NCBI RefSeq assembly: GCF_900299535.1
Contig: NZ_OMKE01000017.1
Span: 1-64,000 of the forward strand
Reading direction: 5' to 3'
Length of the DNA stretch: 64,000 nt
From: Aquimarina aquimarini
Lineage (GTDB): Bacteria; Bacteroidota; Bacteroidia; Flavobacteriales; Flavobacteriaceae
Part shown: one piece after another, positions 1 through 64,000 of the stretch
Numbering within the stretch: position 1 is the stretch's first letter
How the letters are laid out: each line of letters opens with the position of its first letter
Notes under the pieces: generated by a model
Seen by the model: the letters and a program-made list of their open reading frames with translations, nothing else
Databases searched by the model: none
What the model was told of the DNA's origin: nothing
Made by a program: the position numbers and the translations under genes

Positions 1-85
1 AACTACAATCCAACATAGTGTAAGTTTTGTGATCGATTTCTAATTTGGCTTTAAAAGACATTTGGTGTTAAAATTTTGGTTAATA

Positions 86-364
86 CTATACATAGAACTT
101 GTTTTTGATATCCCTATATATATTTTGTTTTATAAACAATAGTATATAAGCTATTACCAAAAGTGTGACCAATAAACATTCAGGGTAGGAAAAAATGATA
201 TTGATACTATAGAACTCATCCTTACTTTTTGTTTTTAAAATACGATACTCAAAAAAAACAAAAAATAGTATAATTTTGAATACCAATGTAATTATCTTGG
301 TAATAAAGACCAATAAATCAGGTAGTTTTTCGATAAAACACTGTTTTATATAGGCAAAAAACAC
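86..364 (-). CDS. Possible small membrane protein, unknown
   Basis: A 92-codon frame opening with GTG and ending in TAG. The product has two hydrophobic stretches (about residues 14-40 and 62-80) separated by a short charged linker, so it would be a small two-span inner-membrane protein. No family is recognised. It lies downstream of the O-acyltransferase gene on the same strand, separated by about 130 bases that hold a degenerate tandem repeat. The frame could be a chance product of AT-rich sequence; the lack of an ATG start and of a clear ribosome binding site lowers confidence. Confidence 0.35.
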   Translation of the reverse strand: MFFAYIKQCFIEKLPDLLVFITKIITLVFKIILFFVFFEYRILKTKSKDEFYSINIIFSYPECLLVTLLVIAYILLFIKQNIYRDIKNKFYV

Positions 365-405
365 GTATTATAATACCGTGACCTATTTGCCTTACAGGCT
401 TATCA

Positions 406-478
406 TTTTTGGTATTTCAAAGATATTTTTAGATTCAAATAATAACCTTTTTGGTGCTTCAAAGATACTTTTAGGTTC
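406..478 (-). repeat. Degenerate 42-base tandem repeat in frame after the acyltransferase stop
   Basis: Two copies (406-436 and 448-478) match at 27 of 31 positions and are spaced 42 bases, exactly 14 codons. On the minus strand they continue the reading frame of the upstream acyltransferase beyond its TAG (497-499), open until a TAA at 392-394. Translated, both copies read E-x-K-x-I-F-E-x-P-K. The three codon differences between copies are all amino-acid changing, so the frame may simply be fortuitous. Confidence 0.6.
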
Positions 479-496
479 TTTTTGACAATTTCTTTT

Positions 497-2155
497 CTAA
501 AACTGAAAATAAATAAATGGCTGAAAATCTGCCGCATAGGTTTGATAGCATAGTATTGCTACTACCATTGCTACGAGCGCCTTGATTACTATATTACTTT
601 TTACAAATACGTTTTCTGCCCAGTCCTTAGTACGATATGGCAACCAGTGTGTAATATACCCCAATGCCATTACTATAAAAACAATACGATACTCCCACAA
701 TACGGCAAGGGCATTCTGCCAATCCATATTGGTTATCACTTGTTGATAAAAACGATTGATATGATCCATACTATTTCCTCTAAAATAGATACGGGTAAAG
801 GTTATAAAAAGAAATGTCAAAGTGATTTTCCATAACAATGCATACCATTTTGTAGAGCTTTCATAGGGGCTGACTTTACGCCAATATTTATAAGCTACTA
901 CCCCCAAACCATTTAATCCGCCCCAGATCACAAATTTCCATGAAGCTCCGTGCCATAGCCCACCGATAAGCATGGTAATCATAATATTTACGTTTCTATT
1001 AAAATGCCATGCCAGTTTTGATGAAAAGAGTGTCATAATCAAAAAACCACCTACAACAGCCGCTGCCACCAACGCAATAGAATAGTCTGATACGGCAAAG
1101 ACACCCAAAAAAGTAAATAGTAATACAAAGGCATAAGAGAAGATGCTTCCGCTACGATTACCTCCTATAGGAATATATAAGTAATCTTTGAGCCAGCTTG
1201 ATAATGAGATATGCCATCTCCTCCAGAAATCACCACAATGAATTGCCTTGTATGGGGAGTTGAAATTAACGGGGAGTTTGTACCCCATAAGCATTGCCAA
1301 CCCTATGGCAATATCAGTATATCCAGAGAAATCGCCATAAATCTGTAACGAATATCCAAACATTGCCATGATATTGGTAAAACCAGAGAACATCTCGGGC
1401 ACATCAAATACCCGATCCATAAAATTTGCCGCAATATAATCTGCAAACAACATTTTTTTGATCAGCCCTTTAAGAATCATAAAAGTAGCTCTCCCAAACT
1501 CTTCTTGGGTTATGGTTATTTTTTTTCTGATCTGTGGCACAAAATCTGATGCTCGCACTATAGGCCCTGCTACTAATTGAGGAAAGAAACTTACAAAAAA
1601 TCCAAAATCAATAATCGAATTGAGGGGCTTGATCTGTTTTCTGTATATATCAACACTATAACTAATCGTCTGGAAGGTATAAAAGGATATCCCTACCGGA
1701 AGAATTATTTTATCTACCGTAAAATAATCTGTTGTTGCCCATGTATTTGCCCATTGTGCTAGATAGTTTATAACCTCATAGTCTGTTTGAAACAGGTAGT
1801 TATATGAATCTGCAAAAAAATAGGCATATTTAAAATAGCACAGTGTACTCAGGTTGATGATCACACTGATTGCTACCAATATCTTTTGCAATATTACCGA
1901 TCTACTTTTATAGATGGCTTTGCCCAAAAAGAAATCATTGACGGTACTAAATAATAAGATACCTATAAAAAATCCACTGGTTTTATAATAAAAAAGTAAA
2001 CTGATTGCGAAAAGATAAGCGCTTCGCAAATTTTTATTACTATATACTATTGCATAGATAAAATATACTACTGCAAAAAATATCCAGAAGTTTGCCTGTG
2101 TAAAAATTAAGGGGAATTCTTCTGAAAAAGAAAATATGTCTATAAGTCTATTCAT
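497..2155 (-). CDS. MBOAT family O-acyltransferase (AlgI/DltB-like)
   Basis: Membrane-bound O-acyltransferase of 552 residues, close to the usual AlgI length. It has many transmembrane spans, the family block FWRRWHISLSSWLKDYLYIP around residues 305-325, and the conserved histidine of GLWHGASW (H402). Family members pass an acyl (usually acetyl) group across the inner membrane to periplasmic glycan O-acetylation partners. The ATG overlaps the stop of the upstream SGNH gene (ATGA at 2152-2155), implying translational coupling. The two upstream SGNH-type proteins are the likely periplasmic transferases, so the locus probably O-acylates an exported polysaccharide. The substrate cannot be told from sequence. 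The frame stays open for 34 codons after the TAG. Confidence 0.93.
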   Translation of the reverse strand: MNRLIDIFSFSEEFPLIFTQANFWIFFAVVYFIYAIVYSNKNLRSAYLFAISLLFYYKTSGFFIGILLFSTVNDFFLGKAIYKSRSVILQKILVAISVIINLSTLCYFKYAYFFADSYNYLFQTDYEVINYLAQWANTWATTDYFTVDKIILPVGISFYTFQTISYSVDIYRKQIKPLNSIIDFGFFVSFFPQLVAGPIVRASDFVPQIRKKITITQEEFGRATFMILKGLIKKMLFADYIAANFMDRVFDVPEMFSGFTNIMAMFGYSLQIYGDFSGYTDIAIGLAMLMGYKLPVNFNSPYKAIHCGDFWRRWHISLSSWLKDYLYIPIGGNRSGSIFSYAFVLLFTFLGVFAVSDYSIALVAAAVVGGFLIMTLFSSKLAWHFNRNVNIMITMLIGGLWHGASWKFVIWGGLNGLGVVAYKYWRKVSPYESSTKWYALLWKITLTFLFITFTRIYFRGNSMDHINRFYQQVITNMDWQNALAVLWEYRIVFIVMALGYITHWLPYRTKDWAENVFVKSNIVIKALVAMVVAILCYQTYAADFQPFIYFQF

Positions 2156-3429
2156 TTAATAATCTGGCTCAAAACAGTGTTATACTCCAATTGCATTTCT
2201 TTTTCCCAGGAATGTGCTAATGCTTGTAGTAGTAGGTCTGCTTTTATTCTATATCCCGCTACCGTAAAATGAATACGGTCTCGAGGCATTAATTTATTTG
2301 TATACCAACTTTGTGAGGAATTGAATCCTCCCATAATTTCATAAAAATCCCAAATCGCCATTTTTTGTTCTTTTGCTACTTCATAAATTACTTTTTGAGC
2401 TATACGGGTTCTGGGATTAGGAATTTTTCTTTTATAATAGGAATCATTGGGTACGGTAAGCAGTACAGCGCAATCAGGATTTGCTTTTTGAATTGTTTTG
2501 ATCAACTCTGTATAGTATGCCTTATACTTTGCTGGATCAAAATCTGGGTGATAAGCATCATTGGTACCAATGGATACAATAAATAAATCAGGTTTATAGA
2601 GCATCAATTGCTCTTCAAAATATCGGCATCGTTTATAGAACCCAAAACTCCCCCCGTTTACCCCTATAGAAGTGTATTGTATCCCGCTATTATCATTCAT
2701 AAGCTCTATCCCCATCATCAGGAATTCTGCATTCTGTGCTCCTTTTACTTTACGCACACAAAACTCGATCTCTTCAACCGTTTTATTAAAGGTATATTCT
2801 ACAAAATGTGCTTGTTTGTTTTCTGCTACTGCAGTGACAAGGCTATCTTGTTTAAAAGATATTTCATAATCTGTGGTCCAGTTATCATAAAAAATTCTGA
2901 TTTTATTAAAATCATACATTTTTTCGTGGTAGTTATTACCGTTGGCTTTTATTTTTATATTGGAAACACTATCCTTGAAAACAGCAGTGACTCCTGATAA
3001 TCCCCAAGCTATACTATCTCTATTGACCGAGCATCGATACCCACGCCATACTCCATCATATTTTACTCTGTAATTACCAGGGTTATTGGTTTTTGCAATA
3101 CTATACGGGTATATAAATCCACGTTGTCCTTTTGCTTCTGGATTCATCATTTGCAGGTATGATCGTAATCGATTTGAATAGATATCTGCCTGAATGTGTG
3201 ATCCACCGATATGAAAAATGTGTACATTCTCTTTTTTGCCATTGGCAATAGCATCTAGTTTTTGATATAGTTTTTTGAAAGCTGGAGAGTTTTCTGCCAT
3301 CTTGATTGTATTGGCTTTCCAGTTTATAAAAGTATATTTATTCTTTAATGTATCTATAGTATAGGTCTGTGCTATGGCTGGTAGTACCAGTAGCCATAGT
3401 AAAAAAAATAATTGTCTACGTTTCTTCAT
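2152..3429 (-). CDS. Secreted SGNH/GDSL hydrolase-like protein (O-acyltransferase partner)
   Basis: A 425-residue exported protein with a lysine/arginine-rich n-region and signal peptide (MKKRRQ..., cleavage likely after AIAQ, about residue 21). SGNH blocks are visible: block I HIGGSHIQAD with S77, block III IGTNDAY, and block V DRIHF with D384 and H387. SGNH enzymes are esterases or acetyl transferases; next to an MBOAT protein a periplasmic glycan O-acetyltransferase or esterase role is likely. An upstream in-frame ATG at 3453 adds eight residues, but the 3429 start gives a better signal peptide and still overlaps the upstream gene by 14 bases. The stop overlaps the acyltransferase start. 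Confidence 0.85.
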   Translation of the reverse strand: MKKRRQLFFLLWLLVLPAIAQTYTIDTLKNKYTFINWKANTIKMAENSPAFKKLYQKLDAIANGKKENVHIFHIGGSHIQADIYSNRLRSYLQMMNPEAKGQRGFIYPYSIAKTNNPGNYRVKYDGVWRGYRCSVNRDSIAWGLSGVTAVFKDSVSNIKIKANGNNYHEKMYDFNKIRIFYDNWTTDYEISFKQDSLVTAVAENKQAHFVEYTFNKTVEEIEFCVRKVKGAQNAEFLMMGIELMNDNSGIQYTSIGVNGGSFGFYKRCRYFEEQLMLYKPDLFIVSIGTNDAYHPDFDPAKYKAYYTELIKTIQKANPDCAVLLTVPNDSYYKRKIPNPRTRIAQKVIYEVAKEQKMAIWDFYEIMGGFNSSQSWYTNKLMPRDRIHFTVAGYRIKADLLLQALAHSWEKEMQLEYNTVLSQIIK

Positions 3430-4927
3430 TGGTTTTAGGTTCTTTGAGGTCAAGGTATAGGGCTGTAAAAAATAGTTCAGATATTATTTTGGTTCCTTTC
3501 CAGGTAAAATGCATATAATCTTTGGCGGTGAGTTTTTCATCTACCCATAATGCCATTGCTCCTTTTCCTCCCATAGCCTTATACATGCTCCAGTAAGCAA
3601 CATTATTCTCTAGGCAGGTTTCCATTAATTTAGTATCTAAATAAGGTAACAGAGGATAGGTTTCCATTTTTCCGTTTACGGGTTGGCACATATCTGTAGG
3701 GCCAATAAATATAAAACTGGTATTTTTTGCACGTCTTCGTATCCAATTTGCTTGATTCACAACTCTCTTTGCATACTTCTCAACATCTGTAGAGTCTTTG
3801 AGGTAAGGCATCGTATTACCCCCGTATTGCATAATAACAATCTTGGGTTTTAGTTGTCTTGCCATTCGGCTATAGGTTCCTGCATTGGAACTGGCAAATA
3901 TAGTTCCTGATGCACCTCTCATAGCAATATTATCTATTTGCACTCCAGAAGGGGCATCTAGTGTTAATCCATAAAAATCTGCACTTATCTTACCTTCCAC
4001 CTCTATTTTGAGATTGGTAGGAGTCGTACTTGTTCTTATTTTATATTGATGATATTTTCCGTCTGTTATCAAGCTATCTTGTTGTATCAATACTCCATCA
4101 TTGTACACCGTTATTTTTATAGGAGTATTACAATTACCGTAATGCAATCCTATATTGGTAAACCTTCTAAATTTTGCATACGCTTTTGTAGATTTACCTA
4201 TGGTTACCGATGCTTTTACTACTGGCAATACACTCATAGCCGTACTATCTGGCTGTTCTGTTTGGTATGCTGTAAATCGTGAAACAGAGAGGTATGCCCC
4301 ATATTTTCTATGAGAAAACTTTTTTTGAGTAGGATCAAAGTAAGCATATCGTTGCCAATTCTCGCTGGGAGTTATTATTGCACTTATCTGGTTATAGACT
4401 GGTAATACAGGTAAAAAACCTGGTCCCCCGCCACCATACATAAGCTGTAGCCTATTGCGTAAATACCCAGTGATACGGTCTCCTTCTATTTGAGAGTCTC
4501 CATAATGTAAAATTCTACATGATCTTGATGCTAGTTTTGTTCTTAGCTCATTTGCAAAATCAGGGGAATTCTCAGGGTATTTGATTCGTACAAGTCGGGT
4601 AGTATCTATTTTAGAAAAATCAGGTAATTGAGTAATTTTATCTGTAACAACGGTATCGCTTTTATTGTCTGTAGTTTCTATATCAAGAGGGGTTACAATC
4701 TGAGTAACTTCTAGAACGTCTTGGCGGGTTAGAGTAGTATCTTTCTTTAATCCCAAAAAGGTAGCATATGTTGGATATTTGAGTGATACGTCTTGATAAT
4801 AAAATCCATCATCTTGTGTTTGAGCATTCTCAGTTTTTCCTTGCTCACTCAAAAACATAAGTCCAAATAATCCTCCTAGTATAAATAGGATAAATAATGA
4901 TATATAAATAGGTCTAATTCTCAACAA
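3416..4927 (-). CDS. Membrane-anchored SGNH hydrolase-like protein
   Basis: 503 residues with an uncleaved-looking N-terminal hydrophobic segment (about residues 7-26), so it is probably anchored in the inner membrane facing the periplasm. SGNH features: HYGDSQIEGD with S145, and a C-terminal DYMHF with D470 and H473. The block III position reads QYGGNT instead of the usual GxND, so the oxyanion-hole asparagine is displaced or replaced. It is the first gene of a three-gene coupled set with a second SGNH protein and the MBOAT acyltransferase. In comparable alginate-type systems one SGNH-like protein transfers the acetyl group to the polymer. A role in glycan O-acylation is inferred from this context. 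Confidence 0.82.
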   Translation of the reverse strand: MLRIRPIYISLFILFILGGLFGLMFLSEQGKTENAQTQDDGFYYQDVSLKYPTYATFLGLKKDTTLTRQDVLEVTQIVTPLDIETTDNKSDTVVTDKITQLPDFSKIDTTRLVRIKYPENSPDFANELRTKLASRSCRILHYGDSQIEGDRITGYLRNRLQLMYGGGGPGFLPVLPVYNQISAIITPSENWQRYAYFDPTQKKFSHRKYGAYLSVSRFTAYQTEQPDSTAMSVLPVVKASVTIGKSTKAYAKFRRFTNIGLHYGNCNTPIKITVYNDGVLIQQDSLITDGKYHQYKIRTSTTPTNLKIEVEGKISADFYGLTLDAPSGVQIDNIAMRGASGTIFASSNAGTYSRMARQLKPKIVIMQYGGNTMPYLKDSTDVEKYAKRVVNQANWIRRRAKNTSFIFIGPTDMCQPVNGKMETYPLLPYLDTKLMETCLENNVAYWSMYKAMGGKGAMALWVDEKLTAKDYMHFTWKGTKIISELFFTALYLDLKEPKTNEET

Positions 4928-5036
4928 TTCTTTAAAATGTTAATGTATTGTAAAAATAGGAAGTTTTTACAAACTACAAAGTATATCGGTATGATGCATT
5001 AAATTTATTTTATAACATTTTTTACTTACTTTTTTT

Positions 5037-5091
5037 AAAAACAGCAAGTTGATTCTATATAGGTTTTACTTTACTCAACTTTATACTGTTT
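5037..5091 (-). terminator. Probable intrinsic terminator, imperfect hairpin
   Basis: Arms AAACAG/CTGTTT and AAGTTGA/TCAACTT pair around a long loop. Read on the minus strand the hairpin lies just after the stop of the 5096 gene and runs into a short T-tract. The loop is long, so this is tentative. Confidence 0.4.
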
Positions 5092-5095
5092 ATAC

Positions 5096-5593
5096 TTATA
5101 AATCTCCTGCTATCACTACCCACCGTTCTTTTACTTGTCTATATATTCCCCACCACCCTTCTGAATTTCTTTTATAGGGAGGCACCATTACCAAATAATC
5201 TCCTTTTTCTAGAGAAAATCCATACATATCCATTTTACCATTTTTTTGAAGTATCTCATGGTAATCTGATAATCGCATCCTCTTGAAATCATATAGAGAA
5301 TCTAATGGTCTTTCTTTATGCGTATACAAAGCGCTTTTAGAGTTTCTTGCCATCTTTTTTAATCTTTTCTTGTATTTTTTGAAGTTTACTTTGCCGTCTT
5401 TATTTATACCACCATGTAAATGCACAAAGTTTTTTACATCAAAATATGCTATATATCCCTTAATATCCCCTTTTCTCAGATCGTCTAATTGAGATCGTAC
5501 TGCATTTGTAAGCTTATCTTGATTAGTATCCTCCTGACATAAACAGAAAAACGGAAGTATTATAAAAAAAGTTGCTTTAATATTATGTTTCAT
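5096..5593 (-). CDS. Secreted hypothetical protein
   Basis: 165 residues starting at ATG 5593; a TTG one codon upstream is not preferred. The N-terminus is a signal peptide (MKHNIKATFFIILPFFCLC); the cysteines could form a lipobox, although the fit is poor. The mature part is rich in lysine and tyrosine, with a helical segment after the leader (LTNAVRSQLDDLRKGD) followed by aromatic-rich strands, reminiscent of small NTF2-like folds, but no conserved family motif is recognised. It is a single gene in front of the SGNH/MBOAT set on the same strand, with its own probable terminator. Confidence 0.7.
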   Translation of the reverse strand: MKHNIKATFFIILPFFCLCQEDTNQDKLTNAVRSQLDDLRKGDIKGYIAYFDVKNFVHLHGGINKDGKVNFKKYKKRLKKMARNSKSALYTHKERPLDSLYDFKRMRLSDYHEILQKNGKMDMYGFSLEKGDYLVMVPPYKRNSEGWWGIYRQVKERWVVIAGDL

Positions 5594-6074
5594 CAATACT
5601 TTTATTTTTTTATGATCTGGTTTTATACTCTATAAAAGTTAATACATCTTTTTTAATTAATAACATATCAAAAAATGGTTTTAAAATTTTAACATTTTAA
5701 GTTTATTAATAATTTCTGTAAATTTCTTTGATCACTTTTTTATACTACTAGTTATAATTCCTATAAAAAACAAATTAAAAGATAGAAGAATTCATCATTT
5801 TTTTAAATAAATTAAAAGGTTAATTTTCGTAAAAAAAACATGTGTACCGTTAACTATGAGTTAATTACTACAAAACCAAAACTCATCATTTTTTTTCATC
5901 TTAATTTAGTTGACAACTTAAAATAGTTTTAGTTTGTTTTTGTGATTGTATCGCTTTTTATAAAGCTACATAGTATGCAACCTAGGTCCGGAACTAAGAG
6001 CATGTACTATTGATCTCTCTCTAAAAATAAACTTTAACTCATAATTTTTACTAACTCTTTAAACTTACACAAAC
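5594..6074. other. Intergenic region between divergent secreted-protein genes
   Basis: About 480 bases of very AT-rich DNA upstream of both the 5096 gene (minus) and the 6075 metalloprotease (plus). It must hold both promoters, but no good TAnnTTTG box was found; TAGTTTGT near 5930 with TTG upstream is only a weak candidate. No open frame, RNA or convincing repeat is seen. Confidence 0.5.
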
Positions 6075-6767
6075 ATGAAAAAGACATTTTTAAAAAGTCT
6101 GTCTAAATTATTGGTACTAGCTGTACTAGGTTTTGCCACCTTATTTACTTCTTGCGAAAAAGAAGCACCGGAAACTTTTGAACAACAAGAAACTGTTCAT
6201 AAACAAACTAGAGATACGTATTTAAATATTTCTGATGAAAATCTTAGTAAAGGGTCATCATTTGCTGGGCGCCCTAATCCAGAACTAATCAGTAACCTTA
6301 CTGTATTTATAGATCAGGGGGTTCCTATGGAGTGGGTTAACCCTACAGTTAGAGCTATTAGCGAATGGAATAGTGTAAATACCATAACAATGAGAAGGGT
6401 ATTTTCTAGGGTACAAGCTGATATTATTGTAAATGCAAAAGCCGAAAGACCTTTCCTTAATAATTCTCCTGCGGGAGCTGATTTCCCTGATTTTGCCAAC
6501 GGGCCAGCTGGGGAGTTTGTTACTATCAACCTTAATTACAATAATACAAATCCTGTTCTTACACCAAACTTACGATATTATATCATGACACATGAACTTG
6601 GCCATACTCTTGGGCTTCACCATGCAGATGCTGTTCCTCGTGGTGCTAACATTGATTTCATGAAAAATAGGGTTACGGAAGCAGATGAAAATTGGGGTGG
6701 AATATCTCAACAAAATGTTAGATCAATTAATAGAATATTATTTCCTAATTTGGGTGATCCTAGATAA
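6075..6767 (+). CDS. M57-like zinc metalloprotease lipoprotein
   Basis: 230 residues. A lipoprotein signal ends at LFTSC (C27), followed by acidic residues. The catalytic zinc site HELGHTLGLHH is complete (H173, E174, H177, G180, H183), with a plausible Met-turn at DFMKN about 13 residues further on. This HExxHxxGxxH metzincin arrangement in a short secreted protein fits the M57 family of Bacteroidota. It probably acts as a cell-surface or periplasmic endopeptidase; the substrate is unknown. It is a single gene closed by a strong hairpin shared with the convergent pyruvate carboxylase gene. Confidence 0.85.
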   Translation: MKKTFLKSLSKLLVLAVLGFATLFTSCEKEAPETFEQQETVHKQTRDTYLNISDENLSKGSSFAGRPNPELISNLTVFIDQGVPMEWVNPTVRAISEWNSVNTITMRRVFSRVQADIIVNAKAERPFLNNSPAGADFPDFANGPAGEFVTINLNYNNTNPVLTPNLRYYIMTHELGHTLGLHHADAVPRGANIDFMKNRVTEADENWGGISQQNVRSINRILFPNLGDPR

Positions 6768-6795
6768 TATTTAAAATTTTAGACATAGTTAAATC

Positions 6796-6840
6796 AATGT
6801 ACGCTCTCTATCTTTTTTGAATCGAGAGCGTACATTTTTT
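6796..6840. terminator. Bidirectional intrinsic terminator
   Basis: A 13-base-pair perfect stem (arms around TGTACGCTCTC and GAGAGCGTACA) with a T-run on the plus strand. It sits between the convergent metalloprotease and pyruvate carboxylase genes. Confidence 0.85.
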
Positions 6841-6858
6841 AGTTTCTGTACTTTAATT

Positions 6859-9800
6859 CTATTTAAAGGATACTACCAAATCATCTGCATTGACCATGGT
6901 TCCAGATTTGAGAGCGATTTTCTTAACAACTGCATCTTCATTGGCTGTAATGGTGGTTTCCATCTTCATAGCTTCAATTATAAATAGAGGTTCGTTTTTC
7001 TTTACTTCTTGTCCTGTTTTTACCAATACAGAAGACAAAGACCCTTGTAAGGGGGCTCCTATTTGTTTTGAATCTGATTTATCTACCTTGACATGTGTTA
7101 CTTTCTCTACTTTGATAGAGTGGTCTTGTATTTCTACATTTCTTGTCTGTCCATTTACTTTAAAGAATATAGTTACCATACCATCCTCATGAGGTTCTCC
7201 TATAGATATCAATTCTATCAGTAATGTTTTTCCTTTATCCAATTCTATAATGATCTCTTCTCCTGGGGTCATCCCGTAGAAAAAGTTTTTGGTCGGTATA
7301 TTTGTTACATCACCATATTGTAGATGGTGGTTGTATGCTCCTGTAAAAACTTTTGGATATAACTTATACGAAAGAAAATCTGTAATATCTAATGCTCTTG
7401 CCATTCCTTTTCTGAATGTTTTTACAAAATCTTCAAATTCTGTTTCAAAATCTACAGGTTCCAGATGCGCATTGGGCCTATTGGTAAAAGGTTTTTGATC
7501 TTTGAGTATTGATTTTTGTAAGCCTTTAGGAAACTCTCCTACTGGTTGTCCTAATTCTCCCTTAAATAAACTAACTACAGATTGCGGAAATGAAATAGTT
7601 TCTCCTCGTTCTTTTACATCCTCTATCGTTAGGTCATTACTTACCAGATATTGTGCCATATCCCCTACTACTTTAGAACTTGGGGTTACTTTTACAATAT
7701 CACCAAAAAGTTGATTTACCTCACCATACATTTTGGTAATTTCATGAAAACGGTCTGCTAATCCTAGTCCTTGCGCTTGTGGTTTAAGATTAGAGTATTG
7801 TCCTCCTGGAATTTCATGTTGATACACCTCTCCTGTTCCAGCTTTTAATCCAGATTCAAAAACATAATAATACTCACGCACGGCCTCCCAATAATTAGAA
7901 TACTCATTCAACTTTGAAATATTAATTGGGTTCTCTCGTTCATGAAATTTCATCATTTCTAGTACTGCATTAAAATTGGGTTGAGCAGTTAATCCTGATA
8001 ATCCACCAATTGCTACATCTACCACATCTACTCCAGCTTCTATGGCTTTGAGATATGTTGCTGATTGTACAGAAGATGTATCATGTGTATGCAAATGAAT
8101 AGGGATATTTATTTCTGTTTTTAATGCAGAAACCAACTCATAAGCGGCATAAGGTTTTAGCAATCCTGCCATATCTTTAATTCCAAGAATATGCGCTCCT
8201 GCATTTTCTATATCTTTAGCCAATTGAATATAATATTCTAGTGTATATTTGGTTCTTTTGGGATCTAGAATATCTCCTGTATAACATAATGATCCTTCTG
8301 CCAATCCTTGAGTTTTTGTACGCACATGCTCAATACAAGGGGCAATAGATTTCATCCAGTTTAAGGAATCAAAAATTCTAAACACATCGACTCCATTCTC
8401 CCAAGATTGTTCTACAAATTTTCCTATCAAATTATCTGGATACGCTTTATACCCTACCCCGTTAGATCCACGAATCAACATTTGTAGTAATAGATTAGGC
8501 ATTGCTTTGCGTAGAGTGCGAAGTCGCTCCCAAGGGTTTTCTTTAAGAAAACGCAGGCAGACATCAAAGGTTGCTCCCCCCCAGACTTCCATACTAAAGA
8601 TTTCAGGATGGTTCTTTGCAAATCCTTCTGCTACTTTTTGCATATCATATGTACGCATTCTTGTTGCCAACAGACTTTGGTGAGCATCTCTCATAGTAGT
8701 GTCTGTATAATGTACTTTCTTCTCATTCTTAAGCCAGGTTGCAAATTTCTCTGGACCTAATTCGGTAAGTAAATCTTTGGTTCCTTTGACATAACTTGCC
8801 GTTTCATCATATTTTGGTACAACGGGTGTTACAAAAGTTTTTTCAGGATCTATTTTTTTTACATCAGGATTCCCATTAACAATAACATTACCAAGAAAAT
8901 TCGCCAGTTTGGTAGCTCGATTACGAGATTCTTTTATTGTAAATAATGATTTTGTGTTTTGAATAAAATTAACGGTTGCCTCTCCTTTTCTAAAAGTTTC
9001 GTGTTGAAGAATATTATCTAAAAATGGCATATTGGTTTTTACTCCTCGTATTCTAAACTCTGAAAGAGCTCTTCTCATTTTTCTACAAGCTCCATCTAAC
9101 GTTCTGCTATTAGCAGAGATTTTTACCAGCATCGAATCAAAAAACGGAGAAATAGTTACTCCTTGATATACACTTCCTGCGTCTAATCGTATCCCGAATC
9201 CAGAAGCACTTCTATAGGTAGTGATTGTACCATAATCAGGTTTAAAATCATTTTCAGGGTCTTCTGTTGTGATTCTACACTGTAATGCAAATCCATTTAT
9301 TTTTAAATTTTCTTGACTCTCTATTTTGATTTGTCGATCTGATAGTTTATACCCTCCTGCAATAAATACTTGTGCCTTGATTAGATCTATCCCCGTAACA
9401 ATCTCTGTTACCGTATGTTCTACCTGCACACGTGGATTTACTTCTATAAAATAAATACTCTCGTCTTCATCTACCAAAAATTCTACAGTACCAATATTAT
9501 TATAATCTACCGCTTTACAAATTTTTAATGCATACTCATATAGAGCTTGTTTAATCTTTTCTGATACTCCAAAAGAAGGAGCATATTCAATCACTTTTTG
9601 ATAACGTCTTTGTACAGAGCAATCTCGTTCAAAAAGATGTACCATATTACCATGGTGATCTGCTACAATTTGTACTTCGATATGTTTTGGGTTTTCAACA
9701 AATTTCTCTAGAAACACAGTATCATCACCAAAAGCATTTAGCGCTTCTCTACGAGACTCAGGATACGCTTTTTCTAATTCTTCTTTATTTCTAATTACTC

Positions 9801-10311
9801 GCATACCACGACCTCCACCTCCTGAGGCGGCTTTGAGCATTACAGGATACCCGATACTCTTTGCTTCTTCTATAGCAATAGCAATGTCTGTAAGTTCTTT
9901 TTTATTACTTTGAATAATTGGTATATCATTTTCTATTGCTACTTTTTTGGCCGTTATCTTATCTCCCAACGATTGTAATACCGACACTTTAGGGCCAATA
10001 AAAATGATATCATTTTCTAAACATTTCTGTGCAAAATCCGCGTTTTCTGATAGAAACCCATATCCTGGATGAATGGCATCTACATTATTGTTTTTTGCAA
10101 CTTTGATAATCTCCTCTATATTGAGGTACGGTTTTAACGGTTGGTTATTTTCGCCAATCTGGTAGGCTTCATCAGATTTGTATCTGTGTAAGGAGTATCG
10201 ATCTTCATAGGTATATACTCCTACCGTTTGCAAACCAATCTCTGTACAAGCTCTAAAAATACGAATTGCGATTTCTCCCCTATTAGCCACTAATACTTTT
10301 TTGATTTGCAT
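6859..10311 (-). CDS. pyc: Pyruvate carboxylase
   Basis: Full-length single-chain enzyme of 1150 residues that carboxylates pyruvate to oxaloacetate using ATP, bicarbonate and biotin. The N-terminal biotin carboxylase/ATP-grasp domain shows the glycine loop KAASGGGGRGMRV near residue 160. The carboxyltransferase domain begins near residue 530 (DTTMRDAHQSLLATRMRT). The C-terminal biotinyl domain carries EAMKMET with biotin lysine K1116. The biotin ligase gene at 35753-36484 in this window would modify that lysine. It is a monocistronic minus-strand gene in the cytoplasm; an anaplerotic role is standard for the family. No clear promoter box was found upstream. Confidence 0.97.
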   Translation of the reverse strand: MQIKKVLVANRGEIAIRIFRACTEIGLQTVGVYTYEDRYSLHRYKSDEAYQIGENNQPLKPYLNIEEIIKVAKNNNVDAIHPGYGFLSENADFAQKCLENDIIFIGPKVSVLQSLGDKITAKKVAIENDIPIIQSNKKELTDIAIAIEEAKSIGYPVMLKAASGGGGRGMRVIRNKEELEKAYPESRREALNAFGDDTVFLEKFVENPKHIEVQIVADHHGNMVHLFERDCSVQRRYQKVIEYAPSFGVSEKIKQALYEYALKICKAVDYNNIGTVEFLVDEDESIYFIEVNPRVQVEHTVTEIVTGIDLIKAQVFIAGGYKLSDRQIKIESQENLKINGFALQCRITTEDPENDFKPDYGTITTYRSASGFGIRLDAGSVYQGVTISPFFDSMLVKISANSRTLDGACRKMRRALSEFRIRGVKTNMPFLDNILQHETFRKGEATVNFIQNTKSLFTIKESRNRATKLANFLGNVIVNGNPDVKKIDPEKTFVTPVVPKYDETASYVKGTKDLLTELGPEKFATWLKNEKKVHYTDTTMRDAHQSLLATRMRTYDMQKVAEGFAKNHPEIFSMEVWGGATFDVCLRFLKENPWERLRTLRKAMPNLLLQMLIRGSNGVGYKAYPDNLIGKFVEQSWENGVDVFRIFDSLNWMKSIAPCIEHVRTKTQGLAEGSLCYTGDILDPKRTKYTLEYYIQLAKDIENAGAHILGIKDMAGLLKPYAAYELVSALKTEINIPIHLHTHDTSSVQSATYLKAIEAGVDVVDVAIGGLSGLTAQPNFNAVLEMMKFHERENPINISKLNEYSNYWEAVREYYYVFESGLKAGTGEVYQHEIPGGQYSNLKPQAQGLGLADRFHEITKMYGEVNQLFGDIVKVTPSSKVVGDMAQYLVSNDLTIEDVKERGETISFPQSVVSLFKGELGQPVGEFPKGLQKSILKDQKPFTNRPNAHLEPVDFETEFEDFVKTFRKGMARALDITDFLSYKLYPKVFTGAYNHHLQYGDVTNIPTKNFFYGMTPGEEIIIELDKGKTLLIELISIGEPHEDGMVTIFFKVNGQTRNVEIQDHSIKVEKVTHVKVDKSDSKQIGAPLQGSLSSVLVKTGQEVKKNEPLFIIEAMKMETTITANEDAVVKKIALKSGTMVNADDLVVSFK

Positions 10312-10666
10312 GATATAATATTAAATAAATTAAAACTTTTTGAACACTCGTCTCCGAAGATATTAATTCAGATAATTTATTGCAATACAACCACTTCAAA
10401 ATAATTCATTTTTTCACTAATACTTAACTAATTCTATTAATCTGTTAATTAAAACACTATTATTCATCAAAATGGTAAGTTATTATTATTCTTAACTTGA
10501 GAATACTTCATCTCCAAAAAATTAGAGTTTATATCTAGTTATATAAGATTATCAAGCTTTATTCGTTATTATAAAATACAAGAGGGAATACAATCTCTAA
10601 TATGATTGCTAAAAGATATTCCCAAATCATAAACCATTTGTTTAATACCCATTAAATATTTTTATT
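10312..10666. other. Intergenic region between pyc and a lipoprotein gene
   Basis: About 355 AT-rich bases holding the divergent promoters of pyc (minus) and the 10667 lipoprotein (plus). TAGAGTTTA near 10523 with TTG 23 bases upstream is a weak plus-strand candidate. No other structure is seen. Confidence 0.45.
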
Positions 10667-11509
10667 ATGAAAAATAGAATTATTGTATTTGCCAGCCTAC
10701 TACTATTTACCAGTGCATTTTTATCAAGTTGTAATAGTGATGATGACAAAACATCTATTCCTTCTACTCCAGTTACGACTTCAAAACAATACAAAAACAT
10801 TGAAGCGGCTAATACCAAAATAAATGCTATCGTAGAAAATGTTTTTAACACAGAATCTACTATCAAACTACATGGTAACCCTGCTAACAAAATGTCAAAT
10901 TGCATGACAATTACCTCAGAAATAGCAGAACAAAATCAAGTTGTTGTTATTGATTTTGGTACTAATTGTGAAGTATCTAACGGAGAAATTATATCTGGTA
11001 AGATTCGTATGAGTTTTGCTGTGGAGTTAGATACTGAAAGTAAAATAGAAATTAATTATAGTCTTGAAAATGTTATCTACAATGACATTACAGTAAGTGG
11101 TAATGCTACGACTATATTTTCTATTCAAAATGATACTACAGGTGCTACACGCTTTACAACAAATTCAGATTTCTCATTTGCTTGGGGCAATGAAATTTCT
11201 GCTACAAGCACAACTAACTTTGTTACAGAATCAGTTTTTGAAACTAATAATCCAGATACTCCCACTGATTTGATTTTTTATACAGTAACTACAGGTACTA
11301 GTGTAACAGAATTTTCTAATGGTGATCGATACGCTGCAGAAATTACAACTCCTATACGTAATGAGAGCGCTTGTCAATATACAGTAAGTGGTGTTATCGT
11401 TACTACAGAAAATACCGCTACCGTTACCTTGGATTATGGTGATGGAACTTGTGATAATATTGCTACTCAAACTGATAGCGATGGTAATCAAACAACCATA
11501 GAATTATAA
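10667..11509 (+). CDS. Surface-type lipoprotein, first of a tandem paralog pair
   Basis: 280 residues. The signal peptide ends in a lipobox (LSSC, C22) followed by N-S-D-D-D, an acidic motif associated in Bacteroidota with export of lipoproteins to the cell surface. The mature part is rich in Thr, Ser, Asn and Glu with a beta-rich pattern and contains a few cysteines; the C-terminus has YGDGTCDNIATQTDSDGN. No known domain is recognised. A paralog of identical length follows at 11674; both share the leader, the mature beginning and the GDGTCD block. The two genes probably arose by tandem duplication. Each has its own terminator, so they are separately transcribed units. Confidence 0.85.
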   Translation: MKNRIIVFASLLLFTSAFLSSCNSDDDKTSIPSTPVTTSKQYKNIEAANTKINAIVENVFNTESTIKLHGNPANKMSNCMTITSEIAEQNQVVVIDFGTNCEVSNGEIISGKIRMSFAVELDTESKIEINYSLENVIYNDITVSGNATTIFSIQNDTTGATRFTTNSDFSFAWGNEISATSTTNFVTESVFETNNPDTPTDLIFYTVTTGTSVTEFSNGDRYAAEITTPIRNESACQYTVSGVIVTTENTATVTLDYGDGTCDNIATQTDSDGNQTTIEL

Positions 11510-11526
11510 CAACTTTTCCTTTGTTT

Positions 11527-11566
11527 AAAAAAAGCGTTTTAGAGATTTTCTCTGAAGCGTTTTTTT
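11527..11566 (+). terminator. Intrinsic terminator after first lipoprotein
   Basis: Arms AAAAAAAGCGTTTTAGAGA and TCTCTGAAGCGTTTTTTT pair with G-T wobbles and one bulge, ending in a T-tract. Confidence 0.6.
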
Positions 11567-11612
11567 ATTGAAAATTAACAAAGGATTAGTATTCATCATT
11601 AGTACCATTGAC

Positions 11613-11620
11613 TAATTTTG
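11613..11620 (+). promoter_or_regulatory. -7 box TAATTTTG for the second lipoprotein
   Basis: Exact match to TAnnTTTG about 54 bases before the ATG at 11674. No TTG is found at the usual upstream distance. Confidence 0.45.
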
Positions 11621-11673
11621 TCTCTTAACAACCCCGAGTAAATAATATATAACCTTTTTTTTAATCATTAAAT

Positions 11674-12516
11674 ATGAAAAACCGAATTATTGCCTTTGCA
11701 AGTGTACTTATAACAACCGCTTTTATGCTAAGTTGTAGTAGTGACGATGATAATACATCTACAGCTCCTGATGGAGTGATTACTGCTACAAAATATAAGG
11801 ACATAAAATCAGCTAATCGTGAAATTAATGCAGTAGTACAAGGTGCTTTTAACACTCAACCTACTCCTGCTTCTAAGAGTAGCTATATCAATAAAACTAC
11901 TGACTGTACTACTATTGATGGTATGGATGCTGGTACAGGAGGAAATGTTACTATAGATTTTGGTACTAATTGTAGCTTACCTGATGGAGAAACTGTATCT
12001 GGTAAAATTATTATAAGTTTTAGCATTAAAGAAGAAGCTACAGGAGTACGAATCGATATGAATTATTCATTAGAGAACTTTTCTTTTAACGGTATAACTG
12101 TTAGTGGAAATTCTGTTGCTACTATCTCTGCTAATCTAGAGAGTGATCAGTATTTTACTTCAACCTCTGACTATGTATTTACATGGGATGATGGTCTTAA
12201 AGTTACTAGTAAGGATGTTACTTCTACAGAAGTAATCTTGAATCAGGAAACTTTTGAATACCACACACTAGTTCATTTGGATACTAAAGCTGAATTTAAT
12301 AATGGTGATGTGTATACTTCTAAAACTACTGCTCCATTACGAATTGAAAATGGATGTGAATATGTAGTTAGTGGTACTATTGTGACCAATGAAAATGCAG
12401 CAACCACTACATTGGACTATGGTGATGGTACTTGTGATAAGATTGCTAATCAAACAGATAGTGATGGTAACACTACAACAATAGACCTAAGCGTAGAGGA
12501 AAATTTCACTCTATAA
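11674..12516 (+). CDS. Surface-type lipoprotein, second of a tandem paralog pair
   Basis: 280 residues with lipobox LSC (C21) followed by S-S-D-D-D, again a surface-export-like acidic motif. It parallels the gene at 10667 along its whole length: leader MKNRII.FAS, early KYK-I-AN---NA motif, FGTNC, YSLEN, ISGK/VSGK and C-terminal YGDGTCDKIANQTDSDGN, but it ends with eight extra residues. Function unknown; a beta-sandwich-like secreted domain is plausible from the strand pattern. It has its own -7 box and a strong terminator shared with the convergent TRAP binding-protein gene. Confidence 0.85.
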   Translation: MKNRIIAFASVLITTAFMLSCSSDDDNTSTAPDGVITATKYKDIKSANREINAVVQGAFNTQPTPASKSSYINKTTDCTTIDGMDAGTGGNVTIDFGTNCSLPDGETVSGKIIISFSIKEEATGVRIDMNYSLENFSFNGITVSGNSVATISANLESDQYFTSTSDYVFTWDDGLKVTSKDVTSTEVILNQETFEYHTLVHLDTKAEFNNGDVYTSKTTAPLRIENGCEYVVSGTIVTNENAATTTLDYGDGTCDKIANQTDSDGNTTTIDLSVEENFTL

Positions 12517-12549
12517 AAAAAGCTATTCTATTTCGTCATAATTAATAGT

Positions 12550-12585
12550 AAAACCGTTTTTAGAAAAATTTCTAAAAACGGTTTT
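12550..12585. terminator. Bidirectional intrinsic terminator
   Basis: Near-perfect hairpin with arms AAAACCGTTTTTAGA / TCTAAAAACGGTTTT. It lies between the second lipoprotein and the TRAP operon, which are convergent. Confidence 0.85.
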
Positions 12586-12586
12586 A

Positions 12587-13708
12587 TCATTTCTGTATTT
12601 TATTGTAATAAGCTTTCTCTGTTACTTTTGACCATTTAGAAATATTGTTCTGAAAATTTGAATAACTCTCATACACTTCTTTAGACAGCGGATCATCTCC
12701 TATCATTTCTTGAATTGCTTCTTCTGTATAACCTCGTAAACCATCAAGAGTTTCTTTTGAAAACTCTCGAAGTTCTACCTTTTCTTCATTGATTAATTTA
12801 TCTAGGTAAATACCATTTTGTTTATCAAACTCTGCCAAAACCCATACTTGCGCACGTTTTGATGCTGCCTCTAATACTGCTTGTAAATGTCTTGGCAAAC
12901 CATCATATAGGTTTTTATTGACAAAAAACTCTAACTGCGAACCTGTTTCGTGCCATCCAGGTGTATAGTAATACTTTGCTATTTTATGAAACCCCATCTT
13001 ATAATCGTGGTAAGGCCCAATCCATTCTGTTGCATCGATCACTCCTCTTTCTAAACTTGTATACACCTCGCTACCTGCTACAAGTACAGCTGCACCTCCT
13101 GCTTTTTCTAGCACCTTTCCTCCTATGCCTGGTAAACGCATTTTTAGCCCTTTAAAGTCTTCTATAGAATTAATCTCACGATTAAACCAGCCCCCCATCT
13201 GCACTCCTGTATTTCCTCCCATAAATGGAACAAGATTAAATTTGGCATACGTCTTTTTCCATAACTCATATCCTCCTCCAGTTTCCAACCACGAGGTAAT
13301 CTGCTGACTATTCATTCCAAACGGAACTGCTGCAAAGAATTGTGCTGCTGGGGTTTTACCTGCCCAATAATACGCTGCTCCGCATCCCATTTCTATACTA
13401 CCTTGCGAGACTGCATCAAAAGCTTCTAATGGAGGAACGAGCTCTCCTCCTCCATATACTTTTATTTTTATTTGTCCATTAGATAATTCATCTACCCATT
13501 CAGCATATTTTTCTGCTACTTCACCTACTACAGGAAAATTTGGTGGCCAAGTGGTAGTCATTTTCCAATAAAAAACCTTGTCAGGTTTGGCTACATCATA
13601 TGTGGCTGTACTCATACTAGCTGGAGGATCCCCAAGGCAAGAAAAAAACAACGACACTGTTATTAATAAAACAGTGTATGTAAACATGGTATGTTTTTGA
13701 ATATTCAT
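12587..13708 (-). CDS. TRAP transporter substrate-binding protein, lipoprotein (DctP family)
   Basis: 373 residues. It binds the substrate outside the inner membrane and hands it to the DctQM permease. The family signature is visible as KMRLPGIGGKVLEKAGG in the middle, and the sequence around EWIGPYHDYKMGF resembles the TakP group that binds 2-oxo acids, though substrate assignment is inference. The N-terminus has a lipobox (FFSC, C24), so the protein is probably lipid-anchored rather than free. It is the last gene of the operon, 37 bases after the large permease gene. Its stop is directly followed by the shared terminator. Confidence 0.9.
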   Translation of the reverse strand: MNIQKHTMFTYTVLLITVSLFFSCLGDPPASMSTATYDVAKPDKVFYWKMTTTWPPNFPVVGEVAEKYAEWVDELSNGQIKIKVYGGGELVPPLEAFDAVSQGSIEMGCGAAYYWAGKTPAAQFFAAVPFGMNSQQITSWLETGGGYELWKKTYAKFNLVPFMGGNTGVQMGGWFNREINSIEDFKGLKMRLPGIGGKVLEKAGGAAVLVAGSEVYTSLERGVIDATEWIGPYHDYKMGFHKIAKYYYTPGWHETGSQLEFFVNKNLYDGLPRHLQAVLEAASKRAQVWVLAEFDKQNGIYLDKLINEEKVELREFSKETLDGLRGYTEEAIQEMIGDDPLSKEVYESYSNFQNNISKWSKVTEKAYYNKIQK

Positions 13709-13745
13709 AAATTCTATCTTTTGTACTAAGTAACTTGTTCTCTTT

Positions 13746-15092
13746 TTATTTTGAAATAAAAATAATCTCTGGAAAAAATACTACTACTCCAACAATGATT
13801 AGTTGAATGATTATAAAAGGAATAATACCTTTATAAATCTGACTGGTTTTTACGCTCTCTGGTGCAACTCCTTTGAGGTAAAATAATGCAAAACCAAACG
13901 GAGGAGTCAAAAATGATGTTTGCAGATTTAATGCTATCAAAATTCCAACCCATAACATATCCATATCAAAGGCATTAAAAACAGGAGTTACTACTGGTAT
14001 AATAATGAATATGATCTCAATAAAATCAATAAAAAAACCTGCTATAAAAATGACTACCATCACTAATACCAAAAACATAAGAGGACTCAGGTTTGAGGAT
14101 ATAATTAATTCTTGTAAGTACGTATCACCCCCCAATGTTCTGAATACTAATGTAAATGTGGTTGCCCCCAAAAGAATAAAGAACACCATTGAGGTAAGCT
14201 TGGTCGTCTCTTGAGCTACTTGTTTTAATGTTTTAAAAGAAAACTTTTTTTGAGTGATCGTTAATAGTGTCGCTCCTATTGCTCCAATAGCAGAGGCTTC
14301 AGTAGGTGAAGCAATCCCTGTAAAAATAGAACCTAATACCAAAACAATTAATAATATTGGCAGAAATAATACTTTGAGCACTTTTACCGTAAAATCATTT
14401 CCTCTAAATGCTGCTATTTCTTCTGCAGGAATACTAGGTGCATCTTCTTTATTTATAAAAGAGGTGATCAATATATAAATAATATAGAGCCCTACTAGTA
14501 ATACCCCTGGTAACAATGCTGCCGAGAATAATGCGCCAACATCAACAGATGCTGATCCTCTGGAAGAGCTATTAATGGTATCTGCTAGTAATACCAGTAC
14601 AATTGATGGTGGAATAATTTGTCCTAAAGTCCCAGAAGATGCAATTACTCCAGTAGCAAGTTCTGTTTTATATCCTCTTTTGAGCATTGTAGGCAAACTT
14701 ATTAATCCCATAGTTACTACAGTTGCTCCCACAATTCCTGTTGATGCTGCAAGTAATGCTCCTACCAATACTACCGAAATTGCCAATCCGCCACGTACAC
14801 GACCAAACATCATAGCCATTGTTTCTAATAAACTTTGTGCAAGGCCAGATTTTTCTAACATAATTCCCATAAAAATAAATAGAGGAACTGCCATCAATAC
14901 ATAATTATTGACAACTCCCATGATTCGAGAAGGAAGTAAATAAAATGTAGACATCTGGAACTGTTCTGGTGCAAAAATAGAAACTCCAAAAGCAAAAATC
15001 ACAGAGATTCCTCCTAAGGTAAAAGCTACAGGGTAGCCTCTGAGAATCAAAATAAATATAATTAGAAATAGTACGATTGCCAGATACTCCAT
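13746..15092 (-). CDS. dctM: TRAP transporter large permease subunit (DctM)
   Basis: 448 residues, the usual DctM size, with about twelve hydrophobic spans and conserved features such as VPLFIFMG near the N-terminus and GxIxPPSI (GQIIPPSI) in the middle. It forms the Na+-coupled translocation path of the TRAP transporter in the inner membrane. The ATG overlaps the stop of the small subunit gene by one base (TAATG), a classic coupling arrangement. The binding protein follows 37 bases downstream. Confidence 0.95.
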   Translation of the reverse strand: MEYLAIVLFLIIFILILRGYPVAFTLGGISVIFAFGVSIFAPEQFQMSTFYLLPSRIMGVVNNYVLMAVPLFIFMGIMLEKSGLAQSLLETMAMMFGRVRGGLAISVVLVGALLAASTGIVGATVVTMGLISLPTMLKRGYKTELATGVIASSGTLGQIIPPSIVLVLLADTINSSSRGSASVDVGALFSAALLPGVLLVGLYIIYILITSFINKEDAPSIPAEEIAAFRGNDFTVKVLKVLFLPILLIVLVLGSIFTGIASPTEASAIGAIGATLLTITQKKFSFKTLKQVAQETTKLTSMVFFILLGATTFTLVFRTLGGDTYLQELIISSNLSPLMFLVLVMVVIFIAGFFIDFIEIIFIIIPVVTPVFNAFDMDMLWVGILIALNLQTSFLTPPFGFALFYLKGVAPESVKTSQIYKGIIPFIIIQLIIVGVVVFFPEIIFISK

Positions 15093-15595
15093 TACGCTTT
15101 TTTATTGAAAATGGTTTGAAATGATTTCAACATATGTGAAATCCCTTGAAGTAACAGGAAGATAAACCCAAGGGTGATACAAAATTTGAGGACATATAAT
15201 CCTGGTAATCCTCCTGGTTGAGGAGAACTTTCGCCTATCATAAAAGAAAACTGCCCATAATACCATGATGAAACGATGACTACATAACACCAAGGAACTA
15301 ATAAAAAAATACCTCCAAAAAGGTCGACCCAAGCTTTGCCTTTGTCTGATAATTTGGTATAAAAAACATCTACTCGTACATGTTTTTCAAATTTGAATGT
15401 ATATCCAGAGGCTAGTAAAAACAGCATTCCGAAGAGATAAATTTCTACCTCTATCATCCAGACATATGTAAATTTAAAAATATAACGAACGATCACATCC
15501 AGACCAATCATCACTGCCAAAAAAACGGCTATCCAACTAACTAATGTTCCTGTTTTTTCACCAATCCAATCTAAAAAATCAATACTTTTTTGCAT
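15092..15595 (-). CDS. dctQ: TRAP transporter small permease subunit (DctQ)
   Basis: 167 residues with four hydrophobic spans, typical of DctQ. It is the first gene of the dctQ-dctM-binding protein operon. DctQ associates with DctM in the inner membrane. The TAA overlaps the dctM start. About 120 bases separate it from yaaA upstream on the same strand; TATCTTCA and TACGTTTA there are only weak promoter candidates. Confidence 0.92.
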   Translation of the reverse strand: MQKSIDFLDWIGEKTGTLVSWIAVFLAVMIGLDVIVRYIFKFTYVWMIEVEIYLFGMLFLLASGYTFKFEKHVRVDVFYTKLSDKGKAWVDLFGGIFLLVPWCYVVIVSSWYYGQFSFMIGESSPQPGGLPGLYVLKFCITLGFIFLLLQGISHMLKSFQTIFNKKA

Positions 15596-15714
15596 CTAAT
15601 GATTTGTGTTTGTAAACGTAGTATGAAGATACTAAAATTAGCTATACAAAAAATAGAAGTAGTATAAGAAAGTAGATCTTACTTAATGCTTAAACCTCAA
15701 AAAAATAAAATTAA

Positions 15715-16476
15715 TTATCGTACAAAAACAGGCTCATTAGGCTTTGTAGTAAACTCTTCGCTAAATCCATACCCTTCATAATTAAAACCTTTTAAGTCGT
15801 CTATAGTTTCTGCTCCTGTATCAAGTATATAACGAACCATCATACCTCTGGCTTTCTTTGCATAGAAACTGATTATTTTAAGTTTATCTCCTTTCCAATC
15901 TTTAAATTGAGGAGCAATCACAGGTACTTTTAATGATTTTGTGTCTATAGCACTAAAATATTCATTGCTTGCCAAGTTTACAAATAGTTCATTCTCTTGC
16001 AATTCATCATTAAGTTGTTGAGTAATTTGCTTTTTCCAGAATTCGTACAAATTATTTTTTCGCCCTACTTTTATCTTAGTTCCCATCTCTAAACGATATG
16101 GTTGCATAAGGTCTAATGGTTTTAATATACCATATAATCCAGATAATATTCTCAACTTATCTTGTAGTACATCTAACTTATCTTCAGGAATAGTATAAGC
16201 ATCTAATCCTGTATATACATCTCCATTGAATGCATAAACCGACGGTCTTGCATTACCTATTGTAAAAGGTAACTCAAAATCCTGATTACGTTGCCAGTTT
16301 AATTGTGCTAATTTATCACTTATACTCATTAGCTCAGAAAGGTTTTTTGGTGTCTTTTTTCTGAGTACCGTATTTAGCTTTTCTATTTCAGAAAGAAATA
16401 CTGGTGTCGTATACTGTGTTGTTGGCAAAGCTGTTTCAAAATCTAATGATTTTGCTGGAGATATTACAATTTTCAT
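15715..16476 (-). CDS. yaaA: Peroxide stress protein YaaA (UPF0246)
   Basis: 253 residues beginning [14 protein letters not shown], the diagnostic N-terminus of the family. Other conserved parts are [13 protein letters not shown] near residue 75 and a C-terminal KKARG-MVR segment. In E. coli YaaA limits free iron during peroxide stress; the biochemical role is still loosely defined. It is a single gene with an exact -7 box 22 bases upstream of the ATG. Confidence 0.93.
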
Positions 16477-16498
16477 TACAAGTGCTATTTTTGTTGTT

Positions 16499-16506
16499 CA
16501 AAAATA
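16499..16506 (-). promoter_or_regulatory. -7 box TATTTTTG for yaaA
   Basis: Exact TAnnTTTG match on the minus strand. The predicted transcript would have a leader of about 16 bases. No upstream TTG at standard spacing. Confidence 0.5.
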
Positions 16507-16570
16507 CGATTGTACATCGAGAATTAAAATCCGTACCTGTATTTATTCTCTATTCGGGTATTTATAAAAG

Positions 16571-16972
16571 TTATTCTGACCTTATTATATATTTTTCTAT
16601 CTGTGACATAAAGCTTTCTTCATCTTTGTATGCAAGCATATTCCCTTCGGGATCAAAAAATTTTGCTACTGTTCCCCATGAATGTTCTTGATAATCAACC
16701 TTGATATTTTTCCTTATAAGATTATCTGCCATGGCTTTTACATTCTCTACATTTATTCTGATACAGCTAAAATTTTTATCAAAATTTTCTTTTAACTGAA
16801 GATATTCTCTCCTGTCTTCTTTTTCTACCATAAGATAGGTTCCATAAAGATCAAAACACGTTAATTCTGTATCTTTAAACAAAATATCCAACTCTATTAT
16901 TTCATTATAAAACGTAATACATTCCTCATATTTCTTTACATATAGAATTAGCCCTGTTCTTTTGAATGTCAT
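16571..16972 (-). CDS. VOC (glyoxalase/bleomycin-resistance-like) family protein
   Basis: 133 residues starting at ATG 16972 (MTFKRTGLILYVKKYEE). The earlier in-frame start at 17014 would add 14 hydrophobic residues that do not belong to the fold. A single VOC half-domain pair is visible: LILYV at the first strand, then DLYGTYLMVE, and a C-terminal WGTVAKFFDPEGNMLAY with the usual F-x-D-P-x-G-N. VOC proteins bind divalent metal and act on small molecules; no specific substrate can be assigned. Downstream neighbour yaaA is on the same strand, 94 bases away. Confidence 0.85.
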   Translation of the reverse strand: MTFKRTGLILYVKKYEECITFYNEIIELDILFKDTELTCFDLYGTYLMVEKEDRREYLQLKENFDKNFSCIRINVENVKAMADNLIRKNIKVDYQEHSWGTVAKFFDPEGNMLAYKDEESFMSQIEKYIIRSE

Positions 16973-17339
16973 ATAAAATATTTTTATCAACACAATAAAA
17001 ACATTAAGTATCACTATAACAGATAATTACAATAAACAAAAGAAATACCTTTATCAACACTCTCTATCCCAATTATCAATGATATATTTTGATACGTTAT
17101 ACCATTCATTTTTAAGGTATACCCATAATTAAAATGTTAATAACAACTAAAAAATTATTCTTTATTGATTTATATTTTAACTATTTTTAACACTAACAAC
17201 GTATTACAACGAGGGGATAACCTTCTGACTTTCGTCACAAAAATTATGATTTTTATTATTTATTATTGGTGAATTCATTGTCTATAATCACAATTTTATT
17301 GCTACTTATTGCCTCAATGTATAATTTAAAATTTGTAAT
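16973..17339. other. Intergenic region upstream of a VOC gene and a GH99-like gene
   Basis: About 365 AT-rich bases between divergent genes. Close to the plus-strand start, TTG (in TTATTGCC) precedes TAAAATTTG by roughly 20 bases, a weak promoter candidate for 17340. No open frame or RNA is seen. Confidence 0.4.
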
Positions 17340-18716
17340 ATGTTACGAACTTCGAGCAAAATTATTTTTTTATTGTTGTCAACAGTCATTCTCTTTTATT
17401 CTTGTGAGGAAGAAGAGGATTTGTTGATTACAGAACCACAAACGGATGAACGATCAGCCGCCGAAACTGTTCAGGACACCGTATACTCAGATGCTGAGTT
17501 ATTAAAAGTATTAGAAGAAGAATTCGACTTCTTAGAACAAGAGAAAAAAGGGAATATCTCAGATATCTCTAGTATGGATATCGTCAAAGAGAACCCCAAA
17601 AAAGTGTATGTGCATTACCTTCCTTGGTTTCAAAGTAAAGACTTTGATGGCTATTGGGGGCAACATTGGACTATGAGTAATCAAAACCCTGATGTTCCAA
17701 AATCAAATGGTAACCTACAAATTGCTTCACATTATTATCCACTCATTGGCCCCTATTCATCTAATGATCCTGATTTGCATGAATATCATTTTTTAATGAT
17801 GAAATTATCTGGAATAGATGGAGTAATTTTTGATTGGTATGGTAGTAAAGATCTACATGATTATGGATTGATCAAACAGTCTACTGAGACTTTTATTACC
17901 GCACTAGAAGATCTAGGACTTCAATTCTCTATTATGTATGAAGACAGAGTTGCTGCTCAGGTTGCAGAGCAGTCGGCTACTACGAGTATTATAGAAGCTG
18001 CACAAGATGACTTTACATACATTAATCAAAAGTATTTCCCTAGTCCACAATACATGAAACATAACAATAATAATATGTTATTTGTTTTTGGTCCTCATCA
18101 TATAACAACTGAAACATCCTGGAATCAGGTATTTGATATTTTACCTACCTCTAATCGTCCTGATTTTTTGACATTATGGGCTGCTAGTAACACTGTTGGT
18201 GTAAATGCTACAGGAGAGTTTTTATGGGTAGATCAGGATCATTTACTCGCTCATGAACATTACTATAACACTCATCAGACAACAGATCAAATTATTGTTG
18301 GATCAGCGTATCCTGGTTTTAATAGTTTTTATAATGAAGGTGGATGGACTGGTGGCACCGATAGTTGGACCATCGACCTCAATAACGGTACTACTTTTAT
18401 AGAAACATTGAATTATAATCATCATGAACGTTCTGATTTTATACAAATCATTACTTGGAATGATTTTGGTGAAGGCACTATGATAGAGCCTACGCAAGAG
18501 TTTGGTTTTACCTATTTACAACTCTTACAACAATATACAGGAGTACCTCATACATCAGATGATCTGCAGGTTGCTCTAGACCTATATTTGGCAAGAAAAG
18601 AGTATACTAATAATGAGCAGGCACAACGTCTCTTGGATAGAACGTATAAATATATAAAACAACTTGATATGAATCGTGCAGATAAAATTATAAAGTCTAT
18701 ACAAAGGTTTCTATAG
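17340..18716 (+). CDS. GH99/GH71-like glycoside hydrolase lipoprotein
   Basis: 458 residues. The lipobox is FYSC (C22), followed by four glutamates, an acidic run typical of surface-exposed lipoproteins. An acidic linker (to about residue 85) precedes the catalytic-type domain, which starts KVYVHYLPWFQ and continues with HYYPLIGPYSSNDP, GIDGVIFDWYG and, near residue 375, TWNDFGEGTMIEP. These blocks match the GH99-like family (endo-alpha-mannosidase type TIM barrels, related to GH71). The glycan substrate is not predictable. It stands alone, not next to SusCD genes, and ends at a strong hairpin shared with the cold shock gene. Confidence 0.82.
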   Translation: MLRTSSKIIFLLLSTVILFYSCEEEEDLLITEPQTDERSAAETVQDTVYSDAELLKVLEEEFDFLEQEKKGNISDISSMDIVKENPKKVYVHYLPWFQSKDFDGYWGQHWTMSNQNPDVPKSNGNLQIASHYYPLIGPYSSNDPDLHEYHFLMMKLSGIDGVIFDWYGSKDLHDYGLIKQSTETFITALEDLGLQFSIMYEDRVAAQVAEQSATTSIIEAAQDDFTYINQKYFPSPQYMKHNNNNMLFVFGPHHITTETSWNQVFDILPTSNRPDFLTLWAASNTVGVNATGEFLWVDQDHLLAHEHYYNTHQTTDQIIVGSAYPGFNSFYNEGGWTGGTDSWTIDLNNGTTFIETLNYNHHERSDFIQIITWNDFGEGTMIEPTQEFGFTYLQLLQQYTGVPHTSDDLQVALDLYLARKEYTNNEQAQRLLDRTYKYIKQLDMNRADKIIKSIQRFL

Positions 18717-18758
18717 TATTTCACAAAATGCCTATGATAAAAAAATACTTTTTAAAGA

Positions 18759-18796
18759 ACAAAAAAAGCCTGTCTATCAGACAGGCTTGTGTTTTT
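18759..18796. terminator. Bidirectional intrinsic terminator
   Basis: Ten-base-pair stem AAGCCTGTCT / AGACAGGCTT with a 3-base loop and T-runs on both strands. It separates the convergent GH99-like and cold shock genes. Confidence 0.85.
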
Positions 18797-18815
18797 AAAA
18801 AAGTCAAAATGTATA

Positions 18816-19007
18816 TTATAATACTTTCACGTTTACCGCGTTCATTCCTTTTTTACCTTCTTTAAGATCAAATTCTACCTCATCACCTTCACGAATCTCG
18901 TCAATAAGCCCTGAAATGTGTACGAAGTGATCTTTATTTGATCCCTCTTCTGTAATGAATCCAAATCCTTTGGAGTCATTGAAAAATTTTACTGTTCCTT
19001 TGTTCAT
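18816..19007 (-). CDS. Cold shock protein, CspA family
   Basis: 63 residues, a single cold-shock domain. RNP1 is present as KGFGFI (residues 14-19) and RNP2 as HFVHIS. Such proteins bind single-stranded RNA and DNA and act as RNA chaperones in the cytoplasm. It is a monocistronic gene with a strong terminator. The upstream sequence has TACCTTCG, one base from the -7 consensus, about 30 bases before the ATG. It is slightly shorter than E. coli CspA (70), typical for Bacteroidota versions. Confidence 0.95.
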   Translation of the reverse strand: MNKGTVKFFNDSKGFGFITEEGSNKDHFVHISGLIDEIREGDEVEFDLKEGKKGMNAVNVKVL

Positions 19008-19330
19008 TATAAAATATTAAAACACGAAGGTAATACTATTTGTCCAGTATTTCCTATTTATTTCAAAATAAAGTTTTTATTCTACACTATTTAATGTTCT
19101 CTAAATACAATGATAATAAAGATATTAAGTATCTAAGTCACATACATGTAGATATTTACATATAGTAAAGATGTTAATGCATATGGGTTGATTTATCTCA
19201 ACCTCTCTTTACTGCCGTAATAAGTTAAATAAATGATCAAAAAATCCATAGGATGAGATGTAAAAACACTCTTATTTCTTATAAAGATACATTACAAATC
19301 GATCGAACTTAATAATGGTAGAGTATACTA
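19008..19330. other. Intergenic region upstream of the cold shock gene
   Basis: About 320 bases between the csp start and the rluD stop, both minus strand. It holds a small inverted repeat GGTTGA-6-TCAACC at 19186-19203 without a T-tract, and the likely csp promoter near 19040. A long regulatory leader for csp is possible but not demonstrable. Confidence 0.4.
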
Positions 19331-20377
19331 TTAATTATTCAACTGATTTTTTGCATAGTTCCTCCATCGATCCACACATTGATCTATATCTTGTGGTATT
19401 GGTGTGTCAAAATGCATTTGTTTTCCAGTAACAGGGTGTTCAAACCCAAGTGTTTTTGCATGTAATGCTTGCCTTGGCAAAATTTTAAAACAATTTTCTA
19501 CAAATTGTTTATATTTTGTAAAAGTAGTTCCTTTCAATATTTTTTCCCCTCCGTAACGTTCGTCATTAAACAAGGTATGTCCAATATGCTTCATATGAAC
19601 TCTAATCTGATGCGTTCTTCCTGTCTCTAATCTACAAGAGACCAATGTTACATATCCTAGACGTTCTATAACTTTATAATGCGTTACTGCAGGTTTTCCT
19701 TTATCTGCTTCTTCTCCTTCAAAAACAGTATTCTGTAACCTATTCTTAGGGTGACGACCAATATTGCCTTCAATAATACCTTGATCTTCTTCTAGATTCC
19801 CCCATACTATTGCTACATACTCTCGTTGACTGGTCTTATCAAAAAACTGTTTCGCCAGATGAGTCATCGCTTCTTCTGTCTTTGCAACCACCAATAAGCC
19901 ACTAGTATCCTTATCAATACGATGTACCAACCCAGGCCGATCACTACTATTATTGGGCAGATTATCAAAATGATAAATCAAAGCATTGATCAATGTGCCA
20001 GAATAATTACCATGACCAGGATGTACCACCATTCCTGCGGGTTTATTTACCACCAAAAGTGCATCATCTTCGTATACAATATCCAAAGGGATATTTTCTG
20101 GAGTAAGCAAGTTTTCATAAGGTGGGTGAGAAAACAAAACTCTCACAATATCATGAGGTTTGACTTTATGGTTAGATTTTACAGCAACGTCATTTACAAA
20201 TACACTGCCATCTTTTGCGGCTTGTTGTATTTTGTTACGAGTTGCATTCTCAACAAAATTCATCAAAAACTTATCCACCCGTAAAGGTACTTGACCTGCT
20301 CCCGCTACAAAACGGTGATGCTCATAAAGATCATCTTCATTAGTCCCAAAATCTCCTGTATCTATATTTTCTTCCAA
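19331..20377 (-). CDS. rluD: RluD-type 23S rRNA pseudouridine synthase
   Basis: 348 residues. An N-terminal S4 RNA-binding domain (RVDKFLMNFVENATRNKIQ) is followed by the RluA-type catalytic domain with HRIDKDTSGL (catalytic D155) and RTHQIRVHMKHIGHTLFND. The enzyme isomerises uridines in large-subunit rRNA. It starts two bases after the PASTA protein stop, so the two are co-transcribed; this pairing followed by ddl on the opposite strand recurs in flavobacteria to my knowledge. The exact rRNA sites are assumed from the family. Confidence 0.93.
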   Translation of the reverse strand: MEENIDTGDFGTNEDDLYEHHRFVAGAGQVPLRVDKFLMNFVENATRNKIQQAAKDGSVFVNDVAVKSNHKVKPHDIVRVLFSHPPYENLLTPENIPLDIVYEDDALLVVNKPAGMVVHPGHGNYSGTLINALIYHFDNLPNNSSDRPGLVHRIDKDTSGLLVVAKTEEAMTHLAKQFFDKTSQREYVAIVWGNLEEDQGIIEGNIGRHPKNRLQNTVFEGEEADKGKPAVTHYKVIERLGYVTLVSCRLETGRTHQIRVHMKHIGHTLFNDERYGGEKILKGTTFTKYKQFVENCFKILPRQALHAKTLGFEHPVTGKQMHFDTPIPQDIDQCVDRWRNYAKNQLNN

Positions 20378-20379
20378 AA

Positions 20380-20961
20380 TCAGTTAGAAAGGTTTATTGA
20401 TGTCCCTCCATCACCCAATACAAGGTCTATGACAGAGGTCTTCATTAATTTTGTTCCAGATTTTAATCGTTTGCCTTTATGCCTTAATTCTAATACCATG
20501 TCTTTGGCAATATTAGGCTTGTAGGTTACGGTTCCTATTTTGAACCCAAGAGCGATCAATTTTGGTTCTACTTGTCTTCTTGTTTTTTGTACCATATTAG
20601 GTACTTCTATCTTGCGGTAACCAGAAGGGTTTAAGGTTACATATATTTTTCGGTTTTTCTTAACCTCACTACCCGCTTTAGGGTTTTGTTCTATCACTGA
20701 ATATCTAGGAAAATCAGGATTAAAACTAGCCGAATCCTGAACTTCATACTTCAACTCTTTCTCTTCAAGCATTATAGCTATATCATCCAGACTCTTTTTA
20801 CTTAGACTAGGTACAACAATACGTTGGTGGTGATTGGTTGTACTCTCTAACCATTGTAGTGTTACATATGCCAAAATTGCAAGCATTGCAACTGCTATAA
20901 CTAATTGTATTAAGAATATTTTACTACAAATAAACTTGATAAGACCTCTGAAGAAATTCAT
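20380..20961 (-). CDS. PASTA domain membrane protein
   Basis: 193 residues from ATG 20961; a GTG two codons upstream is not preferred. One transmembrane helix (about residues 13-35) anchors a periplasmic part with PASTA repeats: RIVVPSLSKKSLDDIAIMLE, then IEVPNMVQKTRRQVEPKLIA, with a third shorter segment. PASTA repeats bind uncrosslinked peptidoglycan in other bacteria. There is no kinase or transpeptidase domain, so this is a stand-alone PASTA protein. It is the first gene of an operon with rluD and is divergent from ddl, with -7 boxes on both sides. Confidence 0.88.
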   Translation of the reverse strand: MNFFRGLIKFICSKIFLIQLVIAVAMLAILAYVTLQWLESTTNHHQRIVVPSLSKKSLDDIAIMLEEKELKYEVQDSASFNPDFPRYSVIEQNPKAGSEVKKNRKIYVTLNPSGYRKIEVPNMVQKTRRQVEPKLIALGFKIGTVTYKPNIAKDMVLELRHKGKRLKSGTKLMKTSVIDLVLGDGGTSINLSN

Positions 20962-20981
20962 AAACACATATAAAATTTGGA

Positions 20982-20989
20982 CAAATATA
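20982..20989 (-). promoter_or_regulatory. -7 box TATATTTG for the PASTA-rluD operon
   Basis: Exact TAnnTTTG match on the minus strand, 21 bases before the ATG at 20961. No TTG at standard spacing. Confidence 0.5.
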
Positions 20990-21030
20990 TAAAAACGGAA
21001 AGTTTTACGCTTTTCTTATTAGATAAATGA

Positions 21031-21038
21031 TATTTTTG
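21031..21038 (+). promoter_or_regulatory. -7 box TATTTTTG for ddl
   Basis: Exact TAnnTTTG match 22 bases before the ATG at 21060. Its position inside the longer frame supports the downstream start of ddl. Confidence 0.5.
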
Positions 21039-21059
21039 TTTTCAAAAGTTATACATTTT

Positions 21060-22037
21060 ATGAAGAAAAACATTGCCATTTTAGTAGGGGGATACTCTAG
21101 TGAGTTTGAAATTTCTATCCAAAGCGGAAATGTAGTCTACAAATACCTTGACAAAGATTTGTATAGCCCGTTTCGCATTCATATCACAAAAAATGACTGG
21201 TATTATGTAGATGATCTTGATCAGAAACATAGTATTGATAAAAATGATTTTTCTTTAACATTAGAAGGCAACAAAATTATTTTTGATGCTGCTTTTAATA
21301 CGGTGCATGGTACTCCTGGAGAAGATGGACTACTGCAAGCTTACTTTGATTTGATAAATATCCCACAAACAACTTGTGATTTTTATCAAGCAGCACTCAC
21401 TTTTAACAAGCGTGACTGCATTAGTACGTTACAACCTTATGGCATACCTACTGCTACCAATTATTTTTTAAACAAGGGAGATACCATAGATTCTAAAGCT
21501 ATTATAGATACTGTAGGATTACCTTGTTTTGTAAAAGCTAATAAAGCTGGTAGTAGTTATGGGGTATCCAAAGTACATACAGAGGATCAATTACTTCCTG
21601 CTATTGAGAATGCATATCAGGAAGATGATGAAATTATTATAGAGTCCTTTTTAAGCGGAACCGAAGTTTCTGTTGGAGTGATCCAGTATCAAGGAAAAGA
21701 TATTGTTCTCCCTATCACTGAAATTGTTTCTGAAAATGATTTTTTTGATTATAATGCCAAATATCTTGGACAATCACAAGAAATTACTCCTGCTCGTCTA
21801 TCTGATAAGGATACCAAAAAGGTGCAAGATCTTGCATTGCAAGTATATCAAATATTAAAAATGAAAGGTTTTTCTAGAAGTGAGTATATTTTTCATAATG
21901 GGGAACCTCATTTTATAGAAATGAATACTACTCCTGGACTTAGTGAAGCTAGTATCTTACCTCAACAAGCAAATAAAGCAGGAATTAGTCTAAAAGAATT
22001 ATTCTCTAATAGTATTGAGTCTTGTATTAAAAAATAA
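21060..22037 (+). CDS. ddl: D-alanine--D-alanine ligase
   Basis: 325 residues from ATG 21060 (MKKNIAILVGGYSSEFEIS); the frame opens 11 codons earlier but a -7 promoter box lies there. ATP-grasp ligase that makes the D-Ala-D-Ala dipeptide for peptidoglycan. Visible features: GGYSSEFEIS near the N-terminus, VHGTPGEDG, ATP-binding KANKAGSSYGVSK and the C-terminal FIEMNTTPGLSEAS metal-binding loop. It is probably transcribed alone; coaD downstream has its own promoter box about 55 bases after the stop. Confidence 0.96.
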   Translation: MKKNIAILVGGYSSEFEISIQSGNVVYKYLDKDLYSPFRIHITKNDWYYVDDLDQKHSIDKNDFSLTLEGNKIIFDAAFNTVHGTPGEDGLLQAYFDLINIPQTTCDFYQAALTFNKRDCISTLQPYGIPTATNYFLNKGDTIDSKAIIDTVGLPCFVKANKAGSSYGVSKVHTEDQLLPAIENAYQEDDEIIIESFLSGTEVSVGVIQYQGKDIVLPITEIVSENDFFDYNAKYLGQSQEITPARLSDKDTKKVQDLALQVYQILKMKGFSRSEYIFHNGEPHFIEMNTTPGLSEASILPQQANKAGISLKELFSNSIESCIKK

Positions 22038-22093
22038 ACTGCTTATCTGTATTAGAAAAGATTGTGATAAAAATAGTAATTTGCAAATTCATT

Positions 22094-22101
22094 TATATTT
22101 G
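22094..22101 (+). promoter_or_regulatory. -7 box TATATTTG for coaD
   Basis: Exact TAnnTTTG match 26 bases before the ATG at 22128. Confidence 0.5.
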
Positions 22102-22127
22102 TATAATACGAATAAACGATTTTATTG

Positions 22128-22583
22128 ATGAGAAGAGCTGTTTTTCCTGGATCATTTGATCCCATTACATTAGGACATTATGATATTATAGAAAGAGGAC
22201 TTACCTTATTTGATGAAATCATTCTGGCTATAGGAGTAAATGCTGAAAAGAAATATATGTTTTCTCTTGAGCAACGCAAACAGTTTATAGAGGAAGCTTT
22301 TATAAACGAACCAAAAATAAAAGTGATGACCTATCAGGGGTTAACTGTTGATTTTTGTAAAAAACAAAATGCTCAGTTTATATTACGTGGTCTGCGTAAC
22401 CCTGGAGATTTTGAGTTTGAAAAAGCTATTGCCCATACCAATAGAAAAATGTCTGAAATTGAAACCGTATTTTTATTAACCTCTTCTGGTAAGAGCTATA
22501 TATCTTCCTCTATTGTAAGGGATGTGATTCGTAATGGAGGGGATGTTTCTGGACTTGTTCCTGATACAGTTCGTGTAAAATAA
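22128..22583 (+). CDS. coaD: Phosphopantetheine adenylyltransferase
   Basis: 151 residues starting at ATG 22128; the TTG codon directly before it is not preferred. Nucleotidyltransferase of coenzyme A synthesis that joins ATP and 4'-phosphopantetheine to dephospho-CoA. The HxGH-type motif TLGHYDII follows GSFDPI at the N-terminus, RGLRNPGDFEFE lies in the middle and SSGKSYISSSIVRD near the C-terminus. Length is typical. Convergent with the astacin-like gene downstream. Confidence 0.95.
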   Translation: MRRAVFPGSFDPITLGHYDIIERGLTLFDEIILAIGVNAEKKYMFSLEQRKQFIEEAFINEPKIKVMTYQGLTVDFCKKQNAQFILRGLRNPGDFEFEKAIAHTNRKMSEIETVFLLTSSGKSYISSSIVRDVIRNGGDVSGLVPDTVRVK

Positions 22584-22617
22584 AAGATCCTAGAAAATAA
22601 TATCGTATTACTAAAAT

Positions 22618-22655
22618 AAATCCCTCACCTGATATCACTATCAAATGAGAGATTT
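22618..22655. terminator. Probable bidirectional terminator hairpin
   Basis: Arms AAATCCCTCA and TGAGAGATTT pair with one mismatch, with a second inner stem TGATA/TATCA. Weak T-rich tail; located between convergent coaD and protease genes. Confidence 0.45.
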
Positions 22656-22677
22656 ATAAAATATAGTATCCTATTTA

Positions 22678-23991
22678 TTAATTACAGGTACCTATAGTTT
22701 TCCACCAGTGTTCTCCACTACCTGGAGTTACCCATAATGGCCCTGTTTGAGCTTCGTATAATGTTCCTTGATATACTGCCTTATCTCCTCTATTATAGAT
22801 TTGAGGGTAAGGTTTCCACGCTGCAACACCATTACAACCACCACCAGTACCACCTTCTACAGTAATCCTTACTCTAGATGATGTTGTTGATTTACCTTTA
22901 TTATCTGTAGCTACTGCAGTTAGATTATGAGTTCCAGAGGTAGAATTATTCCAGTTATATGAGTATGGGCTACTTCTATCCTCTCCAAGTTTTGTTGACC
23001 CTCTATAAAACTCTACTTTGGTCACACTACCATCACTATCTGAAGCAGAGGCTCTGATTGATACTGTAGCTCCTTGTGCAAATGTTGCTCCGTTAGAAGG
23101 TGAAGTAATCGATACAGTAGGTGCTTGATTACCACCGCCGCCACCGTCGCCATACATTGCTCTAATACCTGTAAGATCTCCTTGAGAAAGCGCGCTTCTG
23201 TTTGTTGTATAAGATGACCCATCTTTTTTAACAATTGTTGGCTGACCATTTGTAGAAAATGCTCTTGAACTATACATCATAATAGATCCAAAATCTAATG
23301 TTGGAGTATACTCATCTCCATCTCTACCTCGTTGTACATAGGTCTGAAAATTATGTTCCATTCCTGATCTTATATTCTGAAAATTGATCGTTATATACTG
23401 ATCTCTGTCTTTTCTACTTTGTTCATGCCATAACCCAACAGCATGTCCAATCTCATGAATAGTAGATCCTGTAGAGCATCCACCAGCAAGATTAATAGTT
23501 TGTCTTCTTCCAGTACGCCCTACCTGAGATGAACAACCACTACCTACTTGAAAATAAATATACGCAGATTGATTTGTTCTTCTTACAAATTTAAGACTCG
23601 TATTTGCCTCCCAATGTGCGATAGCTGTAGTTACTCTAGTTTGATTAGGCAGACTACTCTGTATCTCATAATATACAATGTTATTTGGCCACCTACCAGA
23701 GGTTCGCCCTACACTTTTGGCTTGAGGAGAATCATCTGGATATACAATCATATCTCCTTCTAAAATATAATCATCACCTATTTTCTCTACCTCTACAGAT
23801 TGCCCATGTAATTGAATGGTAACAATCTCTCCTTTTTGGTTTGGATATGCCATTTCTGTTGACATGCCTTTTACTGTTTCTGCCTGGTTAGATGGTGTGG
23901 CTTCAAAAGCTTCTTGCTCACACGAATTAAACATCAAGCACGCTGCAAGGGTAGTTACTCCTAGTGCAGTACTTCTTAATAAATTGTTCAT
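22678..23991 (-). CDS. Astacin-like metalloprotease with Ig-like and CBM5/12-type domains, lipoprotein
   Basis: 437 residues. Lipobox FNSC (C24) followed by E-Q-E-A. The protease domain (about residues 95-285) has the astacin zinc site HEIGHAVGLWHE starting at H179 and the Met-turn SIMMYSS. A glycine-rich linker (about 285-292) leads to an Ig-like bacterial domain (PTVSITSPSNGATF... to about 380), then a C-terminal Trp/Tyr-rich module with AWKPYPQIYNRGDKAVYQG and HWWKTIG typical of the CBM5/12 chitin-binding-type fold. It is probably a surface endopeptidase targeted to glycan-rich material. It is monocistronic. Confidence 0.9.
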   Translation of the reverse strand: MNNLLRSTALGVTTLAACLMFNSCEQEAFEATPSNQAETVKGMSTEMAYPNQKGEIVTIQLHGQSVEVEKIGDDYILEGDMIVYPDDSPQAKSVGRTSGRWPNNIVYYEIQSSLPNQTRVTTAIAHWEANTSLKFVRRTNQSAYIYFQVGSGCSSQVGRTGRRQTINLAGGCSTGSTIHEIGHAVGLWHEQSRKDRDQYITINFQNIRSGMEHNFQTYVQRGRDGDEYTPTLDFGSIMMYSSRAFSTNGQPTIVKKDGSSYTTNRSALSQGDLTGIRAMYGDGGGGGNQAPTVSITSPSNGATFAQGATVSIRASASDSDGSVTKVEFYRGSTKLGEDRSSPYSYNWNNSTSGTHNLTAVATDNKGKSTTSSRVRITVEGGTGGGCNGVAAWKPYPQIYNRGDKAVYQGTLYEAQTGPLWVTPGSGEHWWKTIGTCN

Positions 23992-24293
23992 AATAATATA
24001 AGTTATTGTTAATATGATCTGTAAACTGCTAAATCATAAAATATATTGTTATGCACTCCTTATACCCCTTGTCCATATTTACGCTAAACAACTAACTAAC
24101 AGTTGTTTTTACTAAGCTTACACTAAAAAAGAGCTTTTGAAAAAAAAAATCAAAAAAATAGCCACACGCTACTTTTTCTTAATTTTTTTATGCTTTTTTT
24201 AATAAATCACGGTAATTCTGTTTTTCTACTGACATACCTTTGTCACTCTTCGATATTACTTTTACTTTACTATTAATTCATTATTATAACATC
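23992..24293. other. Intergenic region upstream of astacin-like and GyrI-like genes
   Basis: About 300 AT-rich bases between divergent genes. It holds an exact plus-strand -7 box (24235-24242). No good minus-strand box for the protease gene was found. Confidence 0.45.
24235..24242 (+). promoter_or_regulatory. -7 box TACCTTTG for the GyrI-like gene
   Basis: Exact TAnnTTTG match, leader of about 45-50 bases to the ATG at 24294. It supports that start over an earlier in-frame one at 24240, which would lie within the promoter. Confidence 0.5.
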
Positions 24294-24752
24294 ATGATTA
24301 AAACAAATTTAGAGCCTTTTTGGGTTCTCGGGATTTCTGTACGTACTACCAAAAAAGACAATCAATTCACAAAAGATATTCCTGCTTTATGGGACACCTT
24401 TTTTTCTGAAGGTATACTACATAAAATTCCCCATAAACTAGAAGACTCAATCTATGCTGTATACACAGATTATAAAAGTGATCACACTGAAGAATACACA
24501 ATGATATTGGGATGCAAAGTAAAAAATATAACAGCTATCCCAGAAGGGATGAAAAGTGTAGAAGTTGAAAAAAGTACATATACGCGATTTACAGCTAAAG
24601 GAGATATAAACAAAGGGGTAATCTATGATAAATGGGTTTCTATCTGGGATACCGATCTTGATAGAACTTATACTACCGATTTTGAACTTTATGGTGAAGA
24701 GGCTCAAAACCCTAGTGATGCAGAGGTAGATATCTTTGTAGCTATCTCATAA
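24294..24752 (+). CDS. GyrI-like / effector-binding domain protein
   Basis: 152 residues from ATG 24294 (MIKTNLEPFWVLGISVRTT). The pattern of a GyrI-like small-molecule-binding domain is visible: an opening strand with V-G-I-x-V-R, YAVYTDYKSDHTEEYTMILG in the middle, YTRFTAKGD, and an ending acidic strand DAEVDIFVAIS. There is no DNA-binding domain, so it is the stand-alone form found in many Bacteroidota. Such proteins bind hydrophobic or cationic compounds or hydrolyse them in some cases; the ligand here is unknown. Single gene. Confidence 0.78.
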   Translation: MIKTNLEPFWVLGISVRTTKKDNQFTKDIPALWDTFFSEGILHKIPHKLEDSIYAVYTDYKSDHTEEYTMILGCKVKNITAIPEGMKSVEVEKSTYTRFTAKGDINKGVIYDKWVSIWDTDLDRTYTTDFELYGEEAQNPSDAEVDIFVAIS

Positions 24753-24900
24753 AAACAAGATTTGCAAATAAACCACCTCAAGGCAAGTCCAAGAAGTATT
24801 TGTTTGAAACACTCTTTAATTTTGAAACAGCCACAGAGTATTAAAACCACACTTAGTGAATAAATTATTAAAACAATATATTTTCATAAACTAAGTCTGA

Positions 24901-24948
24901 TTTTTATATAAACACATCTTTTTTAAAAAAGATGTGTTTATATAAAAA
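24901..24948. terminator. 48-base perfect palindrome, probable bidirectional terminator
   Basis: Two 24-base arms (starting TTTTTATATAAACACATC) are exact inverted copies with no spacer. It lies between the convergent GyrI-like and deacetylase genes, just after the deacetylase stop. The hairpin has T-runs at the base on both strands. Confidence 0.7.
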
Positions 24949-24960
24949 CTCCTTATCTAG

Positions 24961-26052
24961 TCAAGATTTCTTGAATCGAATTTTAAGTTTATTAATTTCT
25001 TCTGGATTAATATTCACAAACACTTTATTACTCTTTTTTTCTAAAAAAGAAACCTCTTCTTCTGTCACCGTAGTAATTTTATCAATTTCTATTTCTTTGG
25101 GATATGTTATTGTAAATGTTATCTCAGAATTTGTATTGGTACTCTTATCATAGATGACTGAAAGGTATAGTGCCGTATCTTCCTGGTATATATCAAAACG
25201 AGTATGTTTACTTGTTTCTATGTATTTAATAACTTCTGAAGGAGGAGATACCCATAATTCTCCTTGATTCTGTAATTCTTGTAACACCTCTATATGATTA
25301 GTATAATCAGGGATAGATATTGTACCCCAAGAACCATCTGCAACACCATGCACTTCTCTGATTGCCCATAATCCTTCTTGCACAGCCATATTAGCTACTT
25401 TATTAAGGTTTTCTATTGGTGTATTTGGGCCATGCGCATAAAATTTTAGTCCAAAATAAGGTGTATTGGTATCATTTAAAAAATCTGAACTTACTCCCTG
25501 AGTATATGCTCCTGATCTAGCTCCTAAATATTTTTTGGCAGCCAGATAGGTTAACATTTCTGTAGTATATAAATCAAAGGGAAAAGCAAAAAACAATGGT
25601 GTTACCCCTGTATTGTCGAAAATAAGCTGATGGCTTACATCTATTTCAACATCAAAATCATCAACTCCCCATATTTTTGTAGGACACCAACTCACATCAA
25701 GCCCACAATAATGATTATGTGTATGATTTATAGGTTCATGCCCATTATCAATTAATTTATTAGCAATTCCCCATTCTGTTTGATCTACCTCACTAGTTAT
25801 AATAGCAAAGCCAAATTTTATATCATGATCTGTAGCAATACTATCTGCATAATTTGCTATACCATTGGCATTAGGTATCCCAAAATCATCGTGTATTAAC
25901 GAATACACACCTTTACTATCATTTTTCCATTTTGACACTTCTATAGTAACATCTTTAATCTGTTCTAATACAATGGTATCATCCCCAATATCACAAGCTA
26001 TAGAAAGTACCAATACTAGCATCAATAAACTGATATACATATTTCTTTTCAT
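24961..26052 (-). CDS. Polysaccharide deacetylase-like (CE4/NodB) lipoprotein
   Basis: 363 residues. Lipobox LSIAC (C20) followed by D-I-G-D-D. NodB-type features: HDD at H54-D56 (catalytic base and metal Asp) and the metal-binding HTHNH motif with H110 and H114, preceded by NGHEP. A C-terminal domain from about residue 270 is beta-rich and lacks a recognised signature. CE4 enzymes remove acetyl groups from N-acetylglucosamine-containing polymers or act on related substrates. It is probably anchored at the outer membrane. It is monocistronic, with the palindrome terminator directly downstream. Confidence 0.82.
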   Translation of the reverse strand: MKRNMYISLLMLVLVLSIACDIGDDTIVLEQIKDVTIEVSKWKNDSKGVYSLIHDDFGIPNANGIANYADSIATDHDIKFGFAIITSEVDQTEWGIANKLIDNGHEPINHTHNHYCGLDVSWCPTKIWGVDDFDVEIDVSHQLIFDNTGVTPLFFAFPFDLYTTEMLTYLAAKKYLGARSGAYTQGVSSDFLNDTNTPYFGLKFYAHGPNTPIENLNKVANMAVQEGLWAIREVHGVADGSWGTISIPDYTNHIEVLQELQNQGELWVSPPSEVIKYIETSKHTRFDIYQEDTALYLSVIYDKSTNTNSEITFTITYPKEIEIDKITTVTEEEVSFLEKKSNKVFVNINPEEINKLKIRFKKS

Positions 26053-26211
26053 AATTTAAGTGGTTAGGTTATATATAATAACAATATAATCAATACACTC
26101 ACAACGGTCTCATAACAGACTCATAAACAGAGGTTAAAAAACTCTTATGTCATACCTTTTAGTATCTCTTGATCTATCTTTTTATTTTACAGTTTATTTT
26201 CTCTTTTAAAT

Positions 26212-26243
26212 TTGATATTTTAGACAAATACTAAATTCATTTG
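26212..26243 (+). promoter_or_regulatory. Candidate promoter TTG-21-TTCATTTG
   Basis: TTG at 26212-26214, then 21 bases, then TTCATTTG, one base off TAnnTTTG. The ATG at 26247 follows within 4 bases, so transcripts would be leaderless or nearly so. Confidence 0.4.
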
Positions 26244-26246
26244 CCT

Positions 26247-27077
26247 ATGCAAATTCATGAAACTGCATTTATTGTATCAACATACAGATCATATCATGAA
26301 GATATAAGTAAGGATATCTATGCCAAATTATGGAACAATTCCAAAACAGAATTATTGATCCCTACTATTCTAACATCTATCTCTAAGGATGAGGCAATAT
26401 TACATAGTCTGAGAAATCGTTTTTTCTACGAACGAATGAACTCATTTTTCACCAAACACAATGGTGGAACATTTATCAATTTTGGAGCTGGTTTTAGTAT
26501 GTACCAATTTCAGATGAACACCTCTGTATCTACTATAGAAATTGATAAACAAGATATTGTTGATTATAAAAAAGAACATGTTGACCGTTGGATCACAGAA
26601 GGTAAATTACCGCATCGAGAAATTACTTATACTGCTCTTGATTTTAATACAAAAACAGCAAAAGAAATCATCACAATACTACAACCTCTGATCAAAAAAA
26701 AACCTGTTTTTATTCTTGTTGAAGGTGTCTTTTTCTTTTTAGACACTTCTACTACAAATAAGCTATTTAATGTTTTTAATGAATTACAAGAGTCTGACGA
26801 TATGGTTGGAAGTGTGTCTTATCTTCCTGAGGTAGAAAATACTGCCGTATACCACCGATTATTACATTATTTTGATAGTCATAACGATACCAATGATACA
26901 TTTAGACATCAAACAATACCTAATCAATACTATCACACTATAGATGGGTATTCTCTAGAGGAACATAAAGATGAATTTGAATTGTCAAAAATATACGCCT
27001 TAGGTCATCATATTACGGATAAGTCTCAAATTCTCAATGAGAATATGTACCTTCTAAAAAAAGAAAATAAAACCTAA
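26247..27077 (+). CDS. SAM-dependent methyltransferase, LCM/PPM family
   Basis: 276 residues from ATG 26247; a TTG two codons earlier is not preferred. Class I methyltransferase fold with the SAM loop INFGAGFSMYQFQM near residue 78, an acidic loop-end TIEIDKQDI, and later VFILVEGVFFFLD, as in the leucine carboxyl methyltransferase/Ppm-type family. Bacterial members methylate small molecules or proteins of unknown identity. It stands alone between divergent and downstream unrelated genes. No terminator was recognised. Confidence 0.8.
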   Translation: MQIHETAFIVSTYRSYHEDISKDIYAKLWNNSKTELLIPTILTSISKDEAILHSLRNRFFYERMNSFFTKHNGGTFINFGAGFSMYQFQMNTSVSTIEIDKQDIVDYKKEHVDRWITEGKLPHREITYTALDFNTKTAKEIITILQPLIKKKPVFILVEGVFFFLDTSTTNKLFNVFNELQESDDMVGSVSYLPEVENTAVYHRLLHYFDSHNDTNDTFRHQTIPNQYYHTIDGYSLEEHKDEFELSKIYALGHHITDKSQILNENMYLLKKENKT

Positions 27078-27393
27078 AAACTGACGCTTTTTTGAGAAAA
27101 CCAGCCATTATAATTTTATTTTTTTACCATTTTACTATCTAAAAATAAAATATACTCACTTAACTGTATGAATTTTCTTTCTCTCTAATTCCCTCCAAAT
27201 CTTACTTTTAACAGTTTTATTATGCATTTTAACATAATCTTACAACCACTACTGTAAGCATAATCCTATAACACTGCAAATCAAATAAATACATTTATTT
27301 TTGTGTCATTTCCAGCACTTCAAACAATAATTTCTTGTTAACTTTACCTAAATTAAATGTTAATTTTTTACAAACTAATCAAAATCACTTATT
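27078..27393 (+). other. Intergenic region before an unknown lipoprotein gene
   Basis: About 315 AT-rich bases. It contains an exact -7 box TATTTTTG at 27296-27303, roughly 90 bases before the next ATG. No hairpin terminator for the upstream methyltransferase gene is visible. Confidence 0.4.
27296..27303 (+). promoter_or_regulatory. -7 box TATTTTTG
   Basis: Exact TAnnTTTG match upstream of the 27394 lipoprotein, implying a leader of about 85 bases. Confidence 0.4.
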
Positions 27394-28533
27394 ATGAAAA
27401 AAATCTACACTTTGAGGTATTTTTTTATGGCTTTTTTATTAATTCTTACATCTTGTAGTAAAGATGAAAATGAAGCTATTGTTGAATCTGAAAAAACTAT
27501 TATTGAACCTGATTTTATTAAAAATGACGGTACAGAGGGTTTAAAAGAAGAAGTATTACAGGAAGAAGAGGCTCCTACACCAACTGAAGTTAATGCAAAA
27601 AGTTATAGACATTATAATTATACATTGCTTAAACCTTCTGATCTCACACAAACAGATGTAGATTCTATTGCCTGTGGTAACATTACAAAAATGCCATTAT
27701 TAGTTGGATCTCGTAAGCAAAAGGTAGGACATGTTACTGTATCTAATGATGGAGAGAACTTATACTTGACTTTTAAGGCAAAAAGACGGAATCTTATGAA
27801 AAAGGTATATCTCTATATTGGTGCAAAAGACAATATTCCTTTCTATTCTAATGGGTTTCCTAATTTACGAAAATTTAACTATAAGGCATTTCCTTATTAT
27901 TATGGGGGCACAAAAGAAGCAACATATATTATTCCTTTATCTTCTATAGATTTAGATTGTTTTGAAATCGTTGCTTATGCCAAAATATATAATAAGGACA
28001 GTAGATGTTTTTACACTTCATTTGCTTATGATCAAGAACGAACTCAACAATACAATTATTACTACGGCTGTATTCATTATGGAACTTGGGTGCGGTCTTT
28101 TGAATATTGCAAACAACAATGTCAGGATCCATGTATTCAGGCATACGGATACCATGAAGAGTGTGGATTATGCGAGAATGATGTTTTTAATACTTTCTTT
28201 GCTTATACTTTTCTAGATAATCGAGGTACAGCAGGAGTTAATGTAGAAATACTTATCAACCCTAATGGTTGTGATATTACCAATAGTCAGGAAGTAGGAC
28301 ACTTAAATATTTCATCAATCAGTGAATCTAAATTAAGAATAGAATATCAACTCAATTCTGGTTATGAAATGTGTGAGTTAAATTTCAATTATGGAATTTC
28401 AAGATTTGATACTCCAAACAATTATTCTCAACAGTTTAGTATGCCTACTACATCTCATGCTTTTGAAATTGAAAAACTTACAGGAGCAAACATTTATGTA
28501 GACAGTAAAGCATTGGTTACACCAGCAAATTAA
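27394..28533 (+). CDS. Unknown surface-type lipoprotein with cysteine cluster
   Basis: 379 residues. Lipobox LTSC (C21) followed by S-K-D-E-N-E, a surface-export-like motif. An acidic Thr/Glu linker reaches about residue 70. The middle is Tyr/Lys-rich and beta-like. Around residues 225-265 lies a cysteine cluster, with C in YYYGC, YCKQQCQDPC and EECGLCEN, spaced like a small disulfide or metal knuckle. The C-terminal 110 residues look like another beta domain. No family is recognised and no function can be offered. It is a single gene with a strong palindromic terminator. Confidence 0.8.
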   Translation: MKKIYTLRYFFMAFLLILTSCSKDENEAIVESEKTIIEPDFIKNDGTEGLKEEVLQEEEAPTPTEVNAKSYRHYNYTLLKPSDLTQTDVDSIACGNITKMPLLVGSRKQKVGHVTVSNDGENLYLTFKAKRRNLMKKVYLYIGAKDNIPFYSNGFPNLRKFNYKAFPYYYGGTKEATYIIPLSSIDLDCFEIVAYAKIYNKDSRCFYTSFAYDQERTQQYNYYYGCIHYGTWVRSFEYCKQQCQDPCIQAYGYHEECGLCENDVFNTFFAYTFLDNRGTAGVNVEILINPNGCDITNSQEVGHLNISSISESKLRIEYQLNSGYEMCELNFNYGISRFDTPNNYSQQFSMPTTSHAFEIEKLTGANIYVDSKALVTPAN

Positions 28534-28560
28534 AAAGATAAAATAAAACTTATAAAAACT

Positions 28561-28594
28561 AAAAAGCTGGATTGCTATAGCAATCCAGCTTTTT
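28561..28594. terminator. Bidirectional intrinsic terminator, 34-base palindrome
   Basis: Perfect palindrome with arms AAAAAGCTGGATTGCTA / TAGCAATCCAGCTTTTT, between the convergent lipoprotein and sulP genes. Confidence 0.85.
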
Positions 28595-28612
28595 ATATAA
28601 ATACAATTATGT

Positions 28613-30244
28613 TTATTTCAATGCTTTTGCCATCACATGATACCTTGGATCATCAATATCATGCTCTATTACACTAGCTAATTTTGGCGAGGCTTTGATC
28701 ATTAATGCTTGACACTCATCGCTAAGGTGTTTTATCTTAATTTTTTTTCCAGCATCTTGATATTTTCCTACCAAAGCAAATATTGCTTCTAATGCAGAAT
28801 GATCAGATACTCGGGATTCCATAAAATCAATTTCAACAAATTCAGGGTCATTTTTAACATCAAACTTGTTATTAAAATCTTGTATGGATCCAAAAAACAA
28901 TGGACCCCAGATTTCATATACCTTGGTACCGTCTTCTTTTATGTGTTTACGAGCACGAATTCGTTTTGCATTTTCCCAAGCAAAAACCAATGCCGAAATT
29001 ATAACTCCTACAAAAACAGCAATTGCCAAATCATAAATAACCGTTACTGCAGAAACAATAATCAATACAGCCGCATCTGCCTTAGGTATTTTTCTAAGGA
29101 TACGAAAACTAGACCATGCAAATGTTTCTATAACCATCATAACCATTACTCCTACCAATGCAGCAATAGGAACTTGCTCTATATATTGATCTGCAAACAA
29201 TAAAAATGTTAGTAATGTCAATGCCATCATTACACCAGATAACCTCCCTCTACCGCCTGCATTAATATTTATTACAGTTTGTCCTATCATACCACATCCT
29301 CCTGTACCTCCAAACAATCCACTCAAAATATTTCCAGCTCCCTGAGCTACACATTCACGATTACCATTACCTCTAGTTTCTGTAAGTTCATCTACCAAAT
29401 TCATAGTCATCAGTGATTCAATTAACCCCACTGAGGCCGCCAAAAAAGCGTATGGCAAAATAAAAGTAAGTGTATCTACCGTAAAAGGCATATACTGCCA
29501 AAATTCCATGTTTGGTGTTGGGAACTCACCAGATAATCCAGCTCCCCCACCTTCTCTAATATAAGACCCAACAGTACTCACCTTGAATTTACCCAAAATA
29601 ACAACAGTTGATGTTACTAATATTGCGGTTAATGCAGCGGGTATTTTGGTTGTTATTTTTGGTAATAACCAAACGATCCCCATCGTGAGTAAAACAAAAC
29701 CGACTGTGGTATACAACTCAGTCCCTTCCATAGGTATATTTATATATTTTTTTACTCCGTCAATACCTATTTCTAATTTTTTATGAGAAAACATTTTTAC
29801 CTGTGCGATAAAAATCACAATAGCAAGACCATTTACAAATCCCATCATAACAGAATGTGGTATCAAACGTACAAAACGTCCTAACTTTAATACTCCAGCT
29901 CCTACTTGTATAATCCCCATTAGTATTACTGTTCCTAACAGATAATAATACCCCATGTTTTCTACAGGAACATCAAAAGCCATTCCTTTAGCATGTCCTT
30001 CTGATATCATATGTACAAAAATAACTGCTACTGCACCTGCTGCCCCAGATATTAGTCCTGGTCTACCTCCAAAAATTGCTGTTATCAATCCTATAATAAA
30101 GGCTCCTGATAATGCCACCAAAGGGTCTATCTGAGCTACAAAGGCAAAAGCCACTACTTCTGGTATCATAGCCAATGACACCGTAATTCCAGCCAATACA
30201 TCATCTTTAGCATTCGGAATAATTTTTCTTACAAACTCAGTCAT
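28613..30244 (-). CDS. SulP family inorganic anion transporter
   Basis: 543 residues. The N-terminal membrane domain has the SulP features DVLAGITVSLAMIPEVVAFA at the first span and GGTGGCGMIGQTVININAGG in the middle. A C-terminal STAS domain follows from about residue 430 (IWGPLFFGSIQDF..., EIDFMESRVSDHSALEAI). SulP proteins carry sulfate, bicarbonate or other anions through the inner membrane; the STAS domain is regulatory. Which anion is carried is not predictable. Single gene with the best-formed promoter in the window. Confidence 0.94.
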   Translation of the reverse strand: MTEFVRKIIPNAKDDVLAGITVSLAMIPEVVAFAFVAQIDPLVALSGAFIIGLITAIFGGRPGLISGAAGAVAVIFVHMISEGHAKGMAFDVPVENMGYYYLLGTVILMGIIQVGAGVLKLGRFVRLIPHSVMMGFVNGLAIVIFIAQVKMFSHKKLEIGIDGVKKYINIPMEGTELYTTVGFVLLTMGIVWLLPKITTKIPAALTAILVTSTVVILGKFKVSTVGSYIREGGGAGLSGEFPTPNMEFWQYMPFTVDTLTFILPYAFLAASVGLIESLMTMNLVDELTETRGNGNRECVAQGAGNILSGLFGGTGGCGMIGQTVININAGGRGRLSGVMMALTLLTFLLFADQYIEQVPIAALVGVMVMMVIETFAWSSFRILRKIPKADAAVLIIVSAVTVIYDLAIAVFVGVIISALVFAWENAKRIRARKHIKEDGTKVYEIWGPLFFGSIQDFNNKFDVKNDPEFVEIDFMESRVSDHSALEAIFALVGKYQDAGKKIKIKHLSDECQALMIKASPKLASVIEHDIDDPRYHVMAKALK

Positions 30245-30264
30245 AATTGTGATATTTGAGGGTG

Positions 30265-30294
30265 CAAAAGTACAGTTATTTTATGGGTTGGCAA
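30265..30294 (-). promoter_or_regulatory. Promoter TTG-19-TACTTTTG for the SulP gene
   Basis: On the minus strand, TTG (30292-30294) and TACTTTTG (30265-30272) are separated by exactly 19 bases, the Bacteroidota -33/-7 arrangement. Leader to the ATG is about 16 bases. Confidence 0.75.
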
Positions 30295-30402
30295 GTAAAA
30301 TCAATTTCTTATGCCGTATATCACAAAATTGTACTAAATGATTCTAGAGAATTTTAAAACTTGAAAACTTTAGTATATTTAACTTTTTTATATACTATTC
30401 TG

Positions 30403-32148
30403 ATGCAAAAAGTCCTTCTATTTTTCAGCTTTCTAAGTATTATCTCCTGTAATACTTCTGATACAGAAAAATCTCAAAAAATTGACTTCACCACATTATT
30501 TGAAACAAGTAAAGGTACAGAAACCCCTACATACAATGAGGTAATCTCCTATTACAAACAACTATCTGATACATACCCTACTATCCATATTCAAGAAATA
30601 GGGACAACAGATAGTGGCTACCCTTTACATATCGTTACCCTAAACCCTGAGGCTATATTTGATTTTGAGACGATAAGAAAATCTAAACGTATTCTTTTTA
30701 TTAATAATGGAATTCACCCTGGAGAGAGTGATGGTATTGATGCAACTATGTTATTATATAGAGATATCGCCCAAGGTAAAATCAAACCTCCCTCTGCTAC
30801 CGTTCTGGTTACCATCCCTATATACAATATAGGAGGGGCATTGAATAGAAATTCTGGTACACGAACTAATCAAAATGGTCCAAAAGAATACGGTTTTAGA
30901 GGTAATTCTCGCAATTATGACTTAAATCGTGACTTTATAAAAAGTGACACAAAGAATGCTCTATCCTTTGCTAAAATCTTTCATTTTGTACAACCTGATG
31001 TATTTATTGATAATCATGTTAGTAATGGCGCTGATTACCAATACACCTTAACTCATCTATTTACACAACATAATAAACTTGGTGGTGAACTAGGTAGTTA
31101 TTTACATAAAGAAATGCACCCACAACTAGAAACTTTGCTCAAAGCAAAAGAATGGGATATCACTCCTTATGTAAATGTATGGGGAACTACTCCTGAAAAA
31201 GGGTGGACTCAATTTATGGATTCTCCCAGATATTCTACAGGATACACAACATTATGGAACACACTGGGGATGATGATTGAAACTCATATGTTAAAACCCT
31301 ACAAACAAAGAGTTGAAGGTACCTATGAAATCATAAAATCAATGATTGATATTATAGAAAAAGATGGTGAAAAAATACGATTACTGCGAAATGAAAAATT
31401 CGCTAAACAACCTACACATAAAAAATATCCTATACACTGGAAAGTAGACACTACACAAGTTACAAAATTTGATTTCAAAGGGTATGAAGGAGAATTTATA
31501 GACAGTAAGATAACCAAAGCAAAACGCTTGAAATACGATCAAAACAAACCTTATAATAAAAGGGTTGTTTATAAAAATTATTTTATCCCTACGACAGAAG
31601 TCACTATCCCAAAATCCTATGTTATTCCTCAAGGTTGGTGGAATGTCATTCAATTATTAGAAGCAAACAAAGTGATTTTTGATGTCCTAAAAAAGGATAC
31701 TATCATTACTGCAGAGGTATATCATATAAAAGAGTACACAACAAGAAAAACACCTTATGAGGGGCATTATTTGCATAATCAGGTATCTGTGAGTTCAAAT
31801 ACTGAAAAGGTTTCTTTGACAAAAGGAGATATTATAGTTGATACTGATCAAAAAGCATTTAGATATCTTATAGAAACTCTAGAACCCCAAGCTCCGGATT
31901 CTTTTTTTGCATGGAACTTTTTTGATACAATCTTACAACAAAAAGAAGGGTTTTCTCCTTATGTCTGGGAGGATAAAGCAACTGATTTATTAAAAAACAA
32001 CACAGAACTACAAATTAGGTTTGAGCATAAGAAAAAAGACACTGCTTTTGCCAATAACTGGTATGCTCAGCTTGCTTGGTTACATAAACAATCTAAGAAC
32101 TATGAGAAAGCCCATATGAGATATCCCATCTATCGAATTCTAAAATAA
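30403..32148 (+). CDS. M14 family zinc carboxypeptidase lipoprotein
   Basis: 581 residues from ATG 30403; a TTG start at 30361 would add 14 residues ahead of the signal peptide and is not preferred. Lipobox SIISC (C16). The M14 zinc ligands are visible: HPGE (H105, E108) and DNHVSNG (H205), with the catalytic glutamate in MIETHML (E293). The remaining 280 residues form a C-terminal region without recognised domain. It probably removes C-terminal residues from peptides or peptidoglycan fragments outside the inner membrane. Convergent with the GH18-like gene only 14 bases away. Confidence 0.88.
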   Translation: MQKVLLFFSFLSIISCNTSDTEKSQKIDFTTLFETSKGTETPTYNEVISYYKQLSDTYPTIHIQEIGTTDSGYPLHIVTLNPEAIFDFETIRKSKRILFINNGIHPGESDGIDATMLLYRDIAQGKIKPPSATVLVTIPIYNIGGALNRNSGTRTNQNGPKEYGFRGNSRNYDLNRDFIKSDTKNALSFAKIFHFVQPDVFIDNHVSNGADYQYTLTHLFTQHNKLGGELGSYLHKEMHPQLETLLKAKEWDITPYVNVWGTTPEKGWTQFMDSPRYSTGYTTLWNTLGMMIETHMLKPYKQRVEGTYEIIKSMIDIIEKDGEKIRLLRNEKFAKQPTHKKYPIHWKVDTTQVTKFDFKGYEGEFIDSKITKAKRLKYDQNKPYNKRVVYKNYFIPTTEVTIPKSYVIPQGWWNVIQLLEANKVIFDVLKKDTIITAEVYHIKEYTTRKTPYEGHYLHNQVSVSSNTEKVSLTKGDIIVDTDQKAFRYLIETLEPQAPDSFFAWNFFDTILQQKEGFSPYVWEDKATDLLKNNTELQIRFEHKKKDTAFANNWYAQLAWLHKQSKNYEKAHMRYPIYRILK

Positions 32149-32162
32149 TCGTTTGTCATAAA

Positions 32163-33395
32163 TTACTTTTCCTGTCCAAATTTATCCGCCAAGAGCTCCC
32201 ATAGGTCAGTATCTCCATGATCATATCCTAAAGCCCATATACCTACTCCTGATAGTTTTTTTTCTTTGATCCAATCATATTTTAAAGATAATGACAAACT
32301 ATCATCAAACCAAAGTTGTTTTATCACTCCCTTTTCTTTATATATACCATATCGTGTAGAGCTTACAGTATCAAAACTTATTTTATACTTTTTTGTATCC
32401 AGCAATTCTTGAGTTGTACTATACATATCATGAGAAATAAATTTTTTGGCTTTACTAGGTACAGAAGTACCTTCGGTTATCCATGCATCTCCATAATAAG
32501 GCAATCCAACAATAAGCTTACTTGGGCTTATTCCTTCTTTAAGGTAATAATCTACCGAGGATTCTATACTGTGCTCCCCCCATATTGAACTACTTCTCAA
32601 CGGAGATACTGGCCCTGCATGTTTACTAAATGCTCCATAATAATCATACGCCATAAGGGTATAAAAATCTATCGAAGTATCAATAGCTTTTATATCAAAT
32701 ATATTATGATAATCTACTGCATATAATGCTAATGAAACCATATACTTAGGGTTTTCCTTATGTAGATGATTTGACAACTTGACTACAAAATCACTAAACT
32801 CCTTTTTATATTTAGACGACACACCTTCAAAATCAATATTGATTCCATCTGCTTTTCTTAGCGCCAATAATATTGCTAAACTATCTGCTAATGTATTTTG
32901 AGCTTTTTGATTTTTTAAAAAGATGGCATTTTTTTTCTCCCCAAAACTAGATACAGTAAGAAACACTTTGCATTTATTAACCTTTGCACTATCAACCAAA
33001 GCGGTCGTTTTCCATTGATGAATATTATCGTATCCTCCCGTTTGCTCATTAACCATGTACGAAAAATATGAAATCCCCCATAACAAAGAAAAGTCGTAAC
33101 TCTTATATGCTGATCCTTTTGAGAAAACATGCCACCCAAATGTTCTATAATCTTTATGAACAGCATATCGAGTTACAGATTTGGTATGCTGAGTAAGGTG
33201 GTTCAGGCTATCCCACTGCTCTTCTGTAGTAAAATCATATTCTTTAAATTGTTTGTAATGTGAATGATTTGGGCCTATATAAGTGCCAGAAGAGTTATAA
33301 TACTTTAACACATCTTTTTCTTCACCTTCTTTTCTATTACAAGCAATTGTAAAAAAAAGAGTCACTAAAAGAATAACAAATATCTTAACTTTCAT
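32163..33395 (-). CDS. GH18-like lipoprotein
   Basis: 410 residues. Lipobox FTIAC (C19). The GH18 motif DxxDxDxE appears as DGINIDFE: D183, D188 and the catalytic acid E190 are kept, but the middle Asp is N186. Flanking blocks fit the fold: FLTVSSFG before it, LMAYDYYG and LIVGLPYYG after it, and the C-terminal GVGIWALGYD. It may cleave chitin-like or peptidoglycan-related N-acetylglucosamine polymers (or be an endo-beta-N-acetylglucosaminidase); the D-to-N change may alter activity. Single gene. Confidence 0.85.
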   Translation of the reverse strand: MKVKIFVILLVTLFFTIACNRKEGEEKDVLKYYNSSGTYIGPNHSHYKQFKEYDFTTEEQWDSLNHLTQHTKSVTRYAVHKDYRTFGWHVFSKGSAYKSYDFSLLWGISYFSYMVNEQTGGYDNIHQWKTTALVDSAKVNKCKVFLTVSSFGEKKNAIFLKNQKAQNTLADSLAILLALRKADGINIDFEGVSSKYKKEFSDFVVKLSNHLHKENPKYMVSLALYAVDYHNIFDIKAIDTSIDFYTLMAYDYYGAFSKHAGPVSPLRSSSIWGEHSIESSVDYYLKEGISPSKLIVGLPYYGDAWITEGTSVPSKAKKFISHDMYSTTQELLDTKKYKISFDTVSSTRYGIYKEKGVIKQLWFDDSLSLSLKYDWIKEKKLSGVGIWALGYDHGDTDLWELLADKFGQEK

Positions 33396-33448
33396 TTTTT
33401 TAGCATATCAAATTGATAACACAATTTTCACCAGAGTTCATAGAGTTT

Positions 33449-33494
33449 CTTGATAAAGAAAAGAGAGGCTTCACCTCCTCTTTTCTTTATCAAG
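33449..33494. repeat. Inverted repeat downstream of the BON-LysM gene
   Basis: Seventeen-base-pair stem (arm CTTGATAAAGAAAAGAG) plus a bulged extension and a short loop. On the minus strand, the direction of both flanking genes, it lacks a T-tract, so it is not a standard terminator; an RNA-protective or attenuating hairpin is possible. Confidence 0.5.
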
Positions 33495-33529
33495 TGAACT
33501 GTTTTTTTGATCGTATATAATTTCTTGTA

Positions 33530-33991
33530 TTACAACACAGGGATACGTAAGGTCTGTCCTGGATAAATCTTATCAGGATGTTCTAGCATTGGAGTATTCG
33601 CTTCAAAAATCACATTGTACTTCATAGCATCCCCATATACTTCTTTAGAAATTTTAGAAAGCGTATCTCCACTTTTCACCACATGAAAAGTAGCTTCTGG
33701 TTCTGGGTTGGTTACCGTAATATTATCCTCTACACATCCAACACAATCTATATTACCCATTGCCAAAATGATTTTTTCTCTATCTGCATTGGTGACAGTC
33801 TGCCCTGATACCGTTACCATCTCTGAAACAGAAACATCAAGACCTGACACAGGTATGCCTAAACGATCTATTTCTGCTTTTAATAATTCTGTTTTAGTTT
33901 TTGGTGTGACAACTACTTCTTCTTTGACTGTTTCATCTTTACTGCCAAATATTTTTTTTCCAGCTCCTTTAATAAATGAAAATAAACCCAT
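33530..33991 (-). CDS. BON-LysM domain protein
   Basis: 153 residues with no obvious signal peptide. A BON domain covers about residues 35-95 (KAEIDRLGIP..., VTVSGQTVTNADREKIILAMG). A C-terminal LysM domain covers about 103-152 (FHVVKSGDTLSKISKEVYGD, ending HPDKIYPGQTLRIPVL). This is the YgaU/LysM-BON architecture that binds envelope components and K+ in E. coli (Kbp); the cellular role here is inferred from architecture only. Single gene. Confidence 0.9.
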   Translation of the reverse strand: MGLFSFIKGAGKKIFGSKDETVKEEVVVTPKTKTELLKAEIDRLGIPVSGLDVSVSEMVTVSGQTVTNADREKIILAMGNIDCVGCVEDNITVTNPEPEATFHVVKSGDTLSKISKEVYGDAMKYNVIFEANTPMLEHPDKIYPGQTLRIPVL

Positions 33992-34084
33992 AATATTAGT
34001 TTGTTTTAGTTAGTAATTCATAAAATTGCTTATCTCCTTATTATTTGGACACAAGTATATTTTTATAAATTTAATAAAATAACG

Positions 34085-34693
34085 CTATGATAAATAATCA
34101 TGCGAAAACAATAATTTAATATTAGCATAAGAATCCTGTAGAGCTTTCTTAGCTTTTTTAGTGTTTTTCCATTTTACTTTTGTAATCCCTTCTTCTTTTT
34201 GCGGTACTAATTCTCCTTCATAATCTGTTTTCATTTCAAACCAATACGTTACTTTTAATCGAAACTCCCCGTTTCTTTTAAAAACATGAAAACTTCGGTA
34301 TAAAAACTTGGTAATCTCTAACCCCATCACTCCTGTTTCTTCTTCTACCTCACGTATTGCAGCTGTCTCCGTATCTTCTTTCTTCTCTACCTTTCCTTTA
34401 GGTAAATCCCATTTCCCGTTACGTTTGATGAATAGGATTTCTTTTTGAGCATTATACACTTTGCCCCCACCTGCTACAACCACAGGAAGTTTGGTATAAA
34501 GATGTTCTATCAACCTATCTTCCTTCTTATGATACAGATGATATCTTGCTTCTTCATGCATTGCTTCTTTATTCAAGATATCTCTTATAATTGTAGAAAA
34601 ATCTGCTTCTTTAATAGGAATCGTTTGATAATCCTCTATAGACTTTTTTGTAGATAGAATAATAGGAGTATTATTCACAAAAACTTTATACAT
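34085..34693 (-). CDS. Nudix hydrolase
   Basis: 202 residues from ATG 34693; a TTG two codons earlier is not preferred. The Nudix box runs from about residue 100 to 122 with G100, E107 and REVEEETG (114-121), so the GX5EX7REUXEEXGU signature is intact. It hydrolyses a nucleoside diphosphate derivative of unknown identity. The N-terminal 70 residues before the fold are an extension found in the Bacteroidota group of these proteins. Its start codon is only 8 bases from that of pyrE on the opposite strand. Confidence 0.9.
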   Translation of the reverse strand: MYKVFVNNTPIILSTKKSIEDYQTIPIKEADFSTIIRDILNKEAMHEEARYHLYHKKEDRLIEHLYTKLPVVVAGGGKVYNAQKEILFIKRNGKWDLPKGKVEKKEDTETAAIREVEEETGVMGLEITKFLYRSFHVFKRNGEFRLKVTYWFEMKTDYEGELVPQKEEGITKVKWKNTKKAKKALQDSYANIKLLFSHDYLS

Positions 34694-34696
34694 TTG
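34689..34696 (+). promoter_or_regulatory. -7 box TACATTTG for pyrE, overlapping the Nudix start codon
   Basis: Exact TAnnTTTG match that includes the Nudix start codon (34691-34693) on the other strand. Only 5 bases separate it from the pyrE ATG at 34702, so the transcript would be leaderless. Confidence 0.5.
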
Positions 34697-34701
34697 CAAC
34701 T

Positions 34702-35343
34702 ATGATTTTTGATAAAGATACAGCAAAAAAAACTGCTGAAACACTACTGCAAATTAATGCAATTAAATTAAATCCGCAAGAACCTTTTACTTGGGCATCT
34801 GGATGGAAATCCCCTATTTATTGTGATAATCGAATTACACTTTCTTATCCAGAGATACGAAGCTACCTAAGTAAGCATCTTGCTAGTTTTATAGAAAAAG
34901 AGTATGGTAAGCCTGATGTAATTGCAGGAGTAGCTACTGGTGCTATTGGTATTGGAATGCTTGTTGCTGAACAACTTGACCTACCATTTATCTATGTACG
35001 TCCTGAAGCCAAGAAACATGGCAGAAAGAATCAAATTGAAGGTATTGTTCCTACTGGCAAAAATGTAGTTGTCGTAGAAGATCTAATAAGTACAGGGAAG
35101 AGTAGTCTCAACGCTGTAGCTGCCCTAAAAGAAGTAAATGCGCATGTAAAAGGAATGGTAGCTATATTTAATTATGGTTTTGATATAGCAGTACAAAATT
35201 TTAAAGACGCGGCATTATCTTTGCACACTCTAAGCAATTATGAAAACCTTTTGGAGCAAGCTCTAGACACAGACTATATTACAAAAGAACAAGAACAAAC
35301 ATTACAAAGCTGGAGAATAAATCCTGCCGAGTGGAACATCTAA
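34702..35343 (+). CDS. pyrE: Orotate phosphoribosyltransferase
   Basis: 213 residues. It converts orotate and PRPP to orotidine monophosphate in pyrimidine synthesis. The N-terminal hood (FTWASGWKSPIYCDNR) and the PRPP-binding loop VVVVEDLISTGKSS are typical. The gene is divergent from the Nudix gene with only 8 bases between start codons. The SRPBCC gene follows after 16 bases and is probably co-transcribed. Confidence 0.96.
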   Translation: MIFDKDTAKKTAETLLQINAIKLNPQEPFTWASGWKSPIYCDNRITLSYPEIRSYLSKHLASFIEKEYGKPDVIAGVATGAIGIGMLVAEQLDLPFIYVRPEAKKHGRKNQIEGIVPTGKNVVVVEDLISTGKSSLNAVAALKEVNAHVKGMVAIFNYGFDIAVQNFKDAALSLHTLSNYENLLEQALDTDYITKEQEQTLQSWRINPAEWNI

Positions 35344-35359
35344 TAACTTAAACAACATC

Positions 35360-35752
35360 ATGAACTTAGAAAGCCCTACTGTAATTGTAAACAAAACAGC
35401 AAAAGAGGTGTTTGATTTTTTAACCAAGGTTGAGAATTTTGAACAACTTATGCCAGAAAGCAAACAAAAATTTGAAAAAATAAATGATTCAAGGTTCCTT
35501 TTTCAACTAAAAGGAATGCCTGAATTAGTCCTAGATCAAAAAAGCAATACTAGCCCTAGTCAGGTAGTATTAGGGGCTGCAAGCGACAAACTCCCTTTTA
35601 CATTAACTGCTGATATTACTGATACCGAAGAAGGAAAAAGTACAACAAAACTTACTTTTGAAGGTAAATTCAACACGATGATGTCAATGATGATCAAAAA
35701 CCCAATTCAGAATTTTATCAACACACTAAGCGAAAATATAAGTAAGCTATAA
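35360..35752 (+). CDS. SRPBCC (START-like) family protein
   Basis: 130 residues. Opening ESPTVIVNKTAKEVFDFLTKVENFEQLMPES and a long C-terminal helix (MMIKNPIQNFINTLSENI) are the hallmarks of the helix-grip fold that binds hydrophobic ligands. No ligand is known. It follows pyrE by 16 bases. Its TAA stop at 35750-35752 directly abuts the stop of the convergent birA gene, leaving no intergenic bases. Confidence 0.82.
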   Translation: MNLESPTVIVNKTAKEVFDFLTKVENFEQLMPESKQKFEKINDSRFLFQLKGMPELVLDQKSNTSPSQVVLGAASDKLPFTLTADITDTEEGKSTTKLTFEGKFNTMMSMMIKNPIQNFINTLSENISKL

Positions 35753-36484
35753 CTAATATAATAGCTTAACCTCTTTTAGATCAAAATCTGAAATAATATC
35801 GTCTTCAATTAAAACCTGTAATTTACCTTCGTTAGTTACAGATTTGATAATTCCAACAAAAGACTCTCCCTTTGCGTTCATAAATGCAGAGGGTTTATTT
35901 TTTCTAAAAAGGACCTCTTCATACTCCTTTTTAATACTATGGTAATTAGAAGCTACTAATTCTAAAAAGCGTTTTTGTAACCTTTGTAGTAATGAATTCA
36001 ATACTTCTTCTACTTCTAGATTATACCCTAAAATCTGTTTTAAAGAGCCAGCTTGAGGAAGATTATCAAAGTTTATTTGATTTACATTAATCCCTACACC
36101 GATAACAGCACCAATCATACTGCCATTCTTAACCACATTTTCTATCAAAATACCACATAACTTCTGGCGATCTGACAGAATGTCGTTAGGCCATTTTATA
36201 GATAATTTAGTAATCATCATACTTCTTAATGTATCATAAACAGCTAAAGATGTAACCATAGAAATAAAAAACTGATCTACTAGCGGTACTCCTTGAATTG
36301 GTATAAACACACTACATGTAAGGTTTTCTCCTGGGTTACTTTGCCAGACTGTACCCATTTGTCCTTTTCCAGCAAGTTGTTCTCTTGCCAAAACACAAAT
36401 CGGATCTACTTGTTTTTTTTTACGAATTAATTCCCTTAGGAAAATATTTGTGGAGTCAATGGCATCAACTTTGATTATATGCAT
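35753..36484 (-). CDS. birA: Biotin--[acetyl-CoA-carboxylase] ligase
   Basis: 243 residues, catalytic domain only, without an N-terminal DNA-binding domain, so it is not a biotin repressor. Conserved parts: DAIDSTNIFLREL at the N-terminus, AGKGQMGTVWQS for biotin/ATP binding, and SIKWPNDIL and GIGVNVN-like GVGINVNQ. It attaches biotin to carrier lysines such as that of pyruvate carboxylase in this window. It is convergent with and directly abuts the SRPBCC gene, and divergent from rsfS. Confidence 0.94.
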   Translation of the reverse strand: MHIIKVDAIDSTNIFLRELIRKKKQVDPICVLAREQLAGKGQMGTVWQSNPGENLTCSVFIPIQGVPLVDQFFISMVTSLAVYDTLRSMMITKLSIKWPNDILSDRQKLCGILIENVVKNGSMIGAVIGVGINVNQINFDNLPQAGSLKQILGYNLEVEEVLNSLLQRLQKRFLELVASNYHSIKKEYEEVLFRKNKPSAFMNAKGESFVGIIKSVTNEGKLQVLIEDDIISDFDLKEVKLLY

Positions 36485-36573
36485 GTATAAGGTGTAAAAG
36501 TTTTATAAATGTCCGACTAATACAGACATTAAAATCATAAAAAGTAATAACTTTACGCAAATTAAAAAAATGC

Positions 36574-36945
36574 ATGACTAAAAAAGAAATCGGCAACGAT
36601 CAATTAATTACCCAAATATTAAAAGGTATTGAAGAAGTAAAAGGAAATGATATCACTATCTTAGATCTTAGAGATATCGAAAACACCGTATGTAGTTACT
36701 TTGTAATCTGTAACGGAACTTCTAATACTCAAGTAAATGCAATTGTAAGTTCTATCCAAAAAACAGTAAGTAAAGAGTTAAAAGACAAGCCTTGGCATGT
36801 AGAGGGTAGCGAAAATGCAGAATGGGTACTAATTGATTACGTTCACGTCGTTGTACATGTTTTTCAAAAACATATCAGAGAATTCTACGATATAGAAGGA
36901 CTCTGGGGGGATGCAAAGACTACAGCTATTGAAACAAATTATTAA
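36574..36945 (+). CDS. rsfS: Ribosome silencing factor RsfS
   Basis: 123 residues. Family features: DITILDLRDIENTVCSYFVIC and, near the C-terminus, HVVVHVFQKHIREFYDIEGLW. It binds ribosomal protein L14 and blocks subunit joining during starvation. It is the first gene of a run leading to ftsH, 13 bases downstream. A near -7 box TAACTTTA sits 26 bases before the ATG. Confidence 0.94.
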   Translation: MTKKEIGNDQLITQILKGIEEVKGNDITILDLRDIENTVCSYFVICNGTSNTQVNAIVSSIQKTVSKELKDKPWHVEGSENAEWVLIDYVHVVVHVFQKHIREFYDIEGLWGDAKTTAIETNY

Positions 36946-36958
36946 AAGAAAACCGTAA

Positions 36959-38911
36959 ATGGCCAAAGAAAATAAAAAAACAGAACCGAATAAAAAGCCA
37001 AAATTTAGCGCCTATTGGATTTATGCGATCATTATTGTTGGTTTTTTAGTACTAAATTTTATGGGAGGAAGTGGATTAGGATCTGCCCCTACTACCTCTC
37101 CTTCTGAGTTTCAGGATTTTCTGAGCAATGGAGAAGTTGAAAAAGTAGTGATTATTAATCGCCGTAAAGCAAAAGTCTTTCTTACTCCAGAAGCCAAATC
37201 ATTAGAAAAACACCAAAAGAAACAAAACAAATCACTGTTACCAGCAAGTCCTAGTGATCCTGATTATCAGTTTGAATTTGGTGATTTACAAAATTTTGAA
37301 AATAAAATTGCTACAATAAAAAGCAAAAACGGTTTAAGCACGCAAGTAAATTATGACACAGAAAGCAATGTGTGGGGAGAAATCTTTATTACTCTTTTGC
37401 CTTTTGCTCTAATTATTGGAGTATGGATATTTATCATGCGAAGAATGAGTGGAGGTTCTGGCGGTGGTGCTGGAGGTCAAATATTCAATATAGGAAAATC
37501 TAAAGCAAAACTCTTTGATCAAAACACAGAAGTAAAAGTTTCTTTTGAAAATGTAGCGGGTCTTGAAGGAGCTAAAGAAGAGGTGCAAGAAATTGTAGAT
37601 TTTCTTAAAAATCCTGAAAAATATACTTCTTTAGGAGGTAAAATCCCAAAAGGAGCATTACTTGTTGGACCTCCTGGAACTGGTAAAACATTATTAGCAA
37701 AAGCTGTTGCTGGTGAGGCCAAAGTACCATTCTTCTCATTATCTGGATCAGATTTTGTAGAAATGTTTGTGGGAGTAGGTGCCTCTCGTGTAAGAGATCT
37801 ATTTAAACAAGCTAAAGAAAAATCTCCTGCAATTATTTTTATTGATGAAATTGATGCAGTTGGTAGAGCTCGTGGTAAAAGTAATTTCTCAGGGTCTAAT
37901 GACGAAAGAGAAAATACACTAAACCAATTACTTACAGAAATGGATGGTTTTGGAACCAACACCAACGTTATTGTAATAGCTGCTACTAACCGTGCTGATG
38001 TATTAGATAAAGCATTACTACGTGCAGGTCGTTTTGACCGTCAGATATACGTAGATTTACCTGACATTAGAGAACGTAAAGAAATTTTTGATGTTCATTT
38101 AAAACCCCTTAAAAAGGTAGAAAATGAACTAGACACAGAATTTATGGCTAAACAAACCCCTGGATTCTCTGGAGCTGATATTGCCAATGTTTGTAATGAA
38201 GCTGCCTTGATTGCTGCCAGAAAAGGTAATAGTGCTGTAGGTAAACAAGATTTTCTTGATGCTGTAGATAGGATTGTTGGTGGTTTAGAGAAAAAGAATA
38301 AAATTATTACCCCAGAAGAAAAGAGAGCTATCGCTTTTCATGAAGCTGGTCATGCAACTGTAAGCTGGATGCTGGAACATGCTGCACCACTAGTAAAAGT
38401 AACCATTGTACCAAGAGGGCAATCTCTAGGAGCTGCATGGTATCTACCAGAAGAAAGGCTTATCGTAAGACCTAACCAAATGCTAGATGAGATGTGTGCC
38501 GCATTAGGAGGTCGTGCTGCTGAAAAAGTTATTTTTAACGAAATTTCTACTGGAGCTTTGAGTGATCTTGAGAAAGTTACAAAACAAGCAAGAGCAATGG
38601 TAACTGTATATGGATTGAATGATAAAGTAGGAAATTTAACGTATTACGATTCATCAGGGCAAAGTGAATACAATTTCACTAAACCTTATAGCGAGCAAAC
38701 CAGTGAATTAATTGATAAAGAAATCTCTAATATTATCGAGATGCAATATCAAAGAGCTATTGATCTTTTAGAGAAACATAAAGATAAATTAACGGAGCTT
38801 GCAGAAGTACTCTTAGAAAAAGAAGTTATCTTCAAAGATAATCTAGAAAAAATATTCGGAGAACGTCCATTCGGTAAAAAAGAAGAAGAAATCGTAAACG
38901 AACCTTCTTAA
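36959..38911 (+). CDS. ftsH: ATP-dependent zinc metalloprotease FtsH
   Basis: 650 residues. Two N-terminal membrane spans (about residues 18-36 and 142-160) flank a periplasmic domain. The AAA+ domain has Walker A GPPGTGKT (about residue 238), Walker [12 protein letters not shown] and arginine-finger RAGRFDRQ. The protease domain has HEAGH near residue 460. FtsH degrades membrane and cytosolic proteins at the inner membrane. The rsfS-ftsH-LUD-cdsA-psd order recurs in Flavobacteriaceae to my knowledge. It ends at a hairpin terminator whose T-tract touches the next promoter box. Confidence 0.98.
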
Positions 38912-38940
38912 AAACTACCGTTTTTACAAGTAAATTGAAA

Positions 38941-38980
38941 AATCTTAGCCTAATGAGAATATTAGGTTAAGATTTTTTTT
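38941..38980 (+). terminator. Intrinsic terminator after ftsH
   Basis: Arms AATCTTAGCCTAAT / ATTAGGTTAAGATT (one G-T pair) with a 6-base loop and eight T residues. Confidence 0.8.
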
Positions 38981-38987
38981 ATCTTTG
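38980..38987 (+). promoter_or_regulatory. -7 box TATCTTTG for the lipid gene run
   Basis: Exact TAnnTTTG match that begins on the last T of the ftsH terminator. It would start transcription about 36 bases before the LUD gene. Confidence 0.5.
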
Positions 38988-39027
38988 GAGGTAATGTAAA
39001 ACCGTAATCCCCCAATCTCAATCTAAA

Positions 39028-39639
39028 ATGAGTCTATTTAGAAGAATCTTTTCCTCAAAATCTAAATCAGACCAAAAGGCTAAAGAACGTCACACAGAAG
39101 ATCGTAGTAAATATATGCCTGAAATCGATCTACCGATCGATGAAAGCTTTATGATAAACTTCAAAAGAAATGGAGGTAAGTTTCTTTATTGTGATAACGA
39201 AAATGAAGTTTCTGATTCTTTTGATAAAATTCTTTTGGAAAATGACTGGTACGAAAAAGAAGTATGTTGTTTTGATAACAGCCTTGAGCATAAATTTTCT
39301 GGCTTTAATTTAAGTTTTGTAAAAAACTTTTCTGCTTCTTTCTTTTTCGCTACTTGTGAATATTTAATCGCAGATAGTGGCGCCATATTAATCTCTTCTA
39401 ACCAACTTAGAGAGAAAAAACTTACCGAATTACCTGACAATTTTGTAATCCTTGCAGCTACAAGTCAATTAGTTAAGAATATCGGAGAAGGACTCAAAGG
39501 AATCAAAAACAAAAACCGAAACGCAATCCCCTCAAACATTACAACCATCAAGGATTTTGAACCACAAAAAGAAAAAGATTTCTTAAGCTACGGAAGTAGT
39601 TCAAAAAATTTATATTTGCTCCTTCTGGAAGACCTATAA
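39028..39639 (+). CDS. LUD domain protein (LutC-like)
   Basis: 203 residues. The LUD fold is recognised from FFATCEYLIADSGAILIS followed by PDNFVILAATSQLVKNIGEGL. LUD proteins include lactate-utilisation subunits LutB/LutC, but this stand-alone form lacks Fe-S motifs and a lut operon, and its role is unknown. It lies one base upstream of cdsA's start region (stop and ATG are almost adjacent), so it is tightly co-transcribed with phospholipid genes. Confidence 0.8.
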   Translation: MSLFRRIFSSKSKSDQKAKERHTEDRSKYMPEIDLPIDESFMINFKRNGGKFLYCDNENEVSDSFDKILLENDWYEKEVCCFDNSLEHKFSGFNLSFVKNFSASFFFATCEYLIADSGAILISSNQLREKKLTELPDNFVILAATSQLVKNIGEGLKGIKNKNRNAIPSNITTIKDFEPQKEKDFLSYGSSSKNLYLLLLEDL

Positions 39640-39640
39640 C

Positions 39641-40450
39641 ATGAAAGAACTGCTTACAAGATCTTTATCGGGACTTTTATATGTCTCTATATTACTACTC
39701 TCAATATTTATCAATAAATATACTTTTATTGGGGTATTTTTTATTTTTGGAATAATCACTATCTATGAGTTCCAAAAATTAATTTACCTTAAAAACAAAA
39801 GACTCTATGTAATATTCATTGCCCTTTTGGTTATATTACACCTATGTCAAGATGAGCTTTATTACTACTTTATATTACCTGTATTAGCTCTTACTATTAT
39901 CACTGAGTTGTTTTTGGTAAAAGATCTGGTCACCATTCGAATTATACCCATGTTCGAAAAAAGAAAATACCTGACCACTATCTTCTATTTGATCACATCG
40001 ATTATATTTTCTACACTCCTACCTAATTACTCTGGAGAATACCAACCATTTATTATAGCAGGGGCATTTTTGATAACTTGGGTGAATGACACCTTTGCAT
40101 ATTTAGTTGGTAAAAATTTTGGAAAACACAAATTATTAGAACGAATATCTCCTAAAAAAACGGTAGAAGGTTTTATTGGAGGTTTTATATTCTCATTGAT
40201 TGCTGGATACCTTATCGCTATATTTTCTGACACATTATCTATTACAGTTTGGTTGATTATAAGCATAATTATGAGTATTTTTGGCACACTGGGAGATCTC
40301 ATACAATCTAAGTTTAAAAGGCAAGCAGGTGTCAAAGATAGTGGCACTATAATGCCTGGTCACGGAGGCATATATGATCGATTAGATAGTATTATATTTG
40401 CTAGCCCATTTTTATACGCATTTTTACAAATACTGAAGCATGTTTCATAA
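39641..40450 (+). CDS. cdsA: Phosphatidate cytidylyltransferase
   Basis: 269 residues with about eight membrane spans and the C-terminal signature SKFKRQAGVKDSGTIMPGHG followed by GIYDRLDS. It makes CDP-diacylglycerol from phosphatidate and CTP at the inner membrane. It overlaps the psd start by 11 bases. Together with psd it covers two steps toward phosphatidylethanolamine; the intervening serine transferase is not in this window. Confidence 0.95.
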   Translation: MKELLTRSLSGLLYVSILLLSIFINKYTFIGVFFIFGIITIYEFQKLIYLKNKRLYVIFIALLVILHLCQDELYYYFILPVLALTIITELFLVKDLVTIRIIPMFEKRKYLTTIFYLITSIIFSTLLPNYSGEYQPFIIAGAFLITWVNDTFAYLVGKNFGKHKLLERISPKKTVEGFIGGFIFSLIAGYLIAIFSDTLSITVWLIISIIMSIFGTLGDLIQSKFKRQAGVKDSGTIMPGHGGIYDRLDSIIFASPFLYAFLQILKHVS

Positions 40451-41087
40451 AGAAGGATATAAAATAATATCAATAACACTCGTATTATTTCTAGGCATTA
40501 ATTTAGCTGCTTATGTTGCTATTCAAATCAAAGAATTGCAAATCGCTATATTTTCTACAACACTAGTCTTTTTAATTCTGATCTTACAATTTTTCAGAAA
40601 CCCAAAAAGAGTCACAAAAATAGATGAAAGCACAATAGTTTCGCCAGTAGATGGAAAAGTTGTAGTTATTGAAGAAGTATACGAGAAAGAACATTTTAAA
40701 GATAAACGACTACAAGTATCTATCTTTATGTCACCTATCAATGTGCATGTCACCAGACACCCTATTGGAGGAGAAGTAGTCTTTAGCAAGTATCATCCAG
40801 GAAAATACCTTGTTGCATGGCACCCTAAAGCTTCTGAAGAAAACGAAAGAACAACTGTTGTGGTAAAAAATAATGCTATCACAATTCTATATCGTCAAAT
40901 TGCTGGAGCATTAGCAAAGAGAATTGTAAACTATGCTACAGAAGGAGAAAAAGTAATTCAAGGTTCTGACAGTGGATTTATTAAATTTGGATCTAGAGTT
41001 GATGTATATCTACCTATAGGAACCAAAGTAGATGTAAGCCTTGATCAAAAAGTCAGAGGAGGAGAAAGTGTTATTGCTTCCTTATAA
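40440..41087 (+). CDS. psd: Phosphatidylserine decarboxylase, short type
   Basis: 215 residues. Two membrane spans at the N-terminus (about 9-48), then VSPVDGKVVVI, INVHVTRHPIGG and the self-cleavage site KFGSRVDVYLP near the C-terminus, where the Ser becomes the pyruvoyl group. It converts phosphatidylserine to phosphatidylethanolamine. The short length is that of the archaeal-type/related Psd found in Bacteroidota. It overlaps cdsA by 11 bases. Confidence 0.94.
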   Translation: MFHKEGYKIISITLVLFLGINLAAYVAIQIKELQIAIFSTTLVFLILILQFFRNPKRVTKIDESTIVSPVDGKVVVIEEVYEKEHFKDKRLQVSIFMSPINVHVTRHPIGGEVVFSKYHPGKYLVAWHPKASEENERTTVVVKNNAITILYRQIAGALAKRIVNYATEGEKVIQGSDSGFIKFGSRVDVYLPIGTKVDVSLDQKVRGGESVIASL

Positions 41088-41204
41088 CAACAATAAATTC
41101 CAAAAAAGTTTTAAATAAACTTTATATTAATTAAGAATAGTAATCTTATAATCATTTTTGAATTTCCCCAAATACAAATTCTGAAAAAAGGAGTTTTCTT
41201 AAAC

Positions 41205-41471
41205 ATGACTGAAGAAGAATTAAATATCGCCTTTGAGAATGCATATGAGCGTGCCTGCAATACCAAAATACAGTTACCTCCAGACATCATGCTTTATTTC
41301 TATGCTTACTACAAGCGAGCCACACACACAGAAAGCCTATTCACCCCATCAGGAAATAGCGAGCTTAGAAATGCCTTTAAGCTAAATGCATTTTTTCAAG
41401 CAAAACATCTTACACCAAAAGAGGCCAAAGAAAAATACATTGACATGGTCAACAAACATATTACAGATTAA
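41205..41471 (+). CDS. Acyl-CoA-binding protein (ACBP)
   Basis: 88 residues, one ACBP domain. It has the expected four-helix pattern with IMLYFYAYYKRAT (the helix-2 region that binds the CoA moiety) and LTPKEAKEKYIDMV near the C-terminus. ACBP buffers and delivers long-chain acyl-CoA in eukaryotes; it is found in a minority of bacteria. It sits about 118 bases after psd and probably belongs to the same lipid gene cluster. A strong terminator follows. Confidence 0.9.
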   Translation: MTEEELNIAFENAYERACNTKIQLPPDIMLYFYAYYKRATHTESLFTPSGNSELRNAFKLNAFFQAKHLTPKEAKEKYIDMVNKHITD

Positions 41472-41510
41472 AAAAAAACTTTGACTATTCAGTCAAAGTT
41501 TTTTTTTAAT
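41467..41510. terminator. Bidirectional intrinsic terminator
   Basis: A perfect 20-base-pair stem (core AAACTTTGACT / AGTCAAAGTTT) with a 4-base loop and T-runs on both strands, between convergent ACBP and valS. It overlaps the ACBP stop. Confidence 0.87.
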
Positions 41511-41537
41511 CTACATATCTTAATGTCTTGTCTATTT

Positions 41538-44171
41538 CTATCCATTTAAACCTTCAAGACTTGATTTTATCGTAGCTATTTTAGCCTCTGCATCAGCTTC
41601 TTTCTTTCTCTCATTAGCAATAACCTGATCTGGTGCATTATTTACAAAACGTTCATTTTGTAATTTTTTCTGTACAGACTTCAAAAAACCTTCTGTATAA
41701 GATAGTTCATCTGTAAGCTTTTTAATCTCTTCTTCTATATTTATTGTTCCAGAAATTGGGATAAAATATTCATTAGATTTCACTCTAAAAGAAAGAGCTC
41801 CATCTACCTTGGCATCTACATAATCCAATGCTGATAGATTCCCTAATTTACTGATTACAGTATCAAAAGTAGTCGGAGTATTCTCACTATTGAATACCGA
41901 TAATTCAATAGTCTCTTTAAATGATATATTTTTTTCTTTACGTATTGTTCTAATTCCAGAAACAACATCAGCTGCGGTTTCAAACTCAACAATCAAATCT
42001 TCATTAATTGGCTGTGCTTTTGGCCAACTGGCAATAATCAACGCCTCCTCTGTAGTTCTATTAGCAATCTGTTGCCATATTTCTTCTGAAATAAAAGGAA
42101 CAAAAGGATGTAAAATTTTTAGATTTTCTTCTAAAACCGTAATAACCTCTGCATACGTCTTACCATCAATAGGGCTACCATACGCAGGCTTAATCATTTC
42201 TAACAACCAACTACAAAAATCATCCCAAATCAACTTATAGGTTATCATCAAAGCATCACTTATTCTATATTTGGAATAACTATCTTCTAACTCCAACAAA
42301 GTTTTTTGAAATTTTGAAGCATACCACTTTATCGCAATAGAAGAAGATTCTGGCTGTTCGATAGTTGTATCTATTTCCCATCCTTTAATCAATCTAAAAG
42401 CATTCCATATTTTATTTACAAAAGAACTTCCTTGCTTACATAAATCTTCATCAAACATCAAATCATTCCCCGCAGGAGAACTCAACAACATCCCTACCCG
42501 AATACCATCTGCACCATATTGCTCTATTAGGTCTAGTGGATCGGGGGAGTTACCTAAGGACTTAGACATTTTACGTCTTTGTTTATCCCTAACGATCCCT
42601 GTAAGATACACATTTGTAAAAGGCTTCTCTTTTTTATACTCATACCCAGCAATAATCATACGTGCTACCCAGAAAAACAAAATCTCTGGTGCGGTAACCA
42701 AATCATTAGTTGGATAATAATAATTAATTTCTTTATTATCTGGCTCCAAAATACCATTAAACACACTCATTGGCCATAACCAAGAAGAAAACCAAGTATC
42801 TAAAGCATCGGGGTCTTGAGTTAAATCAGCAATAGTTAAGGCTGAATTTCCTGTTTTTTCTTTTGCCAATACCAATGCATCCTCTTTATTTTCTGCAACT
42901 ACAAAATCCTCTTTACCATCACCGTAAAAATATGCAGGAATCTGATGCCCCCACCATAACTGTCTAGAGATATTCCAATCCCGAACATTCTCCATCCAAT
43001 AACGATAGGTACTTACAAATTTTTCAGGAACCAAATTCACTTCTTTATCAAGAACCGCATCCAAAGCAGGCTGAGCTAGATCCTTCATTTTTAAAAACCA
43101 TTGATCACTCAATTTTGGTTCAATCACAGCTTTAGTTCGCTCGCTAGTTCCTACTTTATTAAGGTGTGTTTCTGTTTTTTCTAACACCCCTATTGCCTCT
43201 AACTCTTTTACAATCTCTTTCCTTGCTACAAAACGATCTTTCCCTTTATAATTTCCTCCAAAAGAATTTAAAGTAGCATCATCATTAAAAATATCTATTA
43301 CCTCAAGATTATGCTTATCGCCTAAAACTTTATCATTAGGATCATGAGCTGGAGTAACTTTTAAGCAACCAGTACCAAACTCCATATCCACATACTCATC
43401 TTCGATTATTGGTATCGCTCTATCAACAATAGGTACAATCGCTTTTTTTCCTTTAAGATGAGTAAATCGTTCATCATTTGGGTTGATACATATAGCCGTA
43501 TCCCCCATAATAGTCTCAGGACGAGTAGTCGCAATAGTAAGTGTATCATCTGTACCTTCTATTTTATATTGCAAATAATATAAATTACCCTGTTTTTCTT
43601 CATAAATCACTTCTTCATCAGACAAGGTAGTTTTGGCTTCTGGATCCCAGTTAACCATTCTATACCCTCTATAAATCAAACCTTTATTATAAAGATCTAC
43701 AAAAACTTTAATCACAGACGCAGACAAATTGTCATCCATTGTAAAGGCAGTACGTTCCCAATCACAAGAAGCTCCTAATTTTTTTAATTGCTCTAGAATA
43801 ATCCCCCCATGTTTATGAGTCCACTCCCAAGCATGCTCTAAAAATTCTTCTCTAGTAAGATTATTTTTATCAATCCCATCCTCTTTGAGTTTAGCAACCA
43901 CCTTTGCTTCTGTAGCAATAGATGCATGATCTGTTCCTGGAACCCAACAGGCATTATAACCTTTTAATCGAGCTCTACGAATCAACACATCTTGAATTGT
44001 GTTATTAAGCATATGTCCCATATGGAGAACACCAGTAACATTTGGTGGTGGAATTACAATAGTATACGCTTCTCTATCATCAACTTCAGAATGAAAATAA
44101 TTGTTTTCCATCCAGTAGGCATACCATTTTTCTTCTATTGATTTTGCATCGTATTTTCCTGCTAAAGACAT
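41538..44171 (-). CDS. valS: Valine--tRNA ligase
   Basis: 877 residues, class I synthetase. The HIGH motif is HMGHM after PPPNVTGVL near residue 45, and the KMSKS motif is [10 protein letters not shown] near residue 534. The editing domain lies between ([12 protein letters not shown]). A C-terminal coiled coil (about residues 810-877) matches the valyl-type tail. It charges tRNA-Val in the cytoplasm. Single gene with an exact -7 box 31 bases before the ATG. Confidence 0.97.
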
Positions 44172-44201
44172 ACTTTGGTCTGATTTTTGAGTTTAAAGAA
44201 G

Positions 44202-44209
44202 CAAAAGTA
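44202..44209 (-). promoter_or_regulatory. -7 box TACTTTTG for valS
   Basis: Exact TAnnTTTG match on the minus strand; the same octamer appears before sulP, lpxK and lipA. Confidence 0.55.
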
Positions 44210-44216
44210 CTTATTA

Positions 44217-44249
44217 AAGTATGAAGTACGAAGTCTGAAATATGAAAAT
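44217..44249. repeat. Degenerate short tandem repeat upstream of valS
   Basis: About three imperfect copies of a TATGAAGTACGAAG-like unit in a row just upstream of the valS promoter box. Short and low-complexity; no function is evident. Confidence 0.35.
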
Positions 44250-44378
44250 TTTTAAAAATATAAATACGAAAAATAGATAATACTATTACAACAAAACAAG
44301 CAGTTTAGATATAGCTTATTATATTCAAATTTTTCAACTCATATTCCTGGTTTTAACCTCTTACTTTTATTTGCCATT

Positions 44379-44408
44379 TTGCAATTGAATAAAAAGTAAG
44401 TACTTTTA
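44379..44408 (+). promoter_or_regulatory. Promoter TTG-19-TACTTTTA
   Basis: TTG at 44379-44381 and TACTTTTA at 44401-44408, 19 bases apart, one base from the -7 consensus. It lies 22 bases before the DUF1573 start. Confidence 0.6.
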
Positions 44409-44429
44409 CGTTTAACAAAAACCTACATT

Positions 44430-44822
44430 ATGAAAAAAATAATGATAATTTTATTTATTGGTTTTCTTGGCACAACCTTATATGCACAGGATAAAGCACA
44501 AATAGAATTTAAAACCGAAGTTATTGATTATGGTGAAATTGCCAAAGGTAGTGACGGTATTCGTAAATTTGAATTTACTAACACTGGTAAAGCACCATTA
44601 GTTATTTCTAAAGTATATTCTAGTTGCGGATGTACAATTCCTAAAAAACCAGAAGGTCCTATTGCACCTGGAGATTTGGGTGTTATTGAAGTAAAATACG
44701 ACACAAAAAGAGTTGGTCATATTAGAAAAACTGTTTCTGTAAAATCGAACGATCCTGATCGTCCAACAATAGCTTTAAAAATTAAAGGTACTGTACTTGA
44801 TAAAAGTGTTTTAGAAAACTAA
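44430..44822 (+). CDS. DUF1573 domain secreted protein
   Basis: 130 residues with a cleavable signal peptide (MKKIMIILFIGFLGTTLYAQ). The mature part is one Ig-like DUF1573 domain: FEFTNTGKAPLVISKVYSSC followed by GCT, the IPPG-like IAPGDLGVIEVKYDT, and VKSNDPDRP. Function is unknown; such domains are common in Bacteroidota secreted proteins. It is a single gene with promoter and perfect terminator. Confidence 0.9.
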   Translation: MKKIMIILFIGFLGTTLYAQDKAQIEFKTEVIDYGEIAKGSDGIRKFEFTNTGKAPLVISKVYSSCGCTIPKKPEGPIAPGDLGVIEVKYDTKRVGHIRKTVSVKSNDPDRPTIALKIKGTVLDKSVLEN

Positions 44823-44834
44823 AACAAGTACTCC

Positions 44835-44879
44835 AAAATATAAAAAGGGATACCATCATGGTATCCCTTTTTATATTTT
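44835..44879. terminator. Bidirectional intrinsic terminator
   Basis: Perfect 21-base-pair stem (core AAAAAGGGATACCA / TGGTATCCCTTTTT), 3-base loop, between the convergent DUF1573 and retropepsin genes. Confidence 0.87.
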
Positions 44880-44905
44880 TATAACTCTCAAAAAAATATG
44901 CTAAT

Positions 44906-46255
44906 TCAAAGTACCTTTTTTAAAGAAAACTGATAATTCATCATAATACCTAATCGTTCTATCTTCATTCTAATTTTCTTCCCTTCATCAAGATAAAACA
45001 AATCATTAAGGTCAGAAAGTTTATATTGGTATGCTCTCTTACCATTTACCTGTAAAATAACATCTCCTTTTTTTAACCCTGCAAGTTCTGCCGGTGAATT
45101 TGGCCTTACATCCATAATTTCATATTTAGGTTGAAGCACAAAATTATTCAACAATTCAAATGTTTTCTTACTCACGATCTTATTAAGTCCTAAATATACC
45201 CTGTCCTTTTCTTTATAATCTTTTACCGCAGTAAAACCAGAGTGTTGTATCGTAAGACCACTCATATTATAATTAAATGGTTTTCCAAAAAAACTATTCT
45301 TTTTAAAAGATATTTTTTTATGAGGATAATCCAAAATAATATTAAATCTCTTCAAAACATTACCTCCTAATGATCCTTGCCTATTATCCAAAGAGATACC
45401 TTGTATATAAATTGAATCAGGAAACGAAGTAGTTACTTCTTTCATTTTGAATGCACCAATATGAAGTCCTTTAATTTTAGTTTTCTCTCCATAAATTTCA
45501 CCACTAAACCCTTTACCCAAAAAATCTCTAAAAGAATTTTCTGAAGGATATATCCCTTTTTCTTTATTTTTAAACAACCACAAAGAAGAACCTGATCCTG
45601 AATCTAATAATAAGTTTACATCAATCAAGCCTTCTACTGCCTCATACTTTGCTTTAACAAAAGGTCTTTTCTTTTTTCCTCTAAAATCCAACGCTGTTTG
45701 ATAGCATTTTTTGCACTTTTTGTATTGATACGATTCAGGATTATACAGCTTAATTATCTTTTTACTATAATTAATATCTAAAACAAAATCTTTAATAAAA
45801 TCATATCCAATAATTCCATGTACTGGAAATCCCATTCTTGGAGAGAAGTTGATTGATTCATCCAATACTAAATAAATCTTGTGATTTGCACTTGTTGCTT
45901 TACCAATAGTTACTTCATTATTCATAGATTTTATAGCCTCTACAGGCTCATTATCCCCTAATCCTCTAAGATAAATCTTGGATGTATTTTTGAGCTCTAT
46001 AGAACTTTTATTATCTACACTAAAAATAATAGTAGATCCTACTCCTGTATCCAAAATAAACGACAACTCTACACCGTTTACAACGACAGGAACAATAATA
46101 AGATTATTCGCTAATTCAAATCTAACTTTATCCTTCTTTTTCCCAATAGGTAATTCAAAGTCTTTTTGGGCAAAAAGAATAACATGAGATAATAGAAATA
46201 ATATAGTAATCTTACTTTTAAGAAAATAGCAAAAACCTTGTGATAAAACCTTCAT
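44906..46255 (-). CDS. Secreted retropepsin-like aspartyl protease with PDZ domain
   Basis: 449 residues with an N-terminal signal peptide (cleavage likely after LFAQ, residue 30). Two aspartyl half-sites are visible: FILDTGVGST (D69) and LLLDSGSGSS (D218), so one chain may supply both catalytic Asp residues. A C-terminal PDZ domain lies at about 365-445 (PNSPAELAGLKKGDVILQVNG). This architecture is common in Bacteroidota; substrates are unknown. Single gene, periplasmic or exported. Confidence 0.87.
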   Translation of the reverse strand: MKVLSQGFCYFLKSKITILFLLSHVILFAQKDFELPIGKKKDKVRFELANNLIIVPVVVNGVELSFILDTGVGSTIIFSVDNKSSIELKNTSKIYLRGLGDNEPVEAIKSMNNEVTIGKATSANHKIYLVLDESINFSPRMGFPVHGIIGYDFIKDFVLDINYSKKIIKLYNPESYQYKKCKKCYQTALDFRGKKKRPFVKAKYEAVEGLIDVNLLLDSGSGSSLWLFKNKEKGIYPSENSFRDFLGKGFSGEIYGEKTKIKGLHIGAFKMKEVTTSFPDSIYIQGISLDNRQGSLGGNVLKRFNIILDYPHKKISFKKNSFFGKPFNYNMSGLTIQHSGFTAVKDYKEKDRVYLGLNKIVSKKTFELLNNFVLQPKYEIMDVRPNSPAELAGLKKGDVILQVNGKRAYQYKLSDLNDLFYLDEGKKIRMKIERLGIMMNYQFSLKKVL

Positions 46256-46360
46256 TACAATAAATATAGAAAAATAGTTGAAAAATCATAGCAACTATAC
46301 ATCTATTTCTTAATTATTTTAAGACATTTACTGCCGTTTTATTTTTCAAAATCAGACTCA

Positions 46361-47551
46361 ATGCCAATAGTATCAAAAAAAGGAAAAGCTATGCCTGAAT
46401 CACCAATTCGAAAATTGGTTCCTTTTGCAGAAAAAGCTGCAAAAGAAGGTAAGCATATTTATCATCTTAACATTGGTCAACCTGACATCAAGACTCCAGT
46501 TGGAGTGATGGATGCAATACGTAATCATGATTTAGACATCCTAGCCTATAGTCATTCTGCAGGGTTTGAGAGTTTAAGAAATAAATTAGCAACCTATTAT
46601 ACTAAACACAGTATTTCTGTCTCTTCTGATGATATTCTGATCACTACAGGAGGCAGTGAGGCCTTAATTTTCACTATGGGTAGTATCACTGATCCTGGAG
46701 ACGAAATCATTGTCCCAGAACCTTTTTACGCAAACTATTATAGCTTCTCTACTCAATCTAATATCAAAGTAGTTCCTGTTGTTTCCAAAATCGAAAATGG
46801 GTTTGCATTACCATTGATATCTGAATTTGAAAAACTTATCACTAACAAAACAAAAGCTATTCTAATTTGTAATCCTGGTAATCCAACTGGATACCTATAT
46901 AGCAAAGAAGAAATAAAACAATTGGCTAAACTTGCAATCAAATATGATCTCTTTTTGATTTCTGATGAAGTATATCGTGAATTTGTATATGATGATTCTG
47001 AGCATTATTCTATTTTGCAAGAAAAGAATCTAGACAATCATGCTATTATTATAGATTCTGTTTCCAAAAGGTACAGTATGTGTGGAGCACGTATCGGGTG
47101 CATGATAAGCAAAAACAAGAGTGTAATTGCTACTGCAATGAAATTTGCACAAGCGCGTTTGAGTCCGCCTACTCTAGCACAAATAGCAAGCGAAGCAGCT
47201 CTAGACACTCCTGATTCCTACTACACCGAAACGGTTGCAAAATACAAAGCTAGAAGAGACACTCTAGTTGCTGGACTCAACGAAATACCTGGAGTAAAAG
47301 TAACTACTCCAAAAGGCGCTTTTTATTGTATCGCCGAGTTACCGATCAAAGATGCAGATCATTTTTCAGAATGGCTTTTGGATCAGTTTGATTTAGACAA
47401 ACAAACAGTTATGCTAGCGCCTGCATCTGGATTTTACTCAAGCCCTGATAAAGGAAAAAAACAAGTGCGTATTGCGTATGTATTAAATCGTAGAGATCTA
47501 AAAAAAGCAATCGAGATATTAAAAAAAGCACTAGAAAAATATAATCAATAA
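46361..47551 (+). CDS. PLP-dependent aminotransferase, class I (aspartate type)
   Basis: 396 residues, fold type I. Markers: HLNIGQPDIKTP near the N-terminus, TTGGSEALIFTM, CNPGNPTGYLYS, ISDEVYREFVYD, and the PLP lysine K236 in DSVSKRYSMCGARIG. C-terminal PASGFY and VRIAYVL follow. It probably transfers the amino group of aspartate or related amino acids; exact specificity is uncertain. It overlaps murB by one base (TAATG), so both are co-translated. Confidence 0.9.
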   Translation: MPIVSKKGKAMPESPIRKLVPFAEKAAKEGKHIYHLNIGQPDIKTPVGVMDAIRNHDLDILAYSHSAGFESLRNKLATYYTKHSISVSSDDILITTGGSEALIFTMGSITDPGDEIIVPEPFYANYYSFSTQSNIKVVPVVSKIENGFALPLISEFEKLITNKTKAILICNPGNPTGYLYSKEEIKQLAKLAIKYDLFLISDEVYREFVYDDSEHYSILQEKNLDNHAIIIDSVSKRYSMCGARIGCMISKNKSVIATAMKFAQARLSPPTLAQIASEAALDTPDSYYTETVAKYKARRDTLVAGLNEIPGVKVTTPKGAFYCIAELPIKDADHFSEWLLDQFDLDKQTVMLAPASGFYSSPDKGKKQVRIAYVLNRRDLKKAIEILKKALEKYNQ

Positions 47552-48564
47552 TGAAAATCGAGTACAATAAGTCTCTAAAAAGATACAATACTTTTGGAAT
47601 CGAAGTTTTTGCTTCTGAATTTGCAACGATCACCTCTATAAATGAGCTCGAAGACACTCTTATCAAAAACGAGAATAAACCGCTTTTCATACTCAGCGGA
47701 GGAAGTAATATGTTATTGACAAAAAACATAAATTCTCTCGTATTACATATTTCTATCAAAGGAATTACAGTTACAGAAACATCAGACACACACGTATTGG
47801 TATCTTCAAATGCAGGAGAAAACTGGCATGACTTTGTTCAATATTGTATCAAAAACAATTACGGAGGTTTAGAAAACTTATCATTAATCCCAGGTTATGT
47901 AGGTAGTGCTCCTATTCAAAATATTGGAGCGTATGGAGTAGAACTCAAAGACACAATGGTGAGCTGTGAAGCAATTAATATTTCTACAAGAAAAAAACAT
48001 ATTTTTCTAAACAACGATTGTAAGTTTGGGTATCGTAACTCTATTTTTAAAAACGAAGCAAAAGGAGAGTATATCATTACTAAAGTTACATTTAAACTGA
48101 CAAAAAAAGAACACCAACTCAACACTAGTTATGGTGCGATAGAAAATGCTTTAGCTGATCAAAAAATCACCCAACCCACAATCAAAGATGTATCTGATGC
48201 TGTTATCAAAATACGACAAAGCAAACTCCCAAATCCTTCAGAAATAGGGAATAGTGGTAGTTTTTTTAAAAACCCAGTAATAAACTCTGATCACTTTATA
48301 AAGCTTCAACAAGCACATCCTAACATTCCTTTTTATAAAATAGACAAAAATCATATCAAAATCCCCGCTGGCTGGCTAATAGAACAATCTGGTTTCAAAG
48401 GAAAACGTTGGGGAGATGCTGGAGTGCATCAAAAACAAGCCTTGGTTTTAGTAAATTACAACAATGCAACAGGAAATGAAGTTCTTGAAATATCAAAAAA
48501 AATAGTAACTACAATCAAAGATAAATTTAATATATCTCTAGAAACAGAAGTTAATATCATCTAG
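47551..48564 (+). CDS. murB: UDP-N-acetylenolpyruvoylglucosamine reductase
   Basis: 337 residues, FAD-dependent enzyme making UDP-N-acetylmuramate. Visible: NTFGIEVFAS at the start, FILSGGSNMLLT in the FAD domain, NLSLIPGYVGSAPIQNIGAYG, FGYRNSIFK and the C-terminal GNSGSFFKNPV with the catalytic serine, then AGWLIEQSGFKG. Length fits type I MurB. It starts on the last base of the aminotransferase stop. Confidence 0.96.
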   Translation: MKIEYNKSLKRYNTFGIEVFASEFATITSINELEDTLIKNENKPLFILSGGSNMLLTKNINSLVLHISIKGITVTETSDTHVLVSSNAGENWHDFVQYCIKNNYGGLENLSLIPGYVGSAPIQNIGAYGVELKDTMVSCEAINISTRKKHIFLNNDCKFGYRNSIFKNEAKGEYIITKVTFKLTKKEHQLNTSYGAIENALADQKITQPTIKDVSDAVIKIRQSKLPNPSEIGNSGSFFKNPVINSDHFIKLQQAHPNIPFYKIDKNHIKIPAGWLIEQSGFKGKRWGDAGVHQKQALVLVNYNNATGNEVLEISKKIVTTIKDKFNISLETEVNII

Positions 48565-48845
48565 TATAAACATTATACAAAAAATTGAACTACTACGCTT
48601 ATTTTTGAGATCCCCCACTTCTTAAACCCGATATATAATCTAGAACTTCGCTATGAAGCTTGAGAGTACAATAAAAATTGGTGTTTTCTTAATTTTAGCG
48701 TAATACCAATGCGGTTAAATTTAAAAATGGAGCGTAACCTTTGTTTTTGCAGAACTTGCAAGATGTAATAGATTTTCTAACGCATAAAGTGGGTTAAATA
48801 CACATTCTTTGTATCTTTGCATATAATTTTGATTTTATAATAATT
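48565..48845. other. Intergenic region with unusual composition before a four-cysteine protein gene
   Basis: About 280 bases that are less AT-rich and less poly-A/T than other gaps here. It contains short inverted repeats (CTTCGCTATGAAG near 48650; CTTGCAAG near 48757) and a repeated AGCGTAA. It could be a repeat family copy or insertion remnant, but no ORF or clear ends are seen. An exact -7 box lies at its end. Confidence 0.4.
48812..48819 (+). promoter_or_regulatory. -7 box TATCTTTG
   Basis: Exact TAnnTTTG match 27 bases before the ATG at 48846; it would drive the small membrane protein and the sigma factor. Confidence 0.55.
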
Positions 48846-49052
48846 ATGAAGCTTATATTACTTACAATTGGTTTATTACTAATGGCATTTGCTGGTATTG
48901 CTATTAAATTATGGGCAAAAAAAGATGGTAAATTCGCAGGCACTTGTGCAAGTCAAAGTCCATTTCTTAACAAAGAAGGAGAATCATGCTCCCTTTGTGG
49001 TAAAACTCCTGATCAATATTCGTCTTGTAATGATGAAGAACATTCTAGTTAA
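48846..49052 (+). CDS. Small membrane protein with four cysteines
   Basis: 68 residues. One N-terminal transmembrane helix (about 2-23) is followed by a short soluble tail with C34, C48, C51 and C61, including CSLCG, a knuckle-like pair that could bind zinc or an Fe-S centre or form disulfides. The N-terminal helix could also be an uncleaved signal, so the tail would face either side. The ECF-type sigma gene starts 41 bases downstream on the same strand. Function unknown; small proteins of this type are frequent in flavobacteria. Confidence 0.75.
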   Translation: MKLILLTIGLLLMAFAGIAIKLWAKKDGKFAGTCASQSPFLNKEGESCSLCGKTPDQYSSCNDEEHSS

Positions 49053-49093
49053 TCTTTTATCAAACTTGTAGTATTTCATTCAAAAAAAAATCA

Positions 49094-49663
49094 TTGAGAA
49101 AAGAAAAATCAATCCTCCTAGAAGATCATATAAAAAAAGCTAAAGAAGGAAAACAAATATCTTTTAATTATCTTCTAGATACATTTTGGAATGACGTATA
49201 CAGTTTTCAATTAAAAAGAACTCAGGATGAATATGAAGCAGAGGATATAACAATACAAAGTTTTTCTAGAGCATTTGACAAAATCAACACATTCAAAGAA
49301 GAATATAACTTCAAAACTTGGTTAATTCAAATTTCTAAGAATATCCATATTGATTTATTACGTAAAAAAAATGCATCAATCCAATCCAAAACGACTGCGC
49401 AAGTAGATGATGTAGTATATAAAATCATAGACCGCACTCCCACTCCCGAAGATAAATTGATTACAGAGCAAAACCTAGCTCAATTATTACTTTATATCAA
49501 AAGATTAAAACCTAACTACCAAAAAGTAATTAATTTACGTTATTTTCAAGAATTGAGTTATAAAGAAATTGCACATCACCTCGATGAACCTATAAATAAC
49601 GTAAAAGTAAAATTATTACGTGCAAGAAAACTATTATCAGAAATTATCACCGATGCAAACTAA
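49094..49663 (+). CDS. ECF-type RNA polymerase sigma factor
   Basis: 189 residues. Sigma region 2 is seen as FNYLLDTFWNDVYSFQLKRT through EAEDITIQSFSRAF and FKTWLIQISKNIHIDLLRKK; region 4 as LKPNYQKVINLRYFQELSYK with the helix-turn-helix YKEIAHHLDEPINNVKVKLLRAR. It would redirect RNA polymerase in response to an unknown cue. The frame has no internal Met and no upstream ATG before a stop, so TTG at 49094 is the only conventional start. No anti-sigma gene follows. Confidence 0.9.
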   Translation: MRKEKSILLEDHIKKAKEGKQISFNYLLDTFWNDVYSFQLKRTQDEYEAEDITIQSFSRAFDKINTFKEEYNFKTWLIQISKNIHIDLLRKKNASIQSKTTAQVDDVVYKIIDRTPTPEDKLITEQNLAQLLLYIKRLKPNYQKVINLRYFQELSYKEIAHHLDEPINNVKVKLLRARKLLSEIITDAN

Positions 49664-49681
49664 GCATTTATTCCTGTTTAA

Positions 49682-49924
49682 TTACCTTAATTTAAAAGAA
49701 GCAAATTGTTTGATAACACCATACAAAGGATCAATCCATTTATCATGAATCTTCTTATCATATTTTACAAATTTCTGAATTAATCCTTTTGGTGCAGAAA
49801 TTTCTTTTTCTAAAGCTGTAATATTAATATACTTTTGATTATTAATTAACCATTTCTCTACACGTTTTCGATTGTTTTGTATTTTTTTTAGACTTACCAA
49901 CTCTTCATGCATGATACTTAACAT
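49682..49924 (-). CDS. Small hypothetical protein, possibly helix-turn-helix
   Basis: 80 residues from ATG 49924 (a second ATG lies four codons later). It is basic and helical. A segment ITALEKEISAPKGLIQKFVK resembles a compact helix-turn-helix where a short residue stretch is followed by a basic helix, and the end WIDPLYGVIKQF is typical of small DNA-binding proteins of Bacteroidota. The call is based on pattern only. Convergent with the sigma factor gene, 18 bases apart. Confidence 0.55.
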   Translation of the reverse strand: MLSIMHEELVSLKKIQNNRKRVEKWLINNQKYINITALEKEISAPKGLIQKFVKYDKKIHDKWIDPLYGVIKQFASFKLR

Positions 49925-50162
49925 TTATCAGACAAGATAACTGGCAAAATCAAAAAAAATTTTACATTAACTTAATTTTAACCTGATGTTAAAGCTCTGT
50001 TTTAAGGTGGTTTTGCAATAAAAAAAGAATAATTGTAATAATATTACTTACTATTCCCTATACTACTATAAAACTTAGTTTTTTATCACTACCCCCCTCA
50101 AATTTATTCCTAATGAAGTATGAACTTTATTCAAAACTTCATTTTAATCTAAGCATTCTTTG

Positions 50163-50170
50163 TACTTTTG
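50163..50170 (+). promoter_or_regulatory. -7 box TACTTTTG for lipA
   Basis: Exact TAnnTTTG match 18 bases before the ATG at 50188. It lies inside the longer frame that opens at 50113 and so argues for the later start. Confidence 0.6.
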
Positions 50171-50187
50171 CTAAAAACATTGCTTGT

Positions 50188-51060
50188 ATGAATAATGATG
50201 TTATTAGCGTAGCTCCTCCTAAGGGAAAACCAAAATGGTTACGTGTTAAACTTCCTACCGGAAAAAAATACACTGAACTCAGAGGTCTGGTAGATAAGTA
50301 TAACCTACACACTATTTGCACCTCAGGAAGTTGTCCTAATATGGGAGAATGCTGGAGTGAAGGTACTGCTACCTTTATGATATTAGGAAATATCTGTACA
50401 CGCTCCTGTGGTTTTTGTGGAGTAAAAACAGGGAGGCCAGAAACTGTAGATTGGGAAGAACCAGAAAAAGTTGCCAGATCTATAAAATTAATGAACATCA
50501 AACATGCTGTTATCACATCTGTAGACCGTGATGATCTTGCTGATGGAGGATCTATAATTTGGTCAGAAACTATTCAGGCCATACGAAGAATGAATCCTGA
50601 AACGACATTAGAAACATTGATTCCCGACTTCCAGTTAAAAACAAAAAACATAGATAGGATAATCGCAGTAAAGCCAGAAGTAGTTTCTCATAATATGGAA
50701 ACCGTAAAACGATTAACACGAGAAGTTAGAATTCAAGCCAAATATGAACAAAGTCTACAAGTGCTAAAATATCTTAAAGATAATGGGATTAGACGTACAA
50801 AAAGTGGAATTATGTTAGGCCTTGGAGAAAAGGAAGAAGAAGTAATACAAGTACTCAAAGATCTTAAATCAGTAAATCTGGATGTTGTAACAATAGGACA
50901 ATACTTACAACCAAGTAAAAAACACCTACCAGTAAAACAATTCATTACTCCAGATCAATTTAAAAAATACGAAGAAATAGGTCTTGAAATGGGATTCAGA
51001 CATGTAGAAAGTAGTGCCTTAGTAAGATCTTCTTACAAAGCTCAAAAACACTTGACTTAG
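50188..51060 (+). CDS. lipA: Lipoyl synthase
   Basis: 290 residues from ATG 50188. Radical SAM enzyme that inserts sulfur into octanoyl groups on lipoyl domains. The auxiliary cluster cysteines C44, C49 and C55 (CTSGSCPNMGEC) and the radical-SAM triad C70, C74, C77 (CTRSCGFC) are intact, and the C-terminal RSSY motif is seen in LVRSSYKA. The longer frame from 50113 would start upstream of the promoter box. gap follows after 25 bases. Confidence 0.96.
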   Translation: MNNDVISVAPPKGKPKWLRVKLPTGKKYTELRGLVDKYNLHTICTSGSCPNMGECWSEGTATFMILGNICTRSCGFCGVKTGRPETVDWEEPEKVARSIKLMNIKHAVITSVDRDDLADGGSIIWSETIQAIRRMNPETTLETLIPDFQLKTKNIDRIIAVKPEVVSHNMETVKRLTREVRIQAKYEQSLQVLKYLKDNGIRRTKSGIMLGLGEKEEEVIQVLKDLKSVNLDVVTIGQYLQPSKKHLPVKQFITPDQFKKYEEIGLEMGFRHVESSALVRSSYKAQKHLT

Positions 51061-51085
51061 ACCTTATAAAAGCTGTAAAAAATTA

Positions 51086-52090
51086 ATGAATACACCTACT
51101 AGAGTTGCAATTAATGGTTTTGGAAGAATAGGCCGTAATTTATTTAGGCTATTAATCAATCATAAAGATATACAGGTAGTAGCTATCAATGATCTTTCTG
51201 ACTCAAAAACCTTAAGCCACCTTCTTAAATACGACAGTATTCACGGTATTTCTTCTGCTACAATAGCACACACCGAAGGACATATAATAGTTAACAACAC
51301 CTTAATACCTTTACTAAACGAAGTAGACCCTAAGAATTGTAATTGGAAAAAATACGATGTTGATGTTGTTATAGAAGCAACAGGGAAATTTAAAACCAAA
51401 TCAGACGCAGAAAAACATCTTACCGCAGGAGCTAAAAAAGTCATTCTCTCTGCTCCTCCAATTGAAGATAGTATAAAAACTATTGTTATGGGGGTAAATG
51501 ATCACATTATTGACGGTTCTGAAACCATCATCTCAAACGCTTCATGCACCACCAACAATGCAGCTCCTATGATCAAGGTGGTAAATGATCTTTGTGGAAT
51601 TGAACAAGCATACATTACCACAATACATAGTTACACTACCGATCAAAGCCTTCATGATCAACCTCATAGAGATTTAAGAAGAGCTAGAGCTGCTAATCAA
51701 TCTATAGTTCCTACCACCACAGGAGCCGCAAAAGCGTTAACAAAAATATTCCCTGATTTAAGTAGTGTTATAGGGGGATGTGGTATACGAGTTCCTGTAC
51801 CAAATGGATCGCTTACAGATATCACCTTCAATGTAAAAAATCCAACCTCTATCGAAGAAATTAATGCGGCATTCAAAAAAGCATCAGAAACTAACCTAAA
51901 AGGCATTCTATCTTATACAGAAGACCCAATCGTATCTGTTGATATTCTTGGAAACCCATACTCTTGTACATTTGATTCACTTATGACTTCTGTTATAGGA
52001 AAGATGATAAAAATCATAGGATGGTATGATAACGAAATTGGATATAGTAACAGAATAATTGATTTAATTATCAACATTTGCAAGAAATAA
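51086..52090 (+). CDS. gap: Glyceraldehyde-3-phosphate dehydrogenase
   Basis: 334 residues, type I. NAD-binding NGFGRIGRNLFR at the N-terminus and the catalytic site SNASCTTNNAAP with C154, followed by TIHSYTTDQ, support the call. It oxidises glyceraldehyde 3-phosphate in glycolysis or runs in reverse in gluconeogenesis. It lies between lipA (25 bases upstream) and a hybrid histidine kinase (30 bases downstream), all plus strand, so a three-gene operon is likely. It may be a second paralog rather than the main glycolytic enzyme; this cannot be told here. Confidence 0.95.
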   Translation: MNTPTRVAINGFGRIGRNLFRLLINHKDIQVVAINDLSDSKTLSHLLKYDSIHGISSATIAHTEGHIIVNNTLIPLLNEVDPKNCNWKKYDVDVVIEATGKFKTKSDAEKHLTAGAKKVILSAPPIEDSIKTIVMGVNDHIIDGSETIISNASCTTNNAAPMIKVVNDLCGIEQAYITTIHSYTTDQSLHDQPHRDLRRARAANQSIVPTTTGAAKALTKIFPDLSSVIGGCGIRVPVPNGSLTDITFNVKNPTSIEEINAAFKKASETNLKGILSYTEDPIVSVDILGNPYSCTFDSLMTSVIGKMIKIIGWYDNEIGYSNRIIDLIINICKK

Positions 52091-52120
52091 CTATCTTAGT
52101 TGAGATATTTCAGAGGAAAA

Positions 52121-54340
52121 ATGCCAACCCAAATCAAATATTTTATAATTACGTTATTACTTATTTGTTATTTTCATAGTCCTGCACAAACTTCAGAACT
52201 TGAAAACAACCAAATAAAAGATTCTATTCAAAATTATTTATCAAATGCTTCCCGCTCAATAGAACAAACAAAATTAGAACTTGCTCTTTCTAATATAATA
52301 AATGCAAAAGAACTAGCGCTACAAGAAAGAGACAGAACTTATATAGCTAAAACCAATATGGTTCTTGCTAAACTCTACAGGGAATTAGGAGACATTAAAA
52401 AGGCCGAACAACAAATCCTTGAAGCAATTGCAATCCAGAATGATCAAAAAGACGAAATTACACTAGCCTGTTCTTATACAATCTATGGCTCTGTTGCTAC
52501 AAAGCTTAAAAAATACAAAACAGCACTAAAAATTCTAGAAGCTGCCCTTGCCCTAACCCAAAAAAATAAAATAAAAAACCAGGAAGGCCCCATTCAACTA
52601 AACCTAGGTCTTTTGGCTCTAGCTCAAAATCAACCTGAGTTAGCAATTCGGCATTTCAACGATGGATTACCAATAATAAATTCATTTAAACAAAATTATT
52701 TCAAAGCCAAACTACTTACCAATAAAGCCAGAGCAGAATTATTACTTGATGAAACAGATCAAGCAAAAGAAACAAACGATCTAGCGATGAAAATTGGTAA
52801 AGAAATGGGGTATGCTGAGATACGATCAGAATGCTATGAACTTTACAGTAGAATCTATGAGAAAAAAGAGAATTATCTTACTTCTCTTGATAACCTTAGA
52901 GCTCACGAAAAAATCAAAGACTCTTTATTTAATATCAATAAAGAAATTATAGCCCAAGAAGCAAGCGCTAAATTAAACTTAAACGAAAATAATGTTCTTA
53001 TTGAAGAACTCACAGAAGAAAACATTCAACAACAAAAATCTCTAAAATTAGGTCGCCTTACTACAATACTCAGTATAGCTTTGATAACCATATTATCTTT
53101 ACTCACTCTATCCTTATACAAAAACAACAACCTTAGAGCCAGAGCTAATGAATTGTTACAGAACAAAAATACCGAACTCATACTAGCAAAAGAAAATGCT
53201 GAAAGGGCCAGTGAAGCAAAGGTTCAGTTTCTTTCTACCATAACCCATGAATTAAGAACCCCTCTATATGCTGTAACAGGGTTAACCCATTTATTACTTG
53301 AAGAAAGCCCAACACCAAATCAAAAAGAACACCTTAATTCTCTTAAATTCTCAGGAGAATACCTCTTATCACTAATCAACAACATCTTAGACCTCAACAA
53401 ACTAGAAGCTAACAAAGTAGAATTAGAAAACACCTCATTTAATCTAAAAAAACGGATTAATGATGTATTAATTGCTTTAAGCAAGTCTGCAAAAGACCGA
53501 AATAATAAATTACATTATCAATTTGATGAATCCATCCCTTCTAAATTAAAAGGAGATCCTCTAAAAGTTTCACAAATCCTTATTAATCTTATCGGGAATT
53601 CTATAAAATTTACACAAAACGGAGACATTTGGATACGTGTAAAACCTATTAATAAAACAGAAAACAAAGTATTACTTAGTTTTGAAATTGAAGATAATGG
53701 AGTTGGAATTTCAGAAAAAAAACAACTTAGCATCTTTGAGAATTTCACACAAGGCTCTGTTCAAATAAATAGAAAATTTGGAGGTACTGGATTAGGTTTA
53801 TCTATCGTGAAAAATTTGTTATCTCTCATGGATAGTGAAATCAAATTAGAGAGTGAACTCGGAAAAGGCTCTAAGTTTTTGTTCACACTCAAATTTGACA
53901 TTTTTGAGGACAAAACTACCAACTACGAAGAAGAAGCCAAAAAAATTGACTTTAATGTAATGGTAGACAAACATGTTTTGGTTGTAGAAGACAATAAAAT
54001 CAATCAAATAATTACCAGAAAAATTCTTGAAAAAAATAAAATAAAATGTGATGTTGCAGATAATGGAGATATTGCAATAAGCAAAACAAAACAAAATAAT
54101 TTTGACCTTATCCTAATGGATATCCATATGCCAGGAATTAGTGGAATTGAAGCTACTAAACAAATTAGAGAATTTAATAAAGAAATCCCTATCATTGCAT
54201 TAACAGCAGTTACACTAGACGATAACCTTGATGAATTCTATGAAAACGGATTCAATGACATAATACCCAAGCCATATAAAACAGAAGAGTTTTTCACCAA
54301 ACTACATAAAGCCCTCATAAAAAAACAAACTACAGCATAA
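52121..54340 (+). CDS. Hybrid histidine kinase with TPR sensor region
   Basis: 739 residues from ATG 52121, which has AGAGGA just upstream; a TTG start at 52100 is not preferred. Signal-like N-terminus, then TPR repeats (about 40-290), one transmembrane helix (about 312-332), a coiled linker, HisKA with H376 in THELRTPL, HATPase with LINLIGNSIKF, EDNGVGIS and GGTGLGLSIV, and a C-terminal receiver domain with phosphoacceptor D667 in LILMDIHMPG and the KPY loop. No DNA-binding output is fused, so the signal goes to an unknown partner. It lies 30 bases after gap, suggesting co-transcription. Confidence 0.93.
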   Translation: MPTQIKYFIITLLLICYFHSPAQTSELENNQIKDSIQNYLSNASRSIEQTKLELALSNIINAKELALQERDRTYIAKTNMVLAKLYRELGDIKKAEQQILEAIAIQNDQKDEITLACSYTIYGSVATKLKKYKTALKILEAALALTQKNKIKNQEGPIQLNLGLLALAQNQPELAIRHFNDGLPIINSFKQNYFKAKLLTNKARAELLLDETDQAKETNDLAMKIGKEMGYAEIRSECYELYSRIYEKKENYLTSLDNLRAHEKIKDSLFNINKEIIAQEASAKLNLNENNVLIEELTEENIQQQKSLKLGRLTTILSIALITILSLLTLSLYKNNNLRARANELLQNKNTELILAKENAERASEAKVQFLSTITHELRTPLYAVTGLTHLLLEESPTPNQKEHLNSLKFSGEYLLSLINNILDLNKLEANKVELENTSFNLKKRINDVLIALSKSAKDRNNKLHYQFDESIPSKLKGDPLKVSQILINLIGNSIKFTQNGDIWIRVKPINKTENKVLLSFEIEDNGVGISEKKQLSIFENFTQGSVQINRKFGGTGLGLSIVKNLLSLMDSEIKLESELGKGSKFLFTLKFDIFEDKTTNYEEEAKKIDFNVMVDKHVLVVEDNKINQIITRKILEKNKIKCDVADNGDIAISKTKQNNFDLILMDIHMPGISGIEATKQIREFNKEIPIIALTAVTLDDNLDEFYENGFNDIIPKPYKTEEFFTKLHKALIKKQTTA

Positions 54341-54428
54341 CTTCTGAACATTGCCGCCTTATTATAGCTATTTTAAGTTTCACTCTTCACTCCCCTATTT
54401 TCAACACAAAAAAAATATGATTACGATA

Positions 54429-55436
54429 CTATTTCTGGATATACTCTAGTATTTTAGTATCAAAAGAGCTTGCATCTTCTACAAATTCCACTTTAATAGG
54501 CTGATACCATAATTTCTCCTCTGCAATATAAGAGGCTAATCTTACATGATCTTTTTCTGTAGTGATAATCAACTCCAGATTATTTAGCTCCTTCAACTCT
54601 GTATCCGTAAAATTATGATGATCTGGAAAACTAATATGATCAAATTTCAACCCCAAAGACTTATAATAATCAACCAATGGTTTTGGGTTAGCAATTCCTG
54701 TTACTAGAGTAAAATAAGTGTTTTTAAAATTATCGATAGAAATTGCCTTAGAAGTATTCCGAACAGTTTCTCCATAACTAATTGTTGTAAAAAACAAATA
54801 CTGATGTGATTGAATATTTAACCTACCAGTAATCCTTTCTTTTTCTTCTTGAGACAAATCACTAGGGCACTTTGTCACCACAATAATGTTTGCTCTATTA
54901 GCACCTTTCCTAGGCTCTCTTAAATTTCCCGTAGGCAAGGTTATATCATCACAATAAAGATCATAATAAGCAGTAAGCAAAATATAGAATCCCGCCTTGA
55001 TTTTTCTATGTTGATAGGCATCATCCAACAAGATTACTTCAGGCTGAGGAGATAAAGACCTTAACTTTGCTATTCCTGAACGCCTATCAGCATCAACACT
55101 AACAGTAATCTCTTTAAATTTTTTTTTGAACTGAAGTGGTTCATCTCCAACTTCTTTTGCTGTAGAAAAAGGAGTCACCAGCTGAAATCCATTAGTTTCT
55201 CTTTTGTATCCTCTACTTAGAGTTGCCAACATTACCTGTTCTTTCAGCAATATTATAAGATATTCTACCATAGGAGATTTACCAGTACCCCCTACACTTA
55301 GATTCCCCACAGCTATCAAAGGAAAGTTATATTCTGTAGATTCCTTAATCCCCATATCATACAATAAATTTCGCAACCATGTCACTATATAATAAAATGG
55401 CACAAAAGGCAAGAGTAGTTTCCTCAGTAAATTCAC
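54429..55436 (-). CDS. lpxK: Tetraacyldisaccharide 4'-kinase
   Basis: 335 residues. It phosphorylates the lipid A precursor at the 4' position at the inner membrane. N-terminal hydrophobic segment LLLPFVPFYYIVTWLRNLLYD and P-loop GNLSVGGTGKSPMVEYL near residue 50 are typical, with LLDDAYQHRKIK near residue 150. Single gene, divergent from the Nif3-like gene. An exact -7 box lies 22 bases upstream. Confidence 0.95.
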   Translation of the reverse strand: MNLLRKLLLPFVPFYYIVTWLRNLLYDMGIKESTEYNFPLIAVGNLSVGGTGKSPMVEYLIILLKEQVMLATLSRGYKRETNGFQLVTPFSTAKEVGDEPLQFKKKFKEITVSVDADRRSGIAKLRSLSPQPEVILLDDAYQHRKIKAGFYILLTAYYDLYCDDITLPTGNLREPRKGANRANIIVVTKCPSDLSQEEKERITGRLNIQSHQYLFFTTISYGETVRNTSKAISIDNFKNTYFTLVTGIANPKPLVDYYKSLGLKFDHISFPDHHNFTDTELKELNNLELIITTEKDHVRLASYIAEEKLWYQPIKVEFVEDASSFDTKILEYIQK

Positions 55437-55457
55437 AAGTTTTATTTTTTGTCAAAG

Positions 55458-55465
55458 CAAAAGTA
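55458..55465 (-). promoter_or_regulatory. -7 box TACTTTTG for lpxK
   Basis: Exact TAnnTTTG match on the minus strand. A TTG lies 23 bases further upstream, slightly long for the usual 19-21. Confidence 0.55.
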
Positions 55466-55537
55466 TAAAACGAAACTTTGATTATTGACAAAAGTTTTTT
55501 TACATTCATTTTTTTATTCAGAAAAAGACAAATTATA

Positions 55538-56632
55538 ATGCAAATAAAAGAGGTCATACAACATCTTGAGGCGCTAGCCCCAACAGCGTACGCAGAAGAT
55601 TTTGACAATGTAGGTTTATTAGTTGGAAACTCACACACACAGTTAACAGGCGTACTTGTAACTCTAGACACACTAGAAAGTGTAGTAGATGAAGCCATAG
55701 AAAATAACTGCAACCTAATTGTAAGTTTTCATCCTATTGTGTTCAAAGGCCTTAAAAAAATCAATGGAAACAATTATGTAGAGCGCGTGATAATGAAAGC
55801 CATCAAAAATGACATTGCCATTTTTGCAATTCATACCGCATTAGACAATGCTTTACATGGAGTGAACAATATGATGTGTGAGCAATTAGAACTAATCAAT
55901 CGTAAAATTCTTATTCCTCAAAGTGGAAACATTAAAAAATTAGTCACCTATGCCCCTATTAATGAAGCAGAGACACTACGACATAAACTTTTTGAAGCTG
56001 GAGCAGGAAGTATAGGTAATTATGACAACTGCAGCTTTTCCTCAGAAGGAACAGGCACCTTTAGGGCATTAGAAAATGCAAATCCCTCAATAGGCAAAAT
56101 AGGAAAGATACATCACGAAAAAGAAACTCAAATACAAGTCACATACTCAAGACATAACGAAAAAAAGATCCTTTCAGCACTTTTCAAAAATCATTCTTAT
56201 GAAGAAATTGCGTACGAAATCACTACTCTTGAAAATAAAAATCAAAATATTGGGATAGGAATGATCGGTGAACTTCATGAAGAAATAAACGAAATTGATT
56301 TCTTAAATCATATAAAAAAAGTATTCAAAACAGGATGTGTGAGACATTCTGCTCTATTAAGCAAACCTATCAAAAAAGTAGCAGTATTAGGAGGTAGCGG
56401 TAGTTTTGCAATTAATAATGCTAGATATGCTGGCGCTGATATATTTATTACTTCAGATTTAAAATACCATCAATTTTATGAAGCCGAAGGAAATTTAATT
56501 CTTGCAGATATTGGTCATTATGAAAGTGAACAGTACACAAAAAACCTAATTGTTAGTTATCTTAGAAAAAAAATCAGTAATTTTGCAATCATTTTATCGG
56601 ATAAAAATACCAATCCTATTCAATACATATAA
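55538..56632 (+). CDS. Nif3-like dinuclear metal centre protein
   Basis: 364 residues from ATG 55538 (MQIKEVIQHLEALAP); the earlier in-frame start at 55478 would overlap the promoter zone. Family features: EDFDNVGLLVG at the N-terminus, SFHPIVFKGLKKI, IFAIHTALDN, and C-terminal ADIFITSDLKYHQF with ILADIGHYESE. The middle insertion (about residues 120-230) is that of the long form, which folds as a separate domain. The biochemical role of this family is not firmly known. Zinc-ribbon-type gene follows 3 bases later. Confidence 0.9.
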   Translation: MQIKEVIQHLEALAPTAYAEDFDNVGLLVGNSHTQLTGVLVTLDTLESVVDEAIENNCNLIVSFHPIVFKGLKKINGNNYVERVIMKAIKNDIAIFAIHTALDNALHGVNNMMCEQLELINRKILIPQSGNIKKLVTYAPINEAETLRHKLFEAGAGSIGNYDNCSFSSEGTGTFRALENANPSIGKIGKIHHEKETQIQVTYSRHNEKKILSALFKNHSYEEIAYEITTLENKNQNIGIGMIGELHEEINEIDFLNHIKKVFKTGCVRHSALLSKPIKKVAVLGGSGSFAINNARYAGADIFITSDLKYHQFYEAEGNLILADIGHYESEQYTKNLIVSYLRKKISNFAIILSDKNTNPIQYI

Positions 56633-56635
56633 AAC

Positions 56636-57412
56636 ATGGCAAAGAAAGAAGTTACTGTTGAGCAAAAATTAAGAGCTTTATATGACTTGCAATTAATTGA
56701 CTCTAGAGTCGATGAGATCAGAAACGTAAGAGGAGAGTTACCATTAGAGGTTGAAGATCTTGAAGATGAAGTAGCCGGATTAAACAAAAGATTAGATAAG
56801 CTAAACAATGACCTTGATGTTATTGATGAAGGCATCAAGAATAAGAAAAACCTGATCGAAGAAGCCAAAGCGTTAATCAAGAAATACGGAGAACAGCAAA
56901 AAAATGTTCGTAATAATCGCGAGTACAACTCTCTCAGCAAAGAAATGGAATTTCAAGAATTAGAAATTCAATTAGCAGAAAAGCACATCAAAGAACACAA
57001 AGCTCAAATCGTTCAAAAGAATGAAATCATTAACCAAACCAAAACAAAACTTGGTGAACGTAATGAACATCTTGGACACAAGAAAGGAGAACTTGATGCG
57101 ATTCTAGCTGAAACAGAAAAAGAAGAGCAAGCGTTAATTTCTAAATCTGAAGATTACCAAAAAGAAATCGAAGATCGCTTAATCAAAGCATACAAGAGAA
57201 TACGCAACAACGTAAAAAATGGTCTTGCAGTAGTACCAATTGAGCGTGGGGCATCAGGAGGATCATTCTTCACCATTCCACCGCAAGTGCAAATGGAAAT
57301 TGCTTCTCGTAAAAAAATCATTACAGATGAGCACAGTGGTAGAATCTTGGTAGATCAAGAATTAGCCAGAGAAGAAAAAGAGAAAATGGAAACTCTTTTC
57401 TCAAAACTATAA
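56636..57412 (+). CDS. Coiled-coil protein of the C4-type zinc ribbon family, cysteines lost
   Basis: 258 residues. A long alpha-helical hairpin (about residues 5-195) with heptad-like Leu/Glu/Lys pattern is followed by a short C-terminal region. In the family this end is a zinc ribbon (CxxCGxxIPP... and CexCGRIL). Here the equivalent positions read RGASGGSFFTIPPQ (about 204-217) and DEHSGRIL, so all four cysteines are missing while IPPQ and GRIL persist. It is co-transcribed with the Nif3-like gene, 3 bases downstream, a pairing known in this phylum. Function unknown. Confidence 0.87.
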   Translation: MAKKEVTVEQKLRALYDLQLIDSRVDEIRNVRGELPLEVEDLEDEVAGLNKRLDKLNNDLDVIDEGIKNKKNLIEEAKALIKKYGEQQKNVRNNREYNSLSKEMEFQELEIQLAEKHIKEHKAQIVQKNEIINQTKTKLGERNEHLGHKKGELDAILAETEKEEQALISKSEDYQKEIEDRLIKAYKRIRNNVKNGLAVVPIERGASGGSFFTIPPQVQMEIASRKKIITDEHSGRILVDQELAREEKEKMETLFSKL

Positions 57413-57433
57413 TAAAGATTACTCAATATACAT

Positions 57434-57459
57434 AGCCTCAGTTTTACTGGGGCTTTTTT
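57434..57459 (+). terminator. Intrinsic terminator
   Basis: Arms AGCCTCAG / CTGGGGCT (one G-T pair) with loop TTTTA and a T-run, right after the zinc-ribbon-type gene. Confidence 0.75.
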
Positions 57460-57472
57460 GATTACACCAACA

Positions 57473-58711
57473 ATGAATCATCTTCTTATCATAGGTGCTG
57501 TTTGGCCCGAACCTAATTCATCTGCTGCTGGAAGCAGAATGCTACAACTCATCAAGTTATTTTTATCTCAAAATTGGAAGATCACTTTTGCCAGCCCCGC
57601 AATCCAAACCGAACACATGGCTAATCTTGATGAATTAAACATAACTCAAGCAGCCATAGAAATCAATAACCCAAATTTTGATACCTTCATCAAAGAGCTA
57701 CAACCAAACACTGTACTATTTGATAGATTCATGACAGAAGAACAATTTGGGTGGAGAGTAACAAAACATCTTCCTAATGTATTAAAAATACTAAACACAG
57801 AAGACCTACACTCATTAAGAAAAACAAGACACGAGGCTCATAAAAAGAAAAAAGAATTCAACACACAAGACCTTTTAAATAGTGATCACTCCAAAAGAGA
57901 AATAGCTAGCATCTACAGATGCGATCTATCATTAATTATATCAGACTTTGAAACAAAACTACTCAAAGACACTTTTAAGATAGATCAAAACCTTCTATTC
58001 TACCTACCCCTCCTCTTTGACCCAATCACCTCAATAACCCAAGAAAAATGGCCTTGCTACGAAGATAGAAACCACTTTGTCACTATAGGCAACTTTCGTC
58101 ACGCTCCAAATTGGAATAGCATACTATATCTCAAAGAAATTATTTGGCCACTTATCAAAAAAGAATTACCAGAAGCAGAACTACATATTTACGGAGCATA
58201 CCCACCCCCTAAAGCAACTCAATTACACAATCCAAAAGAAGGGTTTCTCATCAAAGGATGGGCAAAAAATTCCAAAGATGTAATATCCAAATCTAGAGTC
58301 TGCTTAGCTCCGCTTCAATTTGGAGCAGGGATCAAAGGAAAGCTTATTGAATCAATGTTATATGGAACTCCTAGCGTAACAACATCTATTGGTGCAGAAG
58401 GAATGCTCGACGAAGAATCAGACTGGAATGGCTTTATAACAAACGATCCTGAAAATTTTGCCAAAGCTGCTATAAAAATATTCAACAACAAAAATTTATG
58501 GCAACAGTCACAGCAAAATGGAGTAGAGATCATAAACACTAAATTCCAAAAGAGCAATTTCTCTTCCCTTTTTATAAATCGCATCAAAACTCTACAACAA
58601 AAATTACCCAAACATCGTACACAAAATTTCATTGGAAACCTTTTACAACATCACACCATGAGAAGCACTGAATTCATGGCTCGCTGGATAGAGGAAAAAA
58701 ATAAAGCATAA
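57473..58711 (+). CDS. Glycosyltransferase, GT4-like
   Basis: 412 residues from ATG 57473; a TTG at 57458 is not preferred since it lies in the terminator. N-terminal Rossmann domain opens HLLIIGAVWPEPNSSAAGSR; the C-terminal half has HFVTIGNFRHAPNWNS and the GT4-type block GAGIKGKLIESMLYGTP-SV with E as the sugar-nucleotide-binding residue, and an ending region with RWIEE. It transfers a sugar from a nucleotide donor to an unknown acceptor. It follows a terminator closely, so its promoter must lie within the short gap or the upstream gene. Confidence 0.85.
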   Translation: MNHLLIIGAVWPEPNSSAAGSRMLQLIKLFLSQNWKITFASPAIQTEHMANLDELNITQAAIEINNPNFDTFIKELQPNTVLFDRFMTEEQFGWRVTKHLPNVLKILNTEDLHSLRKTRHEAHKKKKEFNTQDLLNSDHSKREIASIYRCDLSLIISDFETKLLKDTFKIDQNLLFYLPLLFDPITSITQEKWPCYEDRNHFVTIGNFRHAPNWNSILYLKEIIWPLIKKELPEAELHIYGAYPPPKATQLHNPKEGFLIKGWAKNSKDVISKSRVCLAPLQFGAGIKGKLIESMLYGTPSVTTSIGAEGMLDEESDWNGFITNDPENFAKAAIKIFNNKNLWQQSQQNGVEIINTKFQKSNFSSLFINRIKTLQQKLPKHRTQNFIGNLLQHHTMRSTEFMARWIEEKNKA

Positions 58712-58753
58712 CACATACAACAAAGCAAGCATTACACGATTTTTAATAACAGA

Positions 58754-58786
58754 CAAAGGCAGAAGTAAATAACACTTCTGCCTTTG
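58754..58786. terminator. Hairpin between convergent glycosyltransferase and rpsT genes
   Basis: Thirteen-base-pair perfect stem (CAAAGGCAGAAGT / ACTTCTGCCTTTG), 7-base loop, weak T-tail on both strands. Probable terminator or mRNA 3' end. Confidence 0.5.
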
Positions 58787-58811
58787 ACGTATATAAATAA
58801 AGTAGCACTTC

Positions 58812-59060
58812 TTATAAAGCAGCTACATATTTTGTTAGCTGAGATTTTAGGTTAGCTGCCTTATTCTTATGAATAATATTGTTTTTTGCTAACTTATCAA
58901 GCATAGACACTACACTAGGAAGTAAAGCCGTAGCCCCTTCTTTGTCAGCTTCACGTAATTTCTTGATAGCATTACGCGTTGTTTTATGTTGATATCTGTT
59001 TCTAAGACGCTTTGTCTCATTACTTCTGATTCTCTTTAATGCTGACTTATGATTTGCCAT
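58812..59060 (-). CDS. rpsT: 30S ribosomal protein S20
   Basis: 82 residues, highly basic and helical, beginning [22 protein letters not shown]20 binds 16S rRNA and is needed early in small-subunit assembly. The start is 34 bases from the 3' end of a tRNA-Glu gene on the same strand, so tRNA and rpsT may share a transcript. Confidence 0.97.
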
Positions 59061-59094
59061 CTCTCTTCTATTAAATTTTTTACTATAAAATTCG

Positions 59095-59166
59095 TAGCCC
59101 GTAGGGGAATCGAACCCCTCTTACCAGGATGAAAACCTGGCGTCCTAGCCGATAGACGAACGGGCC
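59095..59166 (-). tRNA. tRNA-Glu (anticodon TTC), copy 2
   Basis: 72 bases. Acceptor stem GGCCCGT / ACGGGCT, anticodon stem CCAGG / CCTGG with loop TTTTCAT giving anticodon TTC, T-arm with GGTTCGATTCC. No 3' CCA is encoded. Identical to the copy at 59235-59306. Confidence 0.95.
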
Positions 59167-59234
59167 ATTTTCCTTTTTCAAGGATTGCAAATTTAAAGCT
59201 TTCACTTTAAACTTACAATTAATTTCAATATTTG

Positions 59235-59306
59235 TAGCCCGTAGGGGAATCGAACCCCTCTTACCAGGATGAAAACCTGGCGTCCTAGCCGATAGACGAA
59301 CGGGCC
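59235..59306 (-). tRNA. tRNA-Glu (anticodon TTC), copy 1
   Basis: Same 72-base sequence as the copy at 59095-59166, separated from it by 68 unrelated bases. On the minus strand the order is proS, this tRNA, the second tRNA, rpsT. Confidence 0.95.
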
Positions 59307-59382
59307 ATGTTGCCTAATTGCGGATGCAAAAATACAACTATTTTTGAATGGCGCAAGTGTTATTTCATTTTTTTCTTCACCC

Positions 59383-60861
59383 TTAATACGCCTTTGCAAA
59401 TAACACTCTGATTTTAGATAAGTTACCACTAAAAATACATTTTCCATTTTCTTCCTCTGCATCAAAAGGAATACATCTAATCGTCGCTTTAGTCAACTCT
59501 TTTATCTTTTCTTCTGTCTCAGGGGTTCCATCCCAATGTGCAGAAACAAATCCTCCTTTTTTCTCTAAAACATCTTTAAACTCATCAAAAGTATCTACTC
59601 TTGTTATATGCTCATCTCTAAACTGTGTTGCTTTTTGATGCAAGCTGTTTTGAATCTCTACTAATAATGACTCTATCGTCTCTACCACTTTATCCTTAGA
59701 AACAAACTGTTTTGTCAATGTATCACGACGAGCTAACTCTACCGTTCCTTTCTCTAAATCTTTAGGCCCTATAGCAATCCTCAAAGGCACCCCTTGTAAT
59801 TCATATTGAGCAAATTTGGCTCCAGGTCTATGCGTATCTCTATTATCAAACTTTACAGAAACACCTTTAGATCTTAAATCAGCAACTAACCCATTGGCTA
59901 CTTCAGAAATTTGATTCAATTGTTCCTCTCCTTTATATATTGGCACAATTACTACCTGTATTGGAGCCAAGTTTGGAGGCAACACCAATCCATTATCATC
60001 ACTATGAGTCATTATCAAAGCCCCCATCAAACGAGTAGAAACCCCCCAAGAGGTCGCCCATACATAATCTTGCTTACCTTCATTAGTAGTAAATTTAACA
60101 TCAAAAGCTTTTGCAAAATTCTGTCCCAAGAAATGTGAAGTACCCGCTTGCAAAGCTTTTCCGTCCTGCATTAATGCTTCAATACAATACGTATCTTCTG
60201 CACCAGCAAAACGCTCACTTTCAGTTTTTCTTCCTTTAATAACAGGAATTGCCATGAAGCTTTCTACAAAATCTGCATATATATTATTCATTTGCTCGGT
60301 TTCTGCAATAGCTTCTTGTCTTGTTGCATGTGCAGTATGCCCTTCTTGCCATAAAAACTCTGCAGTACGAAGAAACAGTCTTGTACGCATTTCCCAACGC
60401 ACTACATTTGCCCATTGATTTACCAAAATAGGAAGATCTCTATAAGATTGCACCCATCCTTTATAAGTATTCCAGATAATAGCCTCAGAAGTTGGTCTTA
60501 CAATCAATTCTTCCTCTAGTTTTGCATTTGGATCCACAATCAACTTAGAAGCATCTTCAGGATCAGTTTTAAGTCTATAATGAGTTACTACAGCACATTC
60601 TTTTGCAAAACCTTCTGCATTTTTCTCTTCTGCTTCAAACAAACTTTTAGGTACAAATAATGGAAAATATGCATTTTGATGCCCCGTTTCCTTAAATTTT
60701 TTATCCAATTCAGCCTGCATTTTTTCCCAAATAGCATATCCATAGGGCTTAATTACCATACATCCTCTTACTGCCGAATTCTCGGCTAGATCAGCCTTTA
60801 CGACCAATTCATTATACCATTTTGAATAATCTTCACTACGCTTTGTTAAATTCTTACTCAT
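59383..60861 (-). CDS. proS: Proline--tRNA ligase (short, archaeal/eukaryote-like type)
   Basis: 492 residues, class II. Motif 2 region [20 protein letters not shown] and [10 protein letters not shown] near the N-terminus; the GADDT-like editing insertion of the bacterial long type is absent, so it belongs to the shorter type seen in Bacteroidota. C-terminal anticodon-binding domain [14 protein letters not shown]-like follows, then a tail ending [10 protein letters not shown]. It charges tRNA-Pro. It is divergent from the Arg/Ser-rich lipoprotein gene; the two tRNA-Glu genes lie downstream. Confidence 0.96.
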
Positions 60862-60902
60862 AAACTGCTATTTGGCACAAATGTTGTGACTTTGTTAAAT
60901 AT

Positions 60903-60931
60903 AATTTAGTTAGCGCAAAACTAACTAAATT
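60903..60931. promoter_or_regulatory. Inverted repeat in divergent proS / lipoprotein promoter region
   Basis: Perfect 11-base arms AATTTAGTTAG and CTAACTAAATT around CGCAAAA. The right arm overlaps an exact plus-strand -7 box (TAAATTTG, 60926-60933). A smaller repeat ATTGT-TCG-ACAAT follows at 60935-60947. The pair could be operators, or part of a transcript hairpin. Confidence 0.5.
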
Positions 60932-60933
60932 TG
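60926..60933 (+). promoter_or_regulatory. -7 box TAAATTTG for the Arg/Ser-rich lipoprotein gene
   Basis: Exact TAnnTTTG match 27 bases before the ATG at 60961, embedded in an inverted repeat. Confidence 0.45.
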
Positions 60934-60960
60934 TATTGTTCGACAATAAAATAGGAAGAT

Positions 60961-62031
60961 ATGCGATTTAAAAATTATTTTCAGAAAAAAGGAGCTGTAG
61001 GTTTTTTACTACTTACCTCTACACTTATGTTGACGTCCTGTGGTTCTTATGAATACACATCTTATAGAGATGGCATTTATGACGAAGCAAGAAGCCAAAA
61101 AAACACTGAATCTCAACCCAGAGCTACAAATCAAGAAACGAGTTATTATGCGAATTATTTTTCAGAAAAATCTTCGCAGATAGATAATGCTATTGAAGAT
61201 GATGCCGTTTTCACCGATATCGATTCATATTCTAGTGGTGAATATGATGAAGCAGATACCACAGCTACTGCCTTAGGTTATGAAACAGGGCAACCTGCAT
61301 GGGGTAGCAACCATGATGAAGTAAGCATCAATGTGATCAATACAGGATTTGCTGGAGGATGGTATGGACAACCTTATTGGGGAATGGGATTTAATAACTG
61401 GTATGGGCCTAGATGGGGCGGTTATTATGGTTCTTATTGGGGAAATTGGGGAATAGGATGGAACAATCCACATTGGTATGGAGGGTTTTATTGCCCACCT
61501 TTTTTCAGACCATACTATGCTGGTAATTACGGTTACTATAATAGATATCCATATCGCGGAAGAAATAGATATTTTGCCTATAACAGAAGAGCAAGAAATT
61601 CATACGCATATTCTACCAGAAGTCGTAGAGCTTATAACTCAAATTATAACAGATCAAGAAAGTCATCTGCTTACAACAGAAGTAGACAAGGATATAATAA
61701 TAGTAGAAGAGTAAATGCATCACGACGAACTCGATCATCATCTAGCTACTCCAACCGTTCATCAAACAGTGGCACATATTCTCGTTCTCGCTCTTCTTCT
61801 CCTAGCAGAAGTAGTTCTAGATACTCAAGCCCTACAACGCGTTCTAGAAGTAGCTCTTCTACAAGAAGTAGAAGTTACTCTCCTTCATCAAGAAGTTCTT
61901 CTAGAAGTCGAAGCTCAGGATACTCAAGAGGTAGCTCATCTCGTAGTAGTGGTGCTTCTAGATCTGGAGGCGGCAGTAGATCAAGAAGTAGTGGAAGCCG
62001 TGGAGGTGGTAGAAGTCGAGGAAGAAACTAA
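60961..62031 (+). CDS. Arg/Ser-rich lipoprotein
   Basis: 356 residues. Lipobox MLTSC (C27). The mature part has three segments: an acidic Asp/Glu/Ser/Thr-rich stretch (about 28-110), a Gly/Trp/Tyr/Pro-rich stretch (about 115-195; e.g. WGGYYGSYWGNWGIGW), and an extremely basic Arg/Ser/Tyr tail (about 196-356) made of RS, SR and SSRS runs ending in GGGRSRGRN. Such SR composition suggests a disordered, nucleic-acid or glycan binding, or adhesive surface tail; no function is assigned. The FadL-like gene follows 103 bases downstream on the same strand. Confidence 0.82.
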   Translation: MRFKNYFQKKGAVGFLLLTSTLMLTSCGSYEYTSYRDGIYDEARSQKNTESQPRATNQETSYYANYFSEKSSQIDNAIEDDAVFTDIDSYSSGEYDEADTTATALGYETGQPAWGSNHDEVSINVINTGFAGGWYGQPYWGMGFNNWYGPRWGGYYGSYWGNWGIGWNNPHWYGGFYCPPFFRPYYAGNYGYYNRYPYRGRNRYFAYNRRARNSYAYSTRSRRAYNSNYNRSRKSSAYNRSRQGYNNSRRVNASRRTRSSSSYSNRSSNSGTYSRSRSSSPSRSSSRYSSPTTRSRSSSSTRSRSYSPSSRSSSRSRSSGYSRGSSSRSSGASRSGGGSRSRSSGSRGGGRSRGRN

Positions 62032-62134
62032 AATTTTCTTTAAACACTTTATGTAATTAAACGTATAGTCAATAAAACTCTTGAATATCTTACCTAGTTA
62101 TTGAGAAATTCTCTAATTAAAAATTAAAAAGTAA

Positions 62135-63652
62135 ATGAAAAAGCTATTCTTATTCATAGGTATATTATCTATGTCTTTTTTGAATGCTCAAGATATTAAT
62201 GATGCATTGAGGTATTCTCAACAAAACATTCTAGGAACTGCTAGATACAGAGGTATGAGTGGTGCCTTTGGAGCTCTTGGAGGAGATCTATCCGCCTTAC
62301 AAATAAATCCTGCTGGTTCTGCTGTTTTTTTAAATTCTTTTGGTTCTGTAACAATTTCTTCCAGAAATATTAATAATGATACTAATTACCTCGGAACATC
62401 TAATAATCGCAACTCAAGTAATTTAAATTTTAACCAAATAGGAGCTGTTTTTGTATATAACAATTATCAGAACGATGATTCTTCTGGGATCAACAAAATA
62501 TCGTTAGGACTAACCTATGGCCAGACTACAGATAATGCCAATAAATTATTTACAAATGGTCAAAGCAACACCTCTATAGAAAGTTTCTTTCGTACAGAAG
62601 CACAAGGATTTCCTTTAAGCCTGATTTCAAGAAGAGCTGGAGAAAGCATCAGTGGTCATTACAACTATCTAGGAGAACAAGAAGGATATGCTGCACAACA
62701 AGCTTTTCTTGGTCGTGAAGCTTTTATTATTGAAGAAAGAGATTCAATCCCAAGTAACACCTCTTATATTTCTAATATAGCACCTGGTAATTTTGATCAA
62801 GAATATTTTACAGAAAGTACAGGACTAAATGGAAAGTTTACTATAAACGGAGGAATGCAAATTAATAAGGATTTTTATATAGGAGTTAACCTTAATACTC
62901 ATTTTATTAACTACGATAGAGTTACTGAGTTTTATGAAGCAAATAATAATACAGGAAGCATTATTAATGAAGTAATTTTTACTAATAAACTATCTACTAC
63001 AGGAGCTGGTCTTTCTGCACAAATCGGAGGTATCGCCAAAATATCCAATATGATTCGTCTTGGTGCTTCTCTTGAATCTCCTACAGTATATTATATTGAA
63101 GAAGAAACCATACAACAATTAGAAACTTATAGTCGTGATAGAAACGAAACATATTTTACAGATCCTGATGTAATAAATATTTTTCCAGAATATCGATTAC
63201 GAACTCCTGCAAAAGCAACAGGTAGTATTGCTTTTTTATTTGGTAAGCAAGGGTTAATCAGTTTGGATTACGCCTATAAAGATTACTCAACCACAAAATT
63301 AAGTTCTGATGAAGGAATTAGCTTTACCAATACCAACAGAGAAATAGATCGTAACCTACAAGGCACTTCTACTGTTAGAATTGGTACAGAATGGAGACAT
63401 GGCAACTGGAGTGTAAGAGGTGGATATGTTTTTGAGGAGAGCCCATATAAAAACGAACTGGTTATGGGAGACAAAACAGGGTTTTCGCTAGGAACAGGTT
63501 TTGATTTCGGAAAATTCAAGTTTGATATTGCCTATGATTACTCAGAACAAGAATATACAGAAAATTTTTACCCTAATTCTGGTTTTAGCAATTTCACCTC
63601 TGTAGATAACTACACAGAAAACTTAACATTTACATTAGGAATGAATTTTTAA
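62135..63652 (+). CDS. Outer membrane protein, OmpP1/FadL/TodX family
   Basis: 505 residues with a cleavable signal peptide (MKKLFLFIGILSMSFLNAQ). Family hallmark near the mature N-terminus: RYRGMSGAFGALGGDLSALQ followed by INPAG, and a beta-strand-rich remainder ending in an aromatic residue (TFTLGMNF) typical of barrel proteins. FadL-type barrels import hydrophobic compounds such as fatty acids; the ligand here is unknown. Plus-strand neighbour of the Arg/Ser-rich lipoprotein. Confidence 0.9.
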   Translation: MKKLFLFIGILSMSFLNAQDINDALRYSQQNILGTARYRGMSGAFGALGGDLSALQINPAGSAVFLNSFGSVTISSRNINNDTNYLGTSNNRNSSNLNFNQIGAVFVYNNYQNDDSSGINKISLGLTYGQTTDNANKLFTNGQSNTSIESFFRTEAQGFPLSLISRRAGESISGHYNYLGEQEGYAAQQAFLGREAFIIEERDSIPSNTSYISNIAPGNFDQEYFTESTGLNGKFTINGGMQINKDFYIGVNLNTHFINYDRVTEFYEANNNTGSIINEVIFTNKLSTTGAGLSAQIGGIAKISNMIRLGASLESPTVYYIEEETIQQLETYSRDRNETYFTDPDVINIFPEYRLRTPAKATGSIAFLFGKQGLISLDYAYKDYSTTKLSSDEGISFTNTNREIDRNLQGTSTVRIGTEWRHGNWSVRGGYVFEESPYKNELVMGDKTGFSLGTGFDFGKFKFDIAYDYSEQEYTENFYPNSGFSNFTSVDNYTENLTFTLGMNF

Positions 63653-63671
63653 AGTACTGATATCTTAAAAA

Positions 63672-63717
63672 AATAAGCCTGTAAATAACACTATTGTTTC
63701 CAGGCTTATTTTTTTTT
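63672..63717. terminator. Bidirectional intrinsic terminator
   Basis: Arms AATAAGCCTG / CAGGCTTATT with a nine-T run, between the convergent FadL-like gene and the T9SS cargo gene. Confidence 0.8.
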
Positions 63718-63718
63718 A

Positions 63719-64000
63719 TTATCGTATTAGAGAAAAACTTCCTGAAAATACCCTTCTTTTTGTATCTAAACTAGTAGGGTCATCAAACTCAACCCTAAAC
63801 CAGTACTCTGACGAAGGCATATTTCTTCCATTATAAGTACCATCCCATCCTGATCCTCCTGCTCGTAATTGTTTAAGTAATTTACCATATCTATCAAATA
63901 TATAGATTTGAGCTGTGGATTGATCTTCAATATTTACAAGACTCCATCTATCATGAAAACCATCACCATTTGGTGTAAAATATTTAGGGTATCCTAACAA
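63719..64000 (-). CDS. C-terminal part of a T9SS type B sorting domain protein
   Basis: 93 residues visible; the gene continues past the right edge. The tail is the gliding-motility-associated (CHU_C) type B sorting domain: YFTPNGDGFHDRW, IYIFDRYGKLLKQL, GWDGTYNGRNMPSSEYWFRV and a closing FSGSFSLIR. Proteins with this tail are secreted by the type IX system and often linked to the surface. What lies upstream in the protein is not in the window. Confidence 0.9.
   Translation of the reverse strand: MLGYPKYFTPNGDGFHDRWSLVNIEDQSTAQIYIFDRYGKLLKQLRAGGSGWDGTYNGRNMPSSEYWFRVEFDDPTSLDTKRRVFSGSFSLIR

Follow-up and report, generated by a model that had tools for sequence, protein, structure and literature searches.

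Three overlapping genes of Aquimarina aquimarini, which encode an MBOAT protein and two dissimilar SGNH proteins, here called SgA and SgB (Table 1), probably form a Bacteroidota unit for peptidoglycan O-acetylation and de-O-acetylation, a reading to which we assign a probability of about 70%, with SgA as the transferase and SgB as the esterase. The genes lie at one end of the window, which is the whole stretch of 64,000 nucleotides that was analyzed. In the proposed mechanism, the MBOAT protein would load an acetyl group onto its own C-terminal tyrosine; the group would then pass to Ser145 of the membrane-anchored SgA and on to peptidoglycan, which is the job of PatB in Neisseria and Campylobacter, and the released periplasmic SgB would clear the mature wall of acetyl groups, making it accessible to lytic enzymes. 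The evidence documented here comprises gene order, motifs, predicted folds, conservation and co-occurrence, and we infer that acetyl is the acyl group, that peptidoglycan is the acceptor and which SGNH protein performs which step. Articles given by a PMC number are cited from portions of their text.

TABLE 1. Features of the three-gene locus (positions are those of the window).
Feature	Position	Strand	Remarks
MBOAT (PatA-like O-acyltransferase)	497..2155	-	552 aa; catalytic-type His402 in GLWHG; ORF, Pfam and alignment
C-terminal hexapeptide FIYFQF of MBOAT (FxYxxF acyl-tyrosine shuttle motif)	500..517	-	Tyr549 codon 509-511; motif as defined in PMC12148441
SgB, signal-peptide SGNH protein, Ape1 fold (predicted)	2152..3429	-	Ser77, Gly259, Asn290, Asp384, His387; 425 aa from ATG
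SgB signal peptide	3370..3429	-	Cleavage AIA|Q placed by eye, Bacteroidetes Q-rule
SgA, membrane-anchored SGNH protein, Ape1 fold (predicted)	3416..4927	-	Ser145, Gly338, Asn371, Asp470, His473; 503 aa
SgA N-terminal helix, read as membrane anchor	4850..4912	-	Residues 6-26; predicted model; membrane role by eye from hydrophobic letters
Overlap of SgA end and SgB start, 14 bases	3416..3429	-	
Overlap of SgB end and MBOAT start, 4 bases (ATGA)	2152..2155	-	

Organization of the Locus

The overlaps of 14 and 4 bases claimed in an earlier note on this DNA were confirmed by the ORF scan and hold when SgB is started at the ATG at 3429, which precedes a KKRR signal peptide; a TTG at 3453 is an alternative start (ORF 2152-3453), and SgA itself begins with TTG. 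Counted from that ATG, the catalytic positions given previously for SgB (S77, D384, and H387) agree with ours, as do those of SgA (S145, D470, and H473). Because the window begins at base 1 of its contig, the view downstream of the MBOAT gene is limited to 496 bases. The order SgA-SgB-MBOAT on one strand was found at 67 of 79 named loci in a scan of genome contigs, so the arrangement is not due to chance; nine of the other 12 loci are cut by a contig end, two are without SgB and one is without the MBOAT gene. The proposal that an MBOAT gene and two dissimilar SGNH genes here resemble an acylation machine was well founded.

The MBOAT Protein

The MBOAT protein matched Pfam PF03062 with an E-value of 2.2e-23 (83.5 bits against a cut-off of 27), and His402 and Tyr549 were invariant in all 28 aligned MBOAT sequences. 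It ends in FIYFQF, an instance of the FxYxxF acyl-tyrosine shuttle motif of PatA, an enzyme that auto-acetylates the tyrosine of this motif (PMC12148441). Of 63 closed named relatives, 59 end in the strict motif; the exceptions are L110, L129, L138 and the frame-broken L134. Relatedness to DltB was detected with the solved structure 6bug (E 2.4e-18) and with the DltB profile (NCBIfam TIGR04091; E 4.5e-39), but identity with DltB was rejected, since the profile score of 134.8 bits is far under the curated equivalog cut-off of 375.

Sequence and Predicted Fold of the SGNH Proteins

SgB matched the Pfam family Lipase_GDSL_2 with an E-value of 5.1e-16 and SgA with 1e-5, the latter under the cut-off. 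Profile searches of PDB sequences ranked Ape1 first for both proteins, and the predicted models (pLDDT 89.6 for SgA and 90.8 for SgB) both display the whole-chain SGNH fold together with the inserted domain of Ape1. The SgA model was aligned to Neisseria meningitidis Ape1 with a Z-score of 34.5 (332 of 349 residues, rmsd 2.5) and to Campylobacter jejuni Ape1 with 32.8, compared to 15.1 for the best non-Ape1 chain and 12.9-13.5 for PatB, while the SgB model reached 36.3 (340 of 350 residues) and 35.4 with Ape1 and 17.9 with the best non-Ape1 chain. Foldseek agreed with an Ape1 fold for both models, and the SGNH fold that had been in question for the second SGNH protein, SgA, is thus present in its predicted structure. 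The Pfam domain Ape1_N (PF22753) gave no match up to E 0.1 in the SgA or SgB of the window, and among 149 Bacteroidales genomes none exceeded its cut-off, with one sub-threshold match.

The two proteins differ at their N-termini, where SgB carries a cleavable signal peptide and SgA, in its predicted model, the helix of Table 1; the linker behind this helix includes a stretch of low confidence (residues 86-99). Glutamine occupies the cleavage position in 53 of 54 aligned SgB sequences, as in the Q-rule for Bacteroidetes signal peptide cleavage (PMC10653852). Between Ser77 and Asn290, the SgB model has approximately 210 residues with an inserted beta domain.

SgA and SgB fall into two groups divided by a single branch with 100/100 support (60 rows), and the five catalytic or oxyanion residues (Ser, Gly, Asn, Asp, and His) are invariant in the 64 SgA and 54 SgB sequences aligned. 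These include the block II glycine, located via alignments to Ape1 (Gly338 in 64/64 SgA; 54/54 in SgB). The earlier description of SgA as having QYGGNT in place of the GxND block was overstated: the aspartate after the asparagine is indeed replaced, but all 64 aligned SgA sequences keep Gly369, Gly370 and the oxyanion Asn371. Since the catalytic residues are invariant and QYGGNT retains the oxyanion asparagine, neither SGNH protein looks defective, and the idea of a defective partner was not borne out. A division of labor between the two, also suggested earlier, we hold as probable, with the individual roles assigned by the arguments below. SgB has GGSH instead of GDSH at motif I in all 54 aligned sequences. 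The block V histidine is preceded by a hydrophobic residue that has no diagnostic value, as valine is also found there in N. meningitidis Ape1.

Co-occurrence and the Assignment of Roles

Homologs of these proteins mostly do not occur singly; single occurrence without MBOAT neighbors was the outcome that the earlier note had named as refuting its proposal. In a sample of 199 genomes of the family, 23 had the MBOAT type; the same 23 had SgB, and 22 of them had SgA, the remaining genome having its locus at a contig edge. The MBOAT cut lies in a score gap (468 vs 357 bits), and a further 20 genomes, whose SgB-profile matches reached E <= 0.001 with no more than 43.7 bits, were left uncounted. Among 149 Bacteroidales genomes, 63 had all three proteins, 11 SgA and MBOAT, two SgB and MBOAT, four MBOAT only, two SgA and SgB without MBOAT, one SgA only and 66 none, so that the MBOAT type accompanied either SGNH protein in 76 of 79 genomes; here the MBOAT scores had no clean gap and were cut at E 1e-98, and 19 genomes with weak SgB-profile and three with weak SgA-profile matches were scored as absent. 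The co-occurrence sets were collected by hand from per-genome rows, with thresholds picked after the scores had been seen.

The assignment of SgA as the transferase draws on its N-terminal helix and linker, as in PatB (PMC12148441), and on the greater number of Bacteroidales genomes that have SgA and MBOAT without SgB than the converse (11 vs 2), a comparison affected by phylogenetic non-independence and draft genomes. Adjacency was confirmed in ten of the 11, although two of these ten SgA sequences have unusual lengths (L214, 754 aa; L216, 307 aa), and the binomial p-value for 10 vs 2 is 0.039, a figure that ignores shared ancestry and draft genomes; a tally of 12 vs 2 was not relied on, as it includes G211, a genome without this MBOAT. 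In Capnocytophaga catalasegens, one MBOAT gene was found, beside SgA, and SgB was not found.

The same peptidoglycan machine with the roles swapped, i.e., SgB as the acetyltransferase and SgA as a membrane-held esterase, or with both proteins transferring, is an unlikely reading but one with evidence of its own. In a mirror-tree analysis of 106 loci with all three genes, the partial distance correlation was 0.41 for MBOAT-SgB and 0.13 for MBOAT-SgA (bootstrap 95% range of the difference, -0.49 to -0.04), which counts against SgA as the partner that receives the acyl group, as do the two Bacteroidales drafts with SgB and MBOAT in which SgA was not found and the genomes G220 and G223, where SgB adjoins MBOAT and SgA is on another contig. 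SgB is also the gene that adjoins MBOAT in the 67 complete named loci. Against this reading stand, besides the genome counts and C. catalasegens, the cleaved signal peptide of SgB and the LysM domains of its divergent relatives described below, which suit an enzyme that acts on the mature wall, and the residue after the block III asparagine. This residue, Asp291 in the SgB and Thr372 in the SgA of the window, is aspartate in 54/54 SgB sequences and acidic in the two solved Ape1 esterases (Glu and Asp in the alignments), whereas in 64 SgA sequences it is Ser in 34, Thr in 25, Ala in two and Leu, Gly or Val in one each, and never Asp or Glu.

The Likely Substrate

Of 16 selected divergent relatives of SgB, 12 carry LysM, a peptidoglycan-binding domain, either within the inserted domain or at the C-terminus; ten of the 16 were chosen partly by length, so the sample is non-random, and pooled with alignment A5 the count is 12/70. 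The family has a sixth divergent locus, L059, which a contig end interrupts; its SgB stands outside this count. No LysM was found in the 54 nearer SgB sequences of alignment A5, the SgB of the window included, or in the 78 SgA proteins scanned. A weak hint at the substrate is the M23 peptidase encoded after the MBOAT gene in C. catalasegens.

The earlier note had favored an exopolysaccharide. An alginate-like system that acylates such a polymer, a capsule or some other glycan of the cell surface synthesized elsewhere would be in line with the acetylation of alginate, cellulose and secondary wall polymers by MBOAT-SGNH pairs (PMC12148441), with the weaker sequence matches of SgB to xylan and other carbohydrate esterases and with the lack of LysM in the SgB of the window. 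We consider this substrate improbable because, among the chains listed, Ape1 is by a wide margin the best match of both predicted folds, LysM recurs in divergent SgB proteins and the other four MBOAT genes of the genome lie apart from the trio (C50:178-210 kb), together with genes for glycosyltransferases, sugar transferases and EpsG. Moreover, the catalytic serine precedes Asp-His in SgA and SgB, whereas AlgJ has D190, H192 and S288 (PMC4148444), and of ten conserved neighbor proteins scanned in relatives, those that could be named were mostly housekeeping proteins (serine dehydratase, ketopantoate hydroxymethyltransferase, class I tRNA synthetase, a DsbH-type thioredoxin protein, aldehyde dehydrogenase and an ABC ATPase); another of the ten had no Pfam match. 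If the substrate is peptidoglycan, the lack of adjacent glycan biosynthesis genes is no puzzle.

If SgA and SgB were both esterases that serve only de-acetylation or scavenging, and the MBOAT were functionally unrelated to them, the esterase-type fold and the block II glycine of both SGNH proteins would be accounted for, but this reading is very hard to reconcile with the overlapping genes, the co-occurrence within the family and the FxYxxF motif of SGNH-partnered MBOATs.

Implications

O-acetylation of peptidoglycan hinders lysozyme and lytic transglycosylases (PMC6174289), and it has been measured in two Bacteroides species, B. fragilis (69%) and B. thetaiotaomicron (27%; Weadge et al., 2005; PMC1199599), while a review gives 56-66% of MurNAc residues in three Bacteroides species (PMC11382707). 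No paper naming a Bacteroidota transferase was found in the literature searched: the mechanistic work of PMC12148441 concerns the PatA and PatB proteins of Neisseria and Campylobacter, neither the available text of that article nor a 2018 pathway review contains the word stem "bacteroid", and the available portion of a Zymomonas salt paper (PMC13101528) yielded no text on Ape1 or PatB. We tentatively suggest, as an idea with somewhat less than even odds, that the Bacteroidota peptidoglycan O-acetyltransferase is a membrane-anchored protein of Ape1 fold rather than PatB, and that an ancient duplication of an Ape1-type gene gave rise to a writer, SgA, and an eraser, SgB, told apart by the anchor and by Ser/Thr versus Asp after the oxyanion asparagine. 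If the main reading is right, the patchy distribution of the trio within the family would predict which of its members acetylate their wall, the two paralogs would make the writer and the eraser of one mark directly comparable, and the features that convert an esterase fold to a transferase could be tested.

Comparison With Known Systems

The DltB-DltX-DltD system of teichoic acid D-alanylation has an MBOAT related in sequence and the same acyl-tyrosine motif logic (PMC12148441), but its motif is on the separate DltX, whereas the MBOAT of the trio carries its own; neither a DltA nor a DltC gene was noticed next to this MBOAT, downstream of which roughly 500 bases are visible. The alginate acetylation system AlgI-AlgJ-AlgX-AlgF likewise joins an MBOAT with more than one SGNH-like partner (PMC4148444). 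Identity with AlgJ or AlgX was rejected on the order of the catalytic residues and the best fold match, Ape1; AlgJ, AlgX and DltD chains were not among the 50 matches listed per model, an absence that by itself excludes nothing.

The PatA-PatB-Ape1 system of Neisseria gonorrhoeae and C. jejuni (PMC12148441, PMC5077204) has in common with the trio an MBOAT with FxYxxF, one anchored and one periplasmic SGNH protein and the Ape1 fold. In C. jejuni, peptidoglycan O-acetylation rises when ape1 is deleted (PMC5077204). The gene order is unlike that of the trio, which is without a PatB-type protein, the anchored SgA being nearer to Ape1 (Z 34.5) than to PatB (12.9-13.5). SgA does share, in its predicted model, the membrane helix and linker that precede the SGNH domain in PatB. 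The block II glycine is replaced by Ser or Asn in PatB according to PMC12148441; as SgA and SgB both keep it, neither looks like PatB at this position, and the criterion is a recent one, since an earlier review calls this glycine invariant in PatB (PMC6174289).

Within the same phylum, the O-acetylpeptidoglycan (OAP) clusters reported in 2005 show the order ape1b-ape1c-pat in B. thetaiotaomicron, B. fragilis and Porphyromonas gingivalis (Weadge et al., 2005; PMC1199599), and our comparison with them is one of gene order and published descriptions. Motif I is GDS(H/F) in that scheme, and GDSQ in SgA and GGSH in SgB; motif VII is Dx(V/T)H, and DYMH in SgA and DRIH in SgB. Moreover, Ape1c is described in the available text as lacking a stretch of some 100 residues that follows motif I, whereas SgA and SgB both have a long inserted segment, that of SgB as given above. 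The likenesses are that two SGNH genes are followed by an MBOAT gene, that a predicted membrane anchor was noted for an Ape1 of P. gingivalis, as in SgA, and that no Ape2 (now PatB) is listed for the Bacteroidetes clusters in the portion of the article cited; the trio thus resembles in its arrangement the kind of cluster already reported for the phylum.

Gene organization and conserved residues

Base 1 of the window is also base 1 of contig C13, in a draft genome of 4.94 Mb, and the genes of the cluster are read leftwards in the order SgA (a membrane-anchored SGNH protein), SgB (an SGNH protein with a signal peptide) and MBOAT, with the ends overlapping by 14 and 4 bases as the earlier note described. 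MBOAT and SgB matched Pfam profiles above their cut-offs, while SgA matched Lipase_GDSL_2 below the cut-off of that profile. Among named genera Aquimarina was the closest: the loci titled Aquimarina (20 of the 79 kept loci) showed 60-81% SgA identity, the next best reaching at most 54%.

Coordinates of the SgA-SgB-MBOAT trio and of other genes in the window
Feature	Start	End	Strand	Length
SgA	4927		minus	503 aa
SgB	3429 (ATG)		minus	425 aa, counted from this ATG
MBOAT		497	minus	552 aa
Putative secreted zinc metalloprotease	6075	6767	plus	
Putative lipoprotein, tandem pair, first	10667	11509	plus	280 aa
Putative lipoprotein, tandem pair, second	11674	12516	plus	280 aa

The putative metalloprotease (HELGHTLGLHH, by eye) has the trio on one side and, on the other, a 1150-aa gene resembling pyruvate carboxylase, and the two lipoproteins are similar, their duplication being judged by eye.

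A defective SGNH partner, formerly proposed as one possibility, is contradicted by the invariance of the active-site residues in SgA (Ser145, Gly338, Asn371, Asp470 and His473; 64/64 aligned sequences) and SgB (Ser77, Gly259, Asn290, Asp384 and His387, numbered from the tabulated ATG; 54/54). The SgB signal peptide appears by eye to end after AIA, followed by a Gln present in 53 of the 54 aligned SgB proteins, and Gln in that position is reportedly expected where signal peptidase I releases Bacteroidetes proteins (PMC10653852). The MBOAT terminates in FIYFQF, and its Tyr549 and His402 (of GLWHG) were invariant in 28/28 aligned relatives; among the 63 closed MBOATs from named loci, 59 had a strict FxYxxF terminus. 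It has been reported that in Campylobacter jejuni PatA the Tyr of the FxYxxF motif is auto-acetylated and the MBOAT His is required, and that an O-acetyl FIYANF peptide can serve PatB as acetyl donor (PMC12148441). By sequence, DltB structures were the only solved relatives at E 0.01, although the NCBIfam DltB equivalog score of the MBOAT was far under the cut-off.

Linkage of the trio across genomes

The SGNH homologs mostly do not occur singly, as expected of a coupled system: the ordered trio was present in 67 of 79 named loci, contig ends cut nine, MBOAT was missing in one (L120), and SgA adjoined MBOAT with no SgB between them in two (Capnocytophaga bilenii and C. catalasegens). When 199 genomes from the window's family were sampled, MBOAT of the window type was present in 23, SgB in exactly those 23 and SgA in 22 of them, the SgB of the remaining genome lying at a contig edge; therefore, the trio is accessory in this family and travels together. 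In 149 genomes belonging to the same order as G203 (titled as a Bacteroidales MAG), 63 carried all three genes and 66 none, and partial sets comprised SgA and MBOAT (11), SgB and MBOAT (2), MBOAT only (4), both SGNH proteins without this MBOAT (2) and SgA only (1). SgA adjoined MBOAT without SgB in 10 of the 11 SgA-MBOAT genomes, and in the eleventh (G259) the two genes were on separate contigs. C. catalasegens has one MBOAT gene, and its sole match to the SgB profile was SgA. Since a single branch with 100/100 support separates SgA from SgB in a 60-row tree, we read the two as products of an old duplication that have been retained together.

Two MBOAT-SGNH clusters per genome were observed in G023 (L051, L058) and C. 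bilenii (L103, L154), the first being a window-type SgA-MBOAT without SgB and the additional one a divergent three-gene cluster, whose SgB carries LysM in G023. A full trio was also found in CP034120.1 (L125), whose title, Glaciecola amylolytica, is that of a gammaproteobacterium. In the tree, its SGNH rows lie within the Bacteroidota part, beside a Chryseobacterium-labelled MAG, which would reflect either transfer of the genes or a record that is wrongly named or contaminated.

Predicted folds and substrate

AlphaFold2 models built from alignments of 64 (SgA) and 54 (SgB) sequences, window included, had pLDDT values of 89.6 and 90.8, and the SgA model bears out the anticipated SGNH fold, of the Ape1 (peptidoglycan O-acetylesterase) type. 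With each model, the only matches listed by Foldseek above a target TM-score of 0.7 were Ape1 structures (Neisseria meningitidis 4k3u; C. jejuni 8gld and 8gkd). Likewise, among the matches listed by VIA-align, Ape1 chains gave Z 34.5, 32.8 and 32.0 for SgA (then 15.1) and 36.3, 35.4 and 35.1 for SgB (then 17.9), whereas PatB chains scored 12.9-13.5 against SgA, the same level as many SGNH esterases. As 332/349 (SgA) and 340/350 (SgB) residues were aligned, the match spans both the SGNH core and a beta-rich domain inserted between blocks I and II. Ape1 also ranked first in sequence-profile searches (4.7e-31 for SgA, 7.7e-28 for SgB), but the Pfam Ape1_N profile did not match either window protein, so the comparison rests on predicted fold and sequence-profile matches.

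The substrate is probably peptidoglycan (probability about 0.8), and five lines favour it over the exopolysaccharide previously suggested. The first is the Ape1 fold of both SGNH proteins. The second is the Pfam LysM domain on divergent SgB relatives from clusters of this type, found in 5/5 proteins scanned from divergent clusters of the window's family and in 7/10 selected Bacteroidales proteins, and in none of the 54 aligned SgB proteins, window included. Third, an ape1b-ape1c-pat cluster was reported in Bacteroides thetaiotaomicron, B. fragilis and P. gingivalis, with measured O-acetylation of 27% in B. thetaiotaomicron and 69% in B. fragilis (Weadge et al., 2005; PMC1199599), and according to a review from 2024, 56-66% of MurNAc is O-acetylated in three Bacteroides species (PMC11382707). 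Fourth, the other four MBOATs of the genome sit at 178-210 kb of contig C50 with glycosyltransferase, two bacterial sugar transferase and EpsG genes, where polysaccharide acylation would be expected. Finally, most of the trio neighbours that were scanned in related loci are housekeeping genes.

LysM lies inside the inserted domain in seven divergent SgB proteins (L054-L058, L183, L188) and at the C-terminus, as one or two domains, in five from Bacteroidales (L198, L200, L202, L203, L204), and these two locations suggest more than one acquisition; the SgB of L052 had no Pfam LysM. Every C50 MBOAT (L060, L061) also terminates in FIYFQF. At E 1e-4, Pfam matched none of the four scanned proteins adjacent or close to them (237-334 aa); the partners of these MBOATs may therefore be divergent SGNH proteins or something else.

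Roles of the two SGNH proteins

Given the peptidoglycan reading, we lean towards SgA as the enzyme that would transfer acetyl groups and SgB as the esterase that would remove them. The swapped assignment draws on the higher mirror-tree partial correlation of MBOAT with SgB (0.41) than with SgA (0.13), on the two Bacteroidales genomes with SgB and MBOAT without SgA, and on SgA being the unlinked gene in two genomes. On balance the evidence leans against it, because SgA with MBOAT is the more frequent partial set (11 against 2), LysM occurs on divergent SgB relatives and was absent from all 78 SgA proteins scanned (64 + 10 + 4), and in SgA a predicted N-terminal helix that looks hydrophobic by eye (residues 6-26) is followed by a linker (low-confidence stretch 86-99) and then by the SGNH domain, whose alignment starts near residue 114, an arrangement like that described for PatB (PMC12148441). 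Moreover, the position that follows the block III Asn holds Asp in 54/54 SgB proteins and, in sequence alignments, Glu (N. meningitidis) or Asp (C. jejuni) in the solved Ape1 esterases, whereas in SgA it is Ser/Thr in 59/64, Ala/Leu/Gly/Val in 5/64 and never Asp/Glu.

Comparison with known systems

A narrower filing as Ape1b/Ape1c was not made, since two features given by Weadge et al. were tested and did not hold for the trio. No Bacteroidota transferase was found named in the literature searched, which comprised partial texts. In PatB the block II Gly is reportedly replaced by Ser or Asn (PMC12148441), whereas SgA and SgB both retain it, block II being located through Ape1 alignments. The arrangement was outlined in 2005 (PMC1199599), before Ape2 became PatB (PMC6174289). 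Overall, the broad kind, an MBOAT-SGNH acyl-tyrosine relay, is already known and the trio displays its testable defining features.
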